Shown here: in pieces, positions 1 through 64,000 of the stretch | How positions within the stretch are numbered: position 1 is the stretch's first letter | Layout: each line of letters begins with the position of its first letter | DNA from: Negativicoccus massiliensis | GTDB taxonomy: Bacteria > Bacillota > Negativicutes > Veillonellales > Negativicoccaceae | Reading direction: 5' to 3' | Length of the DNA: 64,000 bases | Assembly: GCA_900155405.1 (NCBI GenBank) | Contig: LT700188.1 | Coordinates: 620,001 to 684,000, forward strand | Translations under genes and position numbers: made by a program | The notes under the pieces: model-generated | The model's database searches: none | Told to the model about the DNA's origin: nothing | What the model saw: only the letters and a program-made list of their open reading frames with translations

Positions 1-256
1 CGAGCGGCTTTTCGCAAAGGGTAACGAGTACGTCACTCAGGAAATGCCCGCCCGCGCGTCGCGTGGAAACCGTTTGCGAAGAGTACGGTGTGCCGTGCAG
101 AAATAATTCTACATGGTACGTATTATCTTGCGGCGTCACTCGTACCCGACAATCCGGCTGTTTTTCGTCCCAACGCAAACCGAAGCGGAGCATCAGCTGC
201 GCCACGGGGGAATGCCATGCCGCCGGTCCGTCCAGAAAATAGGTGCGAAGCGTCAT
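1..256 (-). CDS. N-terminal part of a HemZ-like coproporphyrinogen dehydrogenase (runs off the left edge)
   Basis: An open frame starts with ATG at 256, overlaps the fur stop as ATGA, and stays open to base 1 (85 codons). The visible protein begins MTLRTYFLDGPAAWH and has no membrane segment. The radical-SAM part that would prove HemZ lies outside the window. The HemZ call rests mainly on gene order: in Firmicutes hemZ commonly follows the dtd/MBL-hydrolase end of the recJ-rel cluster, ahead of hisS-aspS. HemZ is an oxygen-independent coproporphyrinogen oxidase-like enzyme of haem synthesis, so translational coupling to fur would be sensible. That the frame is a real gene is likely; its identity is an inference. 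Confidence 0.5.
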   Translation of the reverse strand, partial: MTLRTYFLDGPAAWHSPVAQLMLRFGLRWDEKQPDCRVRVTPQDNTYHVELFLHGTPYSSQTVSTRRAGGHFLSDVLVTLCEKPL

Positions 257-711
257 ATACGACGCTGTTTACGACGGCATTGCCGGCAGTAGCCGTAGAA
301 CTTCAGCACATGATCCACGATTTGGAAGCGTTCCTCTTCTTCGATGATCTGCTCCAGCGGATCCAGCATATCGTACTCAAATTCTTTAATGGCGCCGCAA
401 CCCAAGCAAATCAGATGATGATGGAAATGCGGCATATTATCATCAAATAATTCGTAACGCGAGCGGCCGTCTCCGAAATCCAATTTCTTCAGCAAACCAA
501 GTTCCACGAATAAATCGAGCGTACGATATACCGTCGCCAAACCGATGTCCGGCTGAATGACTTTGACCGCATTGTAGACATCTTCCGCGCTCATGTGGTT
601 TTCGTCGCTTTCCACAAACACTTTCAAAATATCCTGCCGTTGCGAAGTGAATTTGTACTTGTGTTCTCTGATCTTTTCGCGCAATGTCCGCATAATTTCA
701 TTTTGTCGCAT
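253..711 (-). CDS. fur: Fur-family metal-dependent transcriptional regulator
   Basis: This 152-residue protein has the two-domain Fur layout. An N-terminal winged helix covers about residues 1-85 and includes the recognition-helix stretch GLATVYRTLDLF. A C-terminal metal-binding and dimerisation domain carries the HFHHHLICLGCG motif and a second Cys pair, CRQC, near the end. These cysteines would form the structural zinc site. Fur proteins repress iron-uptake and related genes when metal-bound. Whether this member senses iron (Fur), zinc (Zur) or peroxide (PerR) cannot be decided by eye. The ATG at 711 has an AGAAAGGA ribosome binding site. It lies 16 bases after the AI-2E transporter gene and overlaps the next gene by four bases. 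Confidence 0.9.
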   Translation of the reverse strand: MRQNEIMRTLREKIREHKYKFTSQRQDILKVFVESDENHMSAEDVYNAVKVIQPDIGLATVYRTLDLFVELGLLKKLDFGDGRSRYELFDDNMPHFHHHLICLGCGAIKEFEYDMLDPLEQIIEEEERFQIVDHVLKFYGYCRQCRRKQRRI

Positions 712-727
712 GTCGAAATCCTTTCTG

Positions 728-1828
728 TTAACTACGTGCGATTTCTCTGTACTTATTGTAATACCACATATGCTTGGTAATAACCTTCAATACCGCCAAT
801 GTCGGCACGGCAAGCATCATGCCGAACACACCGAGAACGGCGCTTCCCAAAAGAACGCCGGCGATAATCGCGACCGGATGAATCTCGATGACGTTGCCCA
901 TGAGTTTCGGCATTAAGATATGACCGTCAAATTGCTGCACGACGATGTAGAAGATCAATACTTTTACCGCCAGCGCGCCGCTGATGGTCAGCGCCAACAA
1001 AAGGGCCGGAATCGCACCCACAATCGGACCGACGATCGGCACCAATTCCACGATTCCCGCGAGCAGCGCGATGACCAGGGGATACGGAACGCCCAGCCAC
1101 CACATGCCGACAAACACCATGCTGGCGATCGCCGCGCACAAAATCAACTGACCGCGAATATAGGCGCTCAGGATATGATCCGTTTCCTGCACCAAATCCA
1201 TTATATGTTGACGATAATTCATCGGGAATAATCCGGCGAAAATGCGTTTGAATTTGCCGCCCGCTTTCAGCATGTAAAACGTAATAATCGGCACGACGAC
1301 CAGTTCAACCAAGGTGCCGGTAAATGCAATTACGGCGAAGATGCCGTTTTTGGCGACATCAATCAAATAGTTACCCGCGCGCACCAGCGAGTCATTGATC
1401 ATGTCCTGCACTTCCGGCGGGATGAAGTCAATATAGCGCGCCTGCAAATACTGCATGGTTTCTAAAAGTTGCGACGTCAATGACGGAATCTGCAATACAA
1501 AGCCTTCAAATTGATGCCAGAACGGCACGAAAATACTGCGTGCCAGAATGGTCATCACCGCGATAAATACCAAGAACGCAATGACAATGGCAATATCGAT
1601 GGGGAACCGGTGCCAGCGCAATTTTTCCGCCATTTTCATCTGAAATTCGACGAGCGGTCGCAATATCAGACACAAAAAGAGACCGATCAAAAACGGTACG
1701 ACAATCCACGGCACATAGTAAACGGTTAAAATAACGGCCGTCACCAGGACAATGCGCAACCAAAATTGCGCGTCGCGTTTCAAAGGTACTACATTGACTG
1801 TTTTTTCATATTCAGAAACGGGTTGCAT
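728..1828 (-). CDS. AI-2E family transporter (YdiK/PerM type membrane protein)
   Basis: A 366-residue integral membrane protein with a short cytoplasmic N-terminus. Two or three hydrophobic helices (about residues 25-90) are followed by a less hydrophobic middle region. A dense block of helices follows from about 160 to 345, including the glycine-rich GIVELVPIVGPIVGAIPALLLAL typical of the PF01594 (AI-2E transporter) family. Members have been linked to export of autoinducer-2 or to sodium/proton exchange, so the substrate is open. The ATG at 1828 follows GGAGAAGAAAAAAG. The gene start overlaps the end of the upstream MBL-hydrolase gene by 40 bases, so the two are co-transcribed. Confidence 0.85.
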   Translation of the reverse strand: MQPVSEYEKTVNVVPLKRDAQFWLRIVLVTAVILTVYYVPWIVVPFLIGLFLCLILRPLVEFQMKMAEKLRWHRFPIDIAIVIAFLVFIAVMTILARSIFVPFWHQFEGFVLQIPSLTSQLLETMQYLQARYIDFIPPEVQDMINDSLVRAGNYLIDVAKNGIFAVIAFTGTLVELVVVPIITFYMLKAGGKFKRIFAGLFPMNYRQHIMDLVQETDHILSAYIRGQLILCAAIASMVFVGMWWLGVPYPLVIALLAGIVELVPIVGPIVGAIPALLLALTISGALAVKVLIFYIVVQQFDGHILMPKLMGNVIEIHPVAIIAGVLLGSAVLGVFGMMLAVPTLAVLKVITKHMWYYNKYREIARS

Positions 1829-2436
1829 CTTTTTTCTTCTCCGATCGTAGTCGACGGTCCGTGTCCGGATAAAACCACGGTAGTATCGGCCAGAGATAAC
1901 AATTTTTCTTCAATACCTATAATTAATTGTGCCATTGAGCCGCCCGGAAAATCCGTGCGGCCGATCGAGCCTTGAAACAGCGCGTCACCGACAAATACCA
2001 CTCCCGGTTCGGCCGCGTAAAAACTGATGCCGCCGGGCGTGTGGCCCGGGGTCTCCAAAACCTCAAGTCGGATATCATCCAACACGACGGTATCACCTTC
2101 CGCCAAATATTCTTCCGCCGGCTGCGCCGTCACGCGTTGGTATTGGTAGGCCGATAAATTCAATTTCGGGTCACTCAGATAGGCCTGATCCGCCCGGTGC
2201 ATCGCCACCGGCACATCCGGATACAACGCGCGCAGCTCTTCCAATGCTCCGATATGATCGGCATGCCCGTGAGTCAGCAGAATTTTTTTCAATTGCAAAT
2301 CAAATTTCGTCAGCGCTTTTTGGATTTCTTTACTTTCCGCTGCCGGATCGATGACGATCGCATGCTTGGTTGTTTCCGAAAACAGAATGTAGCAATTGGT
2401 CGCCAACGGTCCGAGTGTTAACGCGATAATTTTCAT
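1789..2436 (-). CDS. MBL-fold metallo-hydrolase (glyoxalase II-like)
   Basis: A 215-residue metallo-beta-lactamase-fold protein. The zinc motif THGHADHIG lies at about residues 55-63, with further ligands in GHTPGG and GHGPSTTIG. It resembles the short glyoxalase II/YcbL-like hydrolases that in Firmicutes commonly follow dtd and rel; these act on thioesters such as lactoylglutathione or on unknown substrates. The start is placed at the ATG at 2436, with GAGG five bases upstream. A GTG two codons earlier lacks spacing for a ribosome binding site. It begins seven bases after the dtd stop. Confidence 0.85.
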   Translation of the reverse strand: MKIIALTLGPLATNCYILFSETTKHAIVIDPAAESKEIQKALTKFDLQLKKILLTHGHADHIGALEELRALYPDVPVAMHRADQAYLSDPKLNLSAYQYQRVTAQPAEEYLAEGDTVVLDDIRLEVLETPGHTPGGISFYAAEPGVVFVGDALFQGSIGRTDFPGGSMAQLIIGIEEKLLSLADTTVVLSGHGPSTTIGEEKRCNPFLNMKKQSM

Positions 2437-2443
2437 AGCCACC

Positions 2444-2893
2444 TCAAAATAACTTTCCGCTGTCCAGCAAAATGGTCACCGGTCCGTCATTCGTCAATGT
2501 GACCTGCATTTCCATTTGAAAACGACCGGTCCCGACCGTCACATCATGCGCGCGCAACGCTTGGACAAATACTTCATAGAGCGGCTCGGCGAGACTTGGC
2601 GGAGCGGCGGCGGTAAAACTCGGGCGACGGCCTTTGCGCACGTCGCCGTATAAAGTGAATTGGGAAATCGCGAGAATTTCGCCGCCCATATCCAAAAGAG
2701 ACCGGTTCATCTTGCCGTCCGCGTCTTCAAAGATACGTAAATTGACGATTTTATCCGCGAGATAACGGGCATCTTCTTCCGTATCTTCCGCCCCGACACC
2801 GAGCAACACCGTCAATCCCGCGCCGGCTTTGCCGACGAGTTCACCGTCCACCGTTACTTGGCTTTGTGTCGTTCGTTGAATTACTGCACGCAT
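2444..2893 (-). CDS. dtd: D-aminoacyl-tRNA deacylase
   Basis: A 149-residue DTD, the standard length. It shows both signature motifs: [17 protein letters not shown] from residue 77 and NDGPVT at 135-140, which includes the cross-subunit Gly-cisPro element. The cytosolic dimer hydrolyses D-amino acids (and glycine mischarged on tRNA-Ala) from tRNA, preventing D-residue use in translation. The ATG at 2893 overlaps the rel stop codon (TAATG) and has GGAGGGG just upstream, so it is translationally coupled to rel. Confidence 0.95.
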
Positions 2894-5112
2894 TACGCCC
2901 CTCCTGCCGATTCCAAGCGGCGCACGGAGTACACATCGCGAATCCGCCGCAACTTGGTCATCATAAATTCCAATTGATGTAAGTCTTTAATTTGTACGCC
3001 CAGTCGAATTTTGGCGACATTATCCTGCGGCAAATCGGCGTTCACCGAGCCGACGGACAGTTTCATTTCCGAAACGACGCCCAAAACGTCTTCCAGCAAA
3101 CCGCGGCGATCGTAACTTTCGATTTCGACGACCACCAAAAAAGTTTCATTCGCCCCGTACATCCAGCTGACTTCGATCAGGCGATTCGGATCATCGTTGT
3201 GAATAATATTGTCGCAATCCAAACGATGCACGGAAATACCGCGTCCGCGTGTGATGTAGCCGATAACGGGATCGCCCGGTACCGGATTGCAGCAGCGCGC
3301 CATGTGCACCAACAGCCCCGGCTCGCCTTTGACGAGAATGCCGCTGTTGCCCTTCGTCGCCTTTTTGCTGACCCGCAAGCTGTCAAGTGTTTGCTGCAGC
3401 TGGGAAGAAATCGGATTATTTTTCGCTTCCTCTTTTTTGTGCAGGTCAATCAGTTTCAGCGTAATTCCGCGCACGGTCAAACCGCCATAGCCGGCAGCCG
3501 CCAGCAAATCCTCCGGCGTGCCCGCATTGATCTGTTCGGCGACCGCTTCCAAGCGTCCCGGCTTGTTCAGCGTCTTGAACTCATACCCGAGTTTTTTCGC
3601 TTCACTTTCCAGCGCTTCTTTCGCTTTAGCAATATTATCCGCGCGATTTTCCTTCTTAAACCAACCGCGAATTTTCGAACGGCTTTCCGATGACGCGACA
3701 ATGTTCAGCCAGTCCAAACTCGGTTTGCCGTTTTTGGATGTAATAATCGAAACGATATCGCCGTTTTTCAGTTTGTAGTCGATCGGCACGATTTTTCCGT
3801 TGACTTTGGCTCCCGTGCAGGTATTGCCGACTTCCGTATGAATACGGTACGCGAAATCCAGCGGTATGGCGCCCTGCGGCAAATCGATGACGTCACCGCG
3901 CGGCGTAAATACAAATACCTCGTCGGCGAATACATCGAGTTTTAACGCGTCGACGAATTCCTTCGAATTGCTCGTATCCTGCCATTCGAGCAATTTGCGC
4001 AACCAACCGATTTTTTCATCAAAATTCTGTTGCTGCGACGCTTTTTTCGTGCCTTCTTTATAGCGCCAATGCGCCGCCACACCGTACTCGGCGACCTGGT
4101 GCATCTCTTGCGTACGGATCTGGATTTCGACCGGTTGCCCCGATTCACCGATGACCGTCGTATGCAACGACTGATACATATTCGGTTTCGGCATCGCGAT
4201 ATAATCTTTGAAGCGATACGGTAACGGCTTCCACAAACTGTGGACAATTCCCAGGACCGCATAGCACTCCGGAATCGTGTTGACGATCACGCGGGTCGCG
4301 TACAGATCGTAAATCTCACTGATATCCTGATGTTTCTTCTTGATTTTTTTATAAATACTGTAAAAATGTTTCGGACGACCGCTGATATCCGCTTCGATAT
4401 TGTTTTTTTGCAATGAATCACGCAAGATATCGATCGTCTGCTTGATGATTTCTTCGCGCACTTGGCGTTTGACCTTCATCTGCTCGACGAGGTCGTAGTA
4501 GGCCATCGGTTCTAAATAGCGGAACGAAAGATCTTCCAGTTCCCACTTGATGTTAAAAATACCGAGACGATGCGCGAGCGGCGCAAAAATCTCCAGGGTT
4601 TCGCGGGCAATACGCTGCTGCTTTTCTTCTCGCACGAAGGACAGCGTCCGCATATTATGCAAGCGGTCAGCCAGTTTGATAACAACCACGCGCACGTCTT
4701 TCGCCATCGCGAGAAACATTTTACGATAGGTGTCGAGCTGCTGATCTTCTTTCGTTTTGTAATTCATCCGGTTGAGCTTGGTGACGCCGTCCACTAAAAA
4801 CGCCACTTCATCACCGAACAGCATGCGAATATCTTCCAGTGTATAATCGGTATCCTCCACGACATCATGCAGCAACGCCGCCTTGATACCGTCGGGATCC
4901 ATTTGCAAGCCGGCAATGATGTCGGCAACGGCCAGCGGGTGCATAATATACGGTTCGCCCGAAACACGTTTTTGTTCCGCATGCGCCGTATCGGCAAGTT
5001 CATACGCTTCACGCAGGGAATCTTCATCGAGATCGGGCAAATATTTTTTGACATCGGCGACTAATTTCGCATACGCCGCTTCCCGATCAAATTCCGTGTT
5101 TACGGTTTCCAT
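2893..5112 (-). CDS. relA: Bifunctional (p)ppGpp synthetase/hydrolase Rel
   Basis: The 739-residue long RelA/SpoT homologue makes and degrades the stringent-response alarmone (p)ppGpp. Domains in order: an HD hydrolase (HDVVEDT, HD at about residues 82-83); a synthetase containing RFKD at about 300-303 and MYQSLHTTV; a TGS domain (about 385-455); a zinc-finger/helical region with [10 protein letters not shown]; and a C-terminal ACT domain. The intact HD site and the RFKD form of the synthetase loop both suit a bifunctional Rel. The start is the ATG at 5112, six bases after AAAGGAGG. The longer frame to 5196 would run inside recJ. Its start overlaps recJ by 13 bases. Confidence 0.95.
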
Positions 5113-7106
5113 ATATCCTCCTTTCCCGTACCGGCACGATATGTGGCGGAATTTTCCAGCACGAGTTTTTCGTGGCTGGGTCGCCAGGCATACCAAGTTT
5201 CATTTTCATACTGTTGACGTTCCAACAAATGCAATTCTTCCAACACGGTCACCGCCGCGAACAAATCCCGCGGCGCATACGGCAAACCACTCTGCTCCGC
5301 GAGAATGGTCTGAACTTGCGCGACGGTCCGATTATGCTGTTCTAAAAGAACGCGCAGTTCACGATATACGGCCACCATAATTTCACGGTTTAAATGCGCT
5401 TTTTGCGCGTTTTCCCACGTGATATCTTTCACCACGCCCTGCACTTGCACCCGATCCTGCCAAATGTTTTTTTGCAGCGCGTAAACGATCGCGGCGGTAT
5501 CGCCGCTGAAAATTTCGGTGGTCAGTTCCCCGAATCCCCAGCCGACACATTCTAAGTCATCGCCTTGCTGCATAAAACTGGCTTTCAAATGGCGCCGATC
5601 TTTACCGATACGGCGAATTTTTTGCACGGTCAAATCGCGCGACGCAAATAAAGGTGACGGATTGCCTTCGCCGAACGGCTCTAATCGTTCGAGCGCCGTG
5701 ACGAAATCCAAATCGACATCCGCCAACGCAAGCTCGCGTTCCACGCGCAACACCGGTATGAAATCATCCGGTGTTAAATGCGTATCGGCATACTCCTGCA
5801 AACGCTTGCGCAATTCGGGAATACGTTCTTCCCGAATGGAAAATCCGGCCGCCTGATGATGTCCGCCGAATTGCTCCAAAATATCCGCGCAGGAATGCAG
5901 AGCATCATATATATCCAACGCGGGAATACTGCGGCAAGAACCTTTGCCGATTCCGTCGTTTACCGAAATGACCAAGGCGGGGCGATGAAAGCTGTCCACC
6001 AAGCGCGAGGCCACGATACCTATCACGCCCGGATGCCAAGCCGCTCCGTCCACCACCAGCATCCGGTCGTCAACGGCGCCAAGCTCTGCCAAGCGATGCC
6101 GCGCCGCAGTCACCAGTTCACGTTCCAACGCCTGTCGCTCACTGTTGATCGTAAATAATTTTTGCGCGAGCGCCAGCGCTTCCTCCGCATCGATCGCCGT
6201 TAAAAGCTGCACGCCCAAACGCGCATGCGCCAAACGGCCCGCCGCATTTAAGCGTGGCGCGATGGAAAACCCGATGCGCTCGGAGGTCACTTGCTCGGGA
6301 TCAATTTCGCACACCTGTAAAAGCGCGCGCAAACCGACATTATCCGTCGTTGCAAACCGTTTCAATCCCTCTTTGACATACAAACGATTTTCCGCCAACA
6401 ACGGCACCACATCGGCCACCGTTCCCAACGCCACAAGTTCAATATCTTCCGTATAATCTTCGCCTTTGACCTCACGCCAAAGCGCGCGGCACAGCGTGTA
6501 AGCCACGCCTACCCCCGCCAGATTTTTATCGGGATACGCGCAGCCGGACTGTTTCGGATTGATAACGGCAAGCGCCTGCGGCAATTCTTCCGGCGGCTGG
6601 TGATGATCCGTCACAATCAAATCCAGCGGACCTTGAAAGCGGTTACACAAATGCGTCGAGCTGATTCCGCAGTCCACGGTGATGACGAGTTTCACGCCCT
6701 TGGCGACAAGTTCCGCAAGCGCCGTTTCGTTCAGACCGTAGCCCTCTTCAATGCGGTCGGGAATATAATACTCCACATTGCCGCCAAGTCGACGTAAACA
6801 GCGTAACATCACGGATGTGGAAGTAATTCCGTCGACATCATAATCGCCGTAGATAACGATTGTTTCGCGTGCTTTTAGCGCTTGCGAAATACGCGCTACC
6901 GCTGCCTTTGTTCCTTTTAAAAGAGCCGGATTAAATCGATCCGCAAGTGTTGCATGAAAAAAATTCTGCGCCGCCTCCACGGTGCAGATCCCCCGTTGTA
7001 CCAGCATATTCGCCACAATGAGCGGCAAATCGAATGCATGGGCCAGTACACCCGCTTGTTCCGTATTTTCTTCTACCGGCACAAATTGCCAATGTTTTTT
7101 TTGCAT
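5100..7106 (-). CDS. recJ: Single-stranded-DNA-specific exonuclease RecJ
   Basis: A 668-residue DHH-superfamily 5'-3' exonuclease acting in recombination and mismatch/base-excision repair. The phosphoesterase core shows GDYDVDG (about 87-93), ITVDCGIS (about 142-149) and the DHH triad at 167-169. The DHHA1 substrate-binding motif is GGHHQAAGFSI. A C-terminal extension of about 100 residues follows the OB-fold region, as in Firmicutes RecJ. It is the first gene of the recJ-rel-dtd cluster; the apt gene often found between recJ and rel is absent. The ATG at 7106 follows GGTGGAAGT. Confidence 0.93.
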   Translation of the reverse strand: MQKKHWQFVPVEENTEQAGVLAHAFDLPLIVANMLVQRGICTVEAAQNFFHATLADRFNPALLKGTKAAVARISQALKARETIVIYGDYDVDGITSTSVMLRCLRRLGGNVEYYIPDRIEEGYGLNETALAELVAKGVKLVITVDCGISSTHLCNRFQGPLDLIVTDHHQPPEELPQALAVINPKQSGCAYPDKNLAGVGVAYTLCRALWREVKGEDYTEDIELVALGTVADVVPLLAENRLYVKEGLKRFATTDNVGLRALLQVCEIDPEQVTSERIGFSIAPRLNAAGRLAHARLGVQLLTAIDAEEALALAQKLFTINSERQALERELVTAARHRLAELGAVDDRMLVVDGAAWHPGVIGIVASRLVDSFHRPALVISVNDGIGKGSCRSIPALDIYDALHSCADILEQFGGHHQAAGFSIREERIPELRKRLQEYADTHLTPDDFIPVLRVERELALADVDLDFVTALERLEPFGEGNPSPLFASRDLTVQKIRRIGKDRRHLKASFMQQGDDLECVGWGFGELTTEIFSGDTAAIVYALQKNIWQDRVQVQGVVKDITWENAQKAHLNREIMVAVYRELRVLLEQHNRTVAQVQTILAEQSGLPYAPRDLFAAVTVLEELHLLERQQYENETWYAWRPSHEKLVLENSATYRAGTGKEDIWKP

Positions 7107-7136
7107 ACTTCCACCAGTTTCTTTTACTATTTTTCT

Positions 7137-7145
7137 ATTGTAGCA
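7137..7145 (-). promoter_or_regulatory. Candidate extended -10 promoter for the recJ operon
   Basis: On the minus strand the sequence reads TGCTACAAT, an extended -10 element (TG 7145-7144, TACAAT 7142-7137), about 30 bases upstream of the recJ start. No good -35 hexamer sits 17 bases upstream. The surrounding A+T-rich stretch is the only non-coding gap before this operon, so a promoter is expected here. Confidence 0.45.
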
Positions 7146-7270
7146 CGTTTTATTCTCAATTACTATTTATTTTCAATATTTGTAGGGGAAACACACTTTA
7201 ATTAACTCTAAACAATCTTTGTTATACAACGATTTAACGACCGTTCTTTATGTTCCGCAAAAACGAAAAT

Positions 7271-7300
7271 GAAAATCACGGTGTGAACAATGTGATTTTC
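7271..7300. other. Stem-loop between the rRNA operon terminator and recJ
   Basis: GAAAATCAC at 7271-7279 and GTGATTTTC at 7292-7300 form a 9-bp stem with a 12-base loop. It has no proper U-run on either strand, so it is only a possible back-up terminator or regulatory hairpin. Nothing else recognisable lies in 7146-7350. Confidence 0.35.
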
Positions 7301-7350
7301 GCTAACATTTATTCCATAAAAATAATCTGACGAAAATACCTACTTGCAGT

Positions 7351-7380
7351 AAAAAAAGAGACCGTCATGTCGACGGTCTC
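7351..7380 (-). terminator. rRNA operon terminator
   Basis: On the minus strand GAGACCGTC, a 5-base loop and GACGGTCTC form a perfect 9-bp stem followed by seven T. It begins ten bases after the 5S gene. Confidence 0.92.
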
Positions 7381-7389
7381 TTCGCGTAA

Positions 7390-7503
<114 letters not shown>

Positions 7504-7533
7504 ATTACTTGCTGAGTTCGCTTTTGCTCCCTC

Positions 7534-7551
7534 AAAACTATACAGAAGAAG
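7534..7551 (-). other. 3' arm of the pre-23S processing stem
   Basis: The 18-nt stretch complementary to 10566-10583 (17 of 18 positions pair). Together they bracket the 23S gene and would form the long stem cut by RNase III or Mini-III. Confidence 0.75.
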
Positions 7552-7577
7552 TAGATCACCTTCATAGTTCATTCATA

Positions 7578-10506
<2,929 letters not shown>

Positions 10507-10565
10507 TTCGTATCGAATGTTTCTCTACGTTCGGTGTTCTCTTGTGTATCAAGAGTTTCTTTCTT

Positions 10566-10583
10566 CTTCTTCTGTGTAGTTTT
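10566..10583 (-). other. 5' arm of the pre-23S processing stem
   Basis: AAAACTACACAGAAGAAG on the minus strand pairs with 7534-7551 across the 23S gene with one C-A mismatch. It follows TTCTTTG, as in other Firmicutes rRNA leaders. Confidence 0.75.
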
Positions 10584-10595
10584 CAAAGAACAATG

Positions 10596-10671
10596 TGGTG
10601 GAGATGAGGAGAATCGAACTCCTGACCTCTTGCATGCGAAGCAAGCGCTCTCCCAGCTGAGCTACACCCCC
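10596..10671 (-). tRNA. tRNA-Ala, anticodon CGC
   Basis: 76 nt with encoded CCA. Acceptor GGGGGTG pairs with CATCTCC and contains the G3-U70 wobble that identifies tRNA-Ala. D-stem GCTC/GAGC. Anticodon stem CTTGC/GCAAG with loop TTCGCAT, giving anticodon CGC at 34-36. T-arm AGGAG-TTCGATT-CTCCT. It lies in the 16S-23S spacer, where bacteria usually have tRNA-Ala with anticodon TGC. C34 should restrict it to GCG codons, which look abundant in the neighbouring genes. Confidence 0.93.
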
Positions 10672-10721
10672 GCAACCAATAGTAAACGGCTGTTCCACTT
10701 GAGGAATCTTACGATTCTCTC

Positions 10722-10739
10722 AAAACTAAACAATGCAAA
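10722..10739 (-). other. 3' arm of the pre-16S processing stem
   Basis: TTTGCATTGTTTAGTTTT on the minus strand is complementary over 18 positions (one G-U) to 12455-12472 in the leader. The pair brackets the 16S gene. The rest of the spacer (10740-10802) also holds a 14-base copy of the 23S 5' end region, described in the findings. Confidence 0.75.
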
Positions 10740-10797
10740 TGCCAATGTGTCGACCTAAGTGACCGGATCTTAACTTTCGTTATGATCGGTTCGGTCT

Positions 10798-12366
<1,569 letters not shown>

Positions 12367-12454
12367 AGTTTGATTGCTCATTATTGCCTTGTTGCCAAGG
12401 ACTTTTGTAATTGACTCGGGTCTGTATATCAGACCCGCACATTGGCGTTAATTC

Positions 12455-12472
12455 TTTGCATTGTTCAGTTTT
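12455..12472 (-). other. 5' arm of the pre-16S processing stem, in the rRNA leader
   Basis: AAAACTGAACAATGCAAA, preceded by TTCTTTG on the minus strand, pairs with 10722-10739. The leader between here and the 16S start also has a strong hairpin with CGGGTCT/AGACCCG arms (about 12418-12438). Confidence 0.75.
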
Positions 12473-12504
12473 CAAAGAACCGCGTCGCTTCATGCGACTT
12501 GATT

Positions 12505-12533
12505 ATGATAGCATCTCTTTTTTTCGATGTCAA
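12505..12533 (-). promoter_or_regulatory. rRNA operon promoter
   Basis: Perfect -35 TTGACA (12533-12528), 17-base spacer and -10 TATCAT (12510-12505) on the minus strand. The start would be near 12498, about 130 bases before 16S. The -35 box overlaps the TGA stop codon (12532-12530) of the upstream ADP-ribosylglycohydrolase gene. Confidence 0.92.
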
Positions 12534-13597
12534 GCCTTTTCTTCAAAACTTGTTTTTTCCAGTCGATCAGCCATGTCGATGATAATATCACGGCATTCCA
12601 AGTGCTCCAACCATTCTTCCGGAATCCGATTACGCCGAGCTTCCGCCGTGACCAATTGCGCGCAAACGCCGGCCGTTGAATCCGAATCGCCACCGTGGTT
12701 CAGCGCCGCCAGCACGGCGTACCGTGAACCGGAGTAAGCCAATGCACAATACAATGCAATCGCCAAAGTTTCTTCGGCCACGAAACCTTCACCGAGCGCT
12801 TCCAGTCCCGGCAAATAGTACCACCAATCATCGGCTCCGGCTTTTTTACGCAATGCAGGTACTTTAGCCGCTGCTTTTTCCGCAGCCACGATGGCATCAT
12901 ATACTTCGCCTGCGTTTTCTTTTACGCGCAACATTTCCTTGACAACTTTTCCCGCCTGCCGCAACGTATGTCCGTCGCAAAGCAAGGCCAGGTACGACGC
13001 CATCGCGCCGGCGGCGATATATCCCGACGGGTGCGAGTGGGTAATCGCGGCGCAAGCGCAGCCGTTCTCATAAGCGGCTTCCGGATCGCCGTGAAAATAT
13101 AAACCGATCGGCGCCACACGCATGATGCCGCCGCAACCTTTGCTGTCGTTAAGCGGCTGTGTCAAACCGCGATCCGCCGGATCACGCAATGCCGTAAGGC
13201 AGGTCATACCGGGATGGCGCCGCTCCCGCAGGCGATGATCTTTCGCTAAGTTATACGTCGTTTCGTAAGGCTGCTTTTTAAGCCAGCTTTTTTGCCCACG
13301 CCGAGGTTCTTCTCCCGTTTGCATATAGTACCAGCGCATGTACGAACGGTAGAGTCCTTTCGCTAAAGCGTCGCCGCGTTGCCGTGACCAGAAGATGCCG
13401 TCAATGGTAAAAAGCGTCATCTGCGTGTCGTCGGAAATCAACCACTCGCCCGAACCGTCCAAGCTCAAAGGACCGCGCAAACCGTGCGGACCGTAGTTTT
13501 CTTTGATCGTTTCCACATCGTCAAATTCGACAACGTAGCCGATCGCATCTCCGGCGGCGCCGGCGAGCAGGATATCGCGAAACGGTACAGTACTCAT
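12530..13597 (-). CDS. ADP-ribosylglycohydrolase family protein
   Basis: A 355-residue protein of the DraG/ARH fold. Both metal-binding signatures are present: DDTQMT at about residues 56-61 and HGGDSDSTAG at about 301-310. These bind the binuclear Mg/Mn centre that hydrolyses ADP-ribose bonds on proteins or small molecules. The substrate cannot be inferred; no nitrogenase (DraT partner) or toxin genes are nearby. The ATG at 13597 follows GGAGGAAGACGA and overlaps the stop of the cation-transporter gene by four bases, so they are co-transcribed. No terminator separates it from the rRNA promoter. Confidence 0.9.
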   Translation of the reverse strand: MSTVPFRDILLAGAAGDAIGYVVEFDDVETIKENYGPHGLRGPLSLDGSGEWLISDDTQMTLFTIDGIFWSRQRGDALAKGLYRSYMRWYYMQTGEEPRRGQKSWLKKQPYETTYNLAKDHRLRERRHPGMTCLTALRDPADRGLTQPLNDSKGCGGIMRVAPIGLYFHGDPEAAYENGCACAAITHSHPSGYIAAGAMASYLALLCDGHTLRQAGKVVKEMLRVKENAGEVYDAIVAAEKAAAKVPALRKKAGADDWWYYLPGLEALGEGFVAEETLAIALYCALAYSGSRYAVLAALNHGGDSDSTAGVCAQLVTAEARRNRIPEEWLEHLECRDIIIDMADRLEKTSFEEKA

Positions 13598-14556
13598 TCG
13601 TCTTCCTCCTCCAACAGCTCATAATCTTGCGCCATCCAACGACGGCTGGTAGTAAAGGTAATGGTCAGCCACTTGCGCACCGATTTACCGCCCAGGGCCT
13701 TGTCAATCTCATCACGAATGCGGTCAAGATCTCCCACTTCCTGGATCGGATAATTTTTCGGAATCAAAATGTCGATATCAATAAAGGCGATTTTGCCGTA
13801 CCTTTGTACGGAGCTCACGTAGTCATTGAAGCGATAGCGAGCCATGAAATCATCCATTACTTCATGAACTTTTTCATGTAATCCCTCCGGCGCCATGCCG
13901 AGCACCTGTCTTACCGCAGGTCCCAGAATATTGAGCGCGACCGGCAGCATGGTCAACGACAAAATAACTAATATCACGGGGTCGACGTATACGCCGTAAC
14001 GCGCATACGATGTTTGTTCAAGCAGGTAGGCCAAACCGAAACTGATAAACAAACTGGCGGCGAAACAGGCGTCGACGAGCCAGCTCATATTGTCAAAATG
14101 AATCAGACTGGATTTCAACTTCCGGTTTACCCGTCGCACATAAAGGTAGTACCCCATGTTGGCGAACGTAAACGTCAACGCGTAAATAACCGCCAAACCG
14201 AAGTTCATCGCGTTGCCGCCGCTGAAAAGACTGATCATGCCGTTCAAAAACGCGTAGACAACAATGATCAGCGTGAAGCCGCCTTCCGCCGCGAGTACAA
14301 GCGGTTCAAACTGCCAATATCCGAATTGAAATTTTTTGCTTGATTCCCGCGTTGTTAAACGCGAAGTCATGATCATCAACATCTTGATGATGACCGCCAC
14401 AAACGAAAAAATTCCGTCAATCAAAATAGCATGCGAGTTCGTGAGCAGGCCGAACCAAGTCGCCGCAACGGCAATCAGCCCCATCAGACCCGCCGACTGC
14501 CAAAGTAAGCGTTGCTCTGTCGCGTAACGTTGTTCCGCCGTAAAACTCGTTTCCAT
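13594..14556 (-). CDS. Cation diffusion facilitator family transporter
   Basis: A 320-residue CDF protein. It has about five or six membrane helices between residues 15 and 215 and a soluble C-terminal domain of about 90 residues that dimerises and senses metal in this family. The HAILIDGIFSF segment sits where other CDFs have the metal-site Asp pair. Family members export Zn, Mn, Fe or Cd using the proton gradient; specificity is not readable here. The gap upstream (14557-14683) contains a TATAAT at 14641-14636 but no clear -35 and no terminator for the pilus operon, so read-through is possible. Confidence 0.85.
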   Translation of the reverse strand: METSFTAEQRYATEQRLLWQSAGLMGLIAVAATWFGLLTNSHAILIDGIFSFVAVIIKMLMIMTSRLTTRESSKKFQFGYWQFEPLVLAAEGGFTLIIVVYAFLNGMISLFSGGNAMNFGLAVIYALTFTFANMGYYLYVRRVNRKLKSSLIHFDNMSWLVDACFAASLFISFGLAYLLEQTSYARYGVYVDPVILVILSLTMLPVALNILGPAVRQVLGMAPEGLHEKVHEVMDDFMARYRFNDYVSSVQRYGKIAFIDIDILIPKNYPIQEVGDLDRIRDEIDKALGGKSVRKWLTITFTTSRRWMAQDYELLEEEDE

Positions 14557-14683
14557 AAATAGTGTAAATCCTTCCCGTAAAATCTGTTCACAAGTGTTTA
14601 ATATAAATAAATGGTATTTTTCACCGTTTCCTTATATTATACTACATCTATTTAGTTTCTTGCGTTTAATTTTCCTAAAGAGT

Positions 14684-15142
14684 TCAATGTGAGTTTTTTA
14701 CGGGTGCGGTTTGACGAACGAGAATTTCCGCGCGACAAACCGATTGACTGAGCGGCGCCATTTTCATCAGCGTGATTTCCGTCGCGTGCGGATGGCCTTC
14801 CCAAACGGCAAATAATTCCAACAAATGAAAATAGTCGCCGACCAATGTCAGCTTCCATTGATCGGTCTCGTCCGCGGAAGGAATCTCTTCGCTGCTTTCC
14901 ATTTGCACATGCGCCCGGTCCGCGTCCGCTTCCCAGTCGATCATTCGCGCGGCTTCTTTTTGATATTGTTCCTTTTGTGCCAGTTGGGTCGTCAGTTGTT
15001 CGATTTCATGCGCCTGCGCCGCTTCTGCTCGGATAGCGTCCGCGGTCCGCGTTTGCCAGTAGTATCCGCCGCCGAACGCGCCGACAGTCAATAGCCAGAG
15101 CGCCGCCAACAGCAGCAAAGGATATTTAGTGACGGATGGCAT
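14684..15142 (-). CDS. PilO/GspM-like pilus assembly protein
   Basis: A 152-residue bitopic protein: a short cytoplasmic N-terminus, one membrane helix (about residues 8-25, LLLLAALWLLTVGAFGGG), a coiled-coil stretch to about 70 and a small C-terminal domain. Size, topology and position after the GspL/PilN-like gene match PilO/GspM inner-membrane alignment proteins. The family is recognised by layout, not strong motifs. The start is the ATG at 15142, preceded by GGAGGAGGAAG. It overlaps the upstream gene by 17 bases and is the last gene of the operon. Confidence 0.7.
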   Translation of the reverse strand: MPSVTKYPLLLLAALWLLTVGAFGGGYYWQTRTADAIRAEAAQAHEIEQLTTQLAQKEQYQKEAARMIDWEADADRAHVQMESSEEIPSADETDQWKLTLVGDYFHLLELFAVWEGHPHATEITLMKMAPLSQSVCRAEILVRQTAPVKNSH

Positions 15143-16448
15143 TAGCTTCCTCCTCCGCATGACCCAGCCACAGCGTAAAAGTATGCGCCGCCGCGACATG
15201 ACGATCGATCTTGCTTCGTACCGGTCGTTCCAAACGAGCGCTTAAATATTCACTCCAATCACGTAAGGGCGCGCCCGACTGAAAATGTCCGGTCAAAATA
15301 ACGTCTTCATTTTCCGTGCGAATTTCCGTCAGCGTCACATCGGCGGGACAGGAGTCGCAAATCACGAGCAGCAGTTTGCTCGCCGTTAAGCGCGTTCGCT
15401 CATGTTCTTGCCGATCGTGTACTGCCGTCTGATACGCGGCCGCCTGCGTGCGTAGTGCCGACAGTTGAGCGACCGCCGTTTCGTTTTGTAACGCGCTCAT
15501 TTCGTTTTGATACATGGCGTAATGAAACGCCGCATACCCGAACGCGAGCGCCAGAATACAAAGGCTTCCCGCCAACACGGGTCGAAACCAAGACGGCGCG
15601 GGTTGCGGCGCGTGATTTTCTAAGCGAATCGTTTGGCAAAGAGCGGCATTCTCCGGACGTTGCGCCGCTCGCGCGGCGGCTGCCGGCAGGTACGCGACGT
15701 CACGCCATGGCGAAGGCGTATCCCCGAGCAATTCCACGGGAATGGTCGCGGGCCAAGGCCGGGTCGCGCCAATACTACTCGGCGCGGCCGCGCCATGCAC
15801 GTAGATGCCTTCATCTTCAGACGCGGACGCGGCGGAATGCGTTACGGCGATCGTATCCGGCCGCCAATCCGTCCACACGCGCTCCCGATACTCCGCCACC
15901 ATTTGGGATGCGGCGCAGTAAACCGTTCCCGCGGAGTCCGCCAGCGCTTCCCCCAGAGCGGCGACTTCCGGAACCGCGATCACGCGTTCCACGCCCAATG
16001 CCGCCAAACGCTCGTCGGGCGCCGCGTCAGACGTCAGCGCCGCCATCAGGACACAAACGCGCCCTTCCGCCAACGGAACCGAGCGCGTGCCGATCCGAGG
16101 CGCCGCTACATCCGGAAAAAAACGTTCGCCTTCCCAGCGCAACATTTCCCCCAGCTCACGCTCGTTGAGAGCTCCCATTTCCACCGCTTTATACCGTACC
16201 GCGGCGGGAGATGCCGTCATCACCACCGTATGTAGCGGCACATGCCATGTTTCCGTCAGCACTCGCCGAGTTTTTGCCAAATCATCGGCGGCATGCGGCA
16301 ACCAAATCCACTGCGTCGGACCGCTTGCTTTTTCCCGCACACACAGTAAACCGTCACCTTCCCATGCCAAAAACGGCAACGGCGAGGAGGGAAATATTCG
16401 TTTGCCCGCGTCGATCAGCTTTTGCATTCGCTCACGCCAATTTCCCAT
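15126..16448 (-). CDS. GspL-like / fused PilM-PilN-like pilus assembly protein
   Basis: A 440-residue protein in three parts. A cytoplasmic domain of about 285 residues occupies the place of the actin-like PilM fold but shows no clear nucleotide motif. A single membrane helix follows at about 289-309. The rest is a coiled-coil and PilN-like periplasmic domain (about 315-440) with the DVTLTEIRTENEDVILTG pattern seen in PilN ferredoxin-like folds. This arrangement equals GspL of type II secretion, or PilM and PilN joined. It would link the ATPase to PilO and the pseudopilus. The ATG at 16448 has AAAGGAG upstream. Confidence 0.75.
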   Translation of the reverse strand: MGNWRERMQKLIDAGKRIFPSSPLPFLAWEGDGLLCVREKASGPTQWIWLPHAADDLAKTRRVLTETWHVPLHTVVMTASPAAVRYKAVEMGALNERELGEMLRWEGERFFPDVAAPRIGTRSVPLAEGRVCVLMAALTSDAAPDERLAALGVERVIAVPEVAALGEALADSAGTVYCAASQMVAEYRERVWTDWRPDTIAVTHSAASASEDEGIYVHGAAAPSSIGATRPWPATIPVELLGDTPSPWRDVAYLPAAAARAAQRPENAALCQTIRLENHAPQPAPSWFRPVLAGSLCILALAFGYAAFHYAMYQNEMSALQNETAVAQLSALRTQAAAYQTAVHDRQEHERTRLTASKLLLVICDSCPADVTLTEIRTENEDVILTGHFQSGAPLRDWSEYLSARLERPVRSKIDRHVAAAHTFTLWLGHAEEEANAIRH

Positions 16449-16822
16449 TTGCCTTCTCCTTTCGGTACGCAGTTGATTTTAATGACAAGCGTGATGCGTT
16501 CCGCGTCGTGCACGGCGACGCTGGTAATCGTCGCTCGCGTGCCTTGCGGATCCATCGTCACGCGATTTTGATAGCCGTCGCGAACCGCCAGCTCTTTCGT
16601 CATTACATTGTCCGGCAGTCCTTGAACGGCGCAACGTCCGAGCGCCCAGTTCAGCCCGCTTTCCGCGACGTAACGAGTTTGCAGACCCGTCACGGCATAC
16701 GCGCTCGCCGTACGCACCGCAGACGTCTGCTGCAACACAAGCCCGGCAAGCGTCAGCAGTCCGCAGAGCGCGACGCACCACCAAAGGAGCACGCTGCCGC
16801 GGTGCGATTCAGCGCACGACAT
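16415..16822 (-). CDS. PilX/GspK-like minor pilin component
   Basis: A 135-residue protein with one N-terminal hydrophobic helix (RGSVLLWWCVALCGLLTLAGLVL) followed by SAYAVTGLQTRYVAESGLNWAL. The latter matches the alanine-rich helix and AESGL motif of PilX-type minor pilins. The normal Glu at position +5 is not evident, a trait GspK-like tip pseudopilins can share. It overlaps the genes on both sides. The ATG at 16822 follows GGAGAGACCT. Confidence 0.65.
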   Translation of the reverse strand: MSCAESHRGSVLLWWCVALCGLLTLAGLVLQQTSAVRTASAYAVTGLQTRYVAESGLNWALGRCAVQGLPDNVMTKELAVRDGYQNRVTMDPQGTRATITSVAVHDAERITLVIKINCVPKGEGKWEIGVSECKS

Positions 16823-17330
16823 AGGTCTCTCCCACGCGGTACCATTGCGCGTACGGCAAAACCGCCGTGCGGTACGTCTGTTGACGCGCGCCGTATATCC
16901 AGGTAAATTGCGCCGTCACAAGGCCTTGGTCTTCTACCGTAAACATTTTGTCACCGTCTTCTTTTCCCGGAAGAAATCGCGGCCGATTGGCCGTTCCGTC
17001 GCCCGCTTCCGTCATCGGCTGACGCTGGCCGTTTTTTAATTCCAGATAAAGCGCGCCGCTCGCGTAAAAAGCGTGTCGCAAATGATTCGGCGTCACAAAA
17101 ACGTATTGATTCTTCCGTCCAGGTCTTGTTTGCGACGTGCCGGACCACAAATAACTGTCCAGCGTTCCCAAAATGAACCGGCTGTCTTCGCTGATTTTGA
17201 GTTCCGTCCCAAGTCGTTGAAAGGTTTGCAACACGCCGCGCACCCGCGGCGCCAATGCCGCGCTCAACAGACCGCAAAGCAACAGGGCCAGCAAAAGCTC
17301 CCAAAGAATATAGCCAGCGTGTTTACGCAT
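16809..17330 (-). CDS. Prepilin-type protein, GspJ/PilW-like
   Basis: A 173-residue minor prepilin. The class III leader is only six residues (MRKHAG), cleaved before YILWELLLALLLCGLLSAAL, with Glu at +5. The long C-terminal domain (about 140 residues) is beta-rich, as in GspJ/PilW. In this gene order it would be one of the minor pilins that prime the fibre tip. It overlaps both neighbours by a few bases. Confidence 0.75.
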   Translation of the reverse strand: MRKHAGYILWELLLALLLCGLLSAALAPRVRGVLQTFQRLGTELKISEDSRFILGTLDSYLWSGTSQTRPGRKNQYVFVTPNHLRHAFYASGALYLELKNGQRQPMTEAGDGTANRPRFLPGKEDGDKMFTVEDQGLVTAQFTWIYGARQQTYRTAVLPYAQWYRVGETYVVR

Positions 17331-17694
17331 GCGTATTTCCTCGCGGCAGCCAAAGCGTCACCGCATCCGCGCCTCGCGAGCCGCTGACCGTGATTTCATA
17401 GCCGTAAACGCCCGACTCCGCCGCCTCTGTGCCGACGACATCAATCGTAAATCGATGCGCATTGTACTCTTCGGTAACGCTGTAACCGGTGGGCACGCCG
17501 TCGACCAGGTAGGCGTATTTCAATTTTTCCGCCGTCTCCTGTAACAGCGCCGCCCGCTCCGTTTGCTCCCGACCGTCGGCCGCGTTATGCACCGCGCCCA
17601 AAACGGTGGCGGCGAGCGTTCCGCCGACCACCGTCATAATCAGAATCAAGAAAAGAACTTCCGGAAAAATAAAGCCTCGCGATTTCGTTTTCAT
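17323..17694 (-). CDS. Prepilin-type protein, GspI/PilV-like
   Basis: A 123-residue minor prepilin. Leader MKTKSRG, then FIFPEVLFLILIMTVVGGTL with Glu at +5. Length and position between GspH- and GspJ-like genes match GspI/PilV. Its ATG overlaps the previous stop as ATGA. Confidence 0.75.
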   Translation of the reverse strand: MKTKSRGFIFPEVLFLILIMTVVGGTLAATVLGAVHNAADGREQTERAALLQETAEKLKYAYLVDGVPTGYSVTEEYNAHRFTIDVVGTEAAESGVYGYEITVSGSRGADAVTLWLPRGNTHA

Positions 17695-18155
17695 TGCACG
17701 CGTACCCGCCCTGTCTGTGCGCTGATGATAATTTTTTTACGTTCATGATGACGATTTTCCAAAACGATTTGGTAGTTGCCGTGGTAACTTTGCATCGGTC
17801 GGCCGTTACTTTGAAACTGCACTAGCTTGGACTGTCCCGCGCTGAATGAAATGCCCTCCGGCAAGGCGGCGCGTTGACCGATCAGCGTATTTCGCGCCGT
17901 TACGTAGTATGTCGCCGGGCGGTGGTCGATATTGAGATGCAGGGTCGGCATATTGCTTTGCGCGCCGCGGTTTTGTTGCGCTAGCGCTTGCGTCTGATGG
18001 ATGGCGGCGCAAAGCGCCGAGGTCGCTCGCAATAAAGCCTGCCGATCCTGAAACGCCGCATACTCTACGGCGGACCAGGCGGTAAAGATCCCCACTAAAG
18101 CGATCGCCACCAGCATTTCCCAAAGCAAGTAACCGAGGTTTGATTGTTTATCCAT
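17691..18155 (-). CDS. Prepilin-type protein, GspH/FimT-like
   Basis: A 154-residue minor prepilin. Leader MDKQSNLG, then YLLWEMLVAIALVGIF with Glu at +5. The C-terminal half is rich in beta-strand residues, as in GspH/FimT. The start overlaps the end of the prepilin peptidase gene by eight bases. Confidence 0.75.
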   Translation of the reverse strand: MDKQSNLGYLLWEMLVAIALVGIFTAWSAVEYAAFQDRQALLRATSALCAAIHQTQALAQQNRGAQSNMPTLHLNIDHRPATYYVTARNTLIGQRAALPEGISFSAGQSKLVQFQSNGRPMQSYHGNYQIVLENRHHERKKIIISAQTGRVRVQ

Positions 18156-18780
18156 AACCCAGCCAACTTCCTACCGGCGTCGCCAAGCCGACCGCCAAGG
18201 TCAAAAAAGGTCCGAACGGAATCGCCTGACGGCGAGAAGAAAATCCGCGGGAAAGGATGCCGAAGCACGCTCCCAAAAGAGCCGCCAGCCACAACAGTAA
18301 AAAGGTTTGCAGCGGCGACAACCAAGCGGCGAGCGCCGCGTAATACCAAATGTCGCCCTGTCCCATACCGCCGCGCGCGATCCCGTATAAAACGCCGGCC
18401 GCTACAACTGCCAAAAAACTTGCCGTCAATGCGCTCAGAAAATGTCCCGCAGTGATGCTTTCCGCGCTTCCTGCCAGAAAAAGCAAAAGCGAAAGGCGCC
18501 TCGGCAACACGCCATAGCGCGCGTCACAAAGCGAGGCGAGTAAGCTCAATGCGCACAATACCAATGTGCCGATGAGCGAACGCCCGGCATTCAGACCGGG
18601 CAACAAGCTCAGCGCCGCTAAAAAGCCGAAACACCATTCCGCGCGCGTTAACCCGCGGCGCAGCGTAAAAGGCTCGGCCCATTCCGCGGCATAGCGCCGC
18701 CGATACGCTTCCGCCCAACGCCATATGCAAGGCCCCGCGAGACAGGGCCACAGCAAAACGCCGACAGCGGTCAGCGTCAT
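18148..18780 (-). CDS. Prepilin peptidase (A24 family), short form
   Basis: A 210-residue polytopic membrane protein with about six helices. It carries both aspartates of the A24 aspartic protease: CDARYGVLPRRLS (about residue 86) and the GMGQGD motif (about 136-141). It would cut the leader peptides of the five prepilin-like proteins of this operon. The N-terminal cytoplasmic region with the two CxxC pairs, needed for N-methylation in PilD/GspO, is absent; a short tract of about 50 residues takes its place. Methylation may therefore be done elsewhere or not at all. ATGA overlap with the pilin gene. Confidence 0.85.
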   Translation of the reverse strand: MTLTAVGVLLWPCLAGPCIWRWAEAYRRRYAAEWAEPFTLRRGLTRAEWCFGFLAALSLLPGLNAGRSLIGTLVLCALSLLASLCDARYGVLPRRLSLLLFLAGSAESITAGHFLSALTASFLAVVAAGVLYGIARGGMGQGDIWYYAALAAWLSPLQTFLLLWLAALLGACFGILSRGFSSRRQAIPFGPFLTLAVGLATPVGSWLGYG

Positions 18781-19160
18781 TTGCCGCTCGATCCGCCGTG
18801 CGAGGAGTATGTCGTGCCTTTATAGCTATATGTGACTTCTCCTTGCGTCGCCAATTTGCTCGTGTCATAGCTTTCATCATCCGGCGCTTTCGGAACCGCT
18901 TCCAAGTATCCTTTAGCGGCATCCGTCGTATTCACCAGTTCCTCCAAAGAGCTCGGGTATTTGCCGGTATCTACCTGGTACAACGCCACCGCCGTTCCGA
19001 CATTATGCAAGTCCGCTTGAATCTTCGCCACTTTGGCGCGATCCGCAGCGCCGCCGAACTTCGGTAAAACAACCGTCGCCAAAATCCCGATGATGGCAAT
19101 TACAATTAACAGTTCGATCAAAGTAAAACCGGCATGTTTGCGTTGTTTCATTGTCTGCAT
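18777..19160 (-). CDS. pilA: Major prepilin (PilA/GspG-like)
   Basis: A 127-residue prepilin. The positively charged leader MQTMKQRKHAG is cut before FTLIELLIVIAIIGILATV, the canonical class III signal with Glu at +5. The rest reads like GspG: NVGTAVALYQVDTGKYPSSLEEL and a Gly/Ser/Thr-rich tail. It is the probable major subunit because it best matches consensus and sits next to pilC. The start is the ATG at 19160, eight bases after AAAGGA; an ATG nine bases earlier falls inside the ribosome binding site. Confidence 0.88.
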   Translation of the reverse strand: MQTMKQRKHAGFTLIELLIVIAIIGILATVVLPKFGGAADRAKVAKIQADLHNVGTAVALYQVDTGKYPSSLEELVNTTDAAKGYLEAVPKAPDDESYDTSKLATQGEVTYSYKGTTYSSHGGSSGK

Positions 19161-19174
19161 GGAAATCATCCTTT

Positions 19175-20353
19175 CTACATCGGCGCCGTTACCACATCGA
19201 TAATCGGCAGCAAAATACTGTACATCAAAAATCCTACCCACAATCCCGTCGCCAACAAAAGCAACGGTCCCAACCATGTTTTCAGTTGCTCCCAACTGCG
19301 CGCGCTTTCTTCTTCATAATACTCGGCCGTCTCCGCCAAGAGTTCCTCCAAACGTCCGCTTTCCGTACCCACGCGCACCATGTGAAGATACACCGGCGCG
19401 GTGATGTCCGCCGCTTGCAGCGCCGTCTCCAACGCGCGACCGTTGCGCACGGCGGCGCGAGCGGTAAGCAAACGTTCCCGATATAGCGGATTGGTGACCG
19501 CCGCCGTCAGGCGCAATGTCTCCGCGAGATCCAAACCGCTCTTTAACAAAAGCGCCTGCACCTGCGCCATGCGCGCGTACATCGGCGCGCGAAATAAAGT
19601 AAAGCGATCCGCTTGGCGGGCGATAACCATTTGTCCGGTCGGCGTCATGGCCAGCGCGACGATCGCGCCCAAAGCCAAAAACAGCGCGAGCGCGATCAAA
19701 AACACATGCGAATGAAACCATTGCGCCGTCGTCAGCACCGTTTGCGTCCCCGCCGAAGGTTGCGCGCCGAGATCGGCGAACAGATTCGCGAAGGTCGGAA
19801 AAACCCAAATCACTAAAATCCCGCCGACTAACAGCCCCGCCAGCATCACCAGCAACGGATAACTGTACGCCTCCCGACGCAAGCGCTGCAGTTTCAACTG
19901 ATTGCGATAGTAAAGCGAAGCGTATGTTAAATTTTCCGCCAGCACGCCGGCCGCTTCGCCCGCTTCCACTAACGCGATCAGTAACGGCGGGAATACGCGC
20001 GCCGTTTGCAAGGCCTCCCGCAACGTGTCACCCGTCTCCACCGCGGCGCAGACATCGGTCAGCGCTTGTTGCAAGCGGGGCGGACCCGTTTCACTCAGCA
20101 AGCGCAGCGCCGTCAACACGTCAATCCCGGCGCGCAACAATGTCGCCCACTGTTGGGTAAAAAGCGCCAAGGCGCGCGCTCCGAGTGTTCGTTGCGAAAT
20201 TTGTTCCCACGCATTGCCGCGGCGCAAACGAACCACATACCAGGAACGCGCCCGCAGCAACGCCGCCGCGTCAGCTTCCGACGCGCTTTCAATCCAACCC
20301 GTGCGCCGCAAATGTTGCGCCTCATCCAATGCTATATAGTGGTATCGCTGCAT
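19175..20353 (-). CDS. pilC: Type IV pilus / type II secretion platform protein PilC/GspF
   Basis: About 392 residues with the duplicated GspF domain (about 60-185 and 265-390). Each half has the LLRAGIDVLTALRLL / LLKSGLDLAETLRLT pattern, and membrane helices lie near 160-185, 210-235 and 365-385. The inner-membrane platform couples the ATPases to pilin insertion. The start is placed at the second ATG (MQRYHYIALDE), which matches the family N-terminus. The ATG nine bases upstream (20362) is closer to GAGGAG and is also possible. Confidence 0.9.
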   Translation of the reverse strand: MQRYHYIALDEAQHLRRTGWIESASEADAAALLRARSWYVVRLRRGNAWEQISQRTLGARALALFTQQWATLLRAGIDVLTALRLLSETGPPRLQQALTDVCAAVETGDTLREALQTARVFPPLLIALVEAGEAAGVLAENLTYASLYYRNQLKLQRLRREAYSYPLLVMLAGLLVGGILVIWVFPTFANLFADLGAQPSAGTQTVLTTAQWFHSHVFLIALALFLALGAIVALAMTPTGQMVIARQADRFTLFRAPMYARMAQVQALLLKSGLDLAETLRLTAAVTNPLYRERLLTARAAVRNGRALETALQAADITAPVYLHMVRVGTESGRLEELLAETAEYYEEESARSWEQLKTWLGPLLLLATGLWVGFLMYSILLPIIDVVTAPM

Positions 20354-21366
20354 TGTCGCCATTGCTCCTCAAGATCGTCTTTTTCGTCGTCGGAAAGCAT
20401 TTGCCGCGCGCGTTGCAGCGCTTGCGTAAACGTTTGCGCCTGCACACCGCCCGTTTGCAAATAACCGTTCAATTGCGCTTCTTTGCCGTCACGCACCAGA
20501 CGTGACAAAGCCGGCGTCCACCACGCGTACGAACGCAATAATACGCGGCGCGCGCCGACCGGCAACAGACGCTGCGCGACAGCCAGCCGCAATGTCGCGG
20601 CGATTTGGTAACGTACTTGCGTTTGCGCCGCAGCGGGAAACGCGTGCACCAGCCGCCCGATCATGGCGGGCAGCGTCGCGCTATGCACGGTGGCTAACAC
20701 GAGATGACCGGTTTCCGCCGCCGTCAACGCCGCGTGAATCGTCTCCGGATGACGCAATTCACCGATGACCAACACATCCGGGTCGGCTCGTAACGCTTCC
20801 CACACGCCACTCGTGAAATCCGCCACGTCAGTACCGACAGCGCGTTGACGAATCAGGCAACGGCCGGCGGGTAAATATAATTCCGGCGGATCTTCCAGCG
20901 TAATCACATGCCGCGAAAACCGTTCATTCATCTGCGCCAAAACATGCAATAGCGCCGTCGTTTTGCCGCTGCCGGTCGCGCCGCCGATCAGCACCAAGCC
21001 CTCATTTAGCGCGGCGGCATCCGCCAAAAGCGCCGGATCGGGATCCGCCGGCAAATCGTCCAAACCGTACAAAATGCGTACGCCGGCGCAAATTTTGCCA
21101 CCGGCGAAAAAGAAAGAAAAGCGCAGCGGTCGATTTTCACGGCAAACAATATCAAGATGGCGTTCGGAGCGCAGGATGGTTCGCTCGTCCTCTGTTAAAA
21201 AATGAGCGCACCAAGCATTCCACGCCGCCTCGCTGAGGATCTCTCCGCCGTGTTCCAGTCGTCCTTCCCGCCGATAATAAATCGGCTCTCCCGGCGTCAG
21301 ATGAATATCACTCGCCTGGCGTTCTAACGCATGAACCAACCAATCCGCCTGCCAATCAGCTCGCAA
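20332..21366 (-). CDS. pilT: PilT-like secretion/retraction ATPase
   Basis: A 344-residue hexameric GspE-superfamily ATPase of PilT type. Motifs: Walker A GGATGSGKTT (128-137), Asp box ITLEDPPE, Walker B DVLVIGELR and His box TGHLVLATVHSA. No zinc tetracysteine is present, which separates it from PilB and suggests pilus retraction. The only suitable start is TTG at 21366, about nine bases after GAGGAGG inside the end of pilB. No ATG exists before the conserved N-terminal domain. Confidence 0.87.
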   Translation of the reverse strand: MRADWQADWLVHALERQASDIHLTPGEPIYYRREGRLEHGGEILSEAAWNAWCAHFLTEDERTILRSERHLDIVCRENRPLRFSFFFAGGKICAGVRILYGLDDLPADPDPALLADAAALNEGLVLIGGATGSGKTTALLHVLAQMNERFSRHVITLEDPPELYLPAGRCLIRQRAVGTDVADFTSGVWEALRADPDVLVIGELRHPETIHAALTAAETGHLVLATVHSATLPAMIGRLVHAFPAAAQTQVRYQIAATLRLAVAQRLLPVGARRVLLRSYAWWTPALSRLVRDGKEAQLNGYLQTGGVQAQTFTQALQRARQMLSDDEKDDLEEQWRQCSDTTI

Positions 21367-22507
21367 AAAAAGCCGCCTCCTCTACGCCTACCTCACCTTT
21401 CTCGATCCGTTCACGAACCTGCTCCGCGAGCGGAAACCGCGTCAGGCTGCCGCACAACGAACGCAACTTCGGAATACCTTCCGGCAACGCCAGTTGATTT
21501 TTAATGCGCTCATCCAGCGGCAACATTTCAAAAATACCCGTCCGTCCGGCATATCCGGTCGCGTGACATTGCTCACAACCGACGCGCGTAAACAAAGCGT
21601 TATCGGTGCTGCCCTCAGCCCATGACGTAACGCCGCGGTAAGGTTGTTTGCACGAGGGACACAAAAGACGCAGCAAACGTTGCGAAATTACCAGCGTCAG
21701 TGACGCCGCCACAAGATACGGCGCGATTCCCATTTCCACAAAACGCAGCGGAATTTCCGCCGCCGTATTGGCGTGCATCGAGGACAACACCAAGTGCCCC
21801 GTCAGCGCCGCGCGAATCGCGATTTCCGCCGTTTCGCGGTCGCGGATTTCACCGACGGCGATCACGTCGGGATCTTGGCGTAAAATACTGCGCAGTCCTT
21901 TAGCGAATGTGAGTCCGCTTTGCTCATTCACCTGCACCTGATTCACGCCGGGCAAATGATATTCAATCGGATCTTCAATCGAGACCAAATTGCGCGCGCT
22001 GTCATTCAAAAAGGCGAGCGCCGCCGCCAGCGTGGTGCTCTTTCCCGTTCCCGTGGCGCCGGCAACCACGATCAGTCCCGCGCTGCGTCGCAATTCACGA
22101 ACCAACAGCGTCTGCGCCGCCGGCAACAGCCCGAGCCTTTCCAGTTGCGGCACAAACAGCGGATTGCCTAAAATTCTGACCACTATTTTTTCACCATAAA
22201 AAACCGGTAACGAGGAAATACGTAAATCATATTTCCTGTTACCGGTTTCAAAAGTGCAACTGCCGTCTAAGGGCAATCGTTTTTCCGCCATGTTCATATG
22301 CGCCAGCGCTTTAATATAATTTGCCACGGAGGGCGCAAAAGCGCCGGGGAGTTGCGCGGTTTCCCAAAGCTTGCCGTGAATGCGAAAACGCACGCGCAGC
22401 CCGTTTTCTTGCGGTTCAAAATGCACATCGCTCGCACCGTCAGCCACTGCTTGCGTCAATAACGCCTGCACCGCTGTCTTAGGGCTTGCCATCTCCTGCG
22501 CCGCCAT
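21356..22507 (-). CDS. pilB: PilB/GspE-type assembly ATPase
   Basis: A 383-residue assembly ATPase. It has an N2-like domain (ASDVHFEP from about 25), Walker A GATGTGKST (150-158), Asp box SIEDPIEYH, Walker B VIAVGEIRD and His box GHLVLSSMHAN. The zinc module Cys283-x2-Cys286 / Cys311-x2-Cys314 is typical of PilB/GspE extension ATPases. The N1 (MshEN) domain of many homologues is missing, so this is a short form. The ATG at 22507 is preceded by AAGGAGC. It is the first gene of the eleven-gene pilus operon. Confidence 0.92.
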   Translation of the reverse strand: MAAQEMASPKTAVQALLTQAVADGASDVHFEPQENGLRVRFRIHGKLWETAQLPGAFAPSVANYIKALAHMNMAEKRLPLDGSCTFETGNRKYDLRISSLPVFYGEKIVVRILGNPLFVPQLERLGLLPAAQTLLVRELRRSAGLIVVAGATGTGKSTTLAAALAFLNDSARNLVSIEDPIEYHLPGVNQVQVNEQSGLTFAKGLRSILRQDPDVIAVGEIRDRETAEIAIRAALTGHLVLSSMHANTAAEIPLRFVEMGIAPYLVAASLTLVISQRLLRLLCPSCKQPYRGVTSWAEGSTDNALFTRVGCEQCHATGYAGRTGIFEMLPLDERIKNQLALPEGIPKLRSLCGSLTRFPLAEQVRERIEKGEVGVEEAAFFAS

Positions 22508-22559
22508 GTTGTCGTTGCTCCTTTATTTTCAACATAAATTTTTATTTATTACGTTTTTT

Positions 22560-22588
22560 ATACTATTCTCACGAAAATGAAAAGTCAA
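22560..22588 (-). promoter_or_regulatory. Probable promoter of the pilus operon
   Basis: Minus strand: TTGACT (22588-22583), 17-base spacer, TAGTAT (22565-22560), about 45 bases before pilB. A TATAAA overlapping it with a 20-base spacer is a weaker alternative. Confidence 0.6.
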
Positions 22589-22637
22589 GTAAATTTTACG
22601 GCGGCTGCCGCGCTTTGCGCCACTGTTCGACGAACCG

Positions 22638-22665
22638 AAAAAAGACGCTCGCGGGCGTCTTTTTT
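22638..22665 (-). terminator. Terminator of the amino-acid binding protein gene
   Basis: Minus strand GACGC-CCGCGA-GCGTC hairpin flanked by six A and six T, directly at the stop codon of the lipoprotein gene. The A-run may let it work in both directions. Confidence 0.8.
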
Positions 22666-23444
22666 CAGTTCCATGCGGCCGGCGGTTCCTGACCGAACCA
22701 TTTCTTGTAGAGCGCGTCATACGTGCCGTTTTCTTTCAAACGATACAACGCCGCTTTCACTTTTTCCTGCTTTTCCGTTTGGTCCTTGGCAACGGCGATC
22801 CCCAGCGTCTGCCGATTGAGCGGCTGTTCCACCAGACGCAGCGGCTTACCGTGGCCGCTCGCCAAATAATGTTGCGCGACCGGAATCGCTACGATGGCCG
22901 CGTCAACGCTTCCTTTTTCCAATTCCAACAACGCTTGCGAATTGTGATCGAATTCACGGATTTCCGCGTCGGGAATCGTATGCGCTTCGACCGCGCCCGT
23001 GGTGCCCATCTGCACGGCGACTTTTTTGCCGCGCAAATCACTCTTGCCTTGAATATCGGTGGCGTCGGTCGTCGTTAAAATTCCCAGTCCCGTTTTGAAA
23101 TAGGGAATATAATCCACTTTTTTCTGCCGTTCCGGAGTGATTACCATGCCGGACATGATCGCGTCGATTTCTCCCGTTATAATCGCCGGAATCAGGCCGT
23201 CGAAAGCGATATTATGCACCTGCAGCGTCAGACCCATTTCTTGCGCCAAGGCTTCAGCGAGTTCCATATCAAAGCCGGTGTAACGGTCACTTTCATTTTT
23301 AAATTCAAAGGGCACGTACGTCGCATTCGTGCCGACGTGAAATTCCTTGTTGCTTTCCTGCTTCGTCGAGCCGCAGCCGCTCAGCGCCAGCACGCTCAAC
23401 AACATGAGAAAAAATACGGCGAAAAGTTTTTGTTTTGTTTTCAT
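22665..23444 (-). CDS. Amino-acid ABC transporter substrate-binding lipoprotein
   Basis: A 259-residue family-3 solute-binding protein. It has a lipoprotein signal with lipobox LSGC (Cys about residue 24), the GTNATYVPFEFKN strand and the GFDMELAEALAQEM signature. A polar amino acid such as glutamine, arginine or cystine is the usual ligand. No permease or ATPase gene is adjacent, so this is an orphan binding protein or its partners are elsewhere. The ATG at 23444 follows AAGGAGG. A short upstream ORF and a consensus promoter precede it. Confidence 0.9.
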   Translation of the reverse strand: MKTKQKLFAVFFLMLLSVLALSGCGSTKQESNKEFHVGTNATYVPFEFKNESDRYTGFDMELAEALAQEMGLTLQVHNIAFDGLIPAIITGEIDAIMSGMVITPERQKKVDYIPYFKTGLGILTTTDATDIQGKSDLRGKKVAVQMGTTGAVEAHTIPDAEIREFDHNSQALLELEKGSVDAAIVAIPVAQHYLASGHGKPLRLVEQPLNRQTLGIAVAKDQTEKQEKVKAALYRLKENGTYDALYKKWFGQEPPAAWN

Positions 23445-23469
23445 TTCCCTGCCTCCTTAAAAAACCGAA

Positions 23470-23508
23470 CTATTCTGACGACGGGAAACATCGCTTGCGA
23501 ACACGCAT
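23470..23508 (-). CDS. Putative 12-residue leader peptide (uORF)
   Basis: ATG at 23508, seven bases after a strong AAAGGAG, encodes MRVRKRCFPSSE and stops at TAG (23472-23470), 25 bases before the start of the binding-protein gene. It lies inside the transcript expected from the promoter at 23554-23581. Three Arg and one Lys in the first six residues suggest translation-coupled sensing of basic amino acids. No clear attenuator hairpin could be drawn, so the role is an inference. Confidence 0.5.
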   Translation of the reverse strand: MRVRKRCFPSSE

Positions 23509-23553
23509 TGTACTTCTCCTTTATTTCTGAATTTTTATTTTATATTGTGAATA

Positions 23554-23581
23554 ATTATACTATATGTAAGTCATTTGTCAA
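23554..23581 (-). promoter_or_regulatory. Promoter of the leader peptide and amino-acid binding protein
   Basis: Minus strand: perfect TTGACA (23581-23576), 16-base spacer, perfect TATAAT (23559-23554). Transcription would start near 23547, about 40 bases before the leader ATG. Confidence 0.88.
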
Positions 23582-23593
23582 GTTTTGCGAAAT

Positions 23594-23625
23594 AAAAAAG
23601 ATCCCGAGATCTCGGGATCTTTTTT
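23594..23625 (-). terminator. Terminator after secF
   Basis: A perfect 32-base palindrome, AAAAAAGATCCCGAGA and its complement. It forms a GATCCCGAGA stem ending in six T, five bases after the secF stop. Confidence 0.9.
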
Positions 23626-23629
23626 CACG

Positions 23630-24541
23630 TTACGCGTTTTTCGTGCGTACGCTGTGATGTTTCTTGCCGTCATAATTGCGCCATACCACCCACAGCGAGG
23701 TCGCGATGCACAGAGACGAGTACGCGCCGCTGATGAAGCCCACCAGCATGACGAGCGCGAAGTTTTTCGTGGTTTCGCCGCCGAAGAAATACAGCGAGCC
23801 AACCGCGAACAAAACCGTCGTCAATGTGTAGAAACTGCGCGTAATACTTTGCTTAATACTGTCGTTCGCGAGCGTTTCGTACGAATCCGTTTTGCGATGC
23901 GTGCGCAAGTTTTCGCGGACGCGGTCGAAAATAACGACCGATTCGTTCATCGAGTAGCCGATGACCGTCAAAATCGCCGCCAGGAACGACGCGTCAATTT
24001 CCAGCTGGAACAATGCGAATGTGCCCAGCACGACTAAGATATCGTGCGTAATCGCGATGATACAGGAAATACCGATCCGGTATTCAAAACGATAGGAGAT
24101 GTACGCGATCAACGCGGCGAAAGCGACCAGCAAATTGATCAGCGCATGTTCGGTCACTTCCGAACCGATGACCGCGCCGACGGATTCGATGCGTTTCACA
24201 TCGACATCACCCAATTTTTGTTGCACATGAGCCACGACCGTATTCGTTTCTTCCGCCGACAGGTTATGCGTGCGAATCATCACATCGTGACCCGATTCGC
24301 TGTCGACATTGCCGGAAAGCTGAATCGTGCTGGCGCCGAGACCGTCGTCGGTAACCGCCTCACGCACTTGCGCGACCGTCACGGGCTGCGCGAAATTCAG
24401 GTCGATAATCGTGCCGCCAGTGAAATCAATGCCCCAGTTGAAGCCGAACATCGCGATCGCGATGATGCAGGGAATGACAAGCAGGGTCGAGAACGTAAAC
24501 CAAATTTTACGATAGCTGACCAAGTTCCAATTCCAATTCAT
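23630..24541 (-). CDS. secF: Protein translocase subunit SecF
   Basis: A 303-residue inner-membrane protein with six helices and one large periplasmic loop after the first helix. It shows the GIDFTGGTIIDL motif (about residues 33-44) and the conserved C-terminal YSMNESVVIFDRVREN. With SecD and YajC it uses the proton-motive force to complete export through SecYEG. The ATG overlaps the secD stop (ATGA). Confidence 0.95.
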   Translation of the reverse strand: MNWNWNLVSYRKIWFTFSTLLVIPCIIAIAMFGFNWGIDFTGGTIIDLNFAQPVTVAQVREAVTDDGLGASTIQLSGNVDSESGHDVMIRTHNLSAEETNTVVAHVQQKLGDVDVKRIESVGAVIGSEVTEHALINLLVAFAALIAYISYRFEYRIGISCIIAITHDILVVLGTFALFQLEIDASFLAAILTVIGYSMNESVVIFDRVRENLRTHRKTDSYETLANDSIKQSITRSFYTLTTVLFAVGSLYFFGGETTKNFALVMLVGFISGAYSSLCIATSLWVVWRNYDGKKHHSVRTKNA

Positions 24542-25764
24542 TTGGCATAGCCCCCTTTCCGCGCTCCGAAGAGCCAGGGATTATGCACAATATTGGCGTT
24601 GATGAGCATCATCAGCAACGTTCGACTGACGGTGATCGCCGTGAACATGCTGACGAGCACGCCCAAACCGAGCGTAATCGCGAAACCTTTAATCGTGCCG
24701 CTGCCCAAGACGAACAGGATCAGCGCGGTAATCATAACCGTCATATTCGCGTCGAAAATCGTCGCGAACGCGCGTTTGAAACCGGCCTGAATCGCCAGAC
24801 GCAATACTTTACCGGCCGCGATTTCTTCCTTAAAGCGTTCGAAAATCAAAATGTTCGCGTCGACCGCCATACCGATGGAAAGAATGATACCCGCGATGCC
24901 CGGCAAAGTCAGTGTCGCATGCAGTAATTTCAAAATCAGAAGCAACAGCAACACATAAACGAGCAACGCCACATTAGCGATAAACCCGTTCACGCGATAA
25001 ATCAAAAGCATGAAAAGCGTGATCAACGAAAGACCGATCGCGAAGGCCATGACGCTCTTATCTTTGGAGTCTTGACCGAGCGACGGGCCGACGGTGCGAA
25101 CTTCCATAACGTCGACTTTAACCGGCAACGCGCCGCTGCGCAAAAGAATCGCCAAATCTTTGGCTTCTTCCAGCGAACGGTTACCGGTGATGACCGCTTT
25201 ACCGCCTAAAATCGGCTCGTTCACAACCGGATTCGTCAGGACTTCGCCGTCCAATACGATCGCGATATGACGGCCGACATTTTGCGTCGTCAGTTCGCCG
25301 AATTTTTTCGCGCCCTGATCGTTGAATTCGATCGCGACCAAAGGCTTATTTCCCTGTCCCAATTCTTCTTTCGCGGTCGCCAGATCTTCACCCGAAAGGC
25401 GGACATTGCCGTCCTCGTCTTTGAACTGCAGAATCGCCGTCTTGCCGATCGTTTTGATCGCCTGTTCCGGATCGCGTTCACCCGGCAGTTCGATGATGAT
25501 ACGGCGCGAACCTTCACGCTGAATGATCGGTTCGGTCAAACCCATTTCATTGATACGACGTTCCATGATCTTGACGACCTGTTCCACGTCCTGATCGGTA
25601 ACGACGTGTTCGGGCATGTCTTTCGCTTCCAGCACGATATGCGTGCCGCCTTGCAGGTCCAAGCCCTGTTTGATCGATCCCGCCAAGTCGCCCACTTTGA
25701 AAGCAAAGAGGCCGACGATGACGGCGATCGCCAATAAAAATTTTAACAACTCATTGATACGCAA
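24538..25764 (-). CDS. secD: Protein translocase subunit SecD
   Basis: A 408-residue SecD with one N-terminal helix, QGLDLQGGTHIVLEA (about 34-48), the periplasmic P1/P4 region and five C-terminal helices containing GIAGIILSIGMAVDANILIFERFKEE. The length is typical of the compact Firmicutes form. The start is TTG at 25764, reading MRINELLKFLLA; GGGAGGGAG lies upstream and no ATG fits. It follows the folate cyclo-ligase gene by 23 bases. Confidence 0.95.
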   Translation of the reverse strand: MRINELLKFLLAIAVIVGLFAFKVGDLAGSIKQGLDLQGGTHIVLEAKDMPEHVVTDQDVEQVVKIMERRINEMGLTEPIIQREGSRRIIIELPGERDPEQAIKTIGKTAILQFKDEDGNVRLSGEDLATAKEELGQGNKPLVAIEFNDQGAKKFGELTTQNVGRHIAIVLDGEVLTNPVVNEPILGGKAVITGNRSLEEAKDLAILLRSGALPVKVDVMEVRTVGPSLGQDSKDKSVMAFAIGLSLITLFMLLIYRVNGFIANVALLVYVLLLLLILKLLHATLTLPGIAGIILSIGMAVDANILIFERFKEEIAAGKVLRLAIQAGFKRAFATIFDANMTVMITALILFVLGSGTIKGFAITLGLGVLVSMFTAITVSRTLLMMLINANIVHNPWLFGARKGGYAK

Positions 25765-25787
25765 AACTTATTCTCCCTCCCCGCCGG

Positions 25788-26360
25788 TCACCTCGCGGTG
25801 TACCGAGCGGTCTCCGTGACTACCGCATCTACCGTTACGTCGTTCGGCGTAAGCGGAATCTGCGTGACGAGAAAGGCCTCGGCGCAAATACCGAGCGTCT
25901 TTGCATTTGTATGTACCAGCCAGCGATCATAATAGCCGCCGCCCATCCCCAGGCGCGCGCCGTCGCGCGTGAACGCGAGTCCGGGAACCAACACAAGGTC
26001 GAATTTATCCGGATCGATCACGGCCGTTGCGCGCGGTTCGCGAATCCCCCACCGGTTCATCGCCAGATCTTCCCATGAAGTCAGCTCGACCGCGTCCATG
26101 ATGCCGAACGTGGCCGTGAGTTTCGGCACGGCGACGGTTTTCCCTTGGGCGAGCGCGGCGCGGAGCACCGAATCAATATTGATTTCCTGCGGCATCGCCA
26201 AATATCCGAAAACAACGTTCGCGTCGCGAAACATCGCGGAATCCGTGATACGCTCACAAATGGCGCGGCTGACGGAAGCGGGCTCGAAGTGTTGCCGTTT
26301 TTCCAAAAGAGGACGGCGCAACGCTTTCTTCCGCGTTTGCGCCGCTGTCGTTTCAGGCAT
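25788..26360 (-). CDS. 5-formyltetrahydrofolate cyclo-ligase
   Basis: A 190-residue enzyme converting 5-formyl-THF to 5,10-methenyl-THF with ATP. The signature LVLVPGLAFTRDGARLGMGG, continuing into GYYDR, is near residue 130, and an RKKALRRPLLEKR segment supplies the basic ATP-binding N-terminus. The start is placed at ATG 26360, just after a GTG in the same frame, overlapping yajC by eight bases. Its position between yajC and secD suggests simple co-transcription. Confidence 0.9.
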   Translation of the reverse strand: MPETTAAQTRKKALRRPLLEKRQHFEPASVSRAICERITDSAMFRDANVVFGYLAMPQEINIDSVLRAALAQGKTVAVPKLTATFGIMDAVELTSWEDLAMNRWGIREPRATAVIDPDKFDLVLVPGLAFTRDGARLGMGGGYYDRWLVHTNAKTLGICAEAFLVTQIPLTPNDVTVDAVVTETARYTAR

Positions 26361-26688
26361 CACGGTCGACCGCTTCCTGCTCCGCGTCGACTTCTTTAGC
26401 GACCGGTTCTTCTTCTTCTTCCGATTGGAATTTATGAATCGCCGCTTTGGCTACTTTGATTTCCACTTTCGGGGCGATCTGTAAAAGGACCCATTCGTTT
26501 TTAATCGCCTTGACGGTACCATACAGCCCGCCGACGGTAATGACCTTGCTGTTGCGACCGAGACGTTGCAAAAACAGCTTGCGTTCGGACTTCTCCCGTT
26601 TCTGCGGACGATACAGTAAGAAATAAAAAATGGCGATCATCAATAAAAACGGCCATGCGGCATTAATTAACGGCATAAATTGTTGCAC
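26353..26688 (-). CDS. yajC: Preprotein translocase subunit YajC
   Basis: A 111-residue protein with one membrane helix (about 9-25, AAWPFLLMIAIFYFLLYRPQKR), the VGGLYGTVKAI motif and an acidic C-terminal tail. It is the small partner of SecDF. The start is GTG at 26688, seven bases after AAGGAGG. The 87-base gap after tgt is A+T rich and may hold a promoter for the sec genes, but no consensus pair is clear. Confidence 0.92.
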   Translation of the reverse strand: MQQFMPLINAAWPFLLMIAIFYFLLYRPQKREKSERKLFLQRLGRNSKVITVGGLYGTVKAIKNEWVLLQIAPKVEIKVAKAAIHKFQSEEEEEPVAKEVDAEQEAVDRDA

Positions 26689-26775
26689 ACTTGCACCTCC
26701 TTAATCGTATTGTATCTTATCTTATTTATTTTATCATATTCAAAGGCTCTGCGAAAATCTTACGCGCATCTTTTT

Positions 26776-28912
<2,137 letters not shown>

Positions 28913-28926
28913 ATCTGACCTTCGTT

Positions 28927-30279
28927 TCAATACATTTTTTCAATGGTGACACCCGTATAGAAGTGTCGTAAAATATTCCGATAATGATGCGGATCACGCG
29001 GCTTTTGCTGCGCCATGATCTGCGCGCCCCATTGCGACATGCCGACGCCGTGGCCATACCCGTAACCGATGATTTTCAAGCGATCTTTCTTACTGCCTTT
29101 GACGATATCAAACATCGTGCTGCGCAAGTCGAACATCTGCTGAAAACGGTTGCCGCTGATCGCCACCGCCTGTTTTTTACCGGCGATCTGCAAGGTACGG
29201 ACGCGCCCCGAAACGGTTCGGTCAAACGCTTTCATCGGCGCTTTTTTCAGCTTGGATAATTTAATATTTTTAATTTTACCGACATCTTTACCGTAGGCCG
29301 CCAGCGCGCGCTCCAAATCAGCGAACGAAATTTCTTTTTCCCAGCGTTGTTTGGTAAAATCGTTCATCGGTTCACTAACCGCGCGCAAGTAGGGCACGAA
29401 ATTGTCCCAGACATTTTCGCTGTCTTCCGTGTAGCCGCCCGAATGCGCGCAAAATACCGCGTCAATCGGTTCGCCTTTGTACAAAATCACTTCGCCCGCC
29501 GTATCATTAACGGCCCGTGTGGATTCCGGAGCTTCCGCCGCGACGCCGCCGTACACTTGCGAAACAATCGTATCGTAAACGTCAAACCCTTGCGACGCGT
29601 AATTATTTTTATGATTGAGCGCGTACGTGCGCGCCGCCACCGCTTGCGCCCGCAACGCGTTCGGCTCCCACGACGCCGACATTTCACGCGGCACGACGCC
29701 GTAGAGATATTCTTCCATGCCGACTTCATTGATCACCGTCACGCCGTCATGTCCCGGCGTCCGAATCAATTTCAGCGCGCCGCGGTATTCGTTACCGTCC
29801 ACCGCGACCAGCGCGAAGCCTTCCGGTCGAATATACACCGTTTCGCCGACTTTTTTGCCGTCGAGCGTAATGGATTTCGCGCTCACGCCGATGCGCAAGG
29901 TGTCGCCTTTGCTGAATGTTTTCCATTTTTGCGTGCCGTTATACACCGTGTACGCGCCGTTGATGCTCACTTTCGGTGAGCGCGCGTTGCGCATCAGACC
30001 GACCAACACGACCGGTTCATTTTCCGTGATCGGTAAAACTTGTCGGAGATCGCCCCGTCTGTCTTTCGCTTCTGCCCGAGGAGCTTTTTTCTCCTCGTAA
30101 CGTCCCATCTTCACTTTCGCCGGCTTTTTCACCGGCACGCCTTTCACCACGCGCGTGCTTTCCGTGCGCGAACGCGCGCCCGGCGAACCTTTCACGCCCG
30201 CCGCGTCCACAGTCGTCGCCGTGCCCAAAAGAAGCGCTCCCGTCAAAATAACCGCGCAGCATTGCTGCCATCGAACCAT
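28927..30279 (-). CDS. Secreted SpoIID/LytB-domain protein
   Basis: A 450-residue exported protein with a Sec signal peptide (cleavage near DAAG, residue 26-27) and a basic linker. A middle beta-rich region (about 90-200) is followed by a SpoIID domain (about 205-440) with EYLYGVVPREMS, LRAQAVAARTYAL and the C-terminal GYGHGVGMSQWGA. SpoIID proteins are lytic transglycosylases acting on peptidoglycan. In non-sporulating diderm Firmicutes this copy next to ruvB is standard, and a general cell-wall role is likely. Weak ribosome binding site GGCGGTG. Confidence 0.87.
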   Translation of the reverse strand: MVRWQQCCAVILTGALLLGTATTVDAAGVKGSPGARSRTESTRVVKGVPVKKPAKVKMGRYEEKKAPRAEAKDRRGDLRQVLPITENEPVVLVGLMRNARSPKVSINGAYTVYNGTQKWKTFSKGDTLRIGVSAKSITLDGKKVGETVYIRPEGFALVAVDGNEYRGALKLIRTPGHDGVTVINEVGMEEYLYGVVPREMSASWEPNALRAQAVAARTYALNHKNNYASQGFDVYDTIVSQVYGGVAAEAPESTRAVNDTAGEVILYKGEPIDAVFCAHSGGYTEDSENVWDNFVPYLRAVSEPMNDFTKQRWEKEISFADLERALAAYGKDVGKIKNIKLSKLKKAPMKAFDRTVSGRVRTLQIAGKKQAVAISGNRFQQMFDLRSTMFDIVKGSKKDRLKIIGYGYGHGVGMSQWGAQIMAQQKPRDPHHYRNILRHFYTGVTIEKMY

Positions 30280-30282
30280 AAT

Positions 30283-30489
30283 TCACCGCCTTGTAAACAA
30301 CTGCAAGACAAGCGTCAGAACGACCGAAAGCAAAATCGATGTTCCGAGCGGAAAATAAAAAGTAGTATTGCCTTTCGTAAATGAAATATCTCCCGGCAAT
30401 TTACCCAGCGGTAAAAAGTGACCGCCGAAATGCATGCACGCGCCGACCAAAAGCAACACGGCGCCGAGGATCATCAGCATTTTACCCAT
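30283..30489 (-). CDS. DUF2905 family small membrane protein
   Basis: A 68-residue protein with two membrane helices flanking the [10 protein letters not shown] motif typical of DUF2905. Function unknown. It commonly lies next to ruvB. The start is ATG 30489 after GAGGCGCG, overlapping the ruvB stop region. Confidence 0.85.
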
Positions 30490-31519
30490 GACGCGCCTCA
30501 AACAAATCGCCGTCCGACGTCTGTCGCGGCATCGCGATGCCCAGATGCGCGTACGCCGCCGCCGTCGCCACGCGACCGCGCGGTGTGCGATGCAAAAATC
30601 CGTTTTGCATCAGGTACGGTTCGTACACATCTTCGATCGTCGCCGTTTCTTCGCTCACCGCGGCCGCGATGGTGTCAAGCCCGACCGGACCGCCGCCGAA
30701 CTGACGAATAATCGTCGCGAGAACCTTACGGTCAATCGCGTCCAAACCGGCATGATCGACTTCCATCGCCGCCAACGCCAAATCGGCGATCTCTGACGTG
30801 ATGACGCCGTCCGCTTTTACCTGCGCGAAATCGCGCACGCGTTTCAGCAGGCGGTTCGCGATACGCGGCGTGCCGCGCGAACGACGGGCGATCTCCGACG
30901 CCCCTTCCGGCGCCATTTCAATCCCCAATAATTGCGCCGAGCGCGTAATGATTTTTTCAATCTCCGCGGGTTGGTAGTATTCCAGGCGATGAATCACGCC
31001 GAAACGATCGCGCAACGGCGCCGCCAACGCTCCCGCGCGCGTCGTCGCGCCCACCAGCGTGAACGGCGGCAAATCAATGCGAACCGATTTCGCGCCCGGA
31101 CCTTTACCGATCAAAATATCCAACGCGAAATCTTCCAGCGCCGGATATAAAATCTCTTCCACGCTGCGGGAAAGGCGATGAATTTCATCAATAAATAGTA
31201 CGTCGCCGGTTTCCAAATTGGTCAGCAACGCCGCCAAATCGCCGGGACGCTCAATCGCCGGACCGCTCGTGATCCTAAGCGGCACATCCATTTCGTTGGC
31301 GATCACGCCCGCCAGCGTCGTTTTGCCGAGTCCCGGCGGACCGTATAAAAGCACGTGATCCAAAGGTTCGCCGCGCTGTTTCGCCGCCGCGATATATACT
31401 TCCAAATTGCGCTTGAGCGTTTCCTGCCCGATATAATCGGCCAAATGCCGCGGCCGCAACGACTGTTGCCAACCGTCGCCGGGCGTTTCCTCGCGCGCGA
31501 TAATCCGTTCGTCTTCCAT
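30482..31519 (-). CDS. ruvB: Holliday junction branch migration helicase RuvB
   Basis: A 345-residue AAA+ motor. Walker [13 protein letters not shown], Walker [12 protein letters not shown], sensor [16 protein letters not shown] and a C-terminal winged helix with [13 protein letters not shown]. With RuvA it drives branch migration. The start is taken as ATG 31519, six bases after GAAAGAGG; the ATG at 31525 that overlaps the ruvA stop sits too close to the ribosome binding site. Confidence 0.96.
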
Positions 31520-31521
31520 CG

Positions 31522-32130
31522 TCATCCTCTTTCTTTACCGAGTTGCGCCAACACCGCGCGCAGCAATCGGTCCGTTTGCGGGTACTGCGCCGCCAGCTTT
31601 TCCGCCGCGCCGCGCACTTCCTGCTCCGTGTAACCGAGACCTACCAGCGCCTGCACCGTTTCCGCCACCGGTCCCGTCGCGCTTTGCGCCGTCGCGACGT
31701 CTTCCGGCCAATCCACCGGCGCGCCCGACGCCGCGGGCACTTTGTCTTTCAATTCCAACACCAGACGTTCCGCCGATTTTTTACCGATGCCCGGCAACTT
31801 CATCAGCACCGCTTTATTGCGAATCCGAATCGCCTCAAAAAAGGCTTCCGGCGCGATCGCGGAAACGATGCCGATCGCGACTTTCGGACCGATCCCCGAC
31901 ACCGTAATCAGCAAGGTGAATAAATCATATTCCGCTTCGCTCGCGAACCCGTACAACGATAACGCGTCTTCACGCACCTGCAAATAGGTATACAGCGTCA
32001 CCGTCTCACCGAGCCCCACCGCTTCGCGCGTGGAGGCGGGAAGGCGTAACCGATACCCGATGCCGCCCACATCCAACAAACACCAATCGAGTTCCAGACG
32101 CGTAATTTTTCCATGTAAATAACCGATCAT
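31522..32130 (-). CDS. ruvA: Holliday junction branch migration protein RuvA
   Basis: A 202-residue RuvA: OB-fold domain I ([14 protein letters not shown]), two helix-hairpin-helix motifs ([11 protein letters not shown] and [20 protein letters not shown]) and a C-terminal RuvB-binding domain ([12 protein letters not shown]). It tetramerises on the junction. The start at 32130 overlaps the ruvC stop as ATGA; the longer frame would lie within ruvC. Confidence 0.96.
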
Positions 32131-32624
32131 TTGGGCAACCCCCAGCGTTCCGCCTGCCGTTCCTGTAATAATGTGCAAATCGCGATCGCGAGCGCGTCCG
32201 CCGCGTCATCCGGTGAAATTTTTTCACGAATGCCGAGCAAACGCATCGTCATCACAATCATTTGATGCTTCGTCGCGCGCCCGTAACCCACGATCCCCTG
32301 CTTCACCTGCAAGGGCGTGTATTCCGAAACCGGCAACCCCGCCAGCCGCGCCGCCAGCAAAATGACGCCGCGCGCTTGCGCCACCGTGATGGCCGTCGTC
32401 ACATTTTTATTAAAAAATAACTCTTCTACGCCCACGCGGTCCGGCTGATATTTTTCAATCAACTCGACAAGGCCGTGGTAGAGAGTCGTCAGACGATCGG
32501 GCATCGGCGTATGCGCCGGCGTTGTCAGCACACCGTAGTCGATGACCTGCAACCGACTACCGTTACGCTCCACGACGCCGAAACCGCAGATCGCCGTCCC
32601 CGGATCAATCCCTAAAACACGCAT
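32127..32624 (-). CDS. ruvC: Holliday junction resolvase RuvC
   Basis: A 165-residue RNase-H-fold endonuclease. Catalytic acidic residues: VLGIDPGTAICGFG (Asp7), VGVEELFF (Glu pair) and the C-terminal DDAADALAIAI pair. It nicks junctions resolved by RuvAB. First gene of the ruvCAB-DUF2905-spoIID-queA-tgt cluster. ATG 32624 with GGTGTGA upstream. Confidence 0.96.
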   Translation of the reverse strand: MRVLGIDPGTAICGFGVVERNGSRLQVIDYGVLTTPAHTPMPDRLTTLYHGLVELIEKYQPDRVGVEELFFNKNVTTAITVAQARGVILLAARLAGLPVSEYTPLQVKQGIVGYGRATKHQMIVMTMRLLGIREKISPDDAADALAIAICTLLQERQAERWGLPK

Positions 32625-32738
32625 GATTTCACACCTTTATCCATATTTCTTTTATTATAGCATACCCGCTGTTTTAAAATGCTTGCGGATCACCGCGCCG
32701 CCGCGTCTCACTTAAAACAATGCGGAAAATATAAAAAT

Positions 32739-32772
32739 AAAAAAGAGCCGTCCGCAGACGACTCTCTTTTTT
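32739..32772 (-). terminator. Terminator of the peptidoglycan-binding/3D protein gene
   Basis: Minus strand GAG-AGTCGTC-TGCG-GACGGCT-CTTTTTT, a stem of about ten pairs with a four-base loop and six T, at the stop codon. Confidence 0.87.
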
Positions 32773-33904
32773 ATTTGCCGTGCCCTTTTTTAATTAAATA
32801 CACCGTGACGTCGCGCCGTCCCCACTGTATCGCCTCATCATACGACTCCATCGCGACATCAATCGTCTTGCCTCGGATCGCTCCGCCGATATCATCGGCC
32901 AACGCGTAACCGTAGCCTTCCACATACAGCAATGAACCCAGCGGAATCAGGTGCGGATCCACCGCGACATGCCCGCGCGAAAGCAAACTGCCGCGCGCCG
33001 TATGTGATCCCGTGCCGCCGTCTTGCGAAGAATACGCCGACGCGTGCATCGTCCATTTATGCAAATATTTTGACGGCGCGGGCATCAGTTTCGCCGATTC
33101 GTTCCAGAAAAATTCGTCCGCGACGCCGTTCGCCGTTACGCCGTGACTCTTTTGCCAATCCTGCAACGCGCTTCGCGTCGCGCCGCCGAACGCCGCGTCG
33201 ATGATCCCGATATCGTAACCGTTTTGCACTAAACGACTTTGCAAAAGTCGCACATGTTTACCCGAATCGCCCTGCTTCAAACCGATTTTATCGGCGGATC
33301 GAGACGATTTTTTCACCGTTTGCGCCTTGTCGCGACTACGTTTCGCCGCGGGGTTCGCGTTTGTCGCGCGCTCCCGCATGCCTTTCACCGCGCCGCGCGA
33401 GATGGCGATATCCCGTCCGCGCGTGAGTAATGACCAGGTTTTTTCATCGATCGCGCCGATCACTTCCAAACCGTGCTTCCGCTGAAACGTTTGCACCGCT
33501 TGGGTAAGTTGCTCTCCGTACACGCCGTCGGGCGCGCCGACCTCATACCCTTCCGCCGCGAACAGTTGTTGCAAAGTGACTATATCCGCGCCCAAATTGC
33601 CGGGAGCGTACAAAATGCCGCCACCGTCGCGCGGCGCGTCCGTCTCCGCCAAGCGCGTCAACATCGTTTCATCGGCTTGACCGGTAACGGGAAGTCCCTG
33701 ATCGCGTTGGTATAAGCGCAACGCTTTTTCCGTCGTCGAGCCGAACACGCCGTCCGCTTCCCGCGCGAGGTAGCCTTCTTCGATCAAGGCCTCTTGCAAA
33801 CGCTGCACGGCGTCTCCCGCGTCGCCTTTTTGCATCGCCCACGCCGCGGTGCTCGCGCCGCAAAGGCAAAGACAGAAAACAAGTCCTGCTATGATTCGTC
33901 TCAA
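32771..33904 (-). CDS. Secreted peptidoglycan-binding protein with C-terminal 3D domain
   Basis: A 377-residue exported protein with a signal peptide (about 1-23, ending STAAWA). Three PG_binding_1 repeats lie near 26-80, 100-155 and 210-265, with GDAGDAVQRLQEAL / LGADIVTLQQLF / GDSGKHVRLLQSRL starts. The 3D (Asp-Asp-Asp) domain spans about 290-372 with VDPHLIPLG, ADDIGGAIRG and IDVAMES. 3D domains are double-psi barrels related to MltA and predicted to act on glycans of the cell wall. The start is TTG 33904, the only start giving a signal peptide. It has its own promoter and terminator. Confidence 0.87.
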   Translation of the reverse strand: MRRIIAGLVFCLCLCGASTAAWAMQKGDAGDAVQRLQEALIEEGYLAREADGVFGSTTEKALRLYQRDQGLPVTGQADETMLTRLAETDAPRDGGGILYAPGNLGADIVTLQQLFAAEGYEVGAPDGVYGEQLTQAVQTFQRKHGLEVIGAIDEKTWSLLTRGRDIAISRGAVKGMRERATNANPAAKRSRDKAQTVKKSSRSADKIGLKQGDSGKHVRLLQSRLVQNGYDIGIIDAAFGGATRSALQDWQKSHGVTANGVADEFFWNESAKLMPAPSKYLHKWTMHASAYSSQDGGTGSHTARGSLLSRGHVAVDPHLIPLGSLLYVEGYGYALADDIGGAIRGKTIDVAMESYDEAIQWGRRDVTVYLIKKGHGK

Positions 33905-33928
33905 TTCGTCACCACCCTAACTTTTACT

Positions 33929-33958
33929 ATTTTACTATGCATGTCAATTTTCTGTCAA
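33929..33958 (-). promoter_or_regulatory. Promoter of the 3D-domain protein gene
   Basis: Minus strand: TTGACA (33958-33953), 18-base spacer, TAAAAT (33934-33929). Confidence 0.75.
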
Positions 33959-33962
33959 AATC

Positions 33963-33988
33963 ATGACGAAGTGAGCTCTTTTCGTCAT
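33963..33988. promoter_or_regulatory. Inverted repeat just upstream of a promoter (possible operator)
   Basis: ATGACGAA (33963-33970) and TTCGTCAT (33981-33988) are perfect 8-bp arms with a ten-base spacer. They begin four bases upstream of the -35 box, a place typical of activator sites. A TGACGTCA palindrome also lies at 34022-34029. The rest of 33989-34130 shows no gene. Confidence 0.4.
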
Positions 33989-34130
33989 ATGGTTTTTTAT
34001 TTCCAATAGTAAAAGAAGGTATGACGTCAACATGCCAACGCGAACGGAGTTTTACCGACGGCGCGCCGGCGTAAAACGTCATAGTGTGACTTACACTGCG
34101 CGCCATGTTTTGCGACCATATTTCGGCAAC

Positions 34131-34163
34131 AAAAAAAGATGGCGAAAAACCGCCATCTTTTTT
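34131..34163 (-). terminator. Terminator of the first OmpM gene
   Basis: Minus strand GATGGCG, six-base loop, CGCCATC, with A- and T-runs of six to seven, 13 bases after the stop. Nearly the same hairpin follows the second OmpM gene. Confidence 0.9.
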
Positions 34164-34175
34164 ATAGTCACCAAA

Positions 34176-35714
34176 TTAGAATTTGTAGGTCAATTGTACT
34201 TTGGTGAGGTCGTCGAGGTCAGCGCCGTCTTTGGTTTCCGCGCTGAATGTGCGGAGACCTTCGAGTTTAACGTTTTCAGCAACGACTACGCCGAAGCCCG
34301 CTGCCCAGGATTCGGTGTTGTTCAGGTATTTGCCCGTGCGGAGAGCGCCCGAGCCGCCGAGGTAGGAATCCGGTTCCGCGTCAACATAGTCAACGAAGAT
34401 GTTGAAGCTGCCCGGTTTCTTCATGTTCGCATGACCGAAGTCAACGCGAGCGGTCCAGAATTCAGCGTCGTCACGATCTTTCCAACCAACGTTGAAGTAG
34501 TCGCCCGAGAGAGCGAAGTCTTCGTTCAGACCGAAGATCGCGCCCGCGCCCCAGATGTCATCCAAGCCGGCCGAGTCAACTTTGTTGCCGTTCGGAGCGA
34601 TGTAGGTGCCGAGAATGCGGAAGTTGTGGCCGTTGTAACCCAAAGTACCATAGGTCATTTCTACCGACTTCGGATTGTCAAGAAGGTCTTTGTTACCCGC
34701 TACATATTCGTCATATGCAGCTTTCGCTTCTTTGTAGGACGCTTCTACAGAAGCTTTTTGCAACTGAGCATTATCAAATTTTGTCTTAGCATTGGCTTCA
34801 ATAGTTTTAGCTCTGTTCAATGCTTTCTGGTTTGCGTCCGATTCGTCCGCATCATATGCAGCCTGCGCTTTAGCCGTCGCTTTCTGTGCGAATTCATAAG
34901 CGTCTTTCGTCAAAGCAAGGTTATGATCCGCAATTTCATTGGCGTCTTTTGCACCAGCAACCTGAGCCTGAAATTCTTTATATTGAACAGGTTGCGGAAG
35001 TTTCATTTCTTTCGCATAACCGTAGCCGACGGAAGCGGTTACTTCATCGGTCGCTTTGTATTGGAGACGAACGCCGTCGAAAGCGTCATCGTACCAGTAA
35101 CCGGTCGCGCCGAATTTTTCGCCGTAACGACCCGCGGTCAGGTGCAGACCGTCGGTCAGTTCATGGTCAATATACAAGCGGTCGAGATCCAAATCCGGAT
35201 CTTCTTTGTCGCTGTCAAAACCGAAGTTACCCGAGGTAATGCGAGCGGTTGCTGTGGTCTTGTCCGCTACTTTCGCGTTAAACTGGAGGCGAGCACGCAT
35301 ATCGAAGTTGTCGTCATCGCCGTCATCTACCCAGCGAACACGAGCGTCACCGGTCACTTTTACGTTGCCGACGCGGTTTTCCAAGTTGGAAACGCGTACG
35401 CCGAGGCTGTTCAGTTCGTTCGCGAATTCGTCAGCCAAACGGTTCAATTGCGCCTGTTGTTCCGCGTTCAACTGATCCTGTTTCACCATCGCGCGAGCGA
35501 CCATCTGCGCCATTTCATAGCGGGTGATGTTCTGCTGGCCTTTGAATTCTCCATCCGGATATCCTTCGACTACGCCTTCAGCGGCGAGTTGGGATACTGC
35601 CTGGTAAGCCCAGTCGTTCGGAGTTACATCCGAGAACGGATTCGGGGCCGCGAATGCTGTCGTTGCGCCGAGGACGCAAGCAGCTGCCAATACTGTTGCC
35701 AATTTTTTGTTCAT
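34176..35714 (-). CDS. ompM: OmpM-type SLH-domain outer-membrane porin, copy A
   Basis: A 512-residue outer-membrane protein. Signal peptide (about 1-22, ending AFAA); SLH domain (about 24-80, FSDVTPNDWAYQAV to ITRYEMAQMVARAM) that in Negativicutes binds polyaminated peptidoglycan; a periplasmic coiled coil (about 80-115); then a beta-barrel ending in aromatic KVQLTYKF. Between barrel strands lies an Ala/Lys/Asp-rich helical insert (about residues 237-350, bases 34664-35006) unlike that of copy B. It tethers the outer membrane and forms a pore. ATG 35714, ten bases after AAAGGAG. Own promoter, structured leader and terminator. Confidence 0.93.
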   Translation of the reverse strand: MNKKLATVLAAACVLGATTAFAAPNPFSDVTPNDWAYQAVSQLAAEGVVEGYPDGEFKGQQNITRYEMAQMVARAMVKQDQLNAEQQAQLNRLADEFANELNSLGVRVSNLENRVGNVKVTGDARVRWVDDGDDDNFDMRARLQFNAKVADKTTATARITSGNFGFDSDKEDPDLDLDRLYIDHELTDGLHLTAGRYGEKFGATGYWYDDAFDGVRLQYKATDEVTASVGYGYAKEMKLPQPVQYKEFQAQVAGAKDANEIADHNLALTKDAYEFAQKATAKAQAAYDADESDANQKALNRAKTIEANAKTKFDNAQLQKASVEASYKEAKAAYDEYVAGNKDLLDNPKSVEMTYGTLGYNGHNFRILGTYIAPNGNKVDSAGLDDIWGAGAIFGLNEDFALSGDYFNVGWKDRDDAEFWTARVDFGHANMKKPGSFNIFVDYVDAEPDSYLGGSGALRTGKYLNNTESWAAGFGVVVAENVKLEGLRTFSAETKDGADLDDLTKVQLTYKF

Positions 35715-35753
35715 AATTGACACTCTCCTTTGCAAAATGTCGGCAAATTTGTC

Positions 35754-35827
35754 AGAGCGTCATGGTGCGAGTGACCTTGTTTCCTCTACCTTTCGCTCTT
35801 CGGTACACAGTTGCCGTGACTATGTAC
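35754..35827 (-). promoter_or_regulatory. Structured 5' leader of ompM copy A (two hairpins)
   Basis: Hairpin 1 (35827-35803): GTACATAGT pairs with ACTGTGTAC (nine pairs, one U-G), loop CACGGCA. Hairpin 2 (35799-35754): AGAGCG pairs with CGCTCT and encloses a 27-nt core at 35790-35764. The core is GGTAGAGGAAAC then an A then AGGTCACTCGCACC. Copy B has the same core with one change. The element ends about 40 bases before the start codon. Confidence 0.6.
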
Positions 35828-35834
35828 TGGGTTC

Positions 35835-35863
35835 ATTGTAACACCATTAAATTTGAAATGCAA
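35835..35863 (-). promoter_or_regulatory. Promoter of ompM copy A
   Basis: Minus strand TTGCAT (35863-35858), 17-base spacer, TACAAT (35840-35835). It gives a leader of about 115 bases. The stretch 35864-35945 upstream is A+T rich with no gene. Confidence 0.82.
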
Positions 35864-35945
35864 ATACGTAATGAAAAAATTTTATTTCATTTGTATTTTG
35901 ATGAGACAAATTTTCTCATTATCCAATGCGTTTCATTTTTCGCAC

Positions 35946-35977
35946 AAAAAAAGATGGCGGAAAACCGCCATCTTTTT
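35946..35977 (-). terminator. Terminator of the second OmpM gene
   Basis: Minus strand GATGGCGG, AAAA-type loop with TTTT on the other strand, CCGCCATC, then seven T. Eight-bp stem, 17 bases after the stop. Confidence 0.9.
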
Positions 35978-35994
35978 GGATTGCTTTGTTCCGA

Positions 35995-37419
35995 TCAGAA
36001 CTTGTAGGACAATTGTACTTTGGTGAGGTCGTCAAGATCAGCGCCGTCTTTGGTTTCCGCGCTGAATGTGCGGAGACCTTCAAGTTTGACGTTTTCAGCA
36101 ACGACTACGCCGAAGCCCGCGCCCCAGGATTCGGTGTTGTTCAGGTAGCTCGAAGTGCGGAGCGAACCCGTGCCGCCGAAGTACGATCCCTGTTCCGCGT
36201 CAACATAGTCAACGAAGATGTTGAAGCTGCCCGGTTTCTTCAGGTCCGCGTGACCGAAATCAACGCGAGCGTTCCAGAAGTCAGCGTCGTCATGATCTTT
36301 GTAACCGACGTTGAAGTAGTCGCCGGAGAGCGAGAAGTCTTCGTTCAGACCGACAATCGCGCCCGCGCCCCAGATGTCATCCAAGCCGGCCGCGTCCACT
36401 TTGCTGCCGTTCGGAGCGATGTAGGTACCGAGCACGCGGAAGTTGCTGCCGTTGTAGCCCAAAGTACCATAGGTCATTTCCGGACTTTCCAGATCGTTTT
36501 CGCCATTAAACGCCTTGTCTAATGCTTCTTGAGCAAGTTCTACATCATGCGTACGAACTCCCAACATCATGTTGGTTTCGTAAATGGCGTATTGATCACC
36601 GGATGCGACGGCGGCGTCATATTCTTTTTGCGCCTGCGCCAACGCATTTTGCGCCGCTTTCAAATTATCATTCAGCTCTATAACTTGCGGAGCCGCTTTC
36701 AGATCCATGCCTTTCGCGTAGCCGTAGCCGACGGAAGCGGTTACTTCATCGGTCGCTTTGTATTGGAGACGTACGCCGTCGAAAGCGTCATCATACCAGT
36801 AGCCGGTCGCGCCGAATTTTTCGCCGTAACGGCCGCCGGTCAGGTGCAGACCGTCGCTCAGTTCATGGTCAACATACAAGCGGTCGAGATCCAAGTCCGG
36901 ATCTTCTTTGTCGCTGTCAAAACCGAAGTTACCCGAGGTAATGCGAGCGGTTGCTGTGGTCTTGTCCGCTACTTTCGCGTTAAACTGGAGGCGAGCACGC
37001 ATATCGAAGTTGTCGTCATCACCGTCATCTACCCAGCGAACACGAGCGTCACCGGTCATTTTTACGTTGCCGACGCGATCTTCCAAGTTGGAAACGCGTA
37101 CGCCGAGGCTGTTCAGTTCATTCGCGAATTCGTCAGCCAAACGGTTCAATTGCGCCTGCTGTTCCGCGTTCAACTGATCCTGTTTTACCATCGCGCGAGC
37201 GACCATCTGCGCCATTTCATAGCGGGTGATGTTCTGCTGGCCTTTGAATGTTCCGTCCGGGTAGCCTTCGACTACGCCTTCAGCGGCGAGTTGGGATACT
37301 GCCTGGTACGCCCAATCGTTCGGAGTTACATCCGAGAACGGATTCGGGGCCGCGAATGCTGTCGTTGCGCCGAGGACGCAAGCAGCTGCCAATACTGTTG
37401 CCAATTTTTTATTCATCAT
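35995..37419 (-). CDS. ompM: OmpM-type SLH-domain outer-membrane porin, copy B
   Basis: A 474-residue paralogue of the downstream gene. Signal peptide, SLH domain, coiled coil, first barrel strands and C-terminal third are almost the same as copy A, ending KVQLSYKF. The helical insert (about 76 residues, bases 36481-36708) is unrelated in sequence and shorter, with heptad-like NLKAAQNALAQAQKEYDAAV. The start is the first of two ATGs (37419), ten bases after AAAGGAG. High codon regularity and strong control signals suggest abundant expression. Confidence 0.93.
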   Translation of the reverse strand: MMNKKLATVLAAACVLGATTAFAAPNPFSDVTPNDWAYQAVSQLAAEGVVEGYPDGTFKGQQNITRYEMAQMVARAMVKQDQLNAEQQAQLNRLADEFANELNSLGVRVSNLEDRVGNVKMTGDARVRWVDDGDDDNFDMRARLQFNAKVADKTTATARITSGNFGFDSDKEDPDLDLDRLYVDHELSDGLHLTGGRYGEKFGATGYWYDDAFDGVRLQYKATDEVTASVGYGYAKGMDLKAAPQVIELNDNLKAAQNALAQAQKEYDAAVASGDQYAIYETNMMLGVRTHDVELAQEALDKAFNGENDLESPEMTYGTLGYNGSNFRVLGTYIAPNGSKVDAAGLDDIWGAGAIVGLNEDFSLSGDYFNVGYKDHDDADFWNARVDFGHADLKKPGSFNIFVDYVDAEQGSYFGGTGSLRTSSYLNNTESWGAGFGVVVAENVKLEGLRTFSAETKDGADLDDLTKVQLSYKF

Positions 37420-37463
37420 AATTGACACTCTCCTTTGAGTTCAAAATTTCGACAGAAAGTTTT

Positions 37464-37539
37464 CAGAGTGTCGCGGTGCGAGTGACCTGGTTTCCTCTAC
37501 CCTCGACTCTGTCAGCAGCGTCTGCCGTCTCGCTTACTG
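37464..37539 (-). promoter_or_regulatory. Structured 5' leader of ompM copy B (two hairpins)
   Basis: Hairpin 1 (37539-37513): CAG..AGCG pairs with CGCT..CTG around loop AGACGGCAGA. Hairpin 2 (37511-37464): CAGAGT pairs with ACTCTG and encloses the 27-nt core (37501-37475), which is 26/27 identical to copy A. The closing stem differs in sequence from copy A but still pairs. Confidence 0.6.
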
Positions 37540-37546
37540 TGTTTAC

Positions 37547-37575
37547 ATCGTACCATTTGGAAAGCGCGAAATCAA
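37547..37575 (-). promoter_or_regulatory. Promoter of ompM copy B
   Basis: Minus strand TTGATT (37575-37570), 17-base spacer, TACGAT (37552-37547). A TTGACA at about 37637 with a poor -10 might be a second promoter. Nothing else is recognised in 37576-37695. Confidence 0.75.
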
Positions 37576-37695
37576 GCAGTTTACAAGGGTTTTTAGCCAT
37601 TTTGAAAACTTTTAATTTTATTCTAGTACCAATGTCAATTTCTATTTTTACGCTCATTTTTTAATATTTAGCCCGATCCGCCGCGCGGCGCAAAG

Positions 37696-37730
37696 AAAAA
37701 GCCTCTCATCTCGTGACAAGATGAGAGGCT
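37696..37730 (-). terminator. Terminator of the DUF3825 gene
   Basis: Minus strand AGCCTCTCATCT, seven-base loop, AGATGAGAGGCT, then five T. A perfect 12-bp stem. Confidence 0.92.
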
Positions 37731-37745
37731 AAATTAAAATGTGTT

Positions 37746-39272
37746 TTAGTTTTCTTCATTCGCGGCGAGATAGGCTTTCATCAGCCACAGGCTATCGATC
37801 GGTCGCACGATACGCGCGTCAACGTACGCCATTTTCGGAGTCAACAGCGTGTGCGCCTGATAATTTCCCGCCGGCGTAATGCCTACGACCAACGCGCCGT
37901 AAGCGATGTCGTCATCACGGAAACGGTACAAGGGAAGGATGACGCTCATCGTGTTTTTGCCGGGATAATAGACGGGAATAGCGATGGCGGGGTTTTGATC
38001 CACGCGGTCGCGCGCGACTTTCACATGCTCTTCCAAACGGTCGAGCAGGCGATTTTGCCATTCCTCATGCTCGGCTACCAATGTGCCGAGTTTGTAATTT
38101 TGTTGGGTGACGCCTTCGCGGTCGCCCTGCTCTTGCAAGCGACGACGCTGCACGAGGATATTTTTCAACGGCGATTTGGTATCGCGGTCGCTTTCGTCAA
38201 TCAGCGTGTCTTCGGGCAAACGTCCCGCGTTGGCAATCACGATATGCTGGAAGTCGACATCCAGCTCCGTATCGCGGCCGATCTGCTGCAAGCGCGGGTC
38301 GAGCGCGTAGTCCGCTTTTTCCGGAAATTCGACGAATTTTTCGCTGAGAATTTTGCCGTCGCCCGTGCCGCGAATGCAGAACGCGCGATAGACCCATTCC
38401 TGACGGTAACCGGATTCACGCGCGAATAAGGCGTAAATCTCGTTATCCCGATTGTCGACGAGGCCGGTGTTGAAAGCGGCGTAGCAGTTGTCCAGAGAGT
38501 AGACGATTTTGTTCTCGGTCTGCAGACGGTAAAACGTATAGTTTATATAGCTCGCCAAGCTGGCATTGTGAGTGTCGTTCGAAAAATACCATGGCTCGCT
38601 CTTCATCATCTTATATAAGTCGTTATAAAACTCAACTTCCGCGCCGAGCCAGGCGAATTGCCGCAACGCGACGTTCGGGCCGACCTCTTCACCGCCGGGC
38701 GCGCCGCCCGCGATTTCCGGCGGCAACGCGTCGACGATGCGATGCGCCGTTTTCACCGAATTGTTTTTCGCTATTTTCTTCGCCGCTCCGTTGCCTTCCG
38801 TCGCTTGTGCGGCGTTATTTTGCTTCGCCGACGATTTCGGTGATTGCTTGACCGTCTCCGGTTGGTTCGACGGCACTTGAATGACTCGTTGCGTCGTGGG
38901 CGTCAATGTTTTGGCGAGTTTGCCGTTCTTCGCGCGCGCGGGTTTACGCCGTTCCTTTTTGACTTCGCCTGTCGCCGCCGCTTCCGTTTCATTGACTTCG
39001 CTTAAATACCAAATCCACTGCGGATTTTTCTCGCGGTAGGAGTCGGCGTTGGGAATGTAACGAACCGTGACCGCCTTGCCGGTGACGCTGGGGCGATTCA
39101 GCAGGTACGCGACTTCCTCATCCTTCCGTTCAGTGAGAGTGCCGTTTTCGCGAGCGCTGAGGTAACTTTCTTCGAGTAAATTATAATAGTCTATTCTTTC
39201 GTTACCGTAGAGCTTGCGCAAACGATTCCAACTGGTGGAGGGAATGCAGGCTTTGTTTTTAATTCCTGCCAC
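37746..39272 (-). CDS. DUF3825 domain protein
   Basis: A 508-residue soluble protein without signal peptide. An N-terminal region (about 1-90) contains SWNRLRKLYGNERIDYYNLL. A Lys/Ala/Pro/Asn-rich, probably disordered linker covers about 95-190. A DUF3825 domain runs from about 202 to the end, recognised by GAEVEFYNDLYKMM, NYTFYRLQTENKIVYS and CYAAFNTGLVDNRDNEIYALF. DUF3825 occurs with OST-HTH/RNA-binding modules in other proteins, but its activity is not established. The start is GTG 39272, just after AAGGAGG; the frame extends further upstream but has no ribosome binding site there. A single-gene unit with its own promoter and terminator. Confidence 0.8.
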   Translation of the reverse strand: MAGIKNKACIPSTSWNRLRKLYGNERIDYYNLLEESYLSARENGTLTERKDEEVAYLLNRPSVTGKAVTVRYIPNADSYREKNPQWIWYLSEVNETEAAATGEVKKERRKPARAKNGKLAKTLTPTTQRVIQVPSNQPETVKQSPKSSAKQNNAAQATEGNGAAKKIAKNNSVKTAHRIVDALPPEIAGGAPGGEEVGPNVALRQFAWLGAEVEFYNDLYKMMKSEPWYFSNDTHNASLASYINYTFYRLQTENKIVYSLDNCYAAFNTGLVDNRDNEIYALFARESGYRQEWVYRAFCIRGTGDGKILSEKFVEFPEKADYALDPRLQQIGRDTELDVDFQHIVIANAGRLPEDTLIDESDRDTKSPLKNILVQRRRLQEQGDREGVTQQNYKLGTLVAEHEEWQNRLLDRLEEHVKVARDRVDQNPAIAIPVYYPGKNTMSVILPLYRFRDDDIAYGALVVGITPAGNYQAHTLLTPKMAYVDARIVRPIDSLWLMKAYLAANEEN

Positions 39273-39303
39273 AGGACACCTCCTTATCTGTGTATACCCG
39301 TTT

Positions 39304-39312
39304 ATTATAGCA
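39304..39312 (-). promoter_or_regulatory. Extended -10 promoter of the DUF3825 gene
   Basis: Minus strand TGCTATAAT (39312-39304), perfect -10 with TG extension, about 32 bases before the GTG start. The -35 region is poor. Confidence 0.65.
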
Positions 39313-39378
39313 TACGGGCCGCGTTTTTTACTAAGCATGCGATATCGCGCGACCGTCGCCGAAAAATAATGACGCGAC

Positions 39379-39407
39379 AAAAAAGAGCGTCGATCGACGC
39401 TCTTTTT
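39379..39407 (-). terminator. Terminator of the TrpXYZ-like ABC operon
   Basis: AGAGCGTCGA followed by its complement TCGACGCTCT, flanked by six A and five T, overlapping the stop codon of the ATPase gene. Confidence 0.88.
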
Positions 39408-40194
39408 ATGCCAGGACCATGCTGTCGCTGAACGACGCCGCAGTTTCTTCAAATTTTTGCAACACGTCGGTGACGGTAAGGCTCTCTTTCTCCGCGCCTT
39501 TCACGTCCCAAATAATGCGTCCCTGATGCATCATGATCAGGCGATTCCCCAGCCGCAAGGCGTCGCGCATATTATGAGTGATCATCAGCGTGGTGAGTTG
39601 ATGTTCCCGCACGATGCGATCGGTGAGCGCCAATACTTTCGCCGCCGTTTTCGGATCCAACGCGGCGGTCGGTTCGTCCAAAAGCAAGAGTTTCGGACGT
39701 TGCAAGGTCGCCATCAATAAGGTGACGGCCTGGCGTTGTCCGCCCGATAAGAGCTCCATGCGCGTGAACAGACGATCTTCCAAACCCAGACCCAGCGTCG
39801 CCAAAAGTTCACGATAATGCTCCCGCTTGTCATTGCTGAACGCCCAACGCAGGGAGAGCGGCAAGCCGCGTTTCGCCGCGAGTATTAAATTTTCTTCCAC
39901 CATCATGCCGCCCGCCGTGCCTTGCAGCGGGTCTTGAAACACGCGACCGATGTAACGCGCGCGACGATGTTCCGAACAAGCGGTCACATCGCGACCGTCG
40001 ATGAGGATTTGTCCGTCATCGACCGGAAACGCGCCGGCGATCGCGTTCAAAAGGGTGGATTTGCCCGCGCCGTTGCCGCCGATCATCGTGCAGAAGTCGC
40101 CGGGTTGTAAATGCAAATCGCAGCCGTCTAACGCGACTTTCGCATTGACCGAGCCGGGGAAAAATGTTTTTTTGAGGTTCGTCACATGAAGCAT
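39406..40194 (-). CDS. ABC transporter ATP-binding protein (TrpZ-like)
   Basis: A 262-residue ATPase: Walker A GGNGAGKSTLL, Q-loop VFQDPLQGT, signature LSGGQRQAVTLLMA, Walker B LLLLDEPTAALD and His ITHNM. It powers the permease and binding protein upstream, which resemble the TrpXYZ/branched-chain-like uptake systems. The start is ATG 40194, overlapping the permease stop as TGATG; the longer frame to 40362 lies within the permease gene. Confidence 0.9.
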   Translation of the reverse strand: MLHVTNLKKTFFPGSVNAKVALDGCDLHLQPGDFCTMIGGNGAGKSTLLNAIAGAFPVDDGQILIDGRDVTACSEHRRARYIGRVFQDPLQGTAGGMMVEENLILAAKRGLPLSLRWAFSNDKREHYRELLATLGLGLEDRLFTRMELLSGGQRQAVTLLMATLQRPKLLLLDEPTAALDPKTAAKVLALTDRIVREHQLTTLMITHNMRDALRLGNRLIMMHQGRIIWDVKGAEKESLTVTDVLQKFEETAASFSDSMVLA

Positions 40195-41072
40195 CAGGCA
40201 CCTCGCTTCCCGGCCGACCATTGTTTTTGCAACAACGGCAAGGCCAACGCCAACGCCACCAAAACAGCGGTAAACAGTTTCAAATCGTTCGGCGGCATGC
40301 CCATGTACAAGACAACCGCGATCACGATGCGATACATAATCGAACCCAAAACAACGGAGCAAAGACTGTTTTTGAAACTGGAACGACCGAAGAGCACTTC
40401 GCCGATGATGACGGCCGCCAGACCGATCACGATCGTGCCGATGCCCATGCCGACATCGGCGAATCCCTGACTTTGCGCGACGAAAGCGCCGCAGAGCGCG
40501 ACCAACGCGTTGCTCAACAACATGCCCAACACGATCATGCCGTCCGTATTGACGCCGAGCGCGCGAATCATGCGCGGATTATTGCCCGTCGCGCGAATCG
40601 CCGTGCCGAGTTCGGTGCCGAAAAACCAATACAATAGCAAGCCGAAACCGACGGCCAACGCGAGCCCCGTCAGAAAAGGCGTCCACATCGGCGGCACGAA
40701 GCCGCCGGCTAAGTCAGTAAACACCGTGCGCGCGCGCAATAAAGAAATATTCGCTTTCCCCATGACATGCAAATTCACGGAGTAAAGCGCGATCATCGTT
40801 AAAATACCGGCCAAAAGCGCGGGGATTTTCAGTTTCGTATGCAAGAGCGCGGTGACCGTACCGGCCGCGGCGCCCGCCGCGAGTGACAAGAGCAGCGCCG
40901 TCCAGGGAGAGCCGCCGCCCGCGATCCACATCGCCGCGACCGCCGCGCCGAGAGGAAACGTTCCCTCCACGGAAAGGTCGGCGATGTCCAATACCCGAAA
41001 TGTCAAAAATACGCCGAGCGCCAGGAGCGACCAAATCAACCCCTGCGCCAAAGTGGCTATGAGTAAACTCAA
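40194..41072 (-). CDS. ABC transporter permease (TrpY-like)
   Basis: A 292-residue permease of the branched-chain/TrpY class with eight to nine helices. It includes DIADLSVEGTFPLGAA near the N-terminus and GTELGTAIRATGNNPRMIRALGVNTD, the loop contacting the ATPase. The start is TTG 41072, seven bases after GAAGGAG. Confidence 0.88.
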   Translation of the reverse strand: MSLLIATLAQGLIWSLLALGVFLTFRVLDIADLSVEGTFPLGAAVAAMWIAGGGSPWTALLLSLAAGAAAGTVTALLHTKLKIPALLAGILTMIALYSVNLHVMGKANISLLRARTVFTDLAGGFVPPMWTPFLTGLALAVGFGLLLYWFFGTELGTAIRATGNNPRMIRALGVNTDGMIVLGMLLSNALVALCGAFVAQSQGFADVGMGIGTIVIGLAAVIIGEVLFGRSSFKNSLCSVVLGSIMYRIVIAVVLYMGMPPNDLKLFTAVLVALALALPLLQKQWSAGKRGA

Positions 41073-41094
41073 ATTCGTTCTCCTTCCCGCGTTC

Positions 41095-42090
41095 CTATAC
41101 TTCCGTAAAACCGATATCCGTCGGCACGGTAACGCCCAACAATTCCGCCTGCGCGCGGTTCAGCACGGGAACGAGTTCCGTTTGCGTTTCAATCGGCATC
41201 GTTTCCGGTTTCGCTTCGCCCTTGAGAATTTGCGCGCCCATCATGCCCGCCCGCAAACCGAGCTTGTAGTAATCTACGGAAACCGACGCCAACGCGCCGT
41301 TTTTCACGTGCGCGATCTCGGCGCCGTAAACGGGAATGTTTTTTTCGTTCGTCACCGCGATCAACGCCGGTAACGCGGACGCCACCACATTATCCGTCGG
41401 CACGTATACCGCGTCGACTTGGCCCGTCATTTGATGCGCGGTCTGCGGAATATCGTTCACCGACGCCACCGTGAATTTTTTCACGGTCATGCCCAGCGCT
41501 TGCGCCGCCGGCTCCAATGCCTGTACTTGCAATTCGGAGTTGACCTCGCCCGCGTTATAGATGACGCCCAGCGTTTTGACCTGCGGCGTCAATTTCCGCA
41601 TCAGATCCAATTGCGCTTTCAAGTCGGTGCGGTCGCTCGTGCCGGTCACATTCGTTTGCGGTCGCGACTCGTCTTTGACAAGTCCCGACGCCGCGAAATC
41701 CGTCACGGCCGTCGCCACCACCGGTATTTCATGCGTGGCGTTCGCTACCGCTTGCGCCGCCGGCGTAGCCACCGCGTAAATCAGTTGTTTTTTGCTAAAT
41801 AAAAAATGCCGCACAATCGTATCCAAGTTAGACTGATCGCCTTGAGCGTTTTGGCTCTCCAGCGTATAATCAGCGCCCTCTTTCAGCCCCGCCTGCGTCA
41901 TGCCGTCAGCAATGCCGCGAGCCGCTTCATCGAGCGCCGGATGCTGCACAATCTGCACCAATCCGACCGAATACGTTGTACCGCTTTGTTTATGTTCGAC
42001 AGTCGCTCCACATCCCGCGAGCGCGCCGCACAATACTATGCCTGCCAATCCTACCCATGCTGCCTTTTTGAGACGGTTTTTCCCCATCAT
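41095..42090 (-). CDS. ABC transporter substrate-binding lipoprotein (TrpX-like)
   Basis: A 331-residue PF04392 (ABC_sub_bind) protein. Lipoprotein signal with lipobox LAGC (Cys about residue 27), then the type 1 periplasmic fold with VGLVQIVQHPALDEAARG, VTGTSDRTDLKAQLDL and NIPVYGAE. Homologues bind tryptophan in streptococci, but the ligand here is unproven. The start is placed at the second in-frame ATG (42090), six bases from GGGAAGG; 42096 is also possible. First gene of the operon. Confidence 0.85.
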   Translation of the reverse strand: MMGKNRLKKAAWVGLAGIVLCGALAGCGATVEHKQSGTTYSVGLVQIVQHPALDEAARGIADGMTQAGLKEGADYTLESQNAQGDQSNLDTIVRHFLFSKKQLIYAVATPAAQAVANATHEIPVVATAVTDFAASGLVKDESRPQTNVTGTSDRTDLKAQLDLMRKLTPQVKTLGVIYNAGEVNSELQVQALEPAAQALGMTVKKFTVASVNDIPQTAHQMTGQVDAVYVPTDNVVASALPALIAVTNEKNIPVYGAEIAHVKNGALASVSVDYYKLGLRAGMMGAQILKGEAKPETMPIETQTELVPVLNRAQAELLGVTVPTDIGFTEV

Positions 42091-42133
42091 TCTCATCCTT
42101 CCCTGCTACTCTGCTACTCATTCTACCATCCTG

Positions 42134-42167
42134 CTTATATTGCCATACGCTATCTGTCAAAAGATAG
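42134..42167 (-). promoter_or_regulatory. Possible promoter with overlapping inverted repeat, TrpXYZ-like operon
   Basis: Minus strand TTGACA (42160-42155), 15-base spacer, TATAAG (42139-42134). The spacer is short. CTATCT (42150-42155) and AGATAG (42162-42167) form a dyad over the -35 box, placed as a repressor site would be. No T-box or TRAP-type leader was recognised. Confidence 0.4.
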
Positions 42168-42254
42168 TTGAACAGTATTTTACAAGAAAGCGCGGAAAAA
42201 GTCCAGCATTTATAATCGCATTTTTTGAAAAAGCGGCATTCGCGACAATCGTCA

Positions 42255-42283
42255 AATAAAAAAAGAACCCGCAAAGGGGTTCT
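42255..42283 (-). terminator. Terminator after tatD
   Basis: Minus strand GAACCC-CTTTGC-GGGTTC with seven T, directly at the tatD stop codon. Confidence 0.88.
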
Positions 42284-43054
42284 TTAATCGTTGATGCGGT
42301 AAATCGCTTTCGCGTTGCGGGAAGTAGTTTCGATCATTTCTTCGACGGGCATGTCGTGCAAACGAGCGAGCTCTTCCGCGACGTAGTACACGCGCGTCGG
42401 ATCGTTGCGCCGACCGCGGAACGGCGGCGGCGTGAGATAGGGACTGTCCGTTTCGATCAACAGACGATCAAGCGGCAGACGCCGCGCCACATCTTTTAAT
42501 TTCGTGCTTTTCGGGAACACCACAGTGCCCGAAAAGGAAATGTAAAAGCCCAGTTTCAATAATTCGGCGGCCATTTCATAGCTGCCGCTATAGCAATGCA
42601 AAATGCCGCGCAGGCGAGGATGCGCCTCTTCCTGCAAAATCCGCAAGGTGTCGCCGTGCGCGTCGCGATCATGAATGATGATCGGCAAGTCCAGCTCGAT
42701 CCCCAACTTCACGAAGCGGCGAAAAACTTCCTGCTGAATGTCCCGCGGACTGTTGTCGTAGTAGTAATCGAGACCGATCTCACCGATGGCGACTACTTTT
42801 TTCTCCGTTTGCGCCCATGTTTTGATTTGCGCGAAATCTTCTTCCGTCATCGCCGCGGCCAAGTGCGGGTGCACGCCCACCGCGCAGTAAAACGCGGGGT
42901 ATTGCTCCGCCAGCGCCAACGCTTGCGCGCCGGTTTCCCTGTCTTCGCCGGGAATGACCACATGCTCGACCGTTTTCAATACTTCGGCGATCATTTCCTC
43001 GCGATCGTACTGAAATTTGTCATCGTAAAGATGGGCATGCGTATCGAACAGCAT
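42284..43054 (-). CDS. tatD: TatD family metal-dependent deoxyribonuclease
   Basis: A 256-residue TIM-barrel hydrolase. Metal ligands lie in LFDTHAHLYD, VAIGEIGLDYYYD, LPIIIHDRDAHGD, GILHCYSG and LIETDSPYLTP. It is linked to DNA repair and degradation in bacteria. It follows metG without a gap (TAA then ATG), the common metG-tatD pair of Firmicutes. Confidence 0.94.
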   Translation of the reverse strand: MLFDTHAHLYDDKFQYDREEMIAEVLKTVEHVVIPGEDRETGAQALALAEQYPAFYCAVGVHPHLAAAMTEEDFAQIKTWAQTEKKVVAIGEIGLDYYYDNSPRDIQQEVFRRFVKLGIELDLPIIIHDRDAHGDTLRILQEEAHPRLRGILHCYSGSYEMAAELLKLGFYISFSGTVVFPKSTKLKDVARRLPLDRLLIETDSPYLTPPPFRGRRNDPTRVYYVAEELARLHDMPVEEMIETTSRNAKAIYRIND

Positions 43055-45049
43055 TTATTTCACCCGACTCCCGGCCGGCAGATCCGGCAGGAAAGGAACA
43101 TGCAGCGCGCCGTCTTGCGAACCGGCTAAAATCATGCCCTGCGACAATACGCCGCGCAATTTGACCGGCTTCAAATTGGTCACCACAATCACATGTTTGC
43201 CGACCAATTCTTCCGGCTGATAATGCTGCGCGATGCCGCTCACGATGCTGCGTTCTTCATCGCCCAGGGTCACCGTCAAATGCAATAATTTATCCGCGTT
43301 CTCCACCTTTTCACAGGCGAGTACTTCCGCGACGCGCAAATCCAATTTCGCGAAATCATCAATCGTGATCTGCGGTTTTTCGTCCGCGGCCGTTTGCTTG
43401 CCGTCTTTGGCGGCGGTTTCCGGCTGCGTTTTCGCCGCAGCCGCTTGCGTCGGTTTCGTTTCTTCCGTCAATTTCTTCTCCTCCGTAACAGTGTCCAATT
43501 CATGGCGCGGGAATAAGGGTTGCGTTTTATGCACGGTCGTGCCGCTCGGATACGTTTCCGGCGCCGCTCCGTCAAGACGCGCGGCGGCGAAATCCGTCAA
43601 ACCCAGTTGCGCCCACATGTTTTCCGCCGCCTGCGGAATAAGCGGCGCTACCAAAATGGCGACCGTGCGCAGACCGTCGACAAGGTGGTAAAGAACGCTG
43701 TCCAAGTCAGCCGGCGCCGTTCCTTTGCTTAATTTCCACGGTTCTGTCGTGTCGATATATTTATTCAACGCGCGGACATATACCCAAACCGCCTTAAAGG
43801 CGTCATTCATCGCGAGTTTATCCATGTCCCGCGTATAGCTTGCGACCGTTTCTTGCGCCAGTTTCGTCAAGGCCGCGTTGGCGTCCGCGACTACGACGCC
43901 GAGCGACGCGTCCGTCGCTGTGACGACGCCGTCACGATATTTTTCGACCATTGTCAGCGTGCGGTGCAAGAGGTTGCCGAGGTCATTCGCCAAGTCCGAA
44001 TTCGTTTTTTTGATCAAACGTTCGCGGCTGAAATTACCGTCCTGACCGAGCGAAATATCGGTGGTGAGGAAGTAGCGAATCGCGTCCGCTCCGAATTCGT
44101 CCAACAGCGGCATCGGATCGACAACGTTGCCGATGCTTTTACTCATCTTCACGCCGTCGACGATCAGCCAGCCGTGGCCGTACACTTTTTTCGGCAAGGG
44201 CAGGCCGAGGCTCATCAGCATGATCGGCCAGATAATGGCGTGGAAACGCACGATTTCTTTGCCGACCAAATGCAGATCCGCCGGCCAATAGCGCTCGAAT
44301 TTTTCCGGCGCGTCAAGGTAGCCGATGCCCGTCAAATAGTTAGCGAGCGCGTCAAACCATACGTAAACGACATGTTTATCATCAAAGGGTACGGGAATGC
44401 CCCAATCGAAACTTGAACGCGACACGCTCAAATCTTCCAAACCGCTTTTCACGAATTCAATCATTTCATGGCGGCGCGACGCCGGCTGAATGAAATCCGG
44501 ATTTTCTTCGATGAATTGCAACCAGCGATCGGCGTAATTGCTCATCCGGAAGAAATAGCTTTCCTCCTTGACGAGTTCGACAGGTCGGCCGCAATCGGGA
44601 CAGGTATGGTCCTGGCCCAATTTATTTTCCGGCCAAAACGTTTCGTCGGGCGTGCAATACCAGCCTTCGTACTGCGATTTATAGATATCGCCTTTATCGT
44701 AGGCTTTTTGGAACAACGCCTGCACCACTTCCGCATGGCGTTTTTCCGTCGTGCGGACAAAATCATCGTTGGTAATATTCAGTTTTTTCCACAGCTTCTG
44801 GAAACCGGCCACGATACGATCGACGTAGGCCTGCGGCGTGACCCCCGCTTCCTCGGCTTTGCGTTGAATTTTTTGACCGTGTTCATCCGAGCCCGTCAGG
44901 AAAAACACATCTTCGCCTTTCAAGCGATGGTACCGCGCCAAGACATCGGCGAGCGTTGTGCAGTAGGTATGACCGATATGCAATTGCGCGCTCGGATAGT
45001 AAATCGGCGTCGTTATATAAAAAGTCGGTTTCTTATGGGCTTGTTCCAT
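43055..45049 (-). CDS. metG: Methionyl-tRNA synthetase
   Basis: A 664-residue class I synthetase. HIGH-type signature PSAQLHIGHTYC, KMSKS loop VKMSKSIGN, one zinc-knuckle CPDC with Cys in YCTPDE, an anticodon-binding helical domain, an Ala/Lys-rich linker (about 525-560) and a C-terminal Trbp111/EMAP-like tRNA-binding domain (DFAKLDLRVAEVL to MILAGSQ). The start is ATG 45049, overlapping the rsmI stop (TAATG). Confidence 0.96.
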   Translation of the reverse strand: MEQAHKKPTFYITTPIYYPSAQLHIGHTYCTTLADVLARYHRLKGEDVFFLTGSDEHGQKIQRKAEEAGVTPQAYVDRIVAGFQKLWKKLNITNDDFVRTTEKRHAEVVQALFQKAYDKGDIYKSQYEGWYCTPDETFWPENKLGQDHTCPDCGRPVELVKEESYFFRMSNYADRWLQFIEENPDFIQPASRRHEMIEFVKSGLEDLSVSRSSFDWGIPVPFDDKHVVYVWFDALANYLTGIGYLDAPEKFERYWPADLHLVGKEIVRFHAIIWPIMLMSLGLPLPKKVYGHGWLIVDGVKMSKSIGNVVDPMPLLDEFGADAIRYFLTTDISLGQDGNFSRERLIKKTNSDLANDLGNLLHRTLTMVEKYRDGVVTATDASLGVVVADANAALTKLAQETVASYTRDMDKLAMNDAFKAVWVYVRALNKYIDTTEPWKLSKGTAPADLDSVLYHLVDGLRTVAILVAPLIPQAAENMWAQLGLTDFAAARLDGAAPETYPSGTTVHKTQPLFPRHELDTVTEEKKLTEETKPTQAAAAKTQPETAAKDGKQTAADEKPQITIDDFAKLDLRVAEVLACEKVENADKLLHLTVTLGDEERSIVSGIAQHYQPEELVGKHVIVVTNLKPVKLRGVLSQGMILAGSQDGALHVPFLPDLPAGSRVK

Positions 45050-45891
45050 TAATGAGCCTCTTTCTGTAAAGATAAACAATGGGAATAAACTTCACGGCGG
45101 GAAACGCCCGCCTGCTCCGCGACAGTTTTACACGCCGCACTGTATTTTATACCTTGCGCCACCAATTCGGCAACGGCTCGGGGCCATGATTCTTTCGCCA
45201 GCGTTTCTTTTTCCGCAGGCTCCGCGCCGGCGATCATGATGACGAATTCGCCGCGCGGCGCTTTCATATCCGCGTGCTCTCTGAGTTGCGCCAGCGACCC
45301 GCGATAAAAGGTTTCGAATTTTTTCGTAAGTTCGCGCGCGATGACCGCCGAACGATCGCCCAGCGTCGCTTGCAAAACGGCGAGCGTTTCTCCCAACCGA
45401 TGCGGCGCTTCATAAAAGAGCAACGTGGCGGGTTCGTCCGTAAGCGTCGCCAACAGCGCCTCGCGTTTCGCTTTCGTGCGCGGCAAAAAGCCGATGAAGC
45501 GAAATGTTTTCGTATCTAAGCCGGAGGCAATCAACGCCGTCAACGCGGCATTCGCGCCGGGCAACGGCACGATCGTAATACCGGCCGCCACCGCCCGCTC
45601 CACCAAATCGCTCCCGGGATCGGCGATCGCCGGCATGCCGGCGTCACTTACCTGCGCGATATCCTCGCCCGCCAACAGCCGCTCGATCAATTTCGGACCG
45701 GCGGTCTCTTTATTGTGCTCATGGTAAGAAAAAAGCGGCGTCGTAATTTCATAATGACGACATAAAAGCCGAGTATGACGGGTGTCTTCGCACGCGATCA
45801 GCGCCACGTCCCGCAAGGTCGCGACGGCGCGATACGTCATATCCTGCAAGTTGCCGATGGGTGTTGGCACTAAGTATAATGTACCTTTCAA
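45049..45891 (-). CDS. rsmI: 16S rRNA 2'-O-ribose C1402 methyltransferase
   Basis: A 280-residue tetrapyrrole-methylase-fold enzyme. LYLVPTPIGNLQDMTYRA at the start, ACEDTRHTRLL, SDAGMPAIADPG and FYEAPHRLGETL are RsmI signatures. It methylates C1402 in the decoding centre. The start is TTG 45891, overlapping the upstream stop codon (TTGA). Confidence 0.94.
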   Translation of the reverse strand: MKGTLYLVPTPIGNLQDMTYRAVATLRDVALIACEDTRHTRLLCRHYEITTPLFSYHEHNKETAGPKLIERLLAGEDIAQVSDAGMPAIADPGSDLVERAVAAGITIVPLPGANAALTALIASGLDTKTFRFIGFLPRTKAKREALLATLTDEPATLLFYEAPHRLGETLAVLQATLGDRSAVIARELTKKFETFYRGSLAQLREHADMKAPRGEFVIMIAGAEPAEKETLAKESWPRAVAELVAQGIKYSAACKTVAEQAGVSRREVYSHCLSLQKEAH

Positions 45892-46640
45892 TCGGCAACT
45901 TCCTTTCCGTATAAGCGTAAAATATCCGGCGTATAGTCGCCGTGATCATTATGCACAAAAAGCGGCGGCAAAACGGTACAGTCGGAGCGGCCGTTCATGC
46001 GCGCCTCCAGCAGCACCAACTTCGCCGGTAAACCCTGCCGACTGTGCACAAACTGCAAGCGCTTGACGGCAAGTTTCGCCGCTTCCAAGGCCGCGCACCA
46101 TTCCGCCGTGCGATCGGCGCGCTGCACGAGCGCGAACCGTCCGCCGTAACGCAGTAAGTACGCGGCGGCCGCGATGACATCTTGTTTCGTAGCCGTCGTT
46201 TCATGTCGCGCCGCGGCAACCCCCGTCAACTGCGAGCGATCGCCGCCACCGAGCGCGCGATACGGCGGATTGCAAATGACGAGATCGGCGCTGTTGGCGG
46301 GAAATAATTCCCGATGACGGCGATAATCCGCTTCGCGCACTTTGATTTGCGCATCGCGGCCGTTCCCCGCGACATTGCGGCGGGCGATATCCGCCAGTAC
46401 CGGATTTAATTCCACCGCGGTAATATCTTGCGCGCCGCGGCTCGTGAGCAAGAGCGCGAGCACGCCCGTGCCCGTGCCCAGATCCCAAACGCGATCCGCC
46501 TTTTTGAGGCTCGCGAATTGCGCCAAAAGAACCGAGTCCAGCGAAAAACAAAATTCATCCGGACGTTGAATAATCTTCATGCCGTCACGAATCAAATCGT
46601 CCAGCCGTTCGCCCGAACGCAGTATGAAGTCGGTGCTAGC
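45888..46640 (-). CDS. tRNA1(Val)-type adenine N6-methyltransferase (TrmN6/YfiC-like)
   Basis: A 250-residue Rossmann methyltransferase. SAM motif VWDLGTGTGVLALLL (about 50-64), acidic VELNP, and catalytic NPPY at about 124-127 typical of adenine-N6 enzymes. An N-terminal QRPDEFCFSLDSVLLAQF matches TrmN6. The start is set at GTG 46640, overlapping the ricT stop, with GAGAGG upstream. A shorter start at ATG 46580 is possible; the long frame upstream runs in ricT. Confidence 0.87.
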   Translation of the reverse strand, partial: ASTDFILRSGERLDDLIRDGMKIIQRPDEFCFSLDSVLLAQFASLKKADRVWDLGTGTGVLALLLTSRGAQDITAVELNPVLADIARRNVAGNGRDAQIKVREADYRRHRELFPANSADLVICNPPYRALGGGDRSQLTGVAAARHETTATKQDVIAAAAYLLRYGGRFALVQRADRTAEWCAALEAAKLAVKRLQFVHSRQGLPAKLVLLEARMNGRSDCTVLPPLFVHNDHGDYTPDILRLYGKEVAD

Positions 46641-47484
46641 CACGAACCTCTCGCACCTCGTCCCAACTCCACTCGGTCCGACGCTGATTCTCCATCTGCA
46701 CGCTGACCGTGCGTTTGTTCGCGTTGACCCGCTGCACCTTTCCGCGGCCTTCCGGCGTGTCGACATTCTTACCGACGCGCGGCGCCGCCGACTGTTTTTG
46801 TTTCTTATGCGGGCAACTGCAGGTCTTGCACAGTTCGCCGCCTTTTTTATACATGTCGTTTTCGTAACGCAAACAGCACATCAGGCGGCCGCACGCGCCG
46901 GACACTTTCGTCGGATTGAGCGAGAGCCCTTGGTTTTTCGCCATGCGAATGGACACCGAAGAAAATTCGCCGAGCCATGCCGCGCAGCAATACTCCCGAC
47001 CGCAAGGCCCGATGCCGTTCAATTCTTTCGCCTCATCGCGCACGCCGACTTGCCGCAGCTCGATGCGCGTATGGAAAACGGACGCCAAGTCGCGTACCAA
47101 TTCACGGAAATCGACGCGGCCGTCAGCGGTAAAGAAGAAAACGATTTTATTCATATCGAACGCGTATTCGACATTAATCAGCTTCATCGGCAAGCCGTGA
47201 CGTTTAATTTTTTCTTTGCAGATAACAAACGCGCGCGCCTGCCGTTCTTTATTTTGTTGTACCTGTTTCAAATCCTGCGGGGTCGCTAAACGCAGCACCG
47301 GTTTCAACGGCGCGGCAATCTCGTCCTCCCGCACGTTGCGCGGACCGATGACAATGCGTCCGTATTCTTTTCCCCAGGTCGTTTCGACAATAATTTCGTC
47401 ATCGGGAACAACGGTCAGTTTCCGCGGATCAAAATAATAAATCTTGCCGGCCTGCTTAAAGCGTACTCCTACTACGGTTGGCAT
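46636..47484 (-). CDS. ricT: PSP1 domain protein (RicT/YaaT-like)
   Basis: A 282-residue PSP1-family protein. The conserved core is GVRFKQAGKIYYFDP, FTADGRVDFRELVRDLA and a Cys-rich segment GPCGREYCCAAW / GACGRLMCCLRYEN / CKTCSCP, which in RicT holds an iron-sulphur cluster with RicA/RicF. RicT directs RNase Y cleavage in Bacillus. It lies after holB, its usual place. ATG 47484 follows AAAGGAG. Confidence 0.9.
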   Translation of the reverse strand: MPTVVGVRFKQAGKIYYFDPRKLTVVPDDEIIVETTWGKEYGRIVIGPRNVREDEIAAPLKPVLRLATPQDLKQVQQNKERQARAFVICKEKIKRHGLPMKLINVEYAFDMNKIVFFFTADGRVDFRELVRDLASVFHTRIELRQVGVRDEAKELNGIGPCGREYCCAAWLGEFSSVSIRMAKNQGLSLNPTKVSGACGRLMCCLRYENDMYKKGGELCKTCSCPHKKQKQSAAPRVGKNVDTPEGRGKVQRVNANKRTVSVQMENQRRTEWSWDEVREVRG

Positions 47485-48460
47485 GGCGGCTCCTTTCTGT
47501 CAATGCATTCAGTTCCAAGATCACCATATCGCCGATCAACTTGGTCGCCATATATAATTCGTTGGCGCGCAGCGCCTCGCGCAAGATCGGCGTGACCTCT
47601 AAAATCGTTGTCGCATCCCAACCGGCGGCTATTTTTCGCAACCGATTTTCGGCGAATGGTAAACGTAAAAGCGTTGCATCATTCGTCGTAATGAGGATCG
47701 CCAAATCATGCGCGACCCATTCCAACCAATGAATATATATGCTCAATTCCGCGCGCTCGTGCGCTTGCCATAACGCGCTCAAATCGAGGTACGGCGTAGC
47801 GCTTGCGCCGAGTGTTTCAAAAAACGTTAGCGCCGCATCGGCGCTTGCTTTCAAATCGCCCTGCAACAGCGCGACGGCCAGGCCCGGATTCCCTTCGGAG
47901 ACGGCGAACAGCATTTGCGCCTCTTCTGCGGAACGCTGCTTCGTCGCGAGCCACGCCGCGAATGTTTTCTCATCGTACGCGGTAAAAGCGTAGCGAACAA
48001 CGCGCGAACGAATGGTCGGTAAAAGTCCGGCATCACTTTGGGCAAGCAAAATAAAATACGTGTTTTCCGGCGGCTCTTCCAAAGTTTTCAAAAGCGCATT
48101 CGCCGCCGTGACGTTCAAACGGTCCACGGCTTGTAAAATCACTACTCGCGCGCCCGTATGAGTGCGGCTGAGCGCTTTTTCCACCGCGCGAATCTGGCTG
48201 ATTTTAATTTCGCTTCCCTGCGGGGAAACACGAAAGAAATCGGCTTCATCCGCGAGATAAAAAGTGTCTTTCGGTAATTCATCCGCCGGCGTCACACGCA
48301 GTTCGCGTCCCAATATCCGCTCCGCCAATTGCCACGCGGTCGCCGCTTTGCCCAGTCCCGCCGCGCCGACAAACAGCAACGCGTGCGGCAGTCGGCCCGT
48401 TTGCCGCTCCGTTTGCAACCGGGACCAAATCGCAGGATGCGCCGGTATTTCAGTGCTCAT
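47456..48460 (-). CDS. holB: DNA polymerase III delta' subunit
   Basis: A 334-residue clamp-loader subunit. AAA+ core with FVGAAGLGKAATA (P-loop), KISQIRAVEKAL, VVILQAVDRLNVTAANALLKTLEEPPEN and the SRV motif (IRSRVV). The zinc-finger cysteines usual between P-loop and sensor region are absent. The start is ATG 48460 after GGGGAGAG. First gene of the holB-ricT-trmN6-rsmI-metG-tatD operon. Confidence 0.9.
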   Translation of the reverse strand: MSTEIPAHPAIWSRLQTERQTGRLPHALLFVGAAGLGKAATAWQLAERILGRELRVTPADELPKDTFYLADEADFFRVSPQGSEIKISQIRAVEKALSRTHTGARVVILQAVDRLNVTAANALLKTLEEPPENTYFILLAQSDAGLLPTIRSRVVRYAFTAYDEKTFAAWLATKQRSAEEAQMLFAVSEGNPGLAVALLQGDLKASADAALTFFETLGASATPYLDLSALWQAHERAELSIYIHWLEWVAHDLAILITTNDATLLRLPFAENRLRKIAAGWDATTILEVTPILREALRANELYMATKLIGDMVILELNALTERSRHANRSRSTL

Positions 48461-48509
48461 AATCTCTCCCCGCGACACGCTTACGCATCAATCATAATTA
48501 ATAAATTAT

Positions 48510-48518
48510 ATTATAACA
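48510..48518 (-). promoter_or_regulatory. Extended -10 promoter of the holB operon
   Basis: Minus strand TGTTATAAT (48518-48510), perfect -10 with TG extension, 50 bases before holB. Weak -35. Confidence 0.6.
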
Positions 48519-48623
48519 TATATTTTTTGACTTCTTCAGCGGGCCGCGCGTGGCGGCAAGCGGAAAACCGTGACGGTTATCTCCCGATGCTTTTTTCATG
48601 ACAAACGAGCTATCACTCATCAT

Positions 48624-48658
48624 AAAAGAGGGAAGACGATTCCGATCTTCCCTCTTTT
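48624..48658. terminator. Symmetric terminator hairpin downstream of the lipase gene
   Basis: AAAAGAGGGAAGA and TCTTCCCTCTTTT enclose nine bases. It lies about 105 bases after the lipase stop. The stretch between (48661-48765) and 48519-48620 shows no convincing gene. Confidence 0.8.
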
Positions 48659-48765
48659 GCGTATCCCCTCGCGTTTTCTCTCGGCCTCATCATTTGCGCG
48701 CCCGTCATACCCGCTTTCGCGAACGCTTTGAATAAAAGACGCCAATGGCGTGTCATGTAAAGCGT

Positions 48766-50067
48766 TTAGTTGCGCAGCAGAAAATCGCTCTCGCCGGGGA
48801 TTTGCTCTTTGCCGACAAGATAATCCGCCAATTTGGCGAAGATGGTGTATCCGCCCGAACGAAACGCCGCGCTTTCCCACGTGAGAAGCTCTTCTTTATC
48901 GACATCCCACCACTGCTCGGTGAGCGCCATGCCGTAATTACGATTGGTGCTTTCTCGCTCGGGATAGATGGAAATCGGTAACCACAATAAATATTTCGCC
49001 CCTCGCGCGCGGGCCGTCGCCAATGCGTCGGACAGTTCCATTTCGCGATAATCGCGCGCGATGCGCTGCGTTTCCGGTAAGACCGCCGCATAAATGGCTG
49101 TGTTGCGATACGCTTGGATGAGGCGCGGTGAAAGTCCCATGTCCGTTGTCAACACGGGCGCGGCTACATAGATATCGACCGGCCCCGATGTCGGCAGGTT
49201 CGCGGAAAAGGTCCACGCCGCCTGGTAAAACGCCTCGTCCAAAAATCCGACCATGGCGTGCGGCACGCCTTGCGACGGCGTATGCAAACTCCAAGTGATC
49301 GAATTGGGGTTGCTGCGATAGCGATAATTCACCAAACGAAACAGGCGCGGAATTAAATCCGCTTCCATGCGAAAATTGACCGCGGGATATTTACCGATCG
49401 CGCGGCTGCCGAAAGAATTGACAAAATCCGGTGCGGCAAATGTAATGACCCGCATTTGCGCGAGATCTCCCGCGTCCTCGCTTACTTCCTGCAAACCGAT
49501 CAAAGTCGCCACTCCGCCGCCGAGGCTGTGCCCGGTAAAAATAACGCGACCGCCGTAGTTCGTACTCGCCACGGCTTCTCTGACTTCCGGCGCGGCCGAC
49601 AAACGTTGCGCGGCTTCCCAATATCCCTGATGCACGGAAATCTCAGGATATTGCGGAATCGTAACCATGTCATTGCGCAGATTGGCCTTGAGATCGATTT
49701 TTCGCTCCGTTCCGGAAATGGCCACGATGTAGTAAGGATGGCCTTCCATTTCCTGCGATGCGATAATGAAGCGCTCATGCCCGGTGTCGCCGGGGGTGAC
49801 TTGCCAACCTGTTTTTTGCAATGTGGAAACGGGCAAGCCGCTCCACTCCGATTGGTACGCCGCCAATGACGCGTAGGCCGCCAGCAGCACCTCATTGCTG
49901 TTGACCCCCGCCTTGCTCATCATTTCCGCGCTGCTCGAATTCGGCGCCACGATGGAAACTTCATCCGCGGGAAAAGGCGAAAGCATCACCGCGTCATGGG
50001 CCCATGCCTGCGGTCCGATCCCGAGTAACAAAACAACTGCTAAAACGTATGCATGCATTCTTCCCAT
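48766..50067 (-). CDS. Secreted class 3 lipase-like alpha/beta hydrolase
   Basis: A 433-residue exported protein: signal peptide about 1-23 (ending PQAWA). The alpha/beta-hydrolase core has VIFTGHSLGGGVATLIGL (nucleophile Ser), a family Lipase_3 feature, and FAAPDFVNSFGS with a probable catalytic Asp. A C-terminal region of about 150 residues (from VDIYVAAPVLT) has no known motif. It would hydrolyse esters in the periplasm or outside. The start at 50067 is eight bases after AGAGGTG and lies within the end of the preceding gene, so both belong to one transcript. Confidence 0.82.
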   Translation of the reverse strand: MGRMHAYVLAVVLLLGIGPQAWAHDAVMLSPFPADEVSIVAPNSSSAEMMSKAGVNSNEVLLAAYASLAAYQSEWSGLPVSTLQKTGWQVTPGDTGHERFIIASQEMEGHPYYIVAISGTERKIDLKANLRNDMVTIPQYPEISVHQGYWEAAQRLSAAPEVREAVASTNYGGRVIFTGHSLGGGVATLIGLQEVSEDAGDLAQMRVITFAAPDFVNSFGSRAIGKYPAVNFRMEADLIPRLFRLVNYRYRSNPNSITWSLHTPSQGVPHAMVGFLDEAFYQAAWTFSANLPTSGPVDIYVAAPVLTTDMGLSPRLIQAYRNTAIYAAVLPETQRIARDYREMELSDALATARARGAKYLLWLPISIYPERESTNRNYGMALTEQWWDVDKEELLTWESAAFRSGGYTIFAKLADYLVGKEQIPGESDFLLRN

Positions 50068-51341
50068 CGCGTCTGCACCTCTTCCCATTCATTTTGCCGC
50101 GCCAACCATGCTTGCGCCGTATGGATCGCGTCCGCGGTTGCGTTCCCCAACGGCAGTTGTCCCAAGAGCGCCGGCGTTAAATAACGGAAATCTCCGGCCA
50201 AAAGGGCCGTGAGTTGTTCCCTTACCCGATCGGTTTGAAGCGTCATCCACAACCACGCGGCGTGTTCCATGCGACGCGGGCGCATGACAAAAGCGTGGCC
50301 CGTCAAATATTTGCCGGCGTTTTCCTCAGTGATGATCCCGACGCGGTACAGGTTTTTCGTAGCGGCGATGACAATATCACCGGACGCGAGCGGTCCCGCG
50401 GCTTCACCCGACATCGATTCTTCCCGCGCCGTCAGCGGCCACGGTCCGTCGTTGAGCGCCGCCGCCAAAGCGATGCCCCCGTCAGGTATCGGTCGCCTCG
50501 GCAAAAGGTCGGCATAATCCCGCAATGCGGTTTCCTCTTGATCCGCTTGCCAGGCTTGCCACGTTTCCGGTGAACGAATTTCTTTTTCCCATTGCCCGTC
50601 ACTGAAACGAGCCATGCCGTAACGTTTTTTCTGCGTAGAATCCGGATGACCGATCCAATACAGTTTTTCATCATCGGCTCCGTAAAGGTACCACGCGCCC
50701 GTCGGCAGTTGCGTTTGATCCTGCGCGCCTTCAAATAAAATCCACGCGTCGATGTGCGCTTCGGGATACGTTTGCGTCAACTGTTGCAATTCCGCCGTCG
50801 TCGCCGCAGCGGTGCCCAAAAAGATATAGTCAAAATCATCTTTCGGAAGCGTTTCGAACGTCGTCCATTCGTAGTAGGGATACAATAATTGCAATTCCGC
50901 AGTGGCTTTGTCGTCAGCGGCGGTGGCGACAATTTTCGGCGCGCGCTGAAAAATCTCTTTCGCCTTCGTCGCGTCACCGAGATACGTGTCCGCATGTACT
51001 AAAAGAACATGCTCGGCTTGATCCCCCTGTTCCCATACCGTCGTCAACGCCGATCCGTAGCTTTTTTCCCGATAGGGACTGAAAAGCAGCGGCGGCGTCG
51101 ACACCGCCGTGACATAGACTTCCGGATACTGTTCGGGGTCCGCCGGATAGGGTCCGAATTTCTCGATCGTAAACGAACGCAGCGCCGCGATGATCGTTTC
51201 TCCCGTCACGCCGTACTCACGATGATCGGCGCGCTGAAATAACACCTGATCAATTTCCCGCGCCCGCAATATTTCCGTATATATCTGCGATTCCGCGATG
51301 CCCAGCGCGCGAAAACGCTCCACCCGTTCCTGTCGTTGCAT
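50040..51341 (-). CDS. Protein of unknown function; distant HsdM/HsdS-like look
   Basis: A 433-residue soluble protein that I do not recognise with confidence. Residues about 105-180 follow a Rossmann-like rhythm (HVLLVHADTYLGD ... FDYIFLG) resembling a type I DNA methylase core but lacking NPPY/F. Residues about 315-433 (GDIVIAATKNLYRVGIITEENA, then LTALLAGDFRYLTPALLGQLPL) resemble the end of a type I restriction specificity domain. It might be a catalytically dead MTase-like or TRD-like protein. No restriction genes are nearby. The start is ATG 51341 after GTGAGGA; strong promoter upstream; overlaps the lipase gene. Confidence 0.6.
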   Translation of the reverse strand: MQRQERVERFRALGIAESQIYTEILRAREIDQVLFQRADHREYGVTGETIIAALRSFTIEKFGPYPADPEQYPEVYVTAVSTPPLLFSPYREKSYGSALTTVWEQGDQAEHVLLVHADTYLGDATKAKEIFQRAPKIVATAADDKATAELQLLYPYYEWTTFETLPKDDFDYIFLGTAAATTAELQQLTQTYPEAHIDAWILFEGAQDQTQLPTGAWYLYGADDEKLYWIGHPDSTQKKRYGMARFSDGQWEKEIRSPETWQAWQADQEETALRDYADLLPRRPIPDGGIALAAALNDGPWPLTAREESMSGEAAGPLASGDIVIAATKNLYRVGIITEENAGKYLTGHAFVMRPRRMEHAAWLWMTLQTDRVREQLTALLAGDFRYLTPALLGQLPLGNATADAIHTAQAWLARQNEWEEVQTRWEECMHTF

Positions 51342-51378
51342 AATATCCTCACTTTCCCGACTGCCGTTTATAGTTACC

Positions 51379-51407
51379 ATTGTACGAAAGCGCCGACAGG
51401 CTGTCAA
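51379..51407 (-). promoter_or_regulatory. Promoter of the unknown protein-lipase operon
   Basis: Minus strand perfect TTGACA (51407-51402), 17-base spacer, TACAAT (51384-51379). Confidence 0.85.
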
Positions 51408-51412
51408 AACGC

Positions 51413-51434
51413 AAAAAAGGCCCGAAGGCCTTTT
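51413..51434 (-). terminator. Terminator of the DUF2262-like gene
   Basis: Minus strand AAAAGGCC-TTCG-GGCCTTTTTT: an 8-bp stem with the very stable TTCG tetraloop, 13 bases after the stop and directly upstream of the next promoter. Confidence 0.9.
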
Positions 51435-51446
51435 ACAATGCGTAAA

Positions 51447-51842
51447 TCACATAATCTGAATGCCGCGGAATTGGAATTCCGGCGACAGCATAATGACGAC
51501 CGAGTTGCCGGCGAACATTTCACCGACATCATAGTAAATCAAAACGCCCTCATTCTGTTGCGCATACACGGCCGCGACATTTTGGAGCTGCGGCAATATT
51601 TCTTCTACGGTCGCCGGCGCTTCGTTGACTTCCAGCCAATGCGCATTTTTTAGACTCACGATCGCGGGAGCAATGTCATCGATATGCGAACGATTGGCCA
51701 CCAGCCAATTCCAAATCTCGTCAGCATACGCCTGCGCAGCGTCCGTATCCGTTTCGGTAAACGATTCCACTGTCAGGAGAACAGGTCGACCCGCCAACAC
51801 TTTTTCCGTGATAAAGCCCGGCTCTACATACGACCAATTCAT
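51447..51842 (-). CDS. Small DUF2262-like protein
   Basis: A 131-residue acidic cytosolic protein. The C-terminal third (EGVLIYYDVGEMFAGNSVVIMLSPE, about 98-122) matches the pattern of DUF2262-type domains, some of which are immunity proteins in polymorphic toxin loci. No toxin is next to it. Function unknown. ATG 51842 follows GGGGGG. Confidence 0.65.
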   Translation of the reverse strand: MNWSYVEPGFITEKVLAGRPVLLTVESFTETDTDAAQAYADEIWNWLVANRSHIDDIAPAIVSLKNAHWLEVNEAPATVEEILPQLQNVAAVYAQQNEGVLIYYDVGEMFAGNSVVIMLSPEFQFRGIQIM

Positions 51843-51865
51843 GCATCATCCCCCCTTATTCGTTA

Positions 51866-52519
51866 TTATACCGAATCGGCGGATTCTTGTCGAACACCGA
51901 TCGGGCAAACATGGCGCAGCGGACAACTTTCGCATAACGGCCGTCGCGCTTTACAGACAAGCCGTCCGTGCCAAATGAGCCAATGGTGCGCTTGCGACCA
52001 TTTTTCGCGAGGTATATTGCGCTCCAGTTTGCGTTCGACGGCGGTGACGTCTTTGCCCCGCCCCAATCCTAACCGATTGGCGACGCGAAAAACATGCGTA
52101 TCAACGGCAATCGCCGGCTCGTCATAGAGAACGCTCACCAACACATTCGCCGTTTTTTGTCCGACCCCCGGAAGCGTCATGAGCTCTTTTTTTGTCCGCG
52201 GAACTTCCCCGTGATACTCTTCCAACAGTCGCGTGCAAGTGGCTAATAAATGTTGCGCCTTGCTGCGAAAGAGACCGCAATCGCGAATTTCTTCTTCCAG
52301 TTCCGCCTGTGTGAGTCGGCCCATCTTCGCCGGCGTGTTGAGCCGCGGAAAAATCCGCGCGGTAATTTTATTCACACGCTCGTCGGTGCACTGCGCGGAT
52401 AAAACGACAGCGACCAATAATTCAAAGGGCGAATTGTAATGAAGCGCCGTCTTACGATCTTTATACGTCGCTTCCAAAATCGCCAACTGCTCTTCGCGAA
52501 TGGCCTTCGTAACGCGCAT
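51866..52519 (-). CDS. nth: Endonuclease III
   Basis: A 217-residue HhH-GPD DNA glycosylase/AP lyase removing oxidised pyrimidines. Helix-hairpin-helix LPGVGQKTANV with catalytic Lys122, catalytic Asp140 in AVDTHVFRV, and a C-terminal [4Fe-4S] motif Cys189-x6-Cys196-x2-Cys199-x5-Cys205. It starts just after trxB stops, so both form an oxidative-stress unit. Confidence 0.95.
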   Translation of the reverse strand: MRVTKAIREEQLAILEATYKDRKTALHYNSPFELLVAVVLSAQCTDERVNKITARIFPRLNTPAKMGRLTQAELEEEIRDCGLFRSKAQHLLATCTRLLEEYHGEVPRTKKELMTLPGVGQKTANVLVSVLYDEPAIAVDTHVFRVANRLGLGRGKDVTAVERKLERNIPREKWSQAHHWLIWHGRLVCKARRPLCESCPLRHVCPIGVRQESADSV

Positions 52520-52520
52520 C

Positions 52521-53435
52521 TTACGCCTTATGCAGCAGGTAATCGTGCGCTGCCAACGCGGCTTTCGCTCCGTCGGCGGCCGCGATCACGATTTGACGAT
52601 GCGGATAATCCGTGTTGTCGCCGGTGGCAAAGAGCCCCGGCAAATTGGTCGACGTATCGCGCTCCGCTTTCACTTCGCGATTGTCGCTTAATGCCAACTC
52701 CTGCGGCACGAAACCGGTGTTCGGTTCGCCGCCGATTTCGACAAAGACGCCGTCCAAAGGCAATTCCACAACTTCGTCGGTATCCGTATTTTTCAACTTC
52801 AGCGCGGATACTTTTTTATCGCCGATGACTTCGAGCGGAATGTAGTGATGCCATTCTTTGACTTTGCCCGTAGCCTGCATTTTGGAAATCAAAAGCTCTG
52901 TCGCGCGCAAACGGCTGCGAATCAAAATATGTACTTCGGAAGCGATCCGCGCCATTTCAATCGCCGCCTCCACGGCGCTGTCTCCGCCGCCGACAATCGC
53001 GACTCGTTTATTGCGATAAAAAGGACCGTCACAGGTCGCGCAATAGCTTACGCCGCGCGCGGTCAAGGCCTCTTCGCCCGGAATGCCGAGCGTACGGCTG
53101 CGCTGCCCGGTGGCGATAATAGCGGATTGGCCGCGATAGGTTTCGCCATCGGAAGTAACGGCGCTGTAATTACCGTCTTCATCGCGCGTTAATTGGTCCA
53201 CGCGCCCCGTAATCCAATCAATCGGATATTTTTTCGCGTGATCCGTCATTTTTTGAATCAGTTCATACGCCTCGACGTCCGGAAAGCCGAGGTAGTTGTC
53301 GATGTCTTTGGTTTGCGTCATCTGACCGCCGATCAGTTCCGCGATCACGCCGACTTTCAATTCTTTACGCGCCGCGTACATCGCCGCGTTCAAGCCGGCC
53401 GGACCGCCGCCGATAATTAATACGTCGTACATCAT
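52521..53435 (-). CDS. trxB: Thioredoxin reductase
   Basis: A 304-residue flavoprotein. FAD motif IIGGGPAGLNAAMYAARK, redox CATC (Cys132/Cys135), NADPH motif VGGGDSAVEAAIEMA and the C-terminal GLFATGDNTDYPHRQIVIAAADG. It reduces thioredoxin with NADPH. ATG 53435 after GGGAGG. Confidence 0.92.
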   Translation of the reverse strand: MMYDVLIIGGGPAGLNAAMYAARKELKVGVIAELIGGQMTQTKDIDNYLGFPDVEAYELIQKMTDHAKKYPIDWITGRVDQLTRDEDGNYSAVTSDGETYRGQSAIIATGQRSRTLGIPGEEALTARGVSYCATCDGPFYRNKRVAIVGGGDSAVEAAIEMARIASEVHILIRSRLRATELLISKMQATGKVKEWHHYIPLEVIGDKKVSALKLKNTDTDEVVELPLDGVFVEIGGEPNTGFVPQELALSDNREVKAERDTSTNLPGLFATGDNTDYPHRQIVIAAADGAKAALAAHDYLLHKA

Positions 53436-53485
53436 AAAACCTCCCTGTAAGTTTTATTTATATCGAATATTTTCGTTTCTTCTTT

Positions 53486-53514
53486 ATTATACTCATTCTC
53501 GTTTATTCGGGCAA
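53486..53514 (-). promoter_or_regulatory. Promoter of trxB-nth
   Basis: Minus strand TTGCCC (53514-53509), 17-base spacer, perfect TATAAT (53491-53486). Confidence 0.75.
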
Positions 53515-53525
53515 GTCCACGCACC

Positions 53526-53553
53526 AAAAAAGCATGCCTTGCGGCATGCTTTT
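53526..53553 (-). terminator. Terminator of the superoxide dismutase gene
   Basis: Minus strand AAAAGCATGCC-GCAA-GGCATGCTTTTTT, a 7-bp GC-rich stem extended by A-T pairs, nine bases after the stop. Confidence 0.88.
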
Positions 53554-53562
53554 CAGCGTGAC

Positions 53563-54174
53563 TTATTTTTTTGCGGCGGCGAATAATTCGTTGACGAATT
53601 TCCAGTTGATTACTTTGAAGAAATTGTCTACATAATCCGCGCGTTTATTTTGGTATTTCAGATAGTACGCGTGTTCCCAAACGTCGATGCCGAGCAAAGG
53701 TTTCTGACCGTCCGCCAGCGGGTTGTCCTGGTTCGGTGTGGAAACGACCGCGAGTTTCTCGCCGTTCCAAACCAACCATGCCCAGCCGCTGCCGAAACGT
53801 CCGGTCGCCGCGGCGCCGAATTCTTTTTTGAACGCGTCGAACGAACCGAAATCTTTTTCGATTTGTTCTTGGATCGCGCCTTCCAGCTTGCTGTCTTTGA
53901 CCGGCGCCATCATCTGCCAGAAAAGGCTGTGATTATAGTGACCGCCGCCGTTGTTGCGGATGGCCTGACGAACTGCTTCCGGCGCTTTTTCCCAGTCGGC
54001 GACAATCTCTTCGATATCTTTAGCCGCCCATTCGGGTGCTTTTTCCAACGCTTTATTCAAGTTGTTGACATACGTATCATGATGCTTGTCATGATGAAAT
54101 TGCATGGTTTCCTTGTCAATCACCGGTTCGAGCGCATCATATGCGTAAGGTAATTCGGGTAATGTAAATGCCAT
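53563..54174 (-). CDS. sodA: Superoxide dismutase, Fe/Mn family
   Basis: A 203-residue enzyme with the family metal ligands: His in [13 protein letters not shown], His in [11 protein letters not shown], and Asp/His in [15 protein letters not shown]. It detoxifies superoxide, which suits an anaerobe facing oxygen. Whether iron or manganese is used cannot be read. ATG 54174 after AAAGGAG. A TATAAT at 54230-54225 is the likely -10; the adjoining TTATAATGTAGGTGTAA is only half like a PerR box. Confidence 0.93.
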
Positions 54175-54297
54175 TATGGTTAGCTCCTTTCACAACTACT
54201 GCGAATAGTAAGTGTTACACCTACATTATAACCTGAAAACGGCAAATTGACTACTAATTTTTTCGATATGGTTTTTCTTCGCTTGTTAATTTTTTTA

Positions 54298-55668
54298 TTA
54301 TTTTGCGCCCAATGCAATTTTTTTCAGCACCTCGCCGGGAGCGTTTTCCGTATCGAGACGCCAAATCAGTTCCGCGATTTCGGATGCCGCTTTCGCGCCG
54401 ATCACCGGAGCGGCAAGGTCGTCATATTTCGCGCGAATTTCTTCGACGGTCAAGGTGTTAGCGGGGTCGCCTTTCGGATGCTCAACGAGCTTTGCCAGCG
54501 TCTCCCCGTTTTCTTTAACGATGCGTACGCGGGATGCCAACTTGGTCGGATCGTCTGCTTTGATTTGCTCCATTTCCGCCGAACGTTCCACTCTGATTTT
54601 TTTCATCACGGCGCGAATAGCGGTATCTTCGATCCCTTGCGGCGTGAAATGTTCGATGCCCACTTCACCGTAAACCAATGCGCAAGCCAGACAATACTGA
54701 ATGCTGAATTTGCAACCGTACGGCGTTTGCGGCGCCGCATTATTGATTAAGCTGTCCGTAATGTCATTGACTTCCACGGTAATTTCCCGCATCTCTTCCA
54801 CGGCGCATTCCTTACGTAAGCTAAGGCCCGCGAAAATGGCGGCATGCGCGTGCTTACAACAAGCGTACGGCTTGAACGAGTTCTCATCAATTTTGAATGT
54901 GCCGTTGCCGAGACCGTCGGTTAATTTATTCCAGTGCGGATCGGGGGAAAGCGCTCTGCAAAATCCTTTTTCGCCTTCCAAAATACGCGTGGCGCCGGTA
55001 AAGCCGCGCGCGGAAATATAGGCGGATAAAACGCCCGCGTAAGAAGCCTTACCCGAGTGAATCGGTTTGCTCATCGCGCCTTCCGCCACAAATTCCCAAA
55101 GTCCGGCCGCCTGCGTGCCCGCGGTGCCGAGATTATGCAACATTTGTCGGTCATTCAAGCCGAGCGCGCGGCCTGCCGAGGCCGCCGCGCCGAAAATCCC
55201 CGCGGTGCCCGTCGTGTGCCAGAAATGGTACGATTCCGGAATGATCGTTTCCCCGACGCGGGCGCCGACTTCGTAGCCCGCCACTACCGCGGTAATGAGA
55301 TCCCGACCGCTTTTGTGCTCGGCTTCTGTCACCGCCAGCGCCGACGGCACGACGACCGTCCCCAAGTGAATAATGGAGGCGTTATGCAGATCGCCGAAGT
55401 CGAGCGAGTGTGAAGCCGCCCCATTTAAGAGGGCCGCATCCCAAGCGGCAGTGCGCAAAAACGGCGAAGTCAGCACCGTCGCCTGATCCGCGCCGGTATT
55501 TTGCCCCAAGATCGCGCGTAAAATTTGAATCGGCGTTTCCTGCGAGCCGCGAATGCAGACGCCCGCCCAATCCAGTATGCATTTTTTCGCATTCTGCACG
55601 GTCTCTTCCGCTAAGTCTTTATATTGCAACCCGGCCGCATAGCCTGCAAGCTGTTTGGTCAAGTCCAT
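54298..55668 (-). CDS. MmgE/PrpD family protein
   Basis: A 456-residue MmgE/PrpD-superfamily protein. It is all-helical in the N-terminal domain with SHSLDFGDLHNASIIHLGTVVVPSALA (about 85-111), GYEVGARVGE, and a second lid domain with KPYACCKHAHAAIFA. Known members are 2-methylcitrate, cis-aconitate or itaconate-type (de)hydratases and isomerases, so the substrate is open. It starts 12 bases after the mutase gene stops and so probably serves the same C3/C4-acid pathway. ATG 55668 after AAGGAGG. Confidence 0.85.
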   Translation of the reverse strand: MDLTKQLAGYAAGLQYKDLAEETVQNAKKCILDWAGVCIRGSQETPIQILRAILGQNTGADQATVLTSPFLRTAAWDAALLNGAASHSLDFGDLHNASIIHLGTVVVPSALAVTEAEHKSGRDLITAVVAGYEVGARVGETIIPESYHFWHTTGTAGIFGAAASAGRALGLNDRQMLHNLGTAGTQAAGLWEFVAEGAMSKPIHSGKASYAGVLSAYISARGFTGATRILEGEKGFCRALSPDPHWNKLTDGLGNGTFKIDENSFKPYACCKHAHAAIFAGLSLRKECAVEEMREITVEVNDITDSLINNAAPQTPYGCKFSIQYCLACALVYGEVGIEHFTPQGIEDTAIRAVMKKIRVERSAEMEQIKADDPTKLASRVRIVKENGETLAKLVEHPKGDPANTLTVEEIRAKYDDLAAPVIGAKAASEIAELIWRLDTENAPGEVLKKIALGAK

Positions 55669-55680
55669 GCGGATCCCTCC

Positions 55681-57336
55681 TTAAAATGCCGGATGATCCT
55701 GATGATATTCACCGAATTCTTCGCGCAAAACGCCGCAGATTTCACCGAGCGTCGCATAGGTTTTGACCGCTTCAATCAGACACGGCATAATATTTTCTTC
55801 GCTGCGCGCGACTTTGCGAACGTTGGCGAGCGCTTTTTCGACAGCGGCGTTGTCACGGGTTTCTTTCAACTTTTTCAGTTTGGCCATTTGCCGATCGCCG
55901 ACGGCCGGATCGACTTGCAACAGTTGCGTGTGATGCTCTTCATCTTCGATGACGTATTTATTAACGCCGATGACAGTGCGTTTGCCGCTTTCAATTTCCT
56001 GCTCATATTCAAATGCGTGGGTCGCCATTTCCTGCTGCATGTAACCCTGTTCAATCGCCGCGACCGCGCCGCCCATTTCATCGATCTTATGAATGTATTC
56101 GCGGGCTTCGCGTTCAATTTGGTCCGTCAAGGTTTCCACATAGTACGAGCCGCCCAGCGGATCGATGGTATCGGCAATGCCGCTTTCAAAGGCGAGCAGT
56201 TGCTGCGTACGCAACGCAAGCGTTGCCGACTCGCGCGTCGGAATCGATTCCGCTTCATCTTTAGCGCACAAAGCGAGCGATTGCGTACCGCCCAAAATGG
56301 CGGACATGGCCTGCCAGGCGATGCGGATGATATTGTTGTCATCCTGCTGCGCGGTCAATACGGAGCCGGCGGTATGGACATGGAAACGCAACATCTGCGC
56401 TTTCGCTTTGGTCGCGCCGAAACGTTCTTTCATGATGCTCGCCCAGAGACGACGAGCCGCGCGGAATTTGGCGATTTCCGGGAAGAAATCCAAGCCCGCG
56501 GTAAAGATCCACGAAATGCCCGGCGCAAACGCATCCACATTCTGACCCGCTTTCAGCGCCGCTTCTATGTAAGCAATCGCATTGGCGAACGCAAAGGCGA
56601 TTTCCTGCACCATCGACGCCCCCGCTTCGCGGATATGGTACGCGCCGACGGAAATCGTATTCCAATGCGGAATTTCCTGCGAACAATACGAGAACGAATC
56701 CGTTACCAAACGCATCGACGGACGCGGCGGGAAGATGTACGTACCGCGCGCGATGTACTCTTTCAAAATATCGTTTTGAATCGTGCCGCGCAAATCTTTG
56801 GCGGCAATGCCTTTTTTCTCCGCGGTCGCGACATACATGGCGAGAAGTACGGCGGCCGGCGCGTTGATCGTCATGGAAGTGGACACTTTATCGAGCGGAA
56901 TACCGTCAAAAATATCTTCCATATCCTGCAACGAATCGATCGCGACACCGACTTTGCCGATTTCGCTCTGCGCTTGCGGCGAGTCGGAATCCAAACCGAT
57001 CTGCGTGGGCAAATCCATGGCTACCGATAAACCGGTCTGGCCGGCTTGCAATAAGTATTTATATAACGCGTTCGTTTCTTCGGCCGTCGCGAAACCGGAA
57101 TACTGCCGCATCGTCCACAGGCGACCACGATACATGGTCGGCTGAATACCGCGCGTGAACGGATAGGCGCCCGGAAAACCGAGTTTTTCATTGTAATCCA
57201 AGTCCGCGATATCCTGCGGCGTATATAAGCGATTGGCGGCAAATTCCTGCCGCTCCGGAAACCGCGAAGTCGCTTTTTCCACGCGTTCTTCATAAGATTG
57301 TTGCGCTTCGGCAAAACGTTTTTCATCATATTGCAT
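55681..57336 (-). CDS. Methylmalonyl-CoA mutase large subunit (barrel domain only)
   Basis: A 551-residue acyl-CoA mutase barrel, without the C-terminal B12-binding domain. Typical stretches: PFTRGIQPTMYRGRLWTMRQYSGF, MDLPTQIGLDSDSP, FPPRPSMRLVTDSFSYC, SVGAYHIREAGA and GGTQSLALCAKDEA. The B12 subunit must be encoded separately and is not next to it. TMRQY with a following GF agrees with methylmalonyl-CoA rather than other acyl-CoA mutases. It interconverts succinyl- and methylmalonyl-CoA on the way to propionate. The start is ATG 57336 after AAAGGAGG. Confidence 0.9.
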   Translation of the reverse strand: MQYDEKRFAEAQQSYEERVEKATSRFPERQEFAANRLYTPQDIADLDYNEKLGFPGAYPFTRGIQPTMYRGRLWTMRQYSGFATAEETNALYKYLLQAGQTGLSVAMDLPTQIGLDSDSPQAQSEIGKVGVAIDSLQDMEDIFDGIPLDKVSTSMTINAPAAVLLAMYVATAEKKGIAAKDLRGTIQNDILKEYIARGTYIFPPRPSMRLVTDSFSYCSQEIPHWNTISVGAYHIREAGASMVQEIAFAFANAIAYIEAALKAGQNVDAFAPGISWIFTAGLDFFPEIAKFRAARRLWASIMKERFGATKAKAQMLRFHVHTAGSVLTAQQDDNNIIRIAWQAMSAILGGTQSLALCAKDEAESIPTRESATLALRTQQLLAFESGIADTIDPLGGSYYVETLTDQIEREAREYIHKIDEMGGAVAAIEQGYMQQEMATHAFEYEQEIESGKRTVIGVNKYVIEDEEHHTQLLQVDPAVGDRQMAKLKKLKETRDNAAVEKALANVRKVARSEENIMPCLIEAVKTYATLGEICGVLREEFGEYHQDHPAF

Positions 57337-57338
57337 GA

Positions 57339-58874
57339 TCAATTTCCTCCTTTGTAGTCTTCATACAGCGAACGGCAATGCATATCCTTATGGTTTTGGA
57401 AATGCAACGCCATCGTAAACGCGTGAGCGAGATCTACCGGCTCGTGCCCGCCGCCGGCCAATGCGTGTTCCACATATTCTTCCAACAAGGGTCGGTAATC
57501 CGGATGCGCGCAGTGCGTGATAATTTCGCGCGCCCGTTCAATCGGTCCCATGCCTCGGGTATCGGCTACGCCCTGCTCGGTGATGAAGATCTGGCTGTCA
57601 TGCTCCGTGTGATCGACGTGGCTTACCATCGGCACGACTTTGGAAATCGCGCCGTGCGCGCCCGTCGACGGCGAGGTGAAGATCGAAAGATAGCCGTTGC
57701 GCATGTAATCGCCCGAACCGCCGATCCCGTTGATCATCTTGCGACCGGAGGCGTGCGTTGAATTCGCCTGCCCGTAAATATCGAACTCAATCGGGGTGTT
57801 GATCGCGATGACGCCCAAGCGGCGAATGACTTCCGGATGATTGGAAATATCCAGCGGCCGCAAAACCAACGCTTTTTTATACAACGCCGGATCTTCTTTG
57901 AACATTTTCCACACCGTCGGCGACGGCGTAAACGCGCAACCCGACGCGCCGACGATATGACCGTCGCGGATCAAATGGAATACCGCGTCCTGTAAAATTT
58001 CCGAATACATCGTCAAATTGTGGAACCGTGATTTTTTCAATCCCATCAAAACAGCATTGGCGATCGTGCCTACACCGGACTGAATCGGCAGCATTTCTTC
58101 CGGCAAACGTCCGTGCTTCACTTCATTTTCTAAAAAATCAACCAGGTATTCGGCGATTTTGACCGTGTCTTCATTCGGCGCGGCGAGGTCGCGCACATGG
58201 TCCAAAATGTCCGATTCGACGATCGCGTCGATACGATCCAAACCGCATTTCACATAGGGTGAACCGATACGATCCGACGCTTTATAAATCGGAATTTCGC
58301 GCCGACGCGGCGGCTTATCCAAAATGACAATGTCGTGCATCCCTTCCATTTCCAGCGGAATGGAAGTATTGACTTCGACAATGATTTTTTTGGCATGTTT
58401 CACAAACATCGGCAAATTGCCCACGCCCGAGCCGAGCACGAAGTCACCGTCTTTGGTAATCGCCGCGGCTTCCACGATCGCGATATCGACATCGCCGAAG
58501 AAACCGTAGTCCACCTGCTGCGCGAATTCGCTTAAATGCAGGTCAATGTAGCGAATATCCCGCTCATTGATGCCTTTTTGCATCGTGCGATTGCTCGCCG
58601 CATAGTAGGGAATGCGTTCGTACACGCCGTTCACTTGCGCGAGCGCTTCTTCAATCTCCGGTCCGACCGACGCGCCGCTCCAAATCGCGATCCGGCATTT
58701 TTTGCCGTTTCTAATTTGTTCGGCCAGCGCCAGCGTCGTCTTCTTCGGATACCCCGACGGCGTAAATCCCGCCACACCGACATGCATGCCGTCGGTAATC
58801 AGAGACGCCGCCTCCTCCGGCGTGACCACTTTTTCAAACAGACTCGGATGACGTAATCTGCTTGCATCCAACAT
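57339..58874 (-). CDS. Acetyl-CoA hydrolase/transferase family CoA transferase (succinate/propionate type)
   Basis: A 511-residue class I CoA transferase of the Cat1/ScpC type. Features: HVGVAGFTPSGYPK, GSGVGNLPMFVKHAKKIIVEVN, the catalytic-Glu region IQSGVGTIANAV with downstream EILQDAV, and GIGGSGDYMRNGYLSIF. Members move CoA between succinate and acetyl- or propionyl-CoA. Followed by the mutase, it would activate succinate for decarboxylation to propionate. The start is ATG 58874, and the longer frame has no ribosome binding site. First gene of the operon, divergent from lysR. Confidence 0.88.
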   Translation of the reverse strand: MLDASRLRHPSLFEKVVTPEEAASLITDGMHVGVAGFTPSGYPKKTTLALAEQIRNGKKCRIAIWSGASVGPEIEEALAQVNGVYERIPYYAASNRTMQKGINERDIRYIDLHLSEFAQQVDYGFFGDVDIAIVEAAAITKDGDFVLGSGVGNLPMFVKHAKKIIVEVNTSIPLEMEGMHDIVILDKPPRRREIPIYKASDRIGSPYVKCGLDRIDAIVESDILDHVRDLAAPNEDTVKIAEYLVDFLENEVKHGRLPEEMLPIQSGVGTIANAVLMGLKKSRFHNLTMYSEILQDAVFHLIRDGHIVGASGCAFTPSPTVWKMFKEDPALYKKALVLRPLDISNHPEVIRRLGVIAINTPIEFDIYGQANSTHASGRKMINGIGGSGDYMRNGYLSIFTSPSTGAHGAISKVVPMVSHVDHTEHDSQIFITEQGVADTRGMGPIERAREIITHCAHPDYRPLLEEYVEHALAGGGHEPVDLAHAFTMALHFQNHKDMHCRSLYEDYKGGN

Positions 58875-58947
58875 ATCCTCGTCTCCCTTCTTCTTGTTGA
58901 TTTCATCGTAGCAGTGAATCATTTATTTATAAAATATTCGTTTTGTC

Positions 58948-58969
58948 CATAAGATATATATTTTTTATG
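58948..58969. promoter_or_regulatory. Possible LysR-type binding dyad between the divergent genes
   Basis: CATAA (58948-58952), 12 bases, TTATG (58965-58969) within the 153-base divergent intergenic region (58875-59027), which is strongly A+T rich. LysR sites are commonly short interrupted dyads in such places, but this one is weak. Confidence 0.35.
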
Positions 58970-59027
58970 TATTTTGATGTATAGTGAAAGTATCCAACTT
59001 GATGATTTGCAGCGAGAAGGAGTTTCT

Positions 59028-59918
59028 ATGGATCTGGATTACTATCGCGATTTTATGACGATCGCACGCGCCGGTACGATTGCGGAGGCGGCGCGGCAAT
59101 TACGAATCGCCCAACCGGCGCTTTCCCATCGCTTGAAACAATTGGAAGAACACTTGAACGCGCCGCTCATTAAAACCGACCGCGGCGTGCGCAAAATCGA
59201 ACTGACGGAAGCGGGCGAATACCTCTATGAACGCGCCCAATACCTGCTTTCGACCGAAGATAATTTGAAACGCGAAGTCACGCATCGCGTACAGGGCACG
59301 GCGGGCATTTTGAAAGTATCGCTTTCCCCGTCGACGGCGATGATGTTTATACGTGACTACCTCATACCGTTCAGTCGCACGTATCCGCAAGTGCAACACC
59401 GCTTAAATGAAGTGGCGATCAACGAGCAAACGAACCAACTCATGGCGGGCGAATCCGAAATCGGCGTCGCCAACGCGCCGCTGGTGCATCCTGATCTGTT
59501 TCAAATCTTGCATACGGAGCGAGAACGTCTGCTGATCGCGTCTTCCCGGCAAAGCCGCTGGAATGCGTCGCGTCAGCCGATCGTTTCGCTGGAAGCGTTG
59601 CGTCACACGCCGCTTGCGCTTTCGCGCGGTTGCGCGCCGATTTTCCTTGACGCGTGTCACAAGCACGAAATCACCCCGTCCGTTTTAAGTATTTGCACGA
59701 CGCGTACGGCGGCCCTCATCTGGGCGCGGGAAAATCGCGCCTGCGCGATCGTGCCCGAACAGGAAGCGGAAAATTTTTCGAACGAAGTATACTATACGGC
59801 GCTGGATGTGCCCGATCTCTATGTGCAAAAAAGCATCGTCATCGTGCGGGATCGACCGCTCACTAAAGTGGCGCAAAACTTTCTAGACTTTCATAATCTG
59901 ACGCTCGCCAAACCATAA
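59028..59918 (+). CDS. LysR-family transcriptional regulator
   Basis: A 296-residue regulator. N-terminal winged helix (about 1-60) with TIARAGTIAEAARQLRIAQPALSHRLKQLEEHL, then the two-lobed effector domain (about 90-290). Divergent to the CoA transferase-mutase-PrpD operon, so it is the natural candidate for its activator, perhaps sensing succinate or a CoA-pathway intermediate. The start is ATG 59028, five bases after GAAGGAG. It is the only convincing plus-strand protein gene in the window. Confidence 0.93.
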   Translation: MDLDYYRDFMTIARAGTIAEAARQLRIAQPALSHRLKQLEEHLNAPLIKTDRGVRKIELTEAGEYLYERAQYLLSTEDNLKREVTHRVQGTAGILKVSLSPSTAMMFIRDYLIPFSRTYPQVQHRLNEVAINEQTNQLMAGESEIGVANAPLVHPDLFQILHTERERLLIASSRQSRWNASRQPIVSLEALRHTPLALSRGCAPIFLDACHKHEITPSVLSICTTRTAALIWARENRACAIVPEQEAENFSNEVYYTALDVPDLYVQKSIVIVRDRPLTKVAQNFLDFHNLTLAKP

Positions 59919-59951
59919 AAAAAAGAACTGCCGCAACGGCAGTTCTTTTTT
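59917..59951. terminator. Bidirectional terminator between lysR and eno
   Basis: AAGAACTGCC-GCAAC-GGCAGTTCTT with eight A on one side and six T on the other. It serves both convergent genes. Confidence 0.92.
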
Positions 59952-59959
59952 GTAATGAT

Positions 59960-62785
<2,826 letters not shown>

Positions 62786-62796
<11 letters not shown>

Positions 62797-63538
62797 AATT
62801 AACCACCGCTGCGAAATCATCGGCCTTGAGAGATGCGCCGCCGACCAAAGCGCCGTCAATGTGCGGCGCCGCCATCAGCGCGCTGATGTTGCCCGGTTTG
62901 ACGCTGCCGCCGTAAAGGATGCGTACCGCTTCCGCCGCATCGTGGCCGGCGATGGTCTCAATCGTCACGCGAATGAGACGGCAGACGTCATTCGCCTGCT
63001 CTACGGTCGCCGTTTTGCCCGTGCCGATCGCCCAGATCGGTTCGTACGCCATGACAAGCGTCGCCACTTCCTCCGCGGACAGGTTAATCAACGCCGCTTT
63101 GACCTGGCTTTCAATATGGCCGCGCCATTCGTCCTCTTCCCGCTGACGGAGCGTTTCACCGACGCAAATGATCGGCGTTAAGCCGTGATCGAGCGCCGCT
63201 TTCGCTTTTTTATTGACGCGGGGATCCGTTTCGCTGAACAGTTGCCGACGTTCCGAATGTCCCAAAATGACATATTCACAGCCGACCGATGTCAGCATGG
63301 TCGGGGATATTTCACCGGTAAACGCTCCGGATTCTTCCCAGTACATGTTTTGCGCGCCGAGTTTAAGCGGGGTATCCGCAATTCTTTCGCCGACCGCGGC
63401 CAGCGAAATAAACGGCGGGCATAAAATGACTTCCGCCCGTGTGGCAAGTTCTTTGCCGACGAGTTCTTCCGTAAGTTCACAAGCCCGGGACAGATCCGTA
63501 TTCATTTTCCAGTTTCCGGCAATAGTAGGTTTACGCAT
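62786..63538 (-). CDS. tpiA: Triosephosphate isomerase
   Basis: A 250-residue TIM barrel. GNWKMNTD (Lys), [11 protein letters not shown] (His), catalytic Glu in [17 protein letters not shown], and [11 protein letters not shown]. The start is ATG 63538, eight bases after AAGGAGG, overlapping the pgk end; the longer frame lies in pgk. Confidence 0.97.
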
Positions 63539-64000
63539 CGATGCCCTCCTTTTTCTGCGCCAGGCAGGCAATACCCGGCAGGGGTTTACCTTCCAAGTAT
63601 TCCAAGGAAGCACCGCCGCCGGTCGAAATATGAGAAATTTGATCCGCCACGCCGCTTTGGTTGACAGCTGCTACACTATCGCCGCCGCCGACGATCGAAT
63701 ACGCGTCGCTTTGCGCGACTGCGCGGGCAAGCGCCTGCGTTCCTTTGGCAAAGGCCGGGAACTCAAACACGCCCAGCGGACCGTTCCAAACGATAGTCGC
63801 CGCATCACGAATCGCCGCTTCATACGCCGCCACCGTGTCCGGCCCCGCATCCAAAATCATCTGATCACCGGGTACATCCGCAACCGGCACGATCGTCGGC
63901 GTCGCATCGGCGGAAAATTCCGGAGCGACTACCACGTCTGTCGGCAACAACAGTTCAGTTTGATGTTGCGCCGCCGCTTTGATCACCGCCTGCGCCACAT
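63531..64000 (-). CDS. pgk: Phosphoglycerate kinase, C-terminal part (runs off the right edge)
   Basis: The last 155 residues of Pgk, open to the window end. Nucleotide-binding features of the C-terminal domain are present: [25 protein letters not shown] and [20 protein letters not shown]. The N-terminal half and any gap gene upstream lie outside. First gene seen of the lower-glycolysis operon. Confidence 0.96.

Follow-up and report, generated by a model that had tools for sequence, protein, structure and literature searches.

A leader hairpin of ompM mRNAs in Negativicutes and other diderm Firmicutes shares its loop consensus with the cyanobacterial Yfr2 RNAs

Results

The window examined here is a 64,000-nucleotide stretch of the Negativicoccus massiliensis genome. 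It contains two ompM genes, whose products are 84% identical, and an earlier note, made from the sequence alone, had described a nearly identical core in the leader of each (Table 1). The sequence and coordinates of both cores were confirmed, as was the claim that the closing stems of the two copies differ in their letters and still pair. At up to 3 mismatches these were the only two cores in the window (0 in 100 shuffles), and no further core of this kind occurs elsewhere in the 1.36-Mb genome. The conserved element itself is shorter than the 27-nt core: GAG, the 12-nt loop GAAACNNGGNNA, and CUC. This element is also present at a third ompM gene of the genome, outside the window (L035); a fourth, more divergent ompM gene (L036) is without it. 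The 3' ends of the window cores lie 54 and 60 nt ahead of the start codons (mostly 40 to 130 nt elsewhere), and in the window leaders no terminator-like site separates the hairpin from the start codon. A promoter-like site would place the copy 1 transcript start at about 35828, just ahead of hairpin 1; five such sites were found in the stretch, versus 1.8 expected.

Table 1. Features of the ompM locus (window coordinates)
Feature	Position	Strand	Evidence or remark
ompM downstream of copy 1, SLH domain and porin	34176..35714	-	PF00395, 5.3e-14; PF16930, 3.7e-6
Yfr2-type hairpin (hairpin 2), copy 1, leader of downstream ompM	35754..35799	-	Closing stem AGAGCG/CGCTCT
27-nt core, copy 1	35764..35790	-	26/27 identical to copy 2
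12-nt loop, copy 1, GAAACAAGGTCA (consensus GAAACNNGGNNA)	35772..35783	-	Same loop consensus as Yfr2/Cyano-1
Hairpin 1, copy 1, at inferred transcript 5' end	35803..35827	-	9-pair hairpin in fold
Promoter-like TTTGCA-18-TACAAT, TG ahead of -10 box	35835..35864	-	Consensus match only
ompM downstream of copy 2, SLH domain and porin	35995..37419	-	PF00395, 1.6e-14; PF16930, 4e-6
Yfr2-type hairpin (hairpin 2), copy 2, leader of upstream ompM	37464..37511	-	Closing stem CAGAGT/ACTCTG
27-nt core, copy 2	37475..37501	-	26/27 identical to copy 1
Hairpin 1, copy 2, weak	37513..37539	-	Missing from minimum-energy fold of its leader

Of the two-hairpin architecture that the note assigned to both leaders, hairpin 2 held up firmly and hairpin 1 only weakly. 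The hairpin 1 stem, said to be kept in both copies, forms in copy 1 but not in the minimum-energy fold of copy 2, where the region folds no better than shuffled sequence (z, +0.5). Across four families the mean z of hairpin 1 was 0.09, 0.03, -1.06, and -1.55; with two of these near zero, it was dropped as a general part of the leader. Conservation of hairpin 1 is local only, and hairpin 2 is the widely conserved RNA element. The closing stem of hairpin 2 folds as written in copy 1, with an A unpaired at position -4 from the loop, a bulge that some relatives lack; the minimum-energy fold of copy 2 moves part of the stem. Compared with shuffles, the two-hairpin stretches alone gave fold z scores of -1.5 and -0.1, and -2.7 and -0.5 when the ribosome-binding site was added. 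Since neither stretch folds exceptionally by itself, the evidence for structure is comparative.

The note had proposed a covariance search upstream of other ompM genes in Negativicutes. The model, R1, was built from 33 leaders out of 18 genomes, and its E values are rough. It matched 352 of 380 genomes of the class (E ≤ 0.1; about 38 expected by chance), the 18 seed genomes among them by construction. In the whole N. massiliensis genome, copy 1 was matched at E 3.5e-8 and copy 2 at E 4.1e-7, likewise by construction because both are among the 33 seeds. Of the 30 top loci in the class, 28 lie ahead of SLH OmpM genes and the other 2 are cut off by contig ends. Outside the class, R1 matched 49 genomes in a draw of 249 (E ≤ 0.01; about 2.5 expected), and 35 of 39 loci are followed by an open reading frame whose start resembles a signal peptide, SLH-like in 14 cases; at arbitrary points, such starts were found in 6 of 37 cases. 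The pattern was present in 49 of the 64 upstream stretches examined (48 without the degenerate L094), so about a quarter lack the element. Several sets were chosen by the pattern, so part of the letter conservation within them follows from that choice. In an Acidobacteria control of 149 genomes, the pattern matched twice and the reversed pattern three times. In diderm Bacillota, the mRNAs that carry the element encode exported proteins, for the most part SLH porins and other likely outer-membrane barrels.

In hairpin 2, GAG/CUC closes the 12-nt loop, and the long stem beneath it changes its letters without losing its pairing. In 41 Negativicutes leaders, each stem paired with its own arm at -20.8 kcal/mol, versus -13.8 kcal/mol when arms were permuted within families (0 of 20,000 permutations). 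The same comparison for 36 elements from outside the class gave -17.9 versus -11.4 kcal/mol (0 of 20,000). One closing pair was G-C in 52 and A-U in 5 of 57 sequences, with none broken, so that both sides switch. Compensatory changes that keep pairing are therefore seen in both the arm swaps and this closing pair. A first covariation count on 33 Negativicutes leaders was not clearly above shuffles (its score was reached by 77 of 500), because the innermost three pairs are invariant within the class and the outer pairs shift register. RNAalifold returned no structure on a MAFFT alignment with free arms, since these arms have no sequence conservation, and the arm-swap test was used instead.

These results bear on whether the element is simply a remnant of a recent ompM duplication with no RNA function. 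The identity of the two window OmpM proteins fits that explanation, but the element stays while its flanks diverge and its pairing is kept across many families. The arm swaps and the closing-pair covariation already refute a duplication remnant, and we give it practically no weight. Class-wide occurrence, arm swaps, and covariation give strong support to the note's central claim, that of a selected leader RNA whose loop is conserved while its stems change. Neither of the outcomes that the note named as contrary to it, an absence of homologous structures before other ompM genes or pairing broken as often as kept, occurred. We regard the existence and identity of the hairpin 2 element as nearly certain.

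The note had matched the structure to no riboswitch class. That judgment stands: at the Rfam gathering threshold, only rRNA and tRNA were found in the window, with nothing at the leaders, where Cyano-1 appeared below threshold. A known RNA does match the stem-loop, however: that of the cyanobacterial Yfr2 RNAs. In its published description, Yfr2 combines a 12-nt loop with a long stem that shows no sequence conservation and is bulged at -4, and one paper treats Yfr2 and the Cyano-1 motif, Rfam family RF01701, as the same RNA. The ompM loop GAAACNNGGNNA on its 3-bp closing stem is the Yfr2/Cyano-1 loop, alignment of the Cyano-1 consensus to a relative superimposes the two loops, and the loops read off primers for Synechocystis Yfr2a, Yfr2b, and Yfr2c fit the same consensus. 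The long stem of unconserved sequence is shared as well, and copy 1 has the bulge.

Of 4,227 Rfam families, Cyano-1 alone recurred, at the core, in 6 of 20 Negativicutes leaders (E 0.31 to 7.4). Among out-of-class loci it matched 1 of 20, below the gathering score. The window match, at 35812-35750 in copy 1, was likewise sub-threshold (21.5 bits; window E 0.2 to 1.2). The best relative, L040, scored 36.5 against a gathering score of 41 bits; all observed Cyano-1 matches in Bacillota were below that score, and most were individually insignificant. A Cyano-1 search of the whole N. massiliensis genome gave one match, this ompM leader. Because 10 of the 14 control genomes also gave matches at E ≤ 10, one genome above the cut-off, that single match counts by its place and not by its score. 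The gathering score was also not reached in three cyanobacterial porin leaders that were scanned.

Two further features of Yfr2 are missing from both window leaders, namely, the unpaired 5' motif that pairs with Yfr1, UGUGAGGAG, and a terminator of its own after the hairpin. The 5' motif is not universal in cyanobacteria: of 122 pattern matches, 28 have it in the 60 nt upstream, almost all of these in Prochlorococcus, and variants occur elsewhere. Together with the sub-threshold score, these absences indicate that the leaders carry the hairpin of Yfr2 in cis and not a Yfr2 sRNA. Because the loop is only 12 nt long, two unrelated hairpins might have converged on it, perhaps because it gives a stable fold; the sub-threshold Bacillota scores and the missing 5' motif would agree with this. 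Convergence would nevertheless have to account for the agreement of loop positions, loop length, adjacent bulge (copy 1), and free long stem, and for the tie of both hairpins to the control of outer-membrane proteins. We consider it improbable, and a genuine link between the ompM hairpin and the Yfr2 stem-loop likely.

In cyanobacteria, the exact pattern with GAG/CUC gave 18 matches, of which 5 sit 77 to 92 nt before the ATG of SLH-porin genes. This cis form is rare, being found in 5 of 292 genomes, whose other SLH-porin loci are without the hairpin. The remaining 13 matches were rejected as porin leaders; all lie inside open frames, on one or the other strand, that are 340 codons or longer. 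Of the 122 cyanobacterial pattern matches, 60 had no open reading frame of at least 60 codons starting within 300 nt. Prochlorococcus Cyano-1 was also rejected as a porin leader, since at the loci viewed a terminator-like run comes after a free sRNA and no SLH porin is among the downstream open reading frames shown. The best R1 match in a Prochlorococcus genome, which outranks the Yfr2 of that genome, falls within an open frame of 463 codons on the opposite strand and was put down to chance.

The variable positions of the loop, NN, speak to the kind of partner. They differ between copies in 14 of 28 same-genome pairs, from 7 of 15 multi-copy genomes, and are identical in all copies in the other 8. 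Because the conserved positions are non-contiguous and NN varies within genomes, a protein or a shape is favored over antisense pairing. An sRNA encoded in trans could still use the loop as its pairing site: GAGGAAAC is an uninterrupted 8-nt stretch, and some Negativicutes leaders read TGTGAGGAAAC, which would pair with what we take to be the Yfr1 motif. This would resemble the control of porin mRNAs by Yfr1 in cyanobacteria, where Yfr1 is described as pairing with porin mRNAs and with Yfr2, although its site in Yfr2 is the 5' motif and not the loop. Stretches able to pair with GGAAACNNGG were not clearly enriched within the window (5 versus 3.05 expected), and two of the five are the opposite strand of the cores. 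In light of this, and of the interruption of the conserved positions by NN, an sRNA-pairing site seems rather improbable.

The extreme conservation of the loop and the covarying stem would also suit a minimal aptamer that binds a metabolite or ion and makes the leader a riboswitch. Known aptamers are larger than this loop. No Rfam riboswitch reached the gathering threshold in the window or appeared up to E 5 in 35700-37700; no terminator-like site precedes the start codon, and cyanobacteria have the hairpin as a free sRNA. We consider an aptamer very unlikely. As a candidate protein partner, CsrA is unlikely as well: PF02599 was found in 0 of 40 genomes, including that of N. massiliensis, while the control was positive in 3 of 14 genomes.

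The leader might instead act with no specific partner, as a passive 5' stabilizer or a ribosome standby structure. The 5' stem-loop of the E. coli ompA leader protects a strongly expressed mRNA from rapid decay, and porin mRNAs should be abundant; a core mostly 40 to 130 nt before the start codon and a stem whose letters are free to change would both be compatible with such a role. A passive structure has no need, however, for a nearly invariant 12-nt loop that recurs across phyla and is common to an sRNA, and we judge this explanation unlikely.

Discussion

The mRNA of OmpM, the porin tethering the outer membrane of diderm Firmicutes, thus bears a conserved RNA element with a likely link to Yfr2, an abundant cyanobacterial sRNA. 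The presence of the same unusual loop in Firmicutes porin leaders and in Yfr2 points to a shared partner that would control outer-membrane proteins. No partner of the stem-loop is named in the portions of the Yfr2 literature available to us; with one loop in two phyla, a shared partner should be findable by a simple pull-down.

On the reading that we prefer, a trans-acting factor, probably an RNA-binding protein, would dock on the loop near the mRNA 5' end and set the stability or translation of the mRNA. A common factor would place abundant envelope proteins under joint control. In cyanobacteria, the abundant free Yfr2 RNAs would act as a decoy or carrier for the factor by offering this site in trans. 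We are evenly divided on this reading as a whole, in which a cis element with a Yfr2-type loop docks a trans-acting factor controlling outer-membrane protein mRNAs, and put docking of a protein in particular slightly lower.

A broader and more doubtful proposal is that a hairpin and its partner already governed outer-membrane proteins as a regulon before Cyanobacteria and Bacillota split, and that every lineage retaining the outer membrane retained this regulon as well. Cyanobacteria would have made the hairpin a free sRNA, Yfr2, as a decoy for the partner, and diderm Firmicutes would have kept it in cis on porin mRNAs. The occurrence of one loop in two phyla bears on whether outer-membrane proteins have been regulated for as long as Terrabacteria have had their outer membrane.

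Several known systems resemble the ompM leaders in part. In ompA, too, a stem-loop lies close to the 5' end of the mRNA for an outer-membrane protein, and we know of no conserved loop sequence of this kind in ompA. Leaders bound by CsrA/RsmA also have GGA in a 5' leader hairpin loop; here, T or C comes after the second GG in each of the genome's three copies, and the 12-nt loop is far more constrained. The closest likeness is to Yfr2, which belongs to a Yfr1/Yfr2 network described as acting on outer-membrane proteins and is reported in three copies in Synechocystis, as the element is here. The ompM element differs in its place in the 5' leader of outer-membrane protein mRNAs, being no free sRNA as judged from the sequence, in its closing stem (GAG/CUC, versus GUG/CAC in the Cyano-1 consensus), and in phylum. 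In the Actuaton of Synechocystis, Yfr2b and Yfr2c are described as 5' parts of the slr0199 and sll1477 mRNAs, so that a Yfr2 hairpin likewise stands at an mRNA 5' end. The genes downstream in that system are not porins, and the neighbors of Yfr2 are reported to vary among the other cyanobacteria compared, whereas the ompM arrangement is found class-wide.

A leader hairpin in the ompM genes of one genome

The earlier note had proposed a conserved two-hairpin leader RNA in front of both ompM genes. Its cores, stems, and hairpins were found in place in both copies. The core pattern matched twice in the window, versus no match in 100 shuffled sequences, and twice in the whole 1.36-Mb genome. The two-hairpin fold held in part: copy 1 folded as described, and in copy 2 the stem was partly shifted and hairpin 1 was absent from the minimum-energy fold. 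By single-sequence folding, the two-hairpin stretches were unremarkable (z of -1.5 and -0.1).

The element, a 12-nt loop closed by GAG/CUC on a long stem, also precedes a third ompM gene of this genome (locus L035, near 456,900); a fourth, more distant paralogue (L036, near 1,317,200) lacks it. In some other genomes, paralogues are likewise split into those with and those without the element. The long antisense frame listed below is probably an effect of codon bias and not a gene.

Coordinates of the leader elements and neighboring features
Feature	Position	Strand	Remark
Core, copy 1	window 35790-35764	minus	27 nt
Core, copy 2	window 37501-37475	minus	27 nt
Weak third hairpin over ribosome-binding site	window 35719-35741 and 37422-37444		both ompM leaders; predicted
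13-pair terminator-like hairpin	window 35948-35977		between the two ompM genes
562-codon open frame	window 34032-35720	plus	antisense to first ompM gene
TonB-dependent receptor gene	L194:483-2651		PF00593
Hairpin before TonB-dependent receptor gene	L194:2732-2749	minus	closed by GUG/CAC, as in Cyano-1

Selection on the RNA structure

All 40 relatives had OmpM-like proteins in a protein search at E ≤ 1e-30. Sixty stretches adjoining OmpM-like genes, a selection from a list of well over 100 matches, were pooled with four leaders, two from the window and two from the sister species. The core pattern was present in 49 of these 64 stretches. One match (L094) was degenerate and was later set aside, and one stretch without the pattern (L043) is a contig start that holds no leader of the wanted gene. 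Across 40 class (Negativicutes) leaders, the loop columns read G A A A C N H G G H N A; the invariance of its fixed letters is in part built in by construction.

The hairpin, which precedes genes for exported proteins including those of the outer membrane, is under selection at the RNA level. In 41 leaders retained after near-duplicates were dropped, the core flanks showed no sequence conservation. The mean duplex energy of 5' arms with their own 3' arms was -20.8 kcal/mol, versus -13.8 when arms were permuted within families; none of 20,000 permutations was as good as the own pairing, and in 22 leaders no other of the 41 candidate arms paired as well as the own partner. For 36 elements from outside the class, the values were -17.9 for own arms and -11.4 for permuted arms (0/20,000 permutations); these elements were found via R1, a covariance model built from class leaders that favors its six innermost pairs, and the tested arms extend 30 nt.

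The three closing pairs were compared across 57 Bacillota and cyanobacterial sequences. The outermost, both sides of which the selection pattern left free to vary independently, was G-C in 52 sequences, A-U in 5 (L271, L278, L280, L281, and L287, all out-of-class), and broken in none. The next pair was A-U in 50, U-A in 7, and broken in none; the seven U-A rows are cyanobacterial and were chosen with GTG/CAC fixed, showing two known forms rather than giving an unbiased test. The covariation score of the 57 sequences was 0.342, versus 0.141 after shuffling (0/500).

Taxonomic range and downstream genes

The 33 seed leaders of R1 came from 18 genomes of three families and excluded the Megasphaera-like family; R1's E values are rough. 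At E ≤ 0.1, 352 of the 380 class genomes had a match; chance would give about 38, and the seed genomes are matches by construction. The omitted family was recovered (16 genomes among the matches listed) with weaker scores (E of 1.5e-4 to 0.044), probably owing to an additional base in the loop: its 13-nt loop (L082-L085 and L089-L092) is a systematic variant of the element. Among the best 30 class loci, an SLH gene lies downstream in 28 and the contig ends in the other 2.

When 249 genomes were drawn from the phylum Bacillota, 57 matched R1 at E ≤ 0.01, 49 of them outside the class, with about 2.5 expected. We took 39 out-of-class loci, mostly best matches (a 40th was a class locus), and the core was seen by pattern in 36. 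An open reading frame with a signal-peptide-like start, called by a simple rule devised for this analysis, began within 170 nt downstream in 35 of the 39 loci; arbitrarily chosen opposite-strand points gave 6 of 37. Of the 35, 14 were SLH-like. A Pfam scan of 16 non-SLH products gave Porin_4 above the cutoff in two (L249 and L259), weak barrel matches under the cutoff in two (L254 and L260), and no match in 12. Most of these products are therefore only putative outer-membrane barrels. In the window's own family, the hairpin stands 80 nt upstream of a TonB-dependent receptor gene (E of 1.8e-25) in a Veillonellaceae MAG (locus L194, genome G627); thus, the element is not confined to SLH porins.

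Candidate partner and output

A trans-acting partner would recognize the hairpin, and from the loop sequences we favor a protein over an antisense RNA. Conserved loop positions are interrupted by variable ones, and of the 28 pairs of same-genome copies 14 (in 7 of 15 genomes) differ in the variable letters, which fits recognition of shape or by a protein better than antisense pairing. CsrA was matched in 0 of 40 relatives. Since no terminator-like site was found between hairpin and start codon and the hairpin itself does not cover the ribosome-binding site, stability or translation seems a likelier output than attenuation.

Comparison with Yfr2 and cyanobacterial porin leaders

The element's loop is common to Yfr2, a cyanobacterial small RNA to whose family the Cyano-1 motif (RF01701) is tied in the available part of PMC8400943. 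Cyano-1 scored 21.5 bits on copy 1 and 36.5 bits on a relative's locus (L040), both under the Rfam gathering score (41), and the loops align on both alike. In the whole genome, up to an E value of 10, the single Cyano-1 match was copy 1 (E of 0.196); because 10 of 14 control genomes match at the same lax limit, it is the location of the match that counts, not its score. When 20 further class leaders were scanned with 4227 families, Cyano-1 alone recurred (6/20, always at the core, E of 0.31 to 7.4). It matched one of 20 out-of-class loci and, at E ≤ 1, one of 12 earlier sources, two of which lack the element. Free cyanobacterial genes exceeded the gathering score in 5 of 8 loci scanned; the three porin-leader loci among the eight (L347, L349, and L352) did not reach it.

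The exact pattern GAGGAAACNNGGNNACTC had 18 matches in 17 of 292 cyanobacterial genomes, and the reversed pattern had 3; in an Acidobacteria control (149 genomes), the counts were 2 versus 3 reversed. Five of the 18, each in a different genome, lie 77 to 92 nt upstream of an SLH-porin ATG; the remaining 13 fall inside open frames 340 or more codons long. At L349 the porin frame stays open through the hairpin, so its status as a leader depends on the start codon; at L352 the assembly splits the porin gene. A search for SLH porins gave matches in 12 of 88 genomes. Among 30 SLH-porin loci fetched, the hairpin occurred only at loci of the same five genes (0.15 expected by composition), and most of these cyanobacterial porins therefore lack it. 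Model R2 matched 19 of 194 genomes under strict filters; the loci viewed were free Yfr2-like genes or porin leaders, along with some matches in coding frames.

Among the listed papers on OmpM, Negativicutes, Yfr2 (since 2020), and Cyano-1, with few subscription journals covered, no title or abstract opening reported the element from organisms other than cyanobacteria. The structure paper on OmpM (PMC10628300) does not mention untranslated, promoter, mRNA, or transcript, and the accessible text of Weinberg et al. 2010 (PMC2864571) gives Cyano-1 for marine cyanobacteria only. In the portions available of Voss et al. 2009 (PMC2662882), a long stem, bulged at -4, carries the conserved 12-nt loop of Yfr2, and the region between 5' motif and loop is unconserved; the primers there give the loops GAAACAAGGAAA, GAAACAAGGAAA, and GAAACATGGCAA. 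Yfr2 is likened there to GGA motifs, with RsmA and RsmE not found in cyanobacteria. Excerpts of Lambrecht et al. 2019 (PMC6778093) place porin mRNAs under Yfr1 control and state that the Yfr2 5' motif mediates the Yfr1 interaction, the first stem-loop having a separate conserved motif. In Nostoc, according to the part available of PMC6974561, outer-membrane proteins are enriched among predicted Yfr1 targets.
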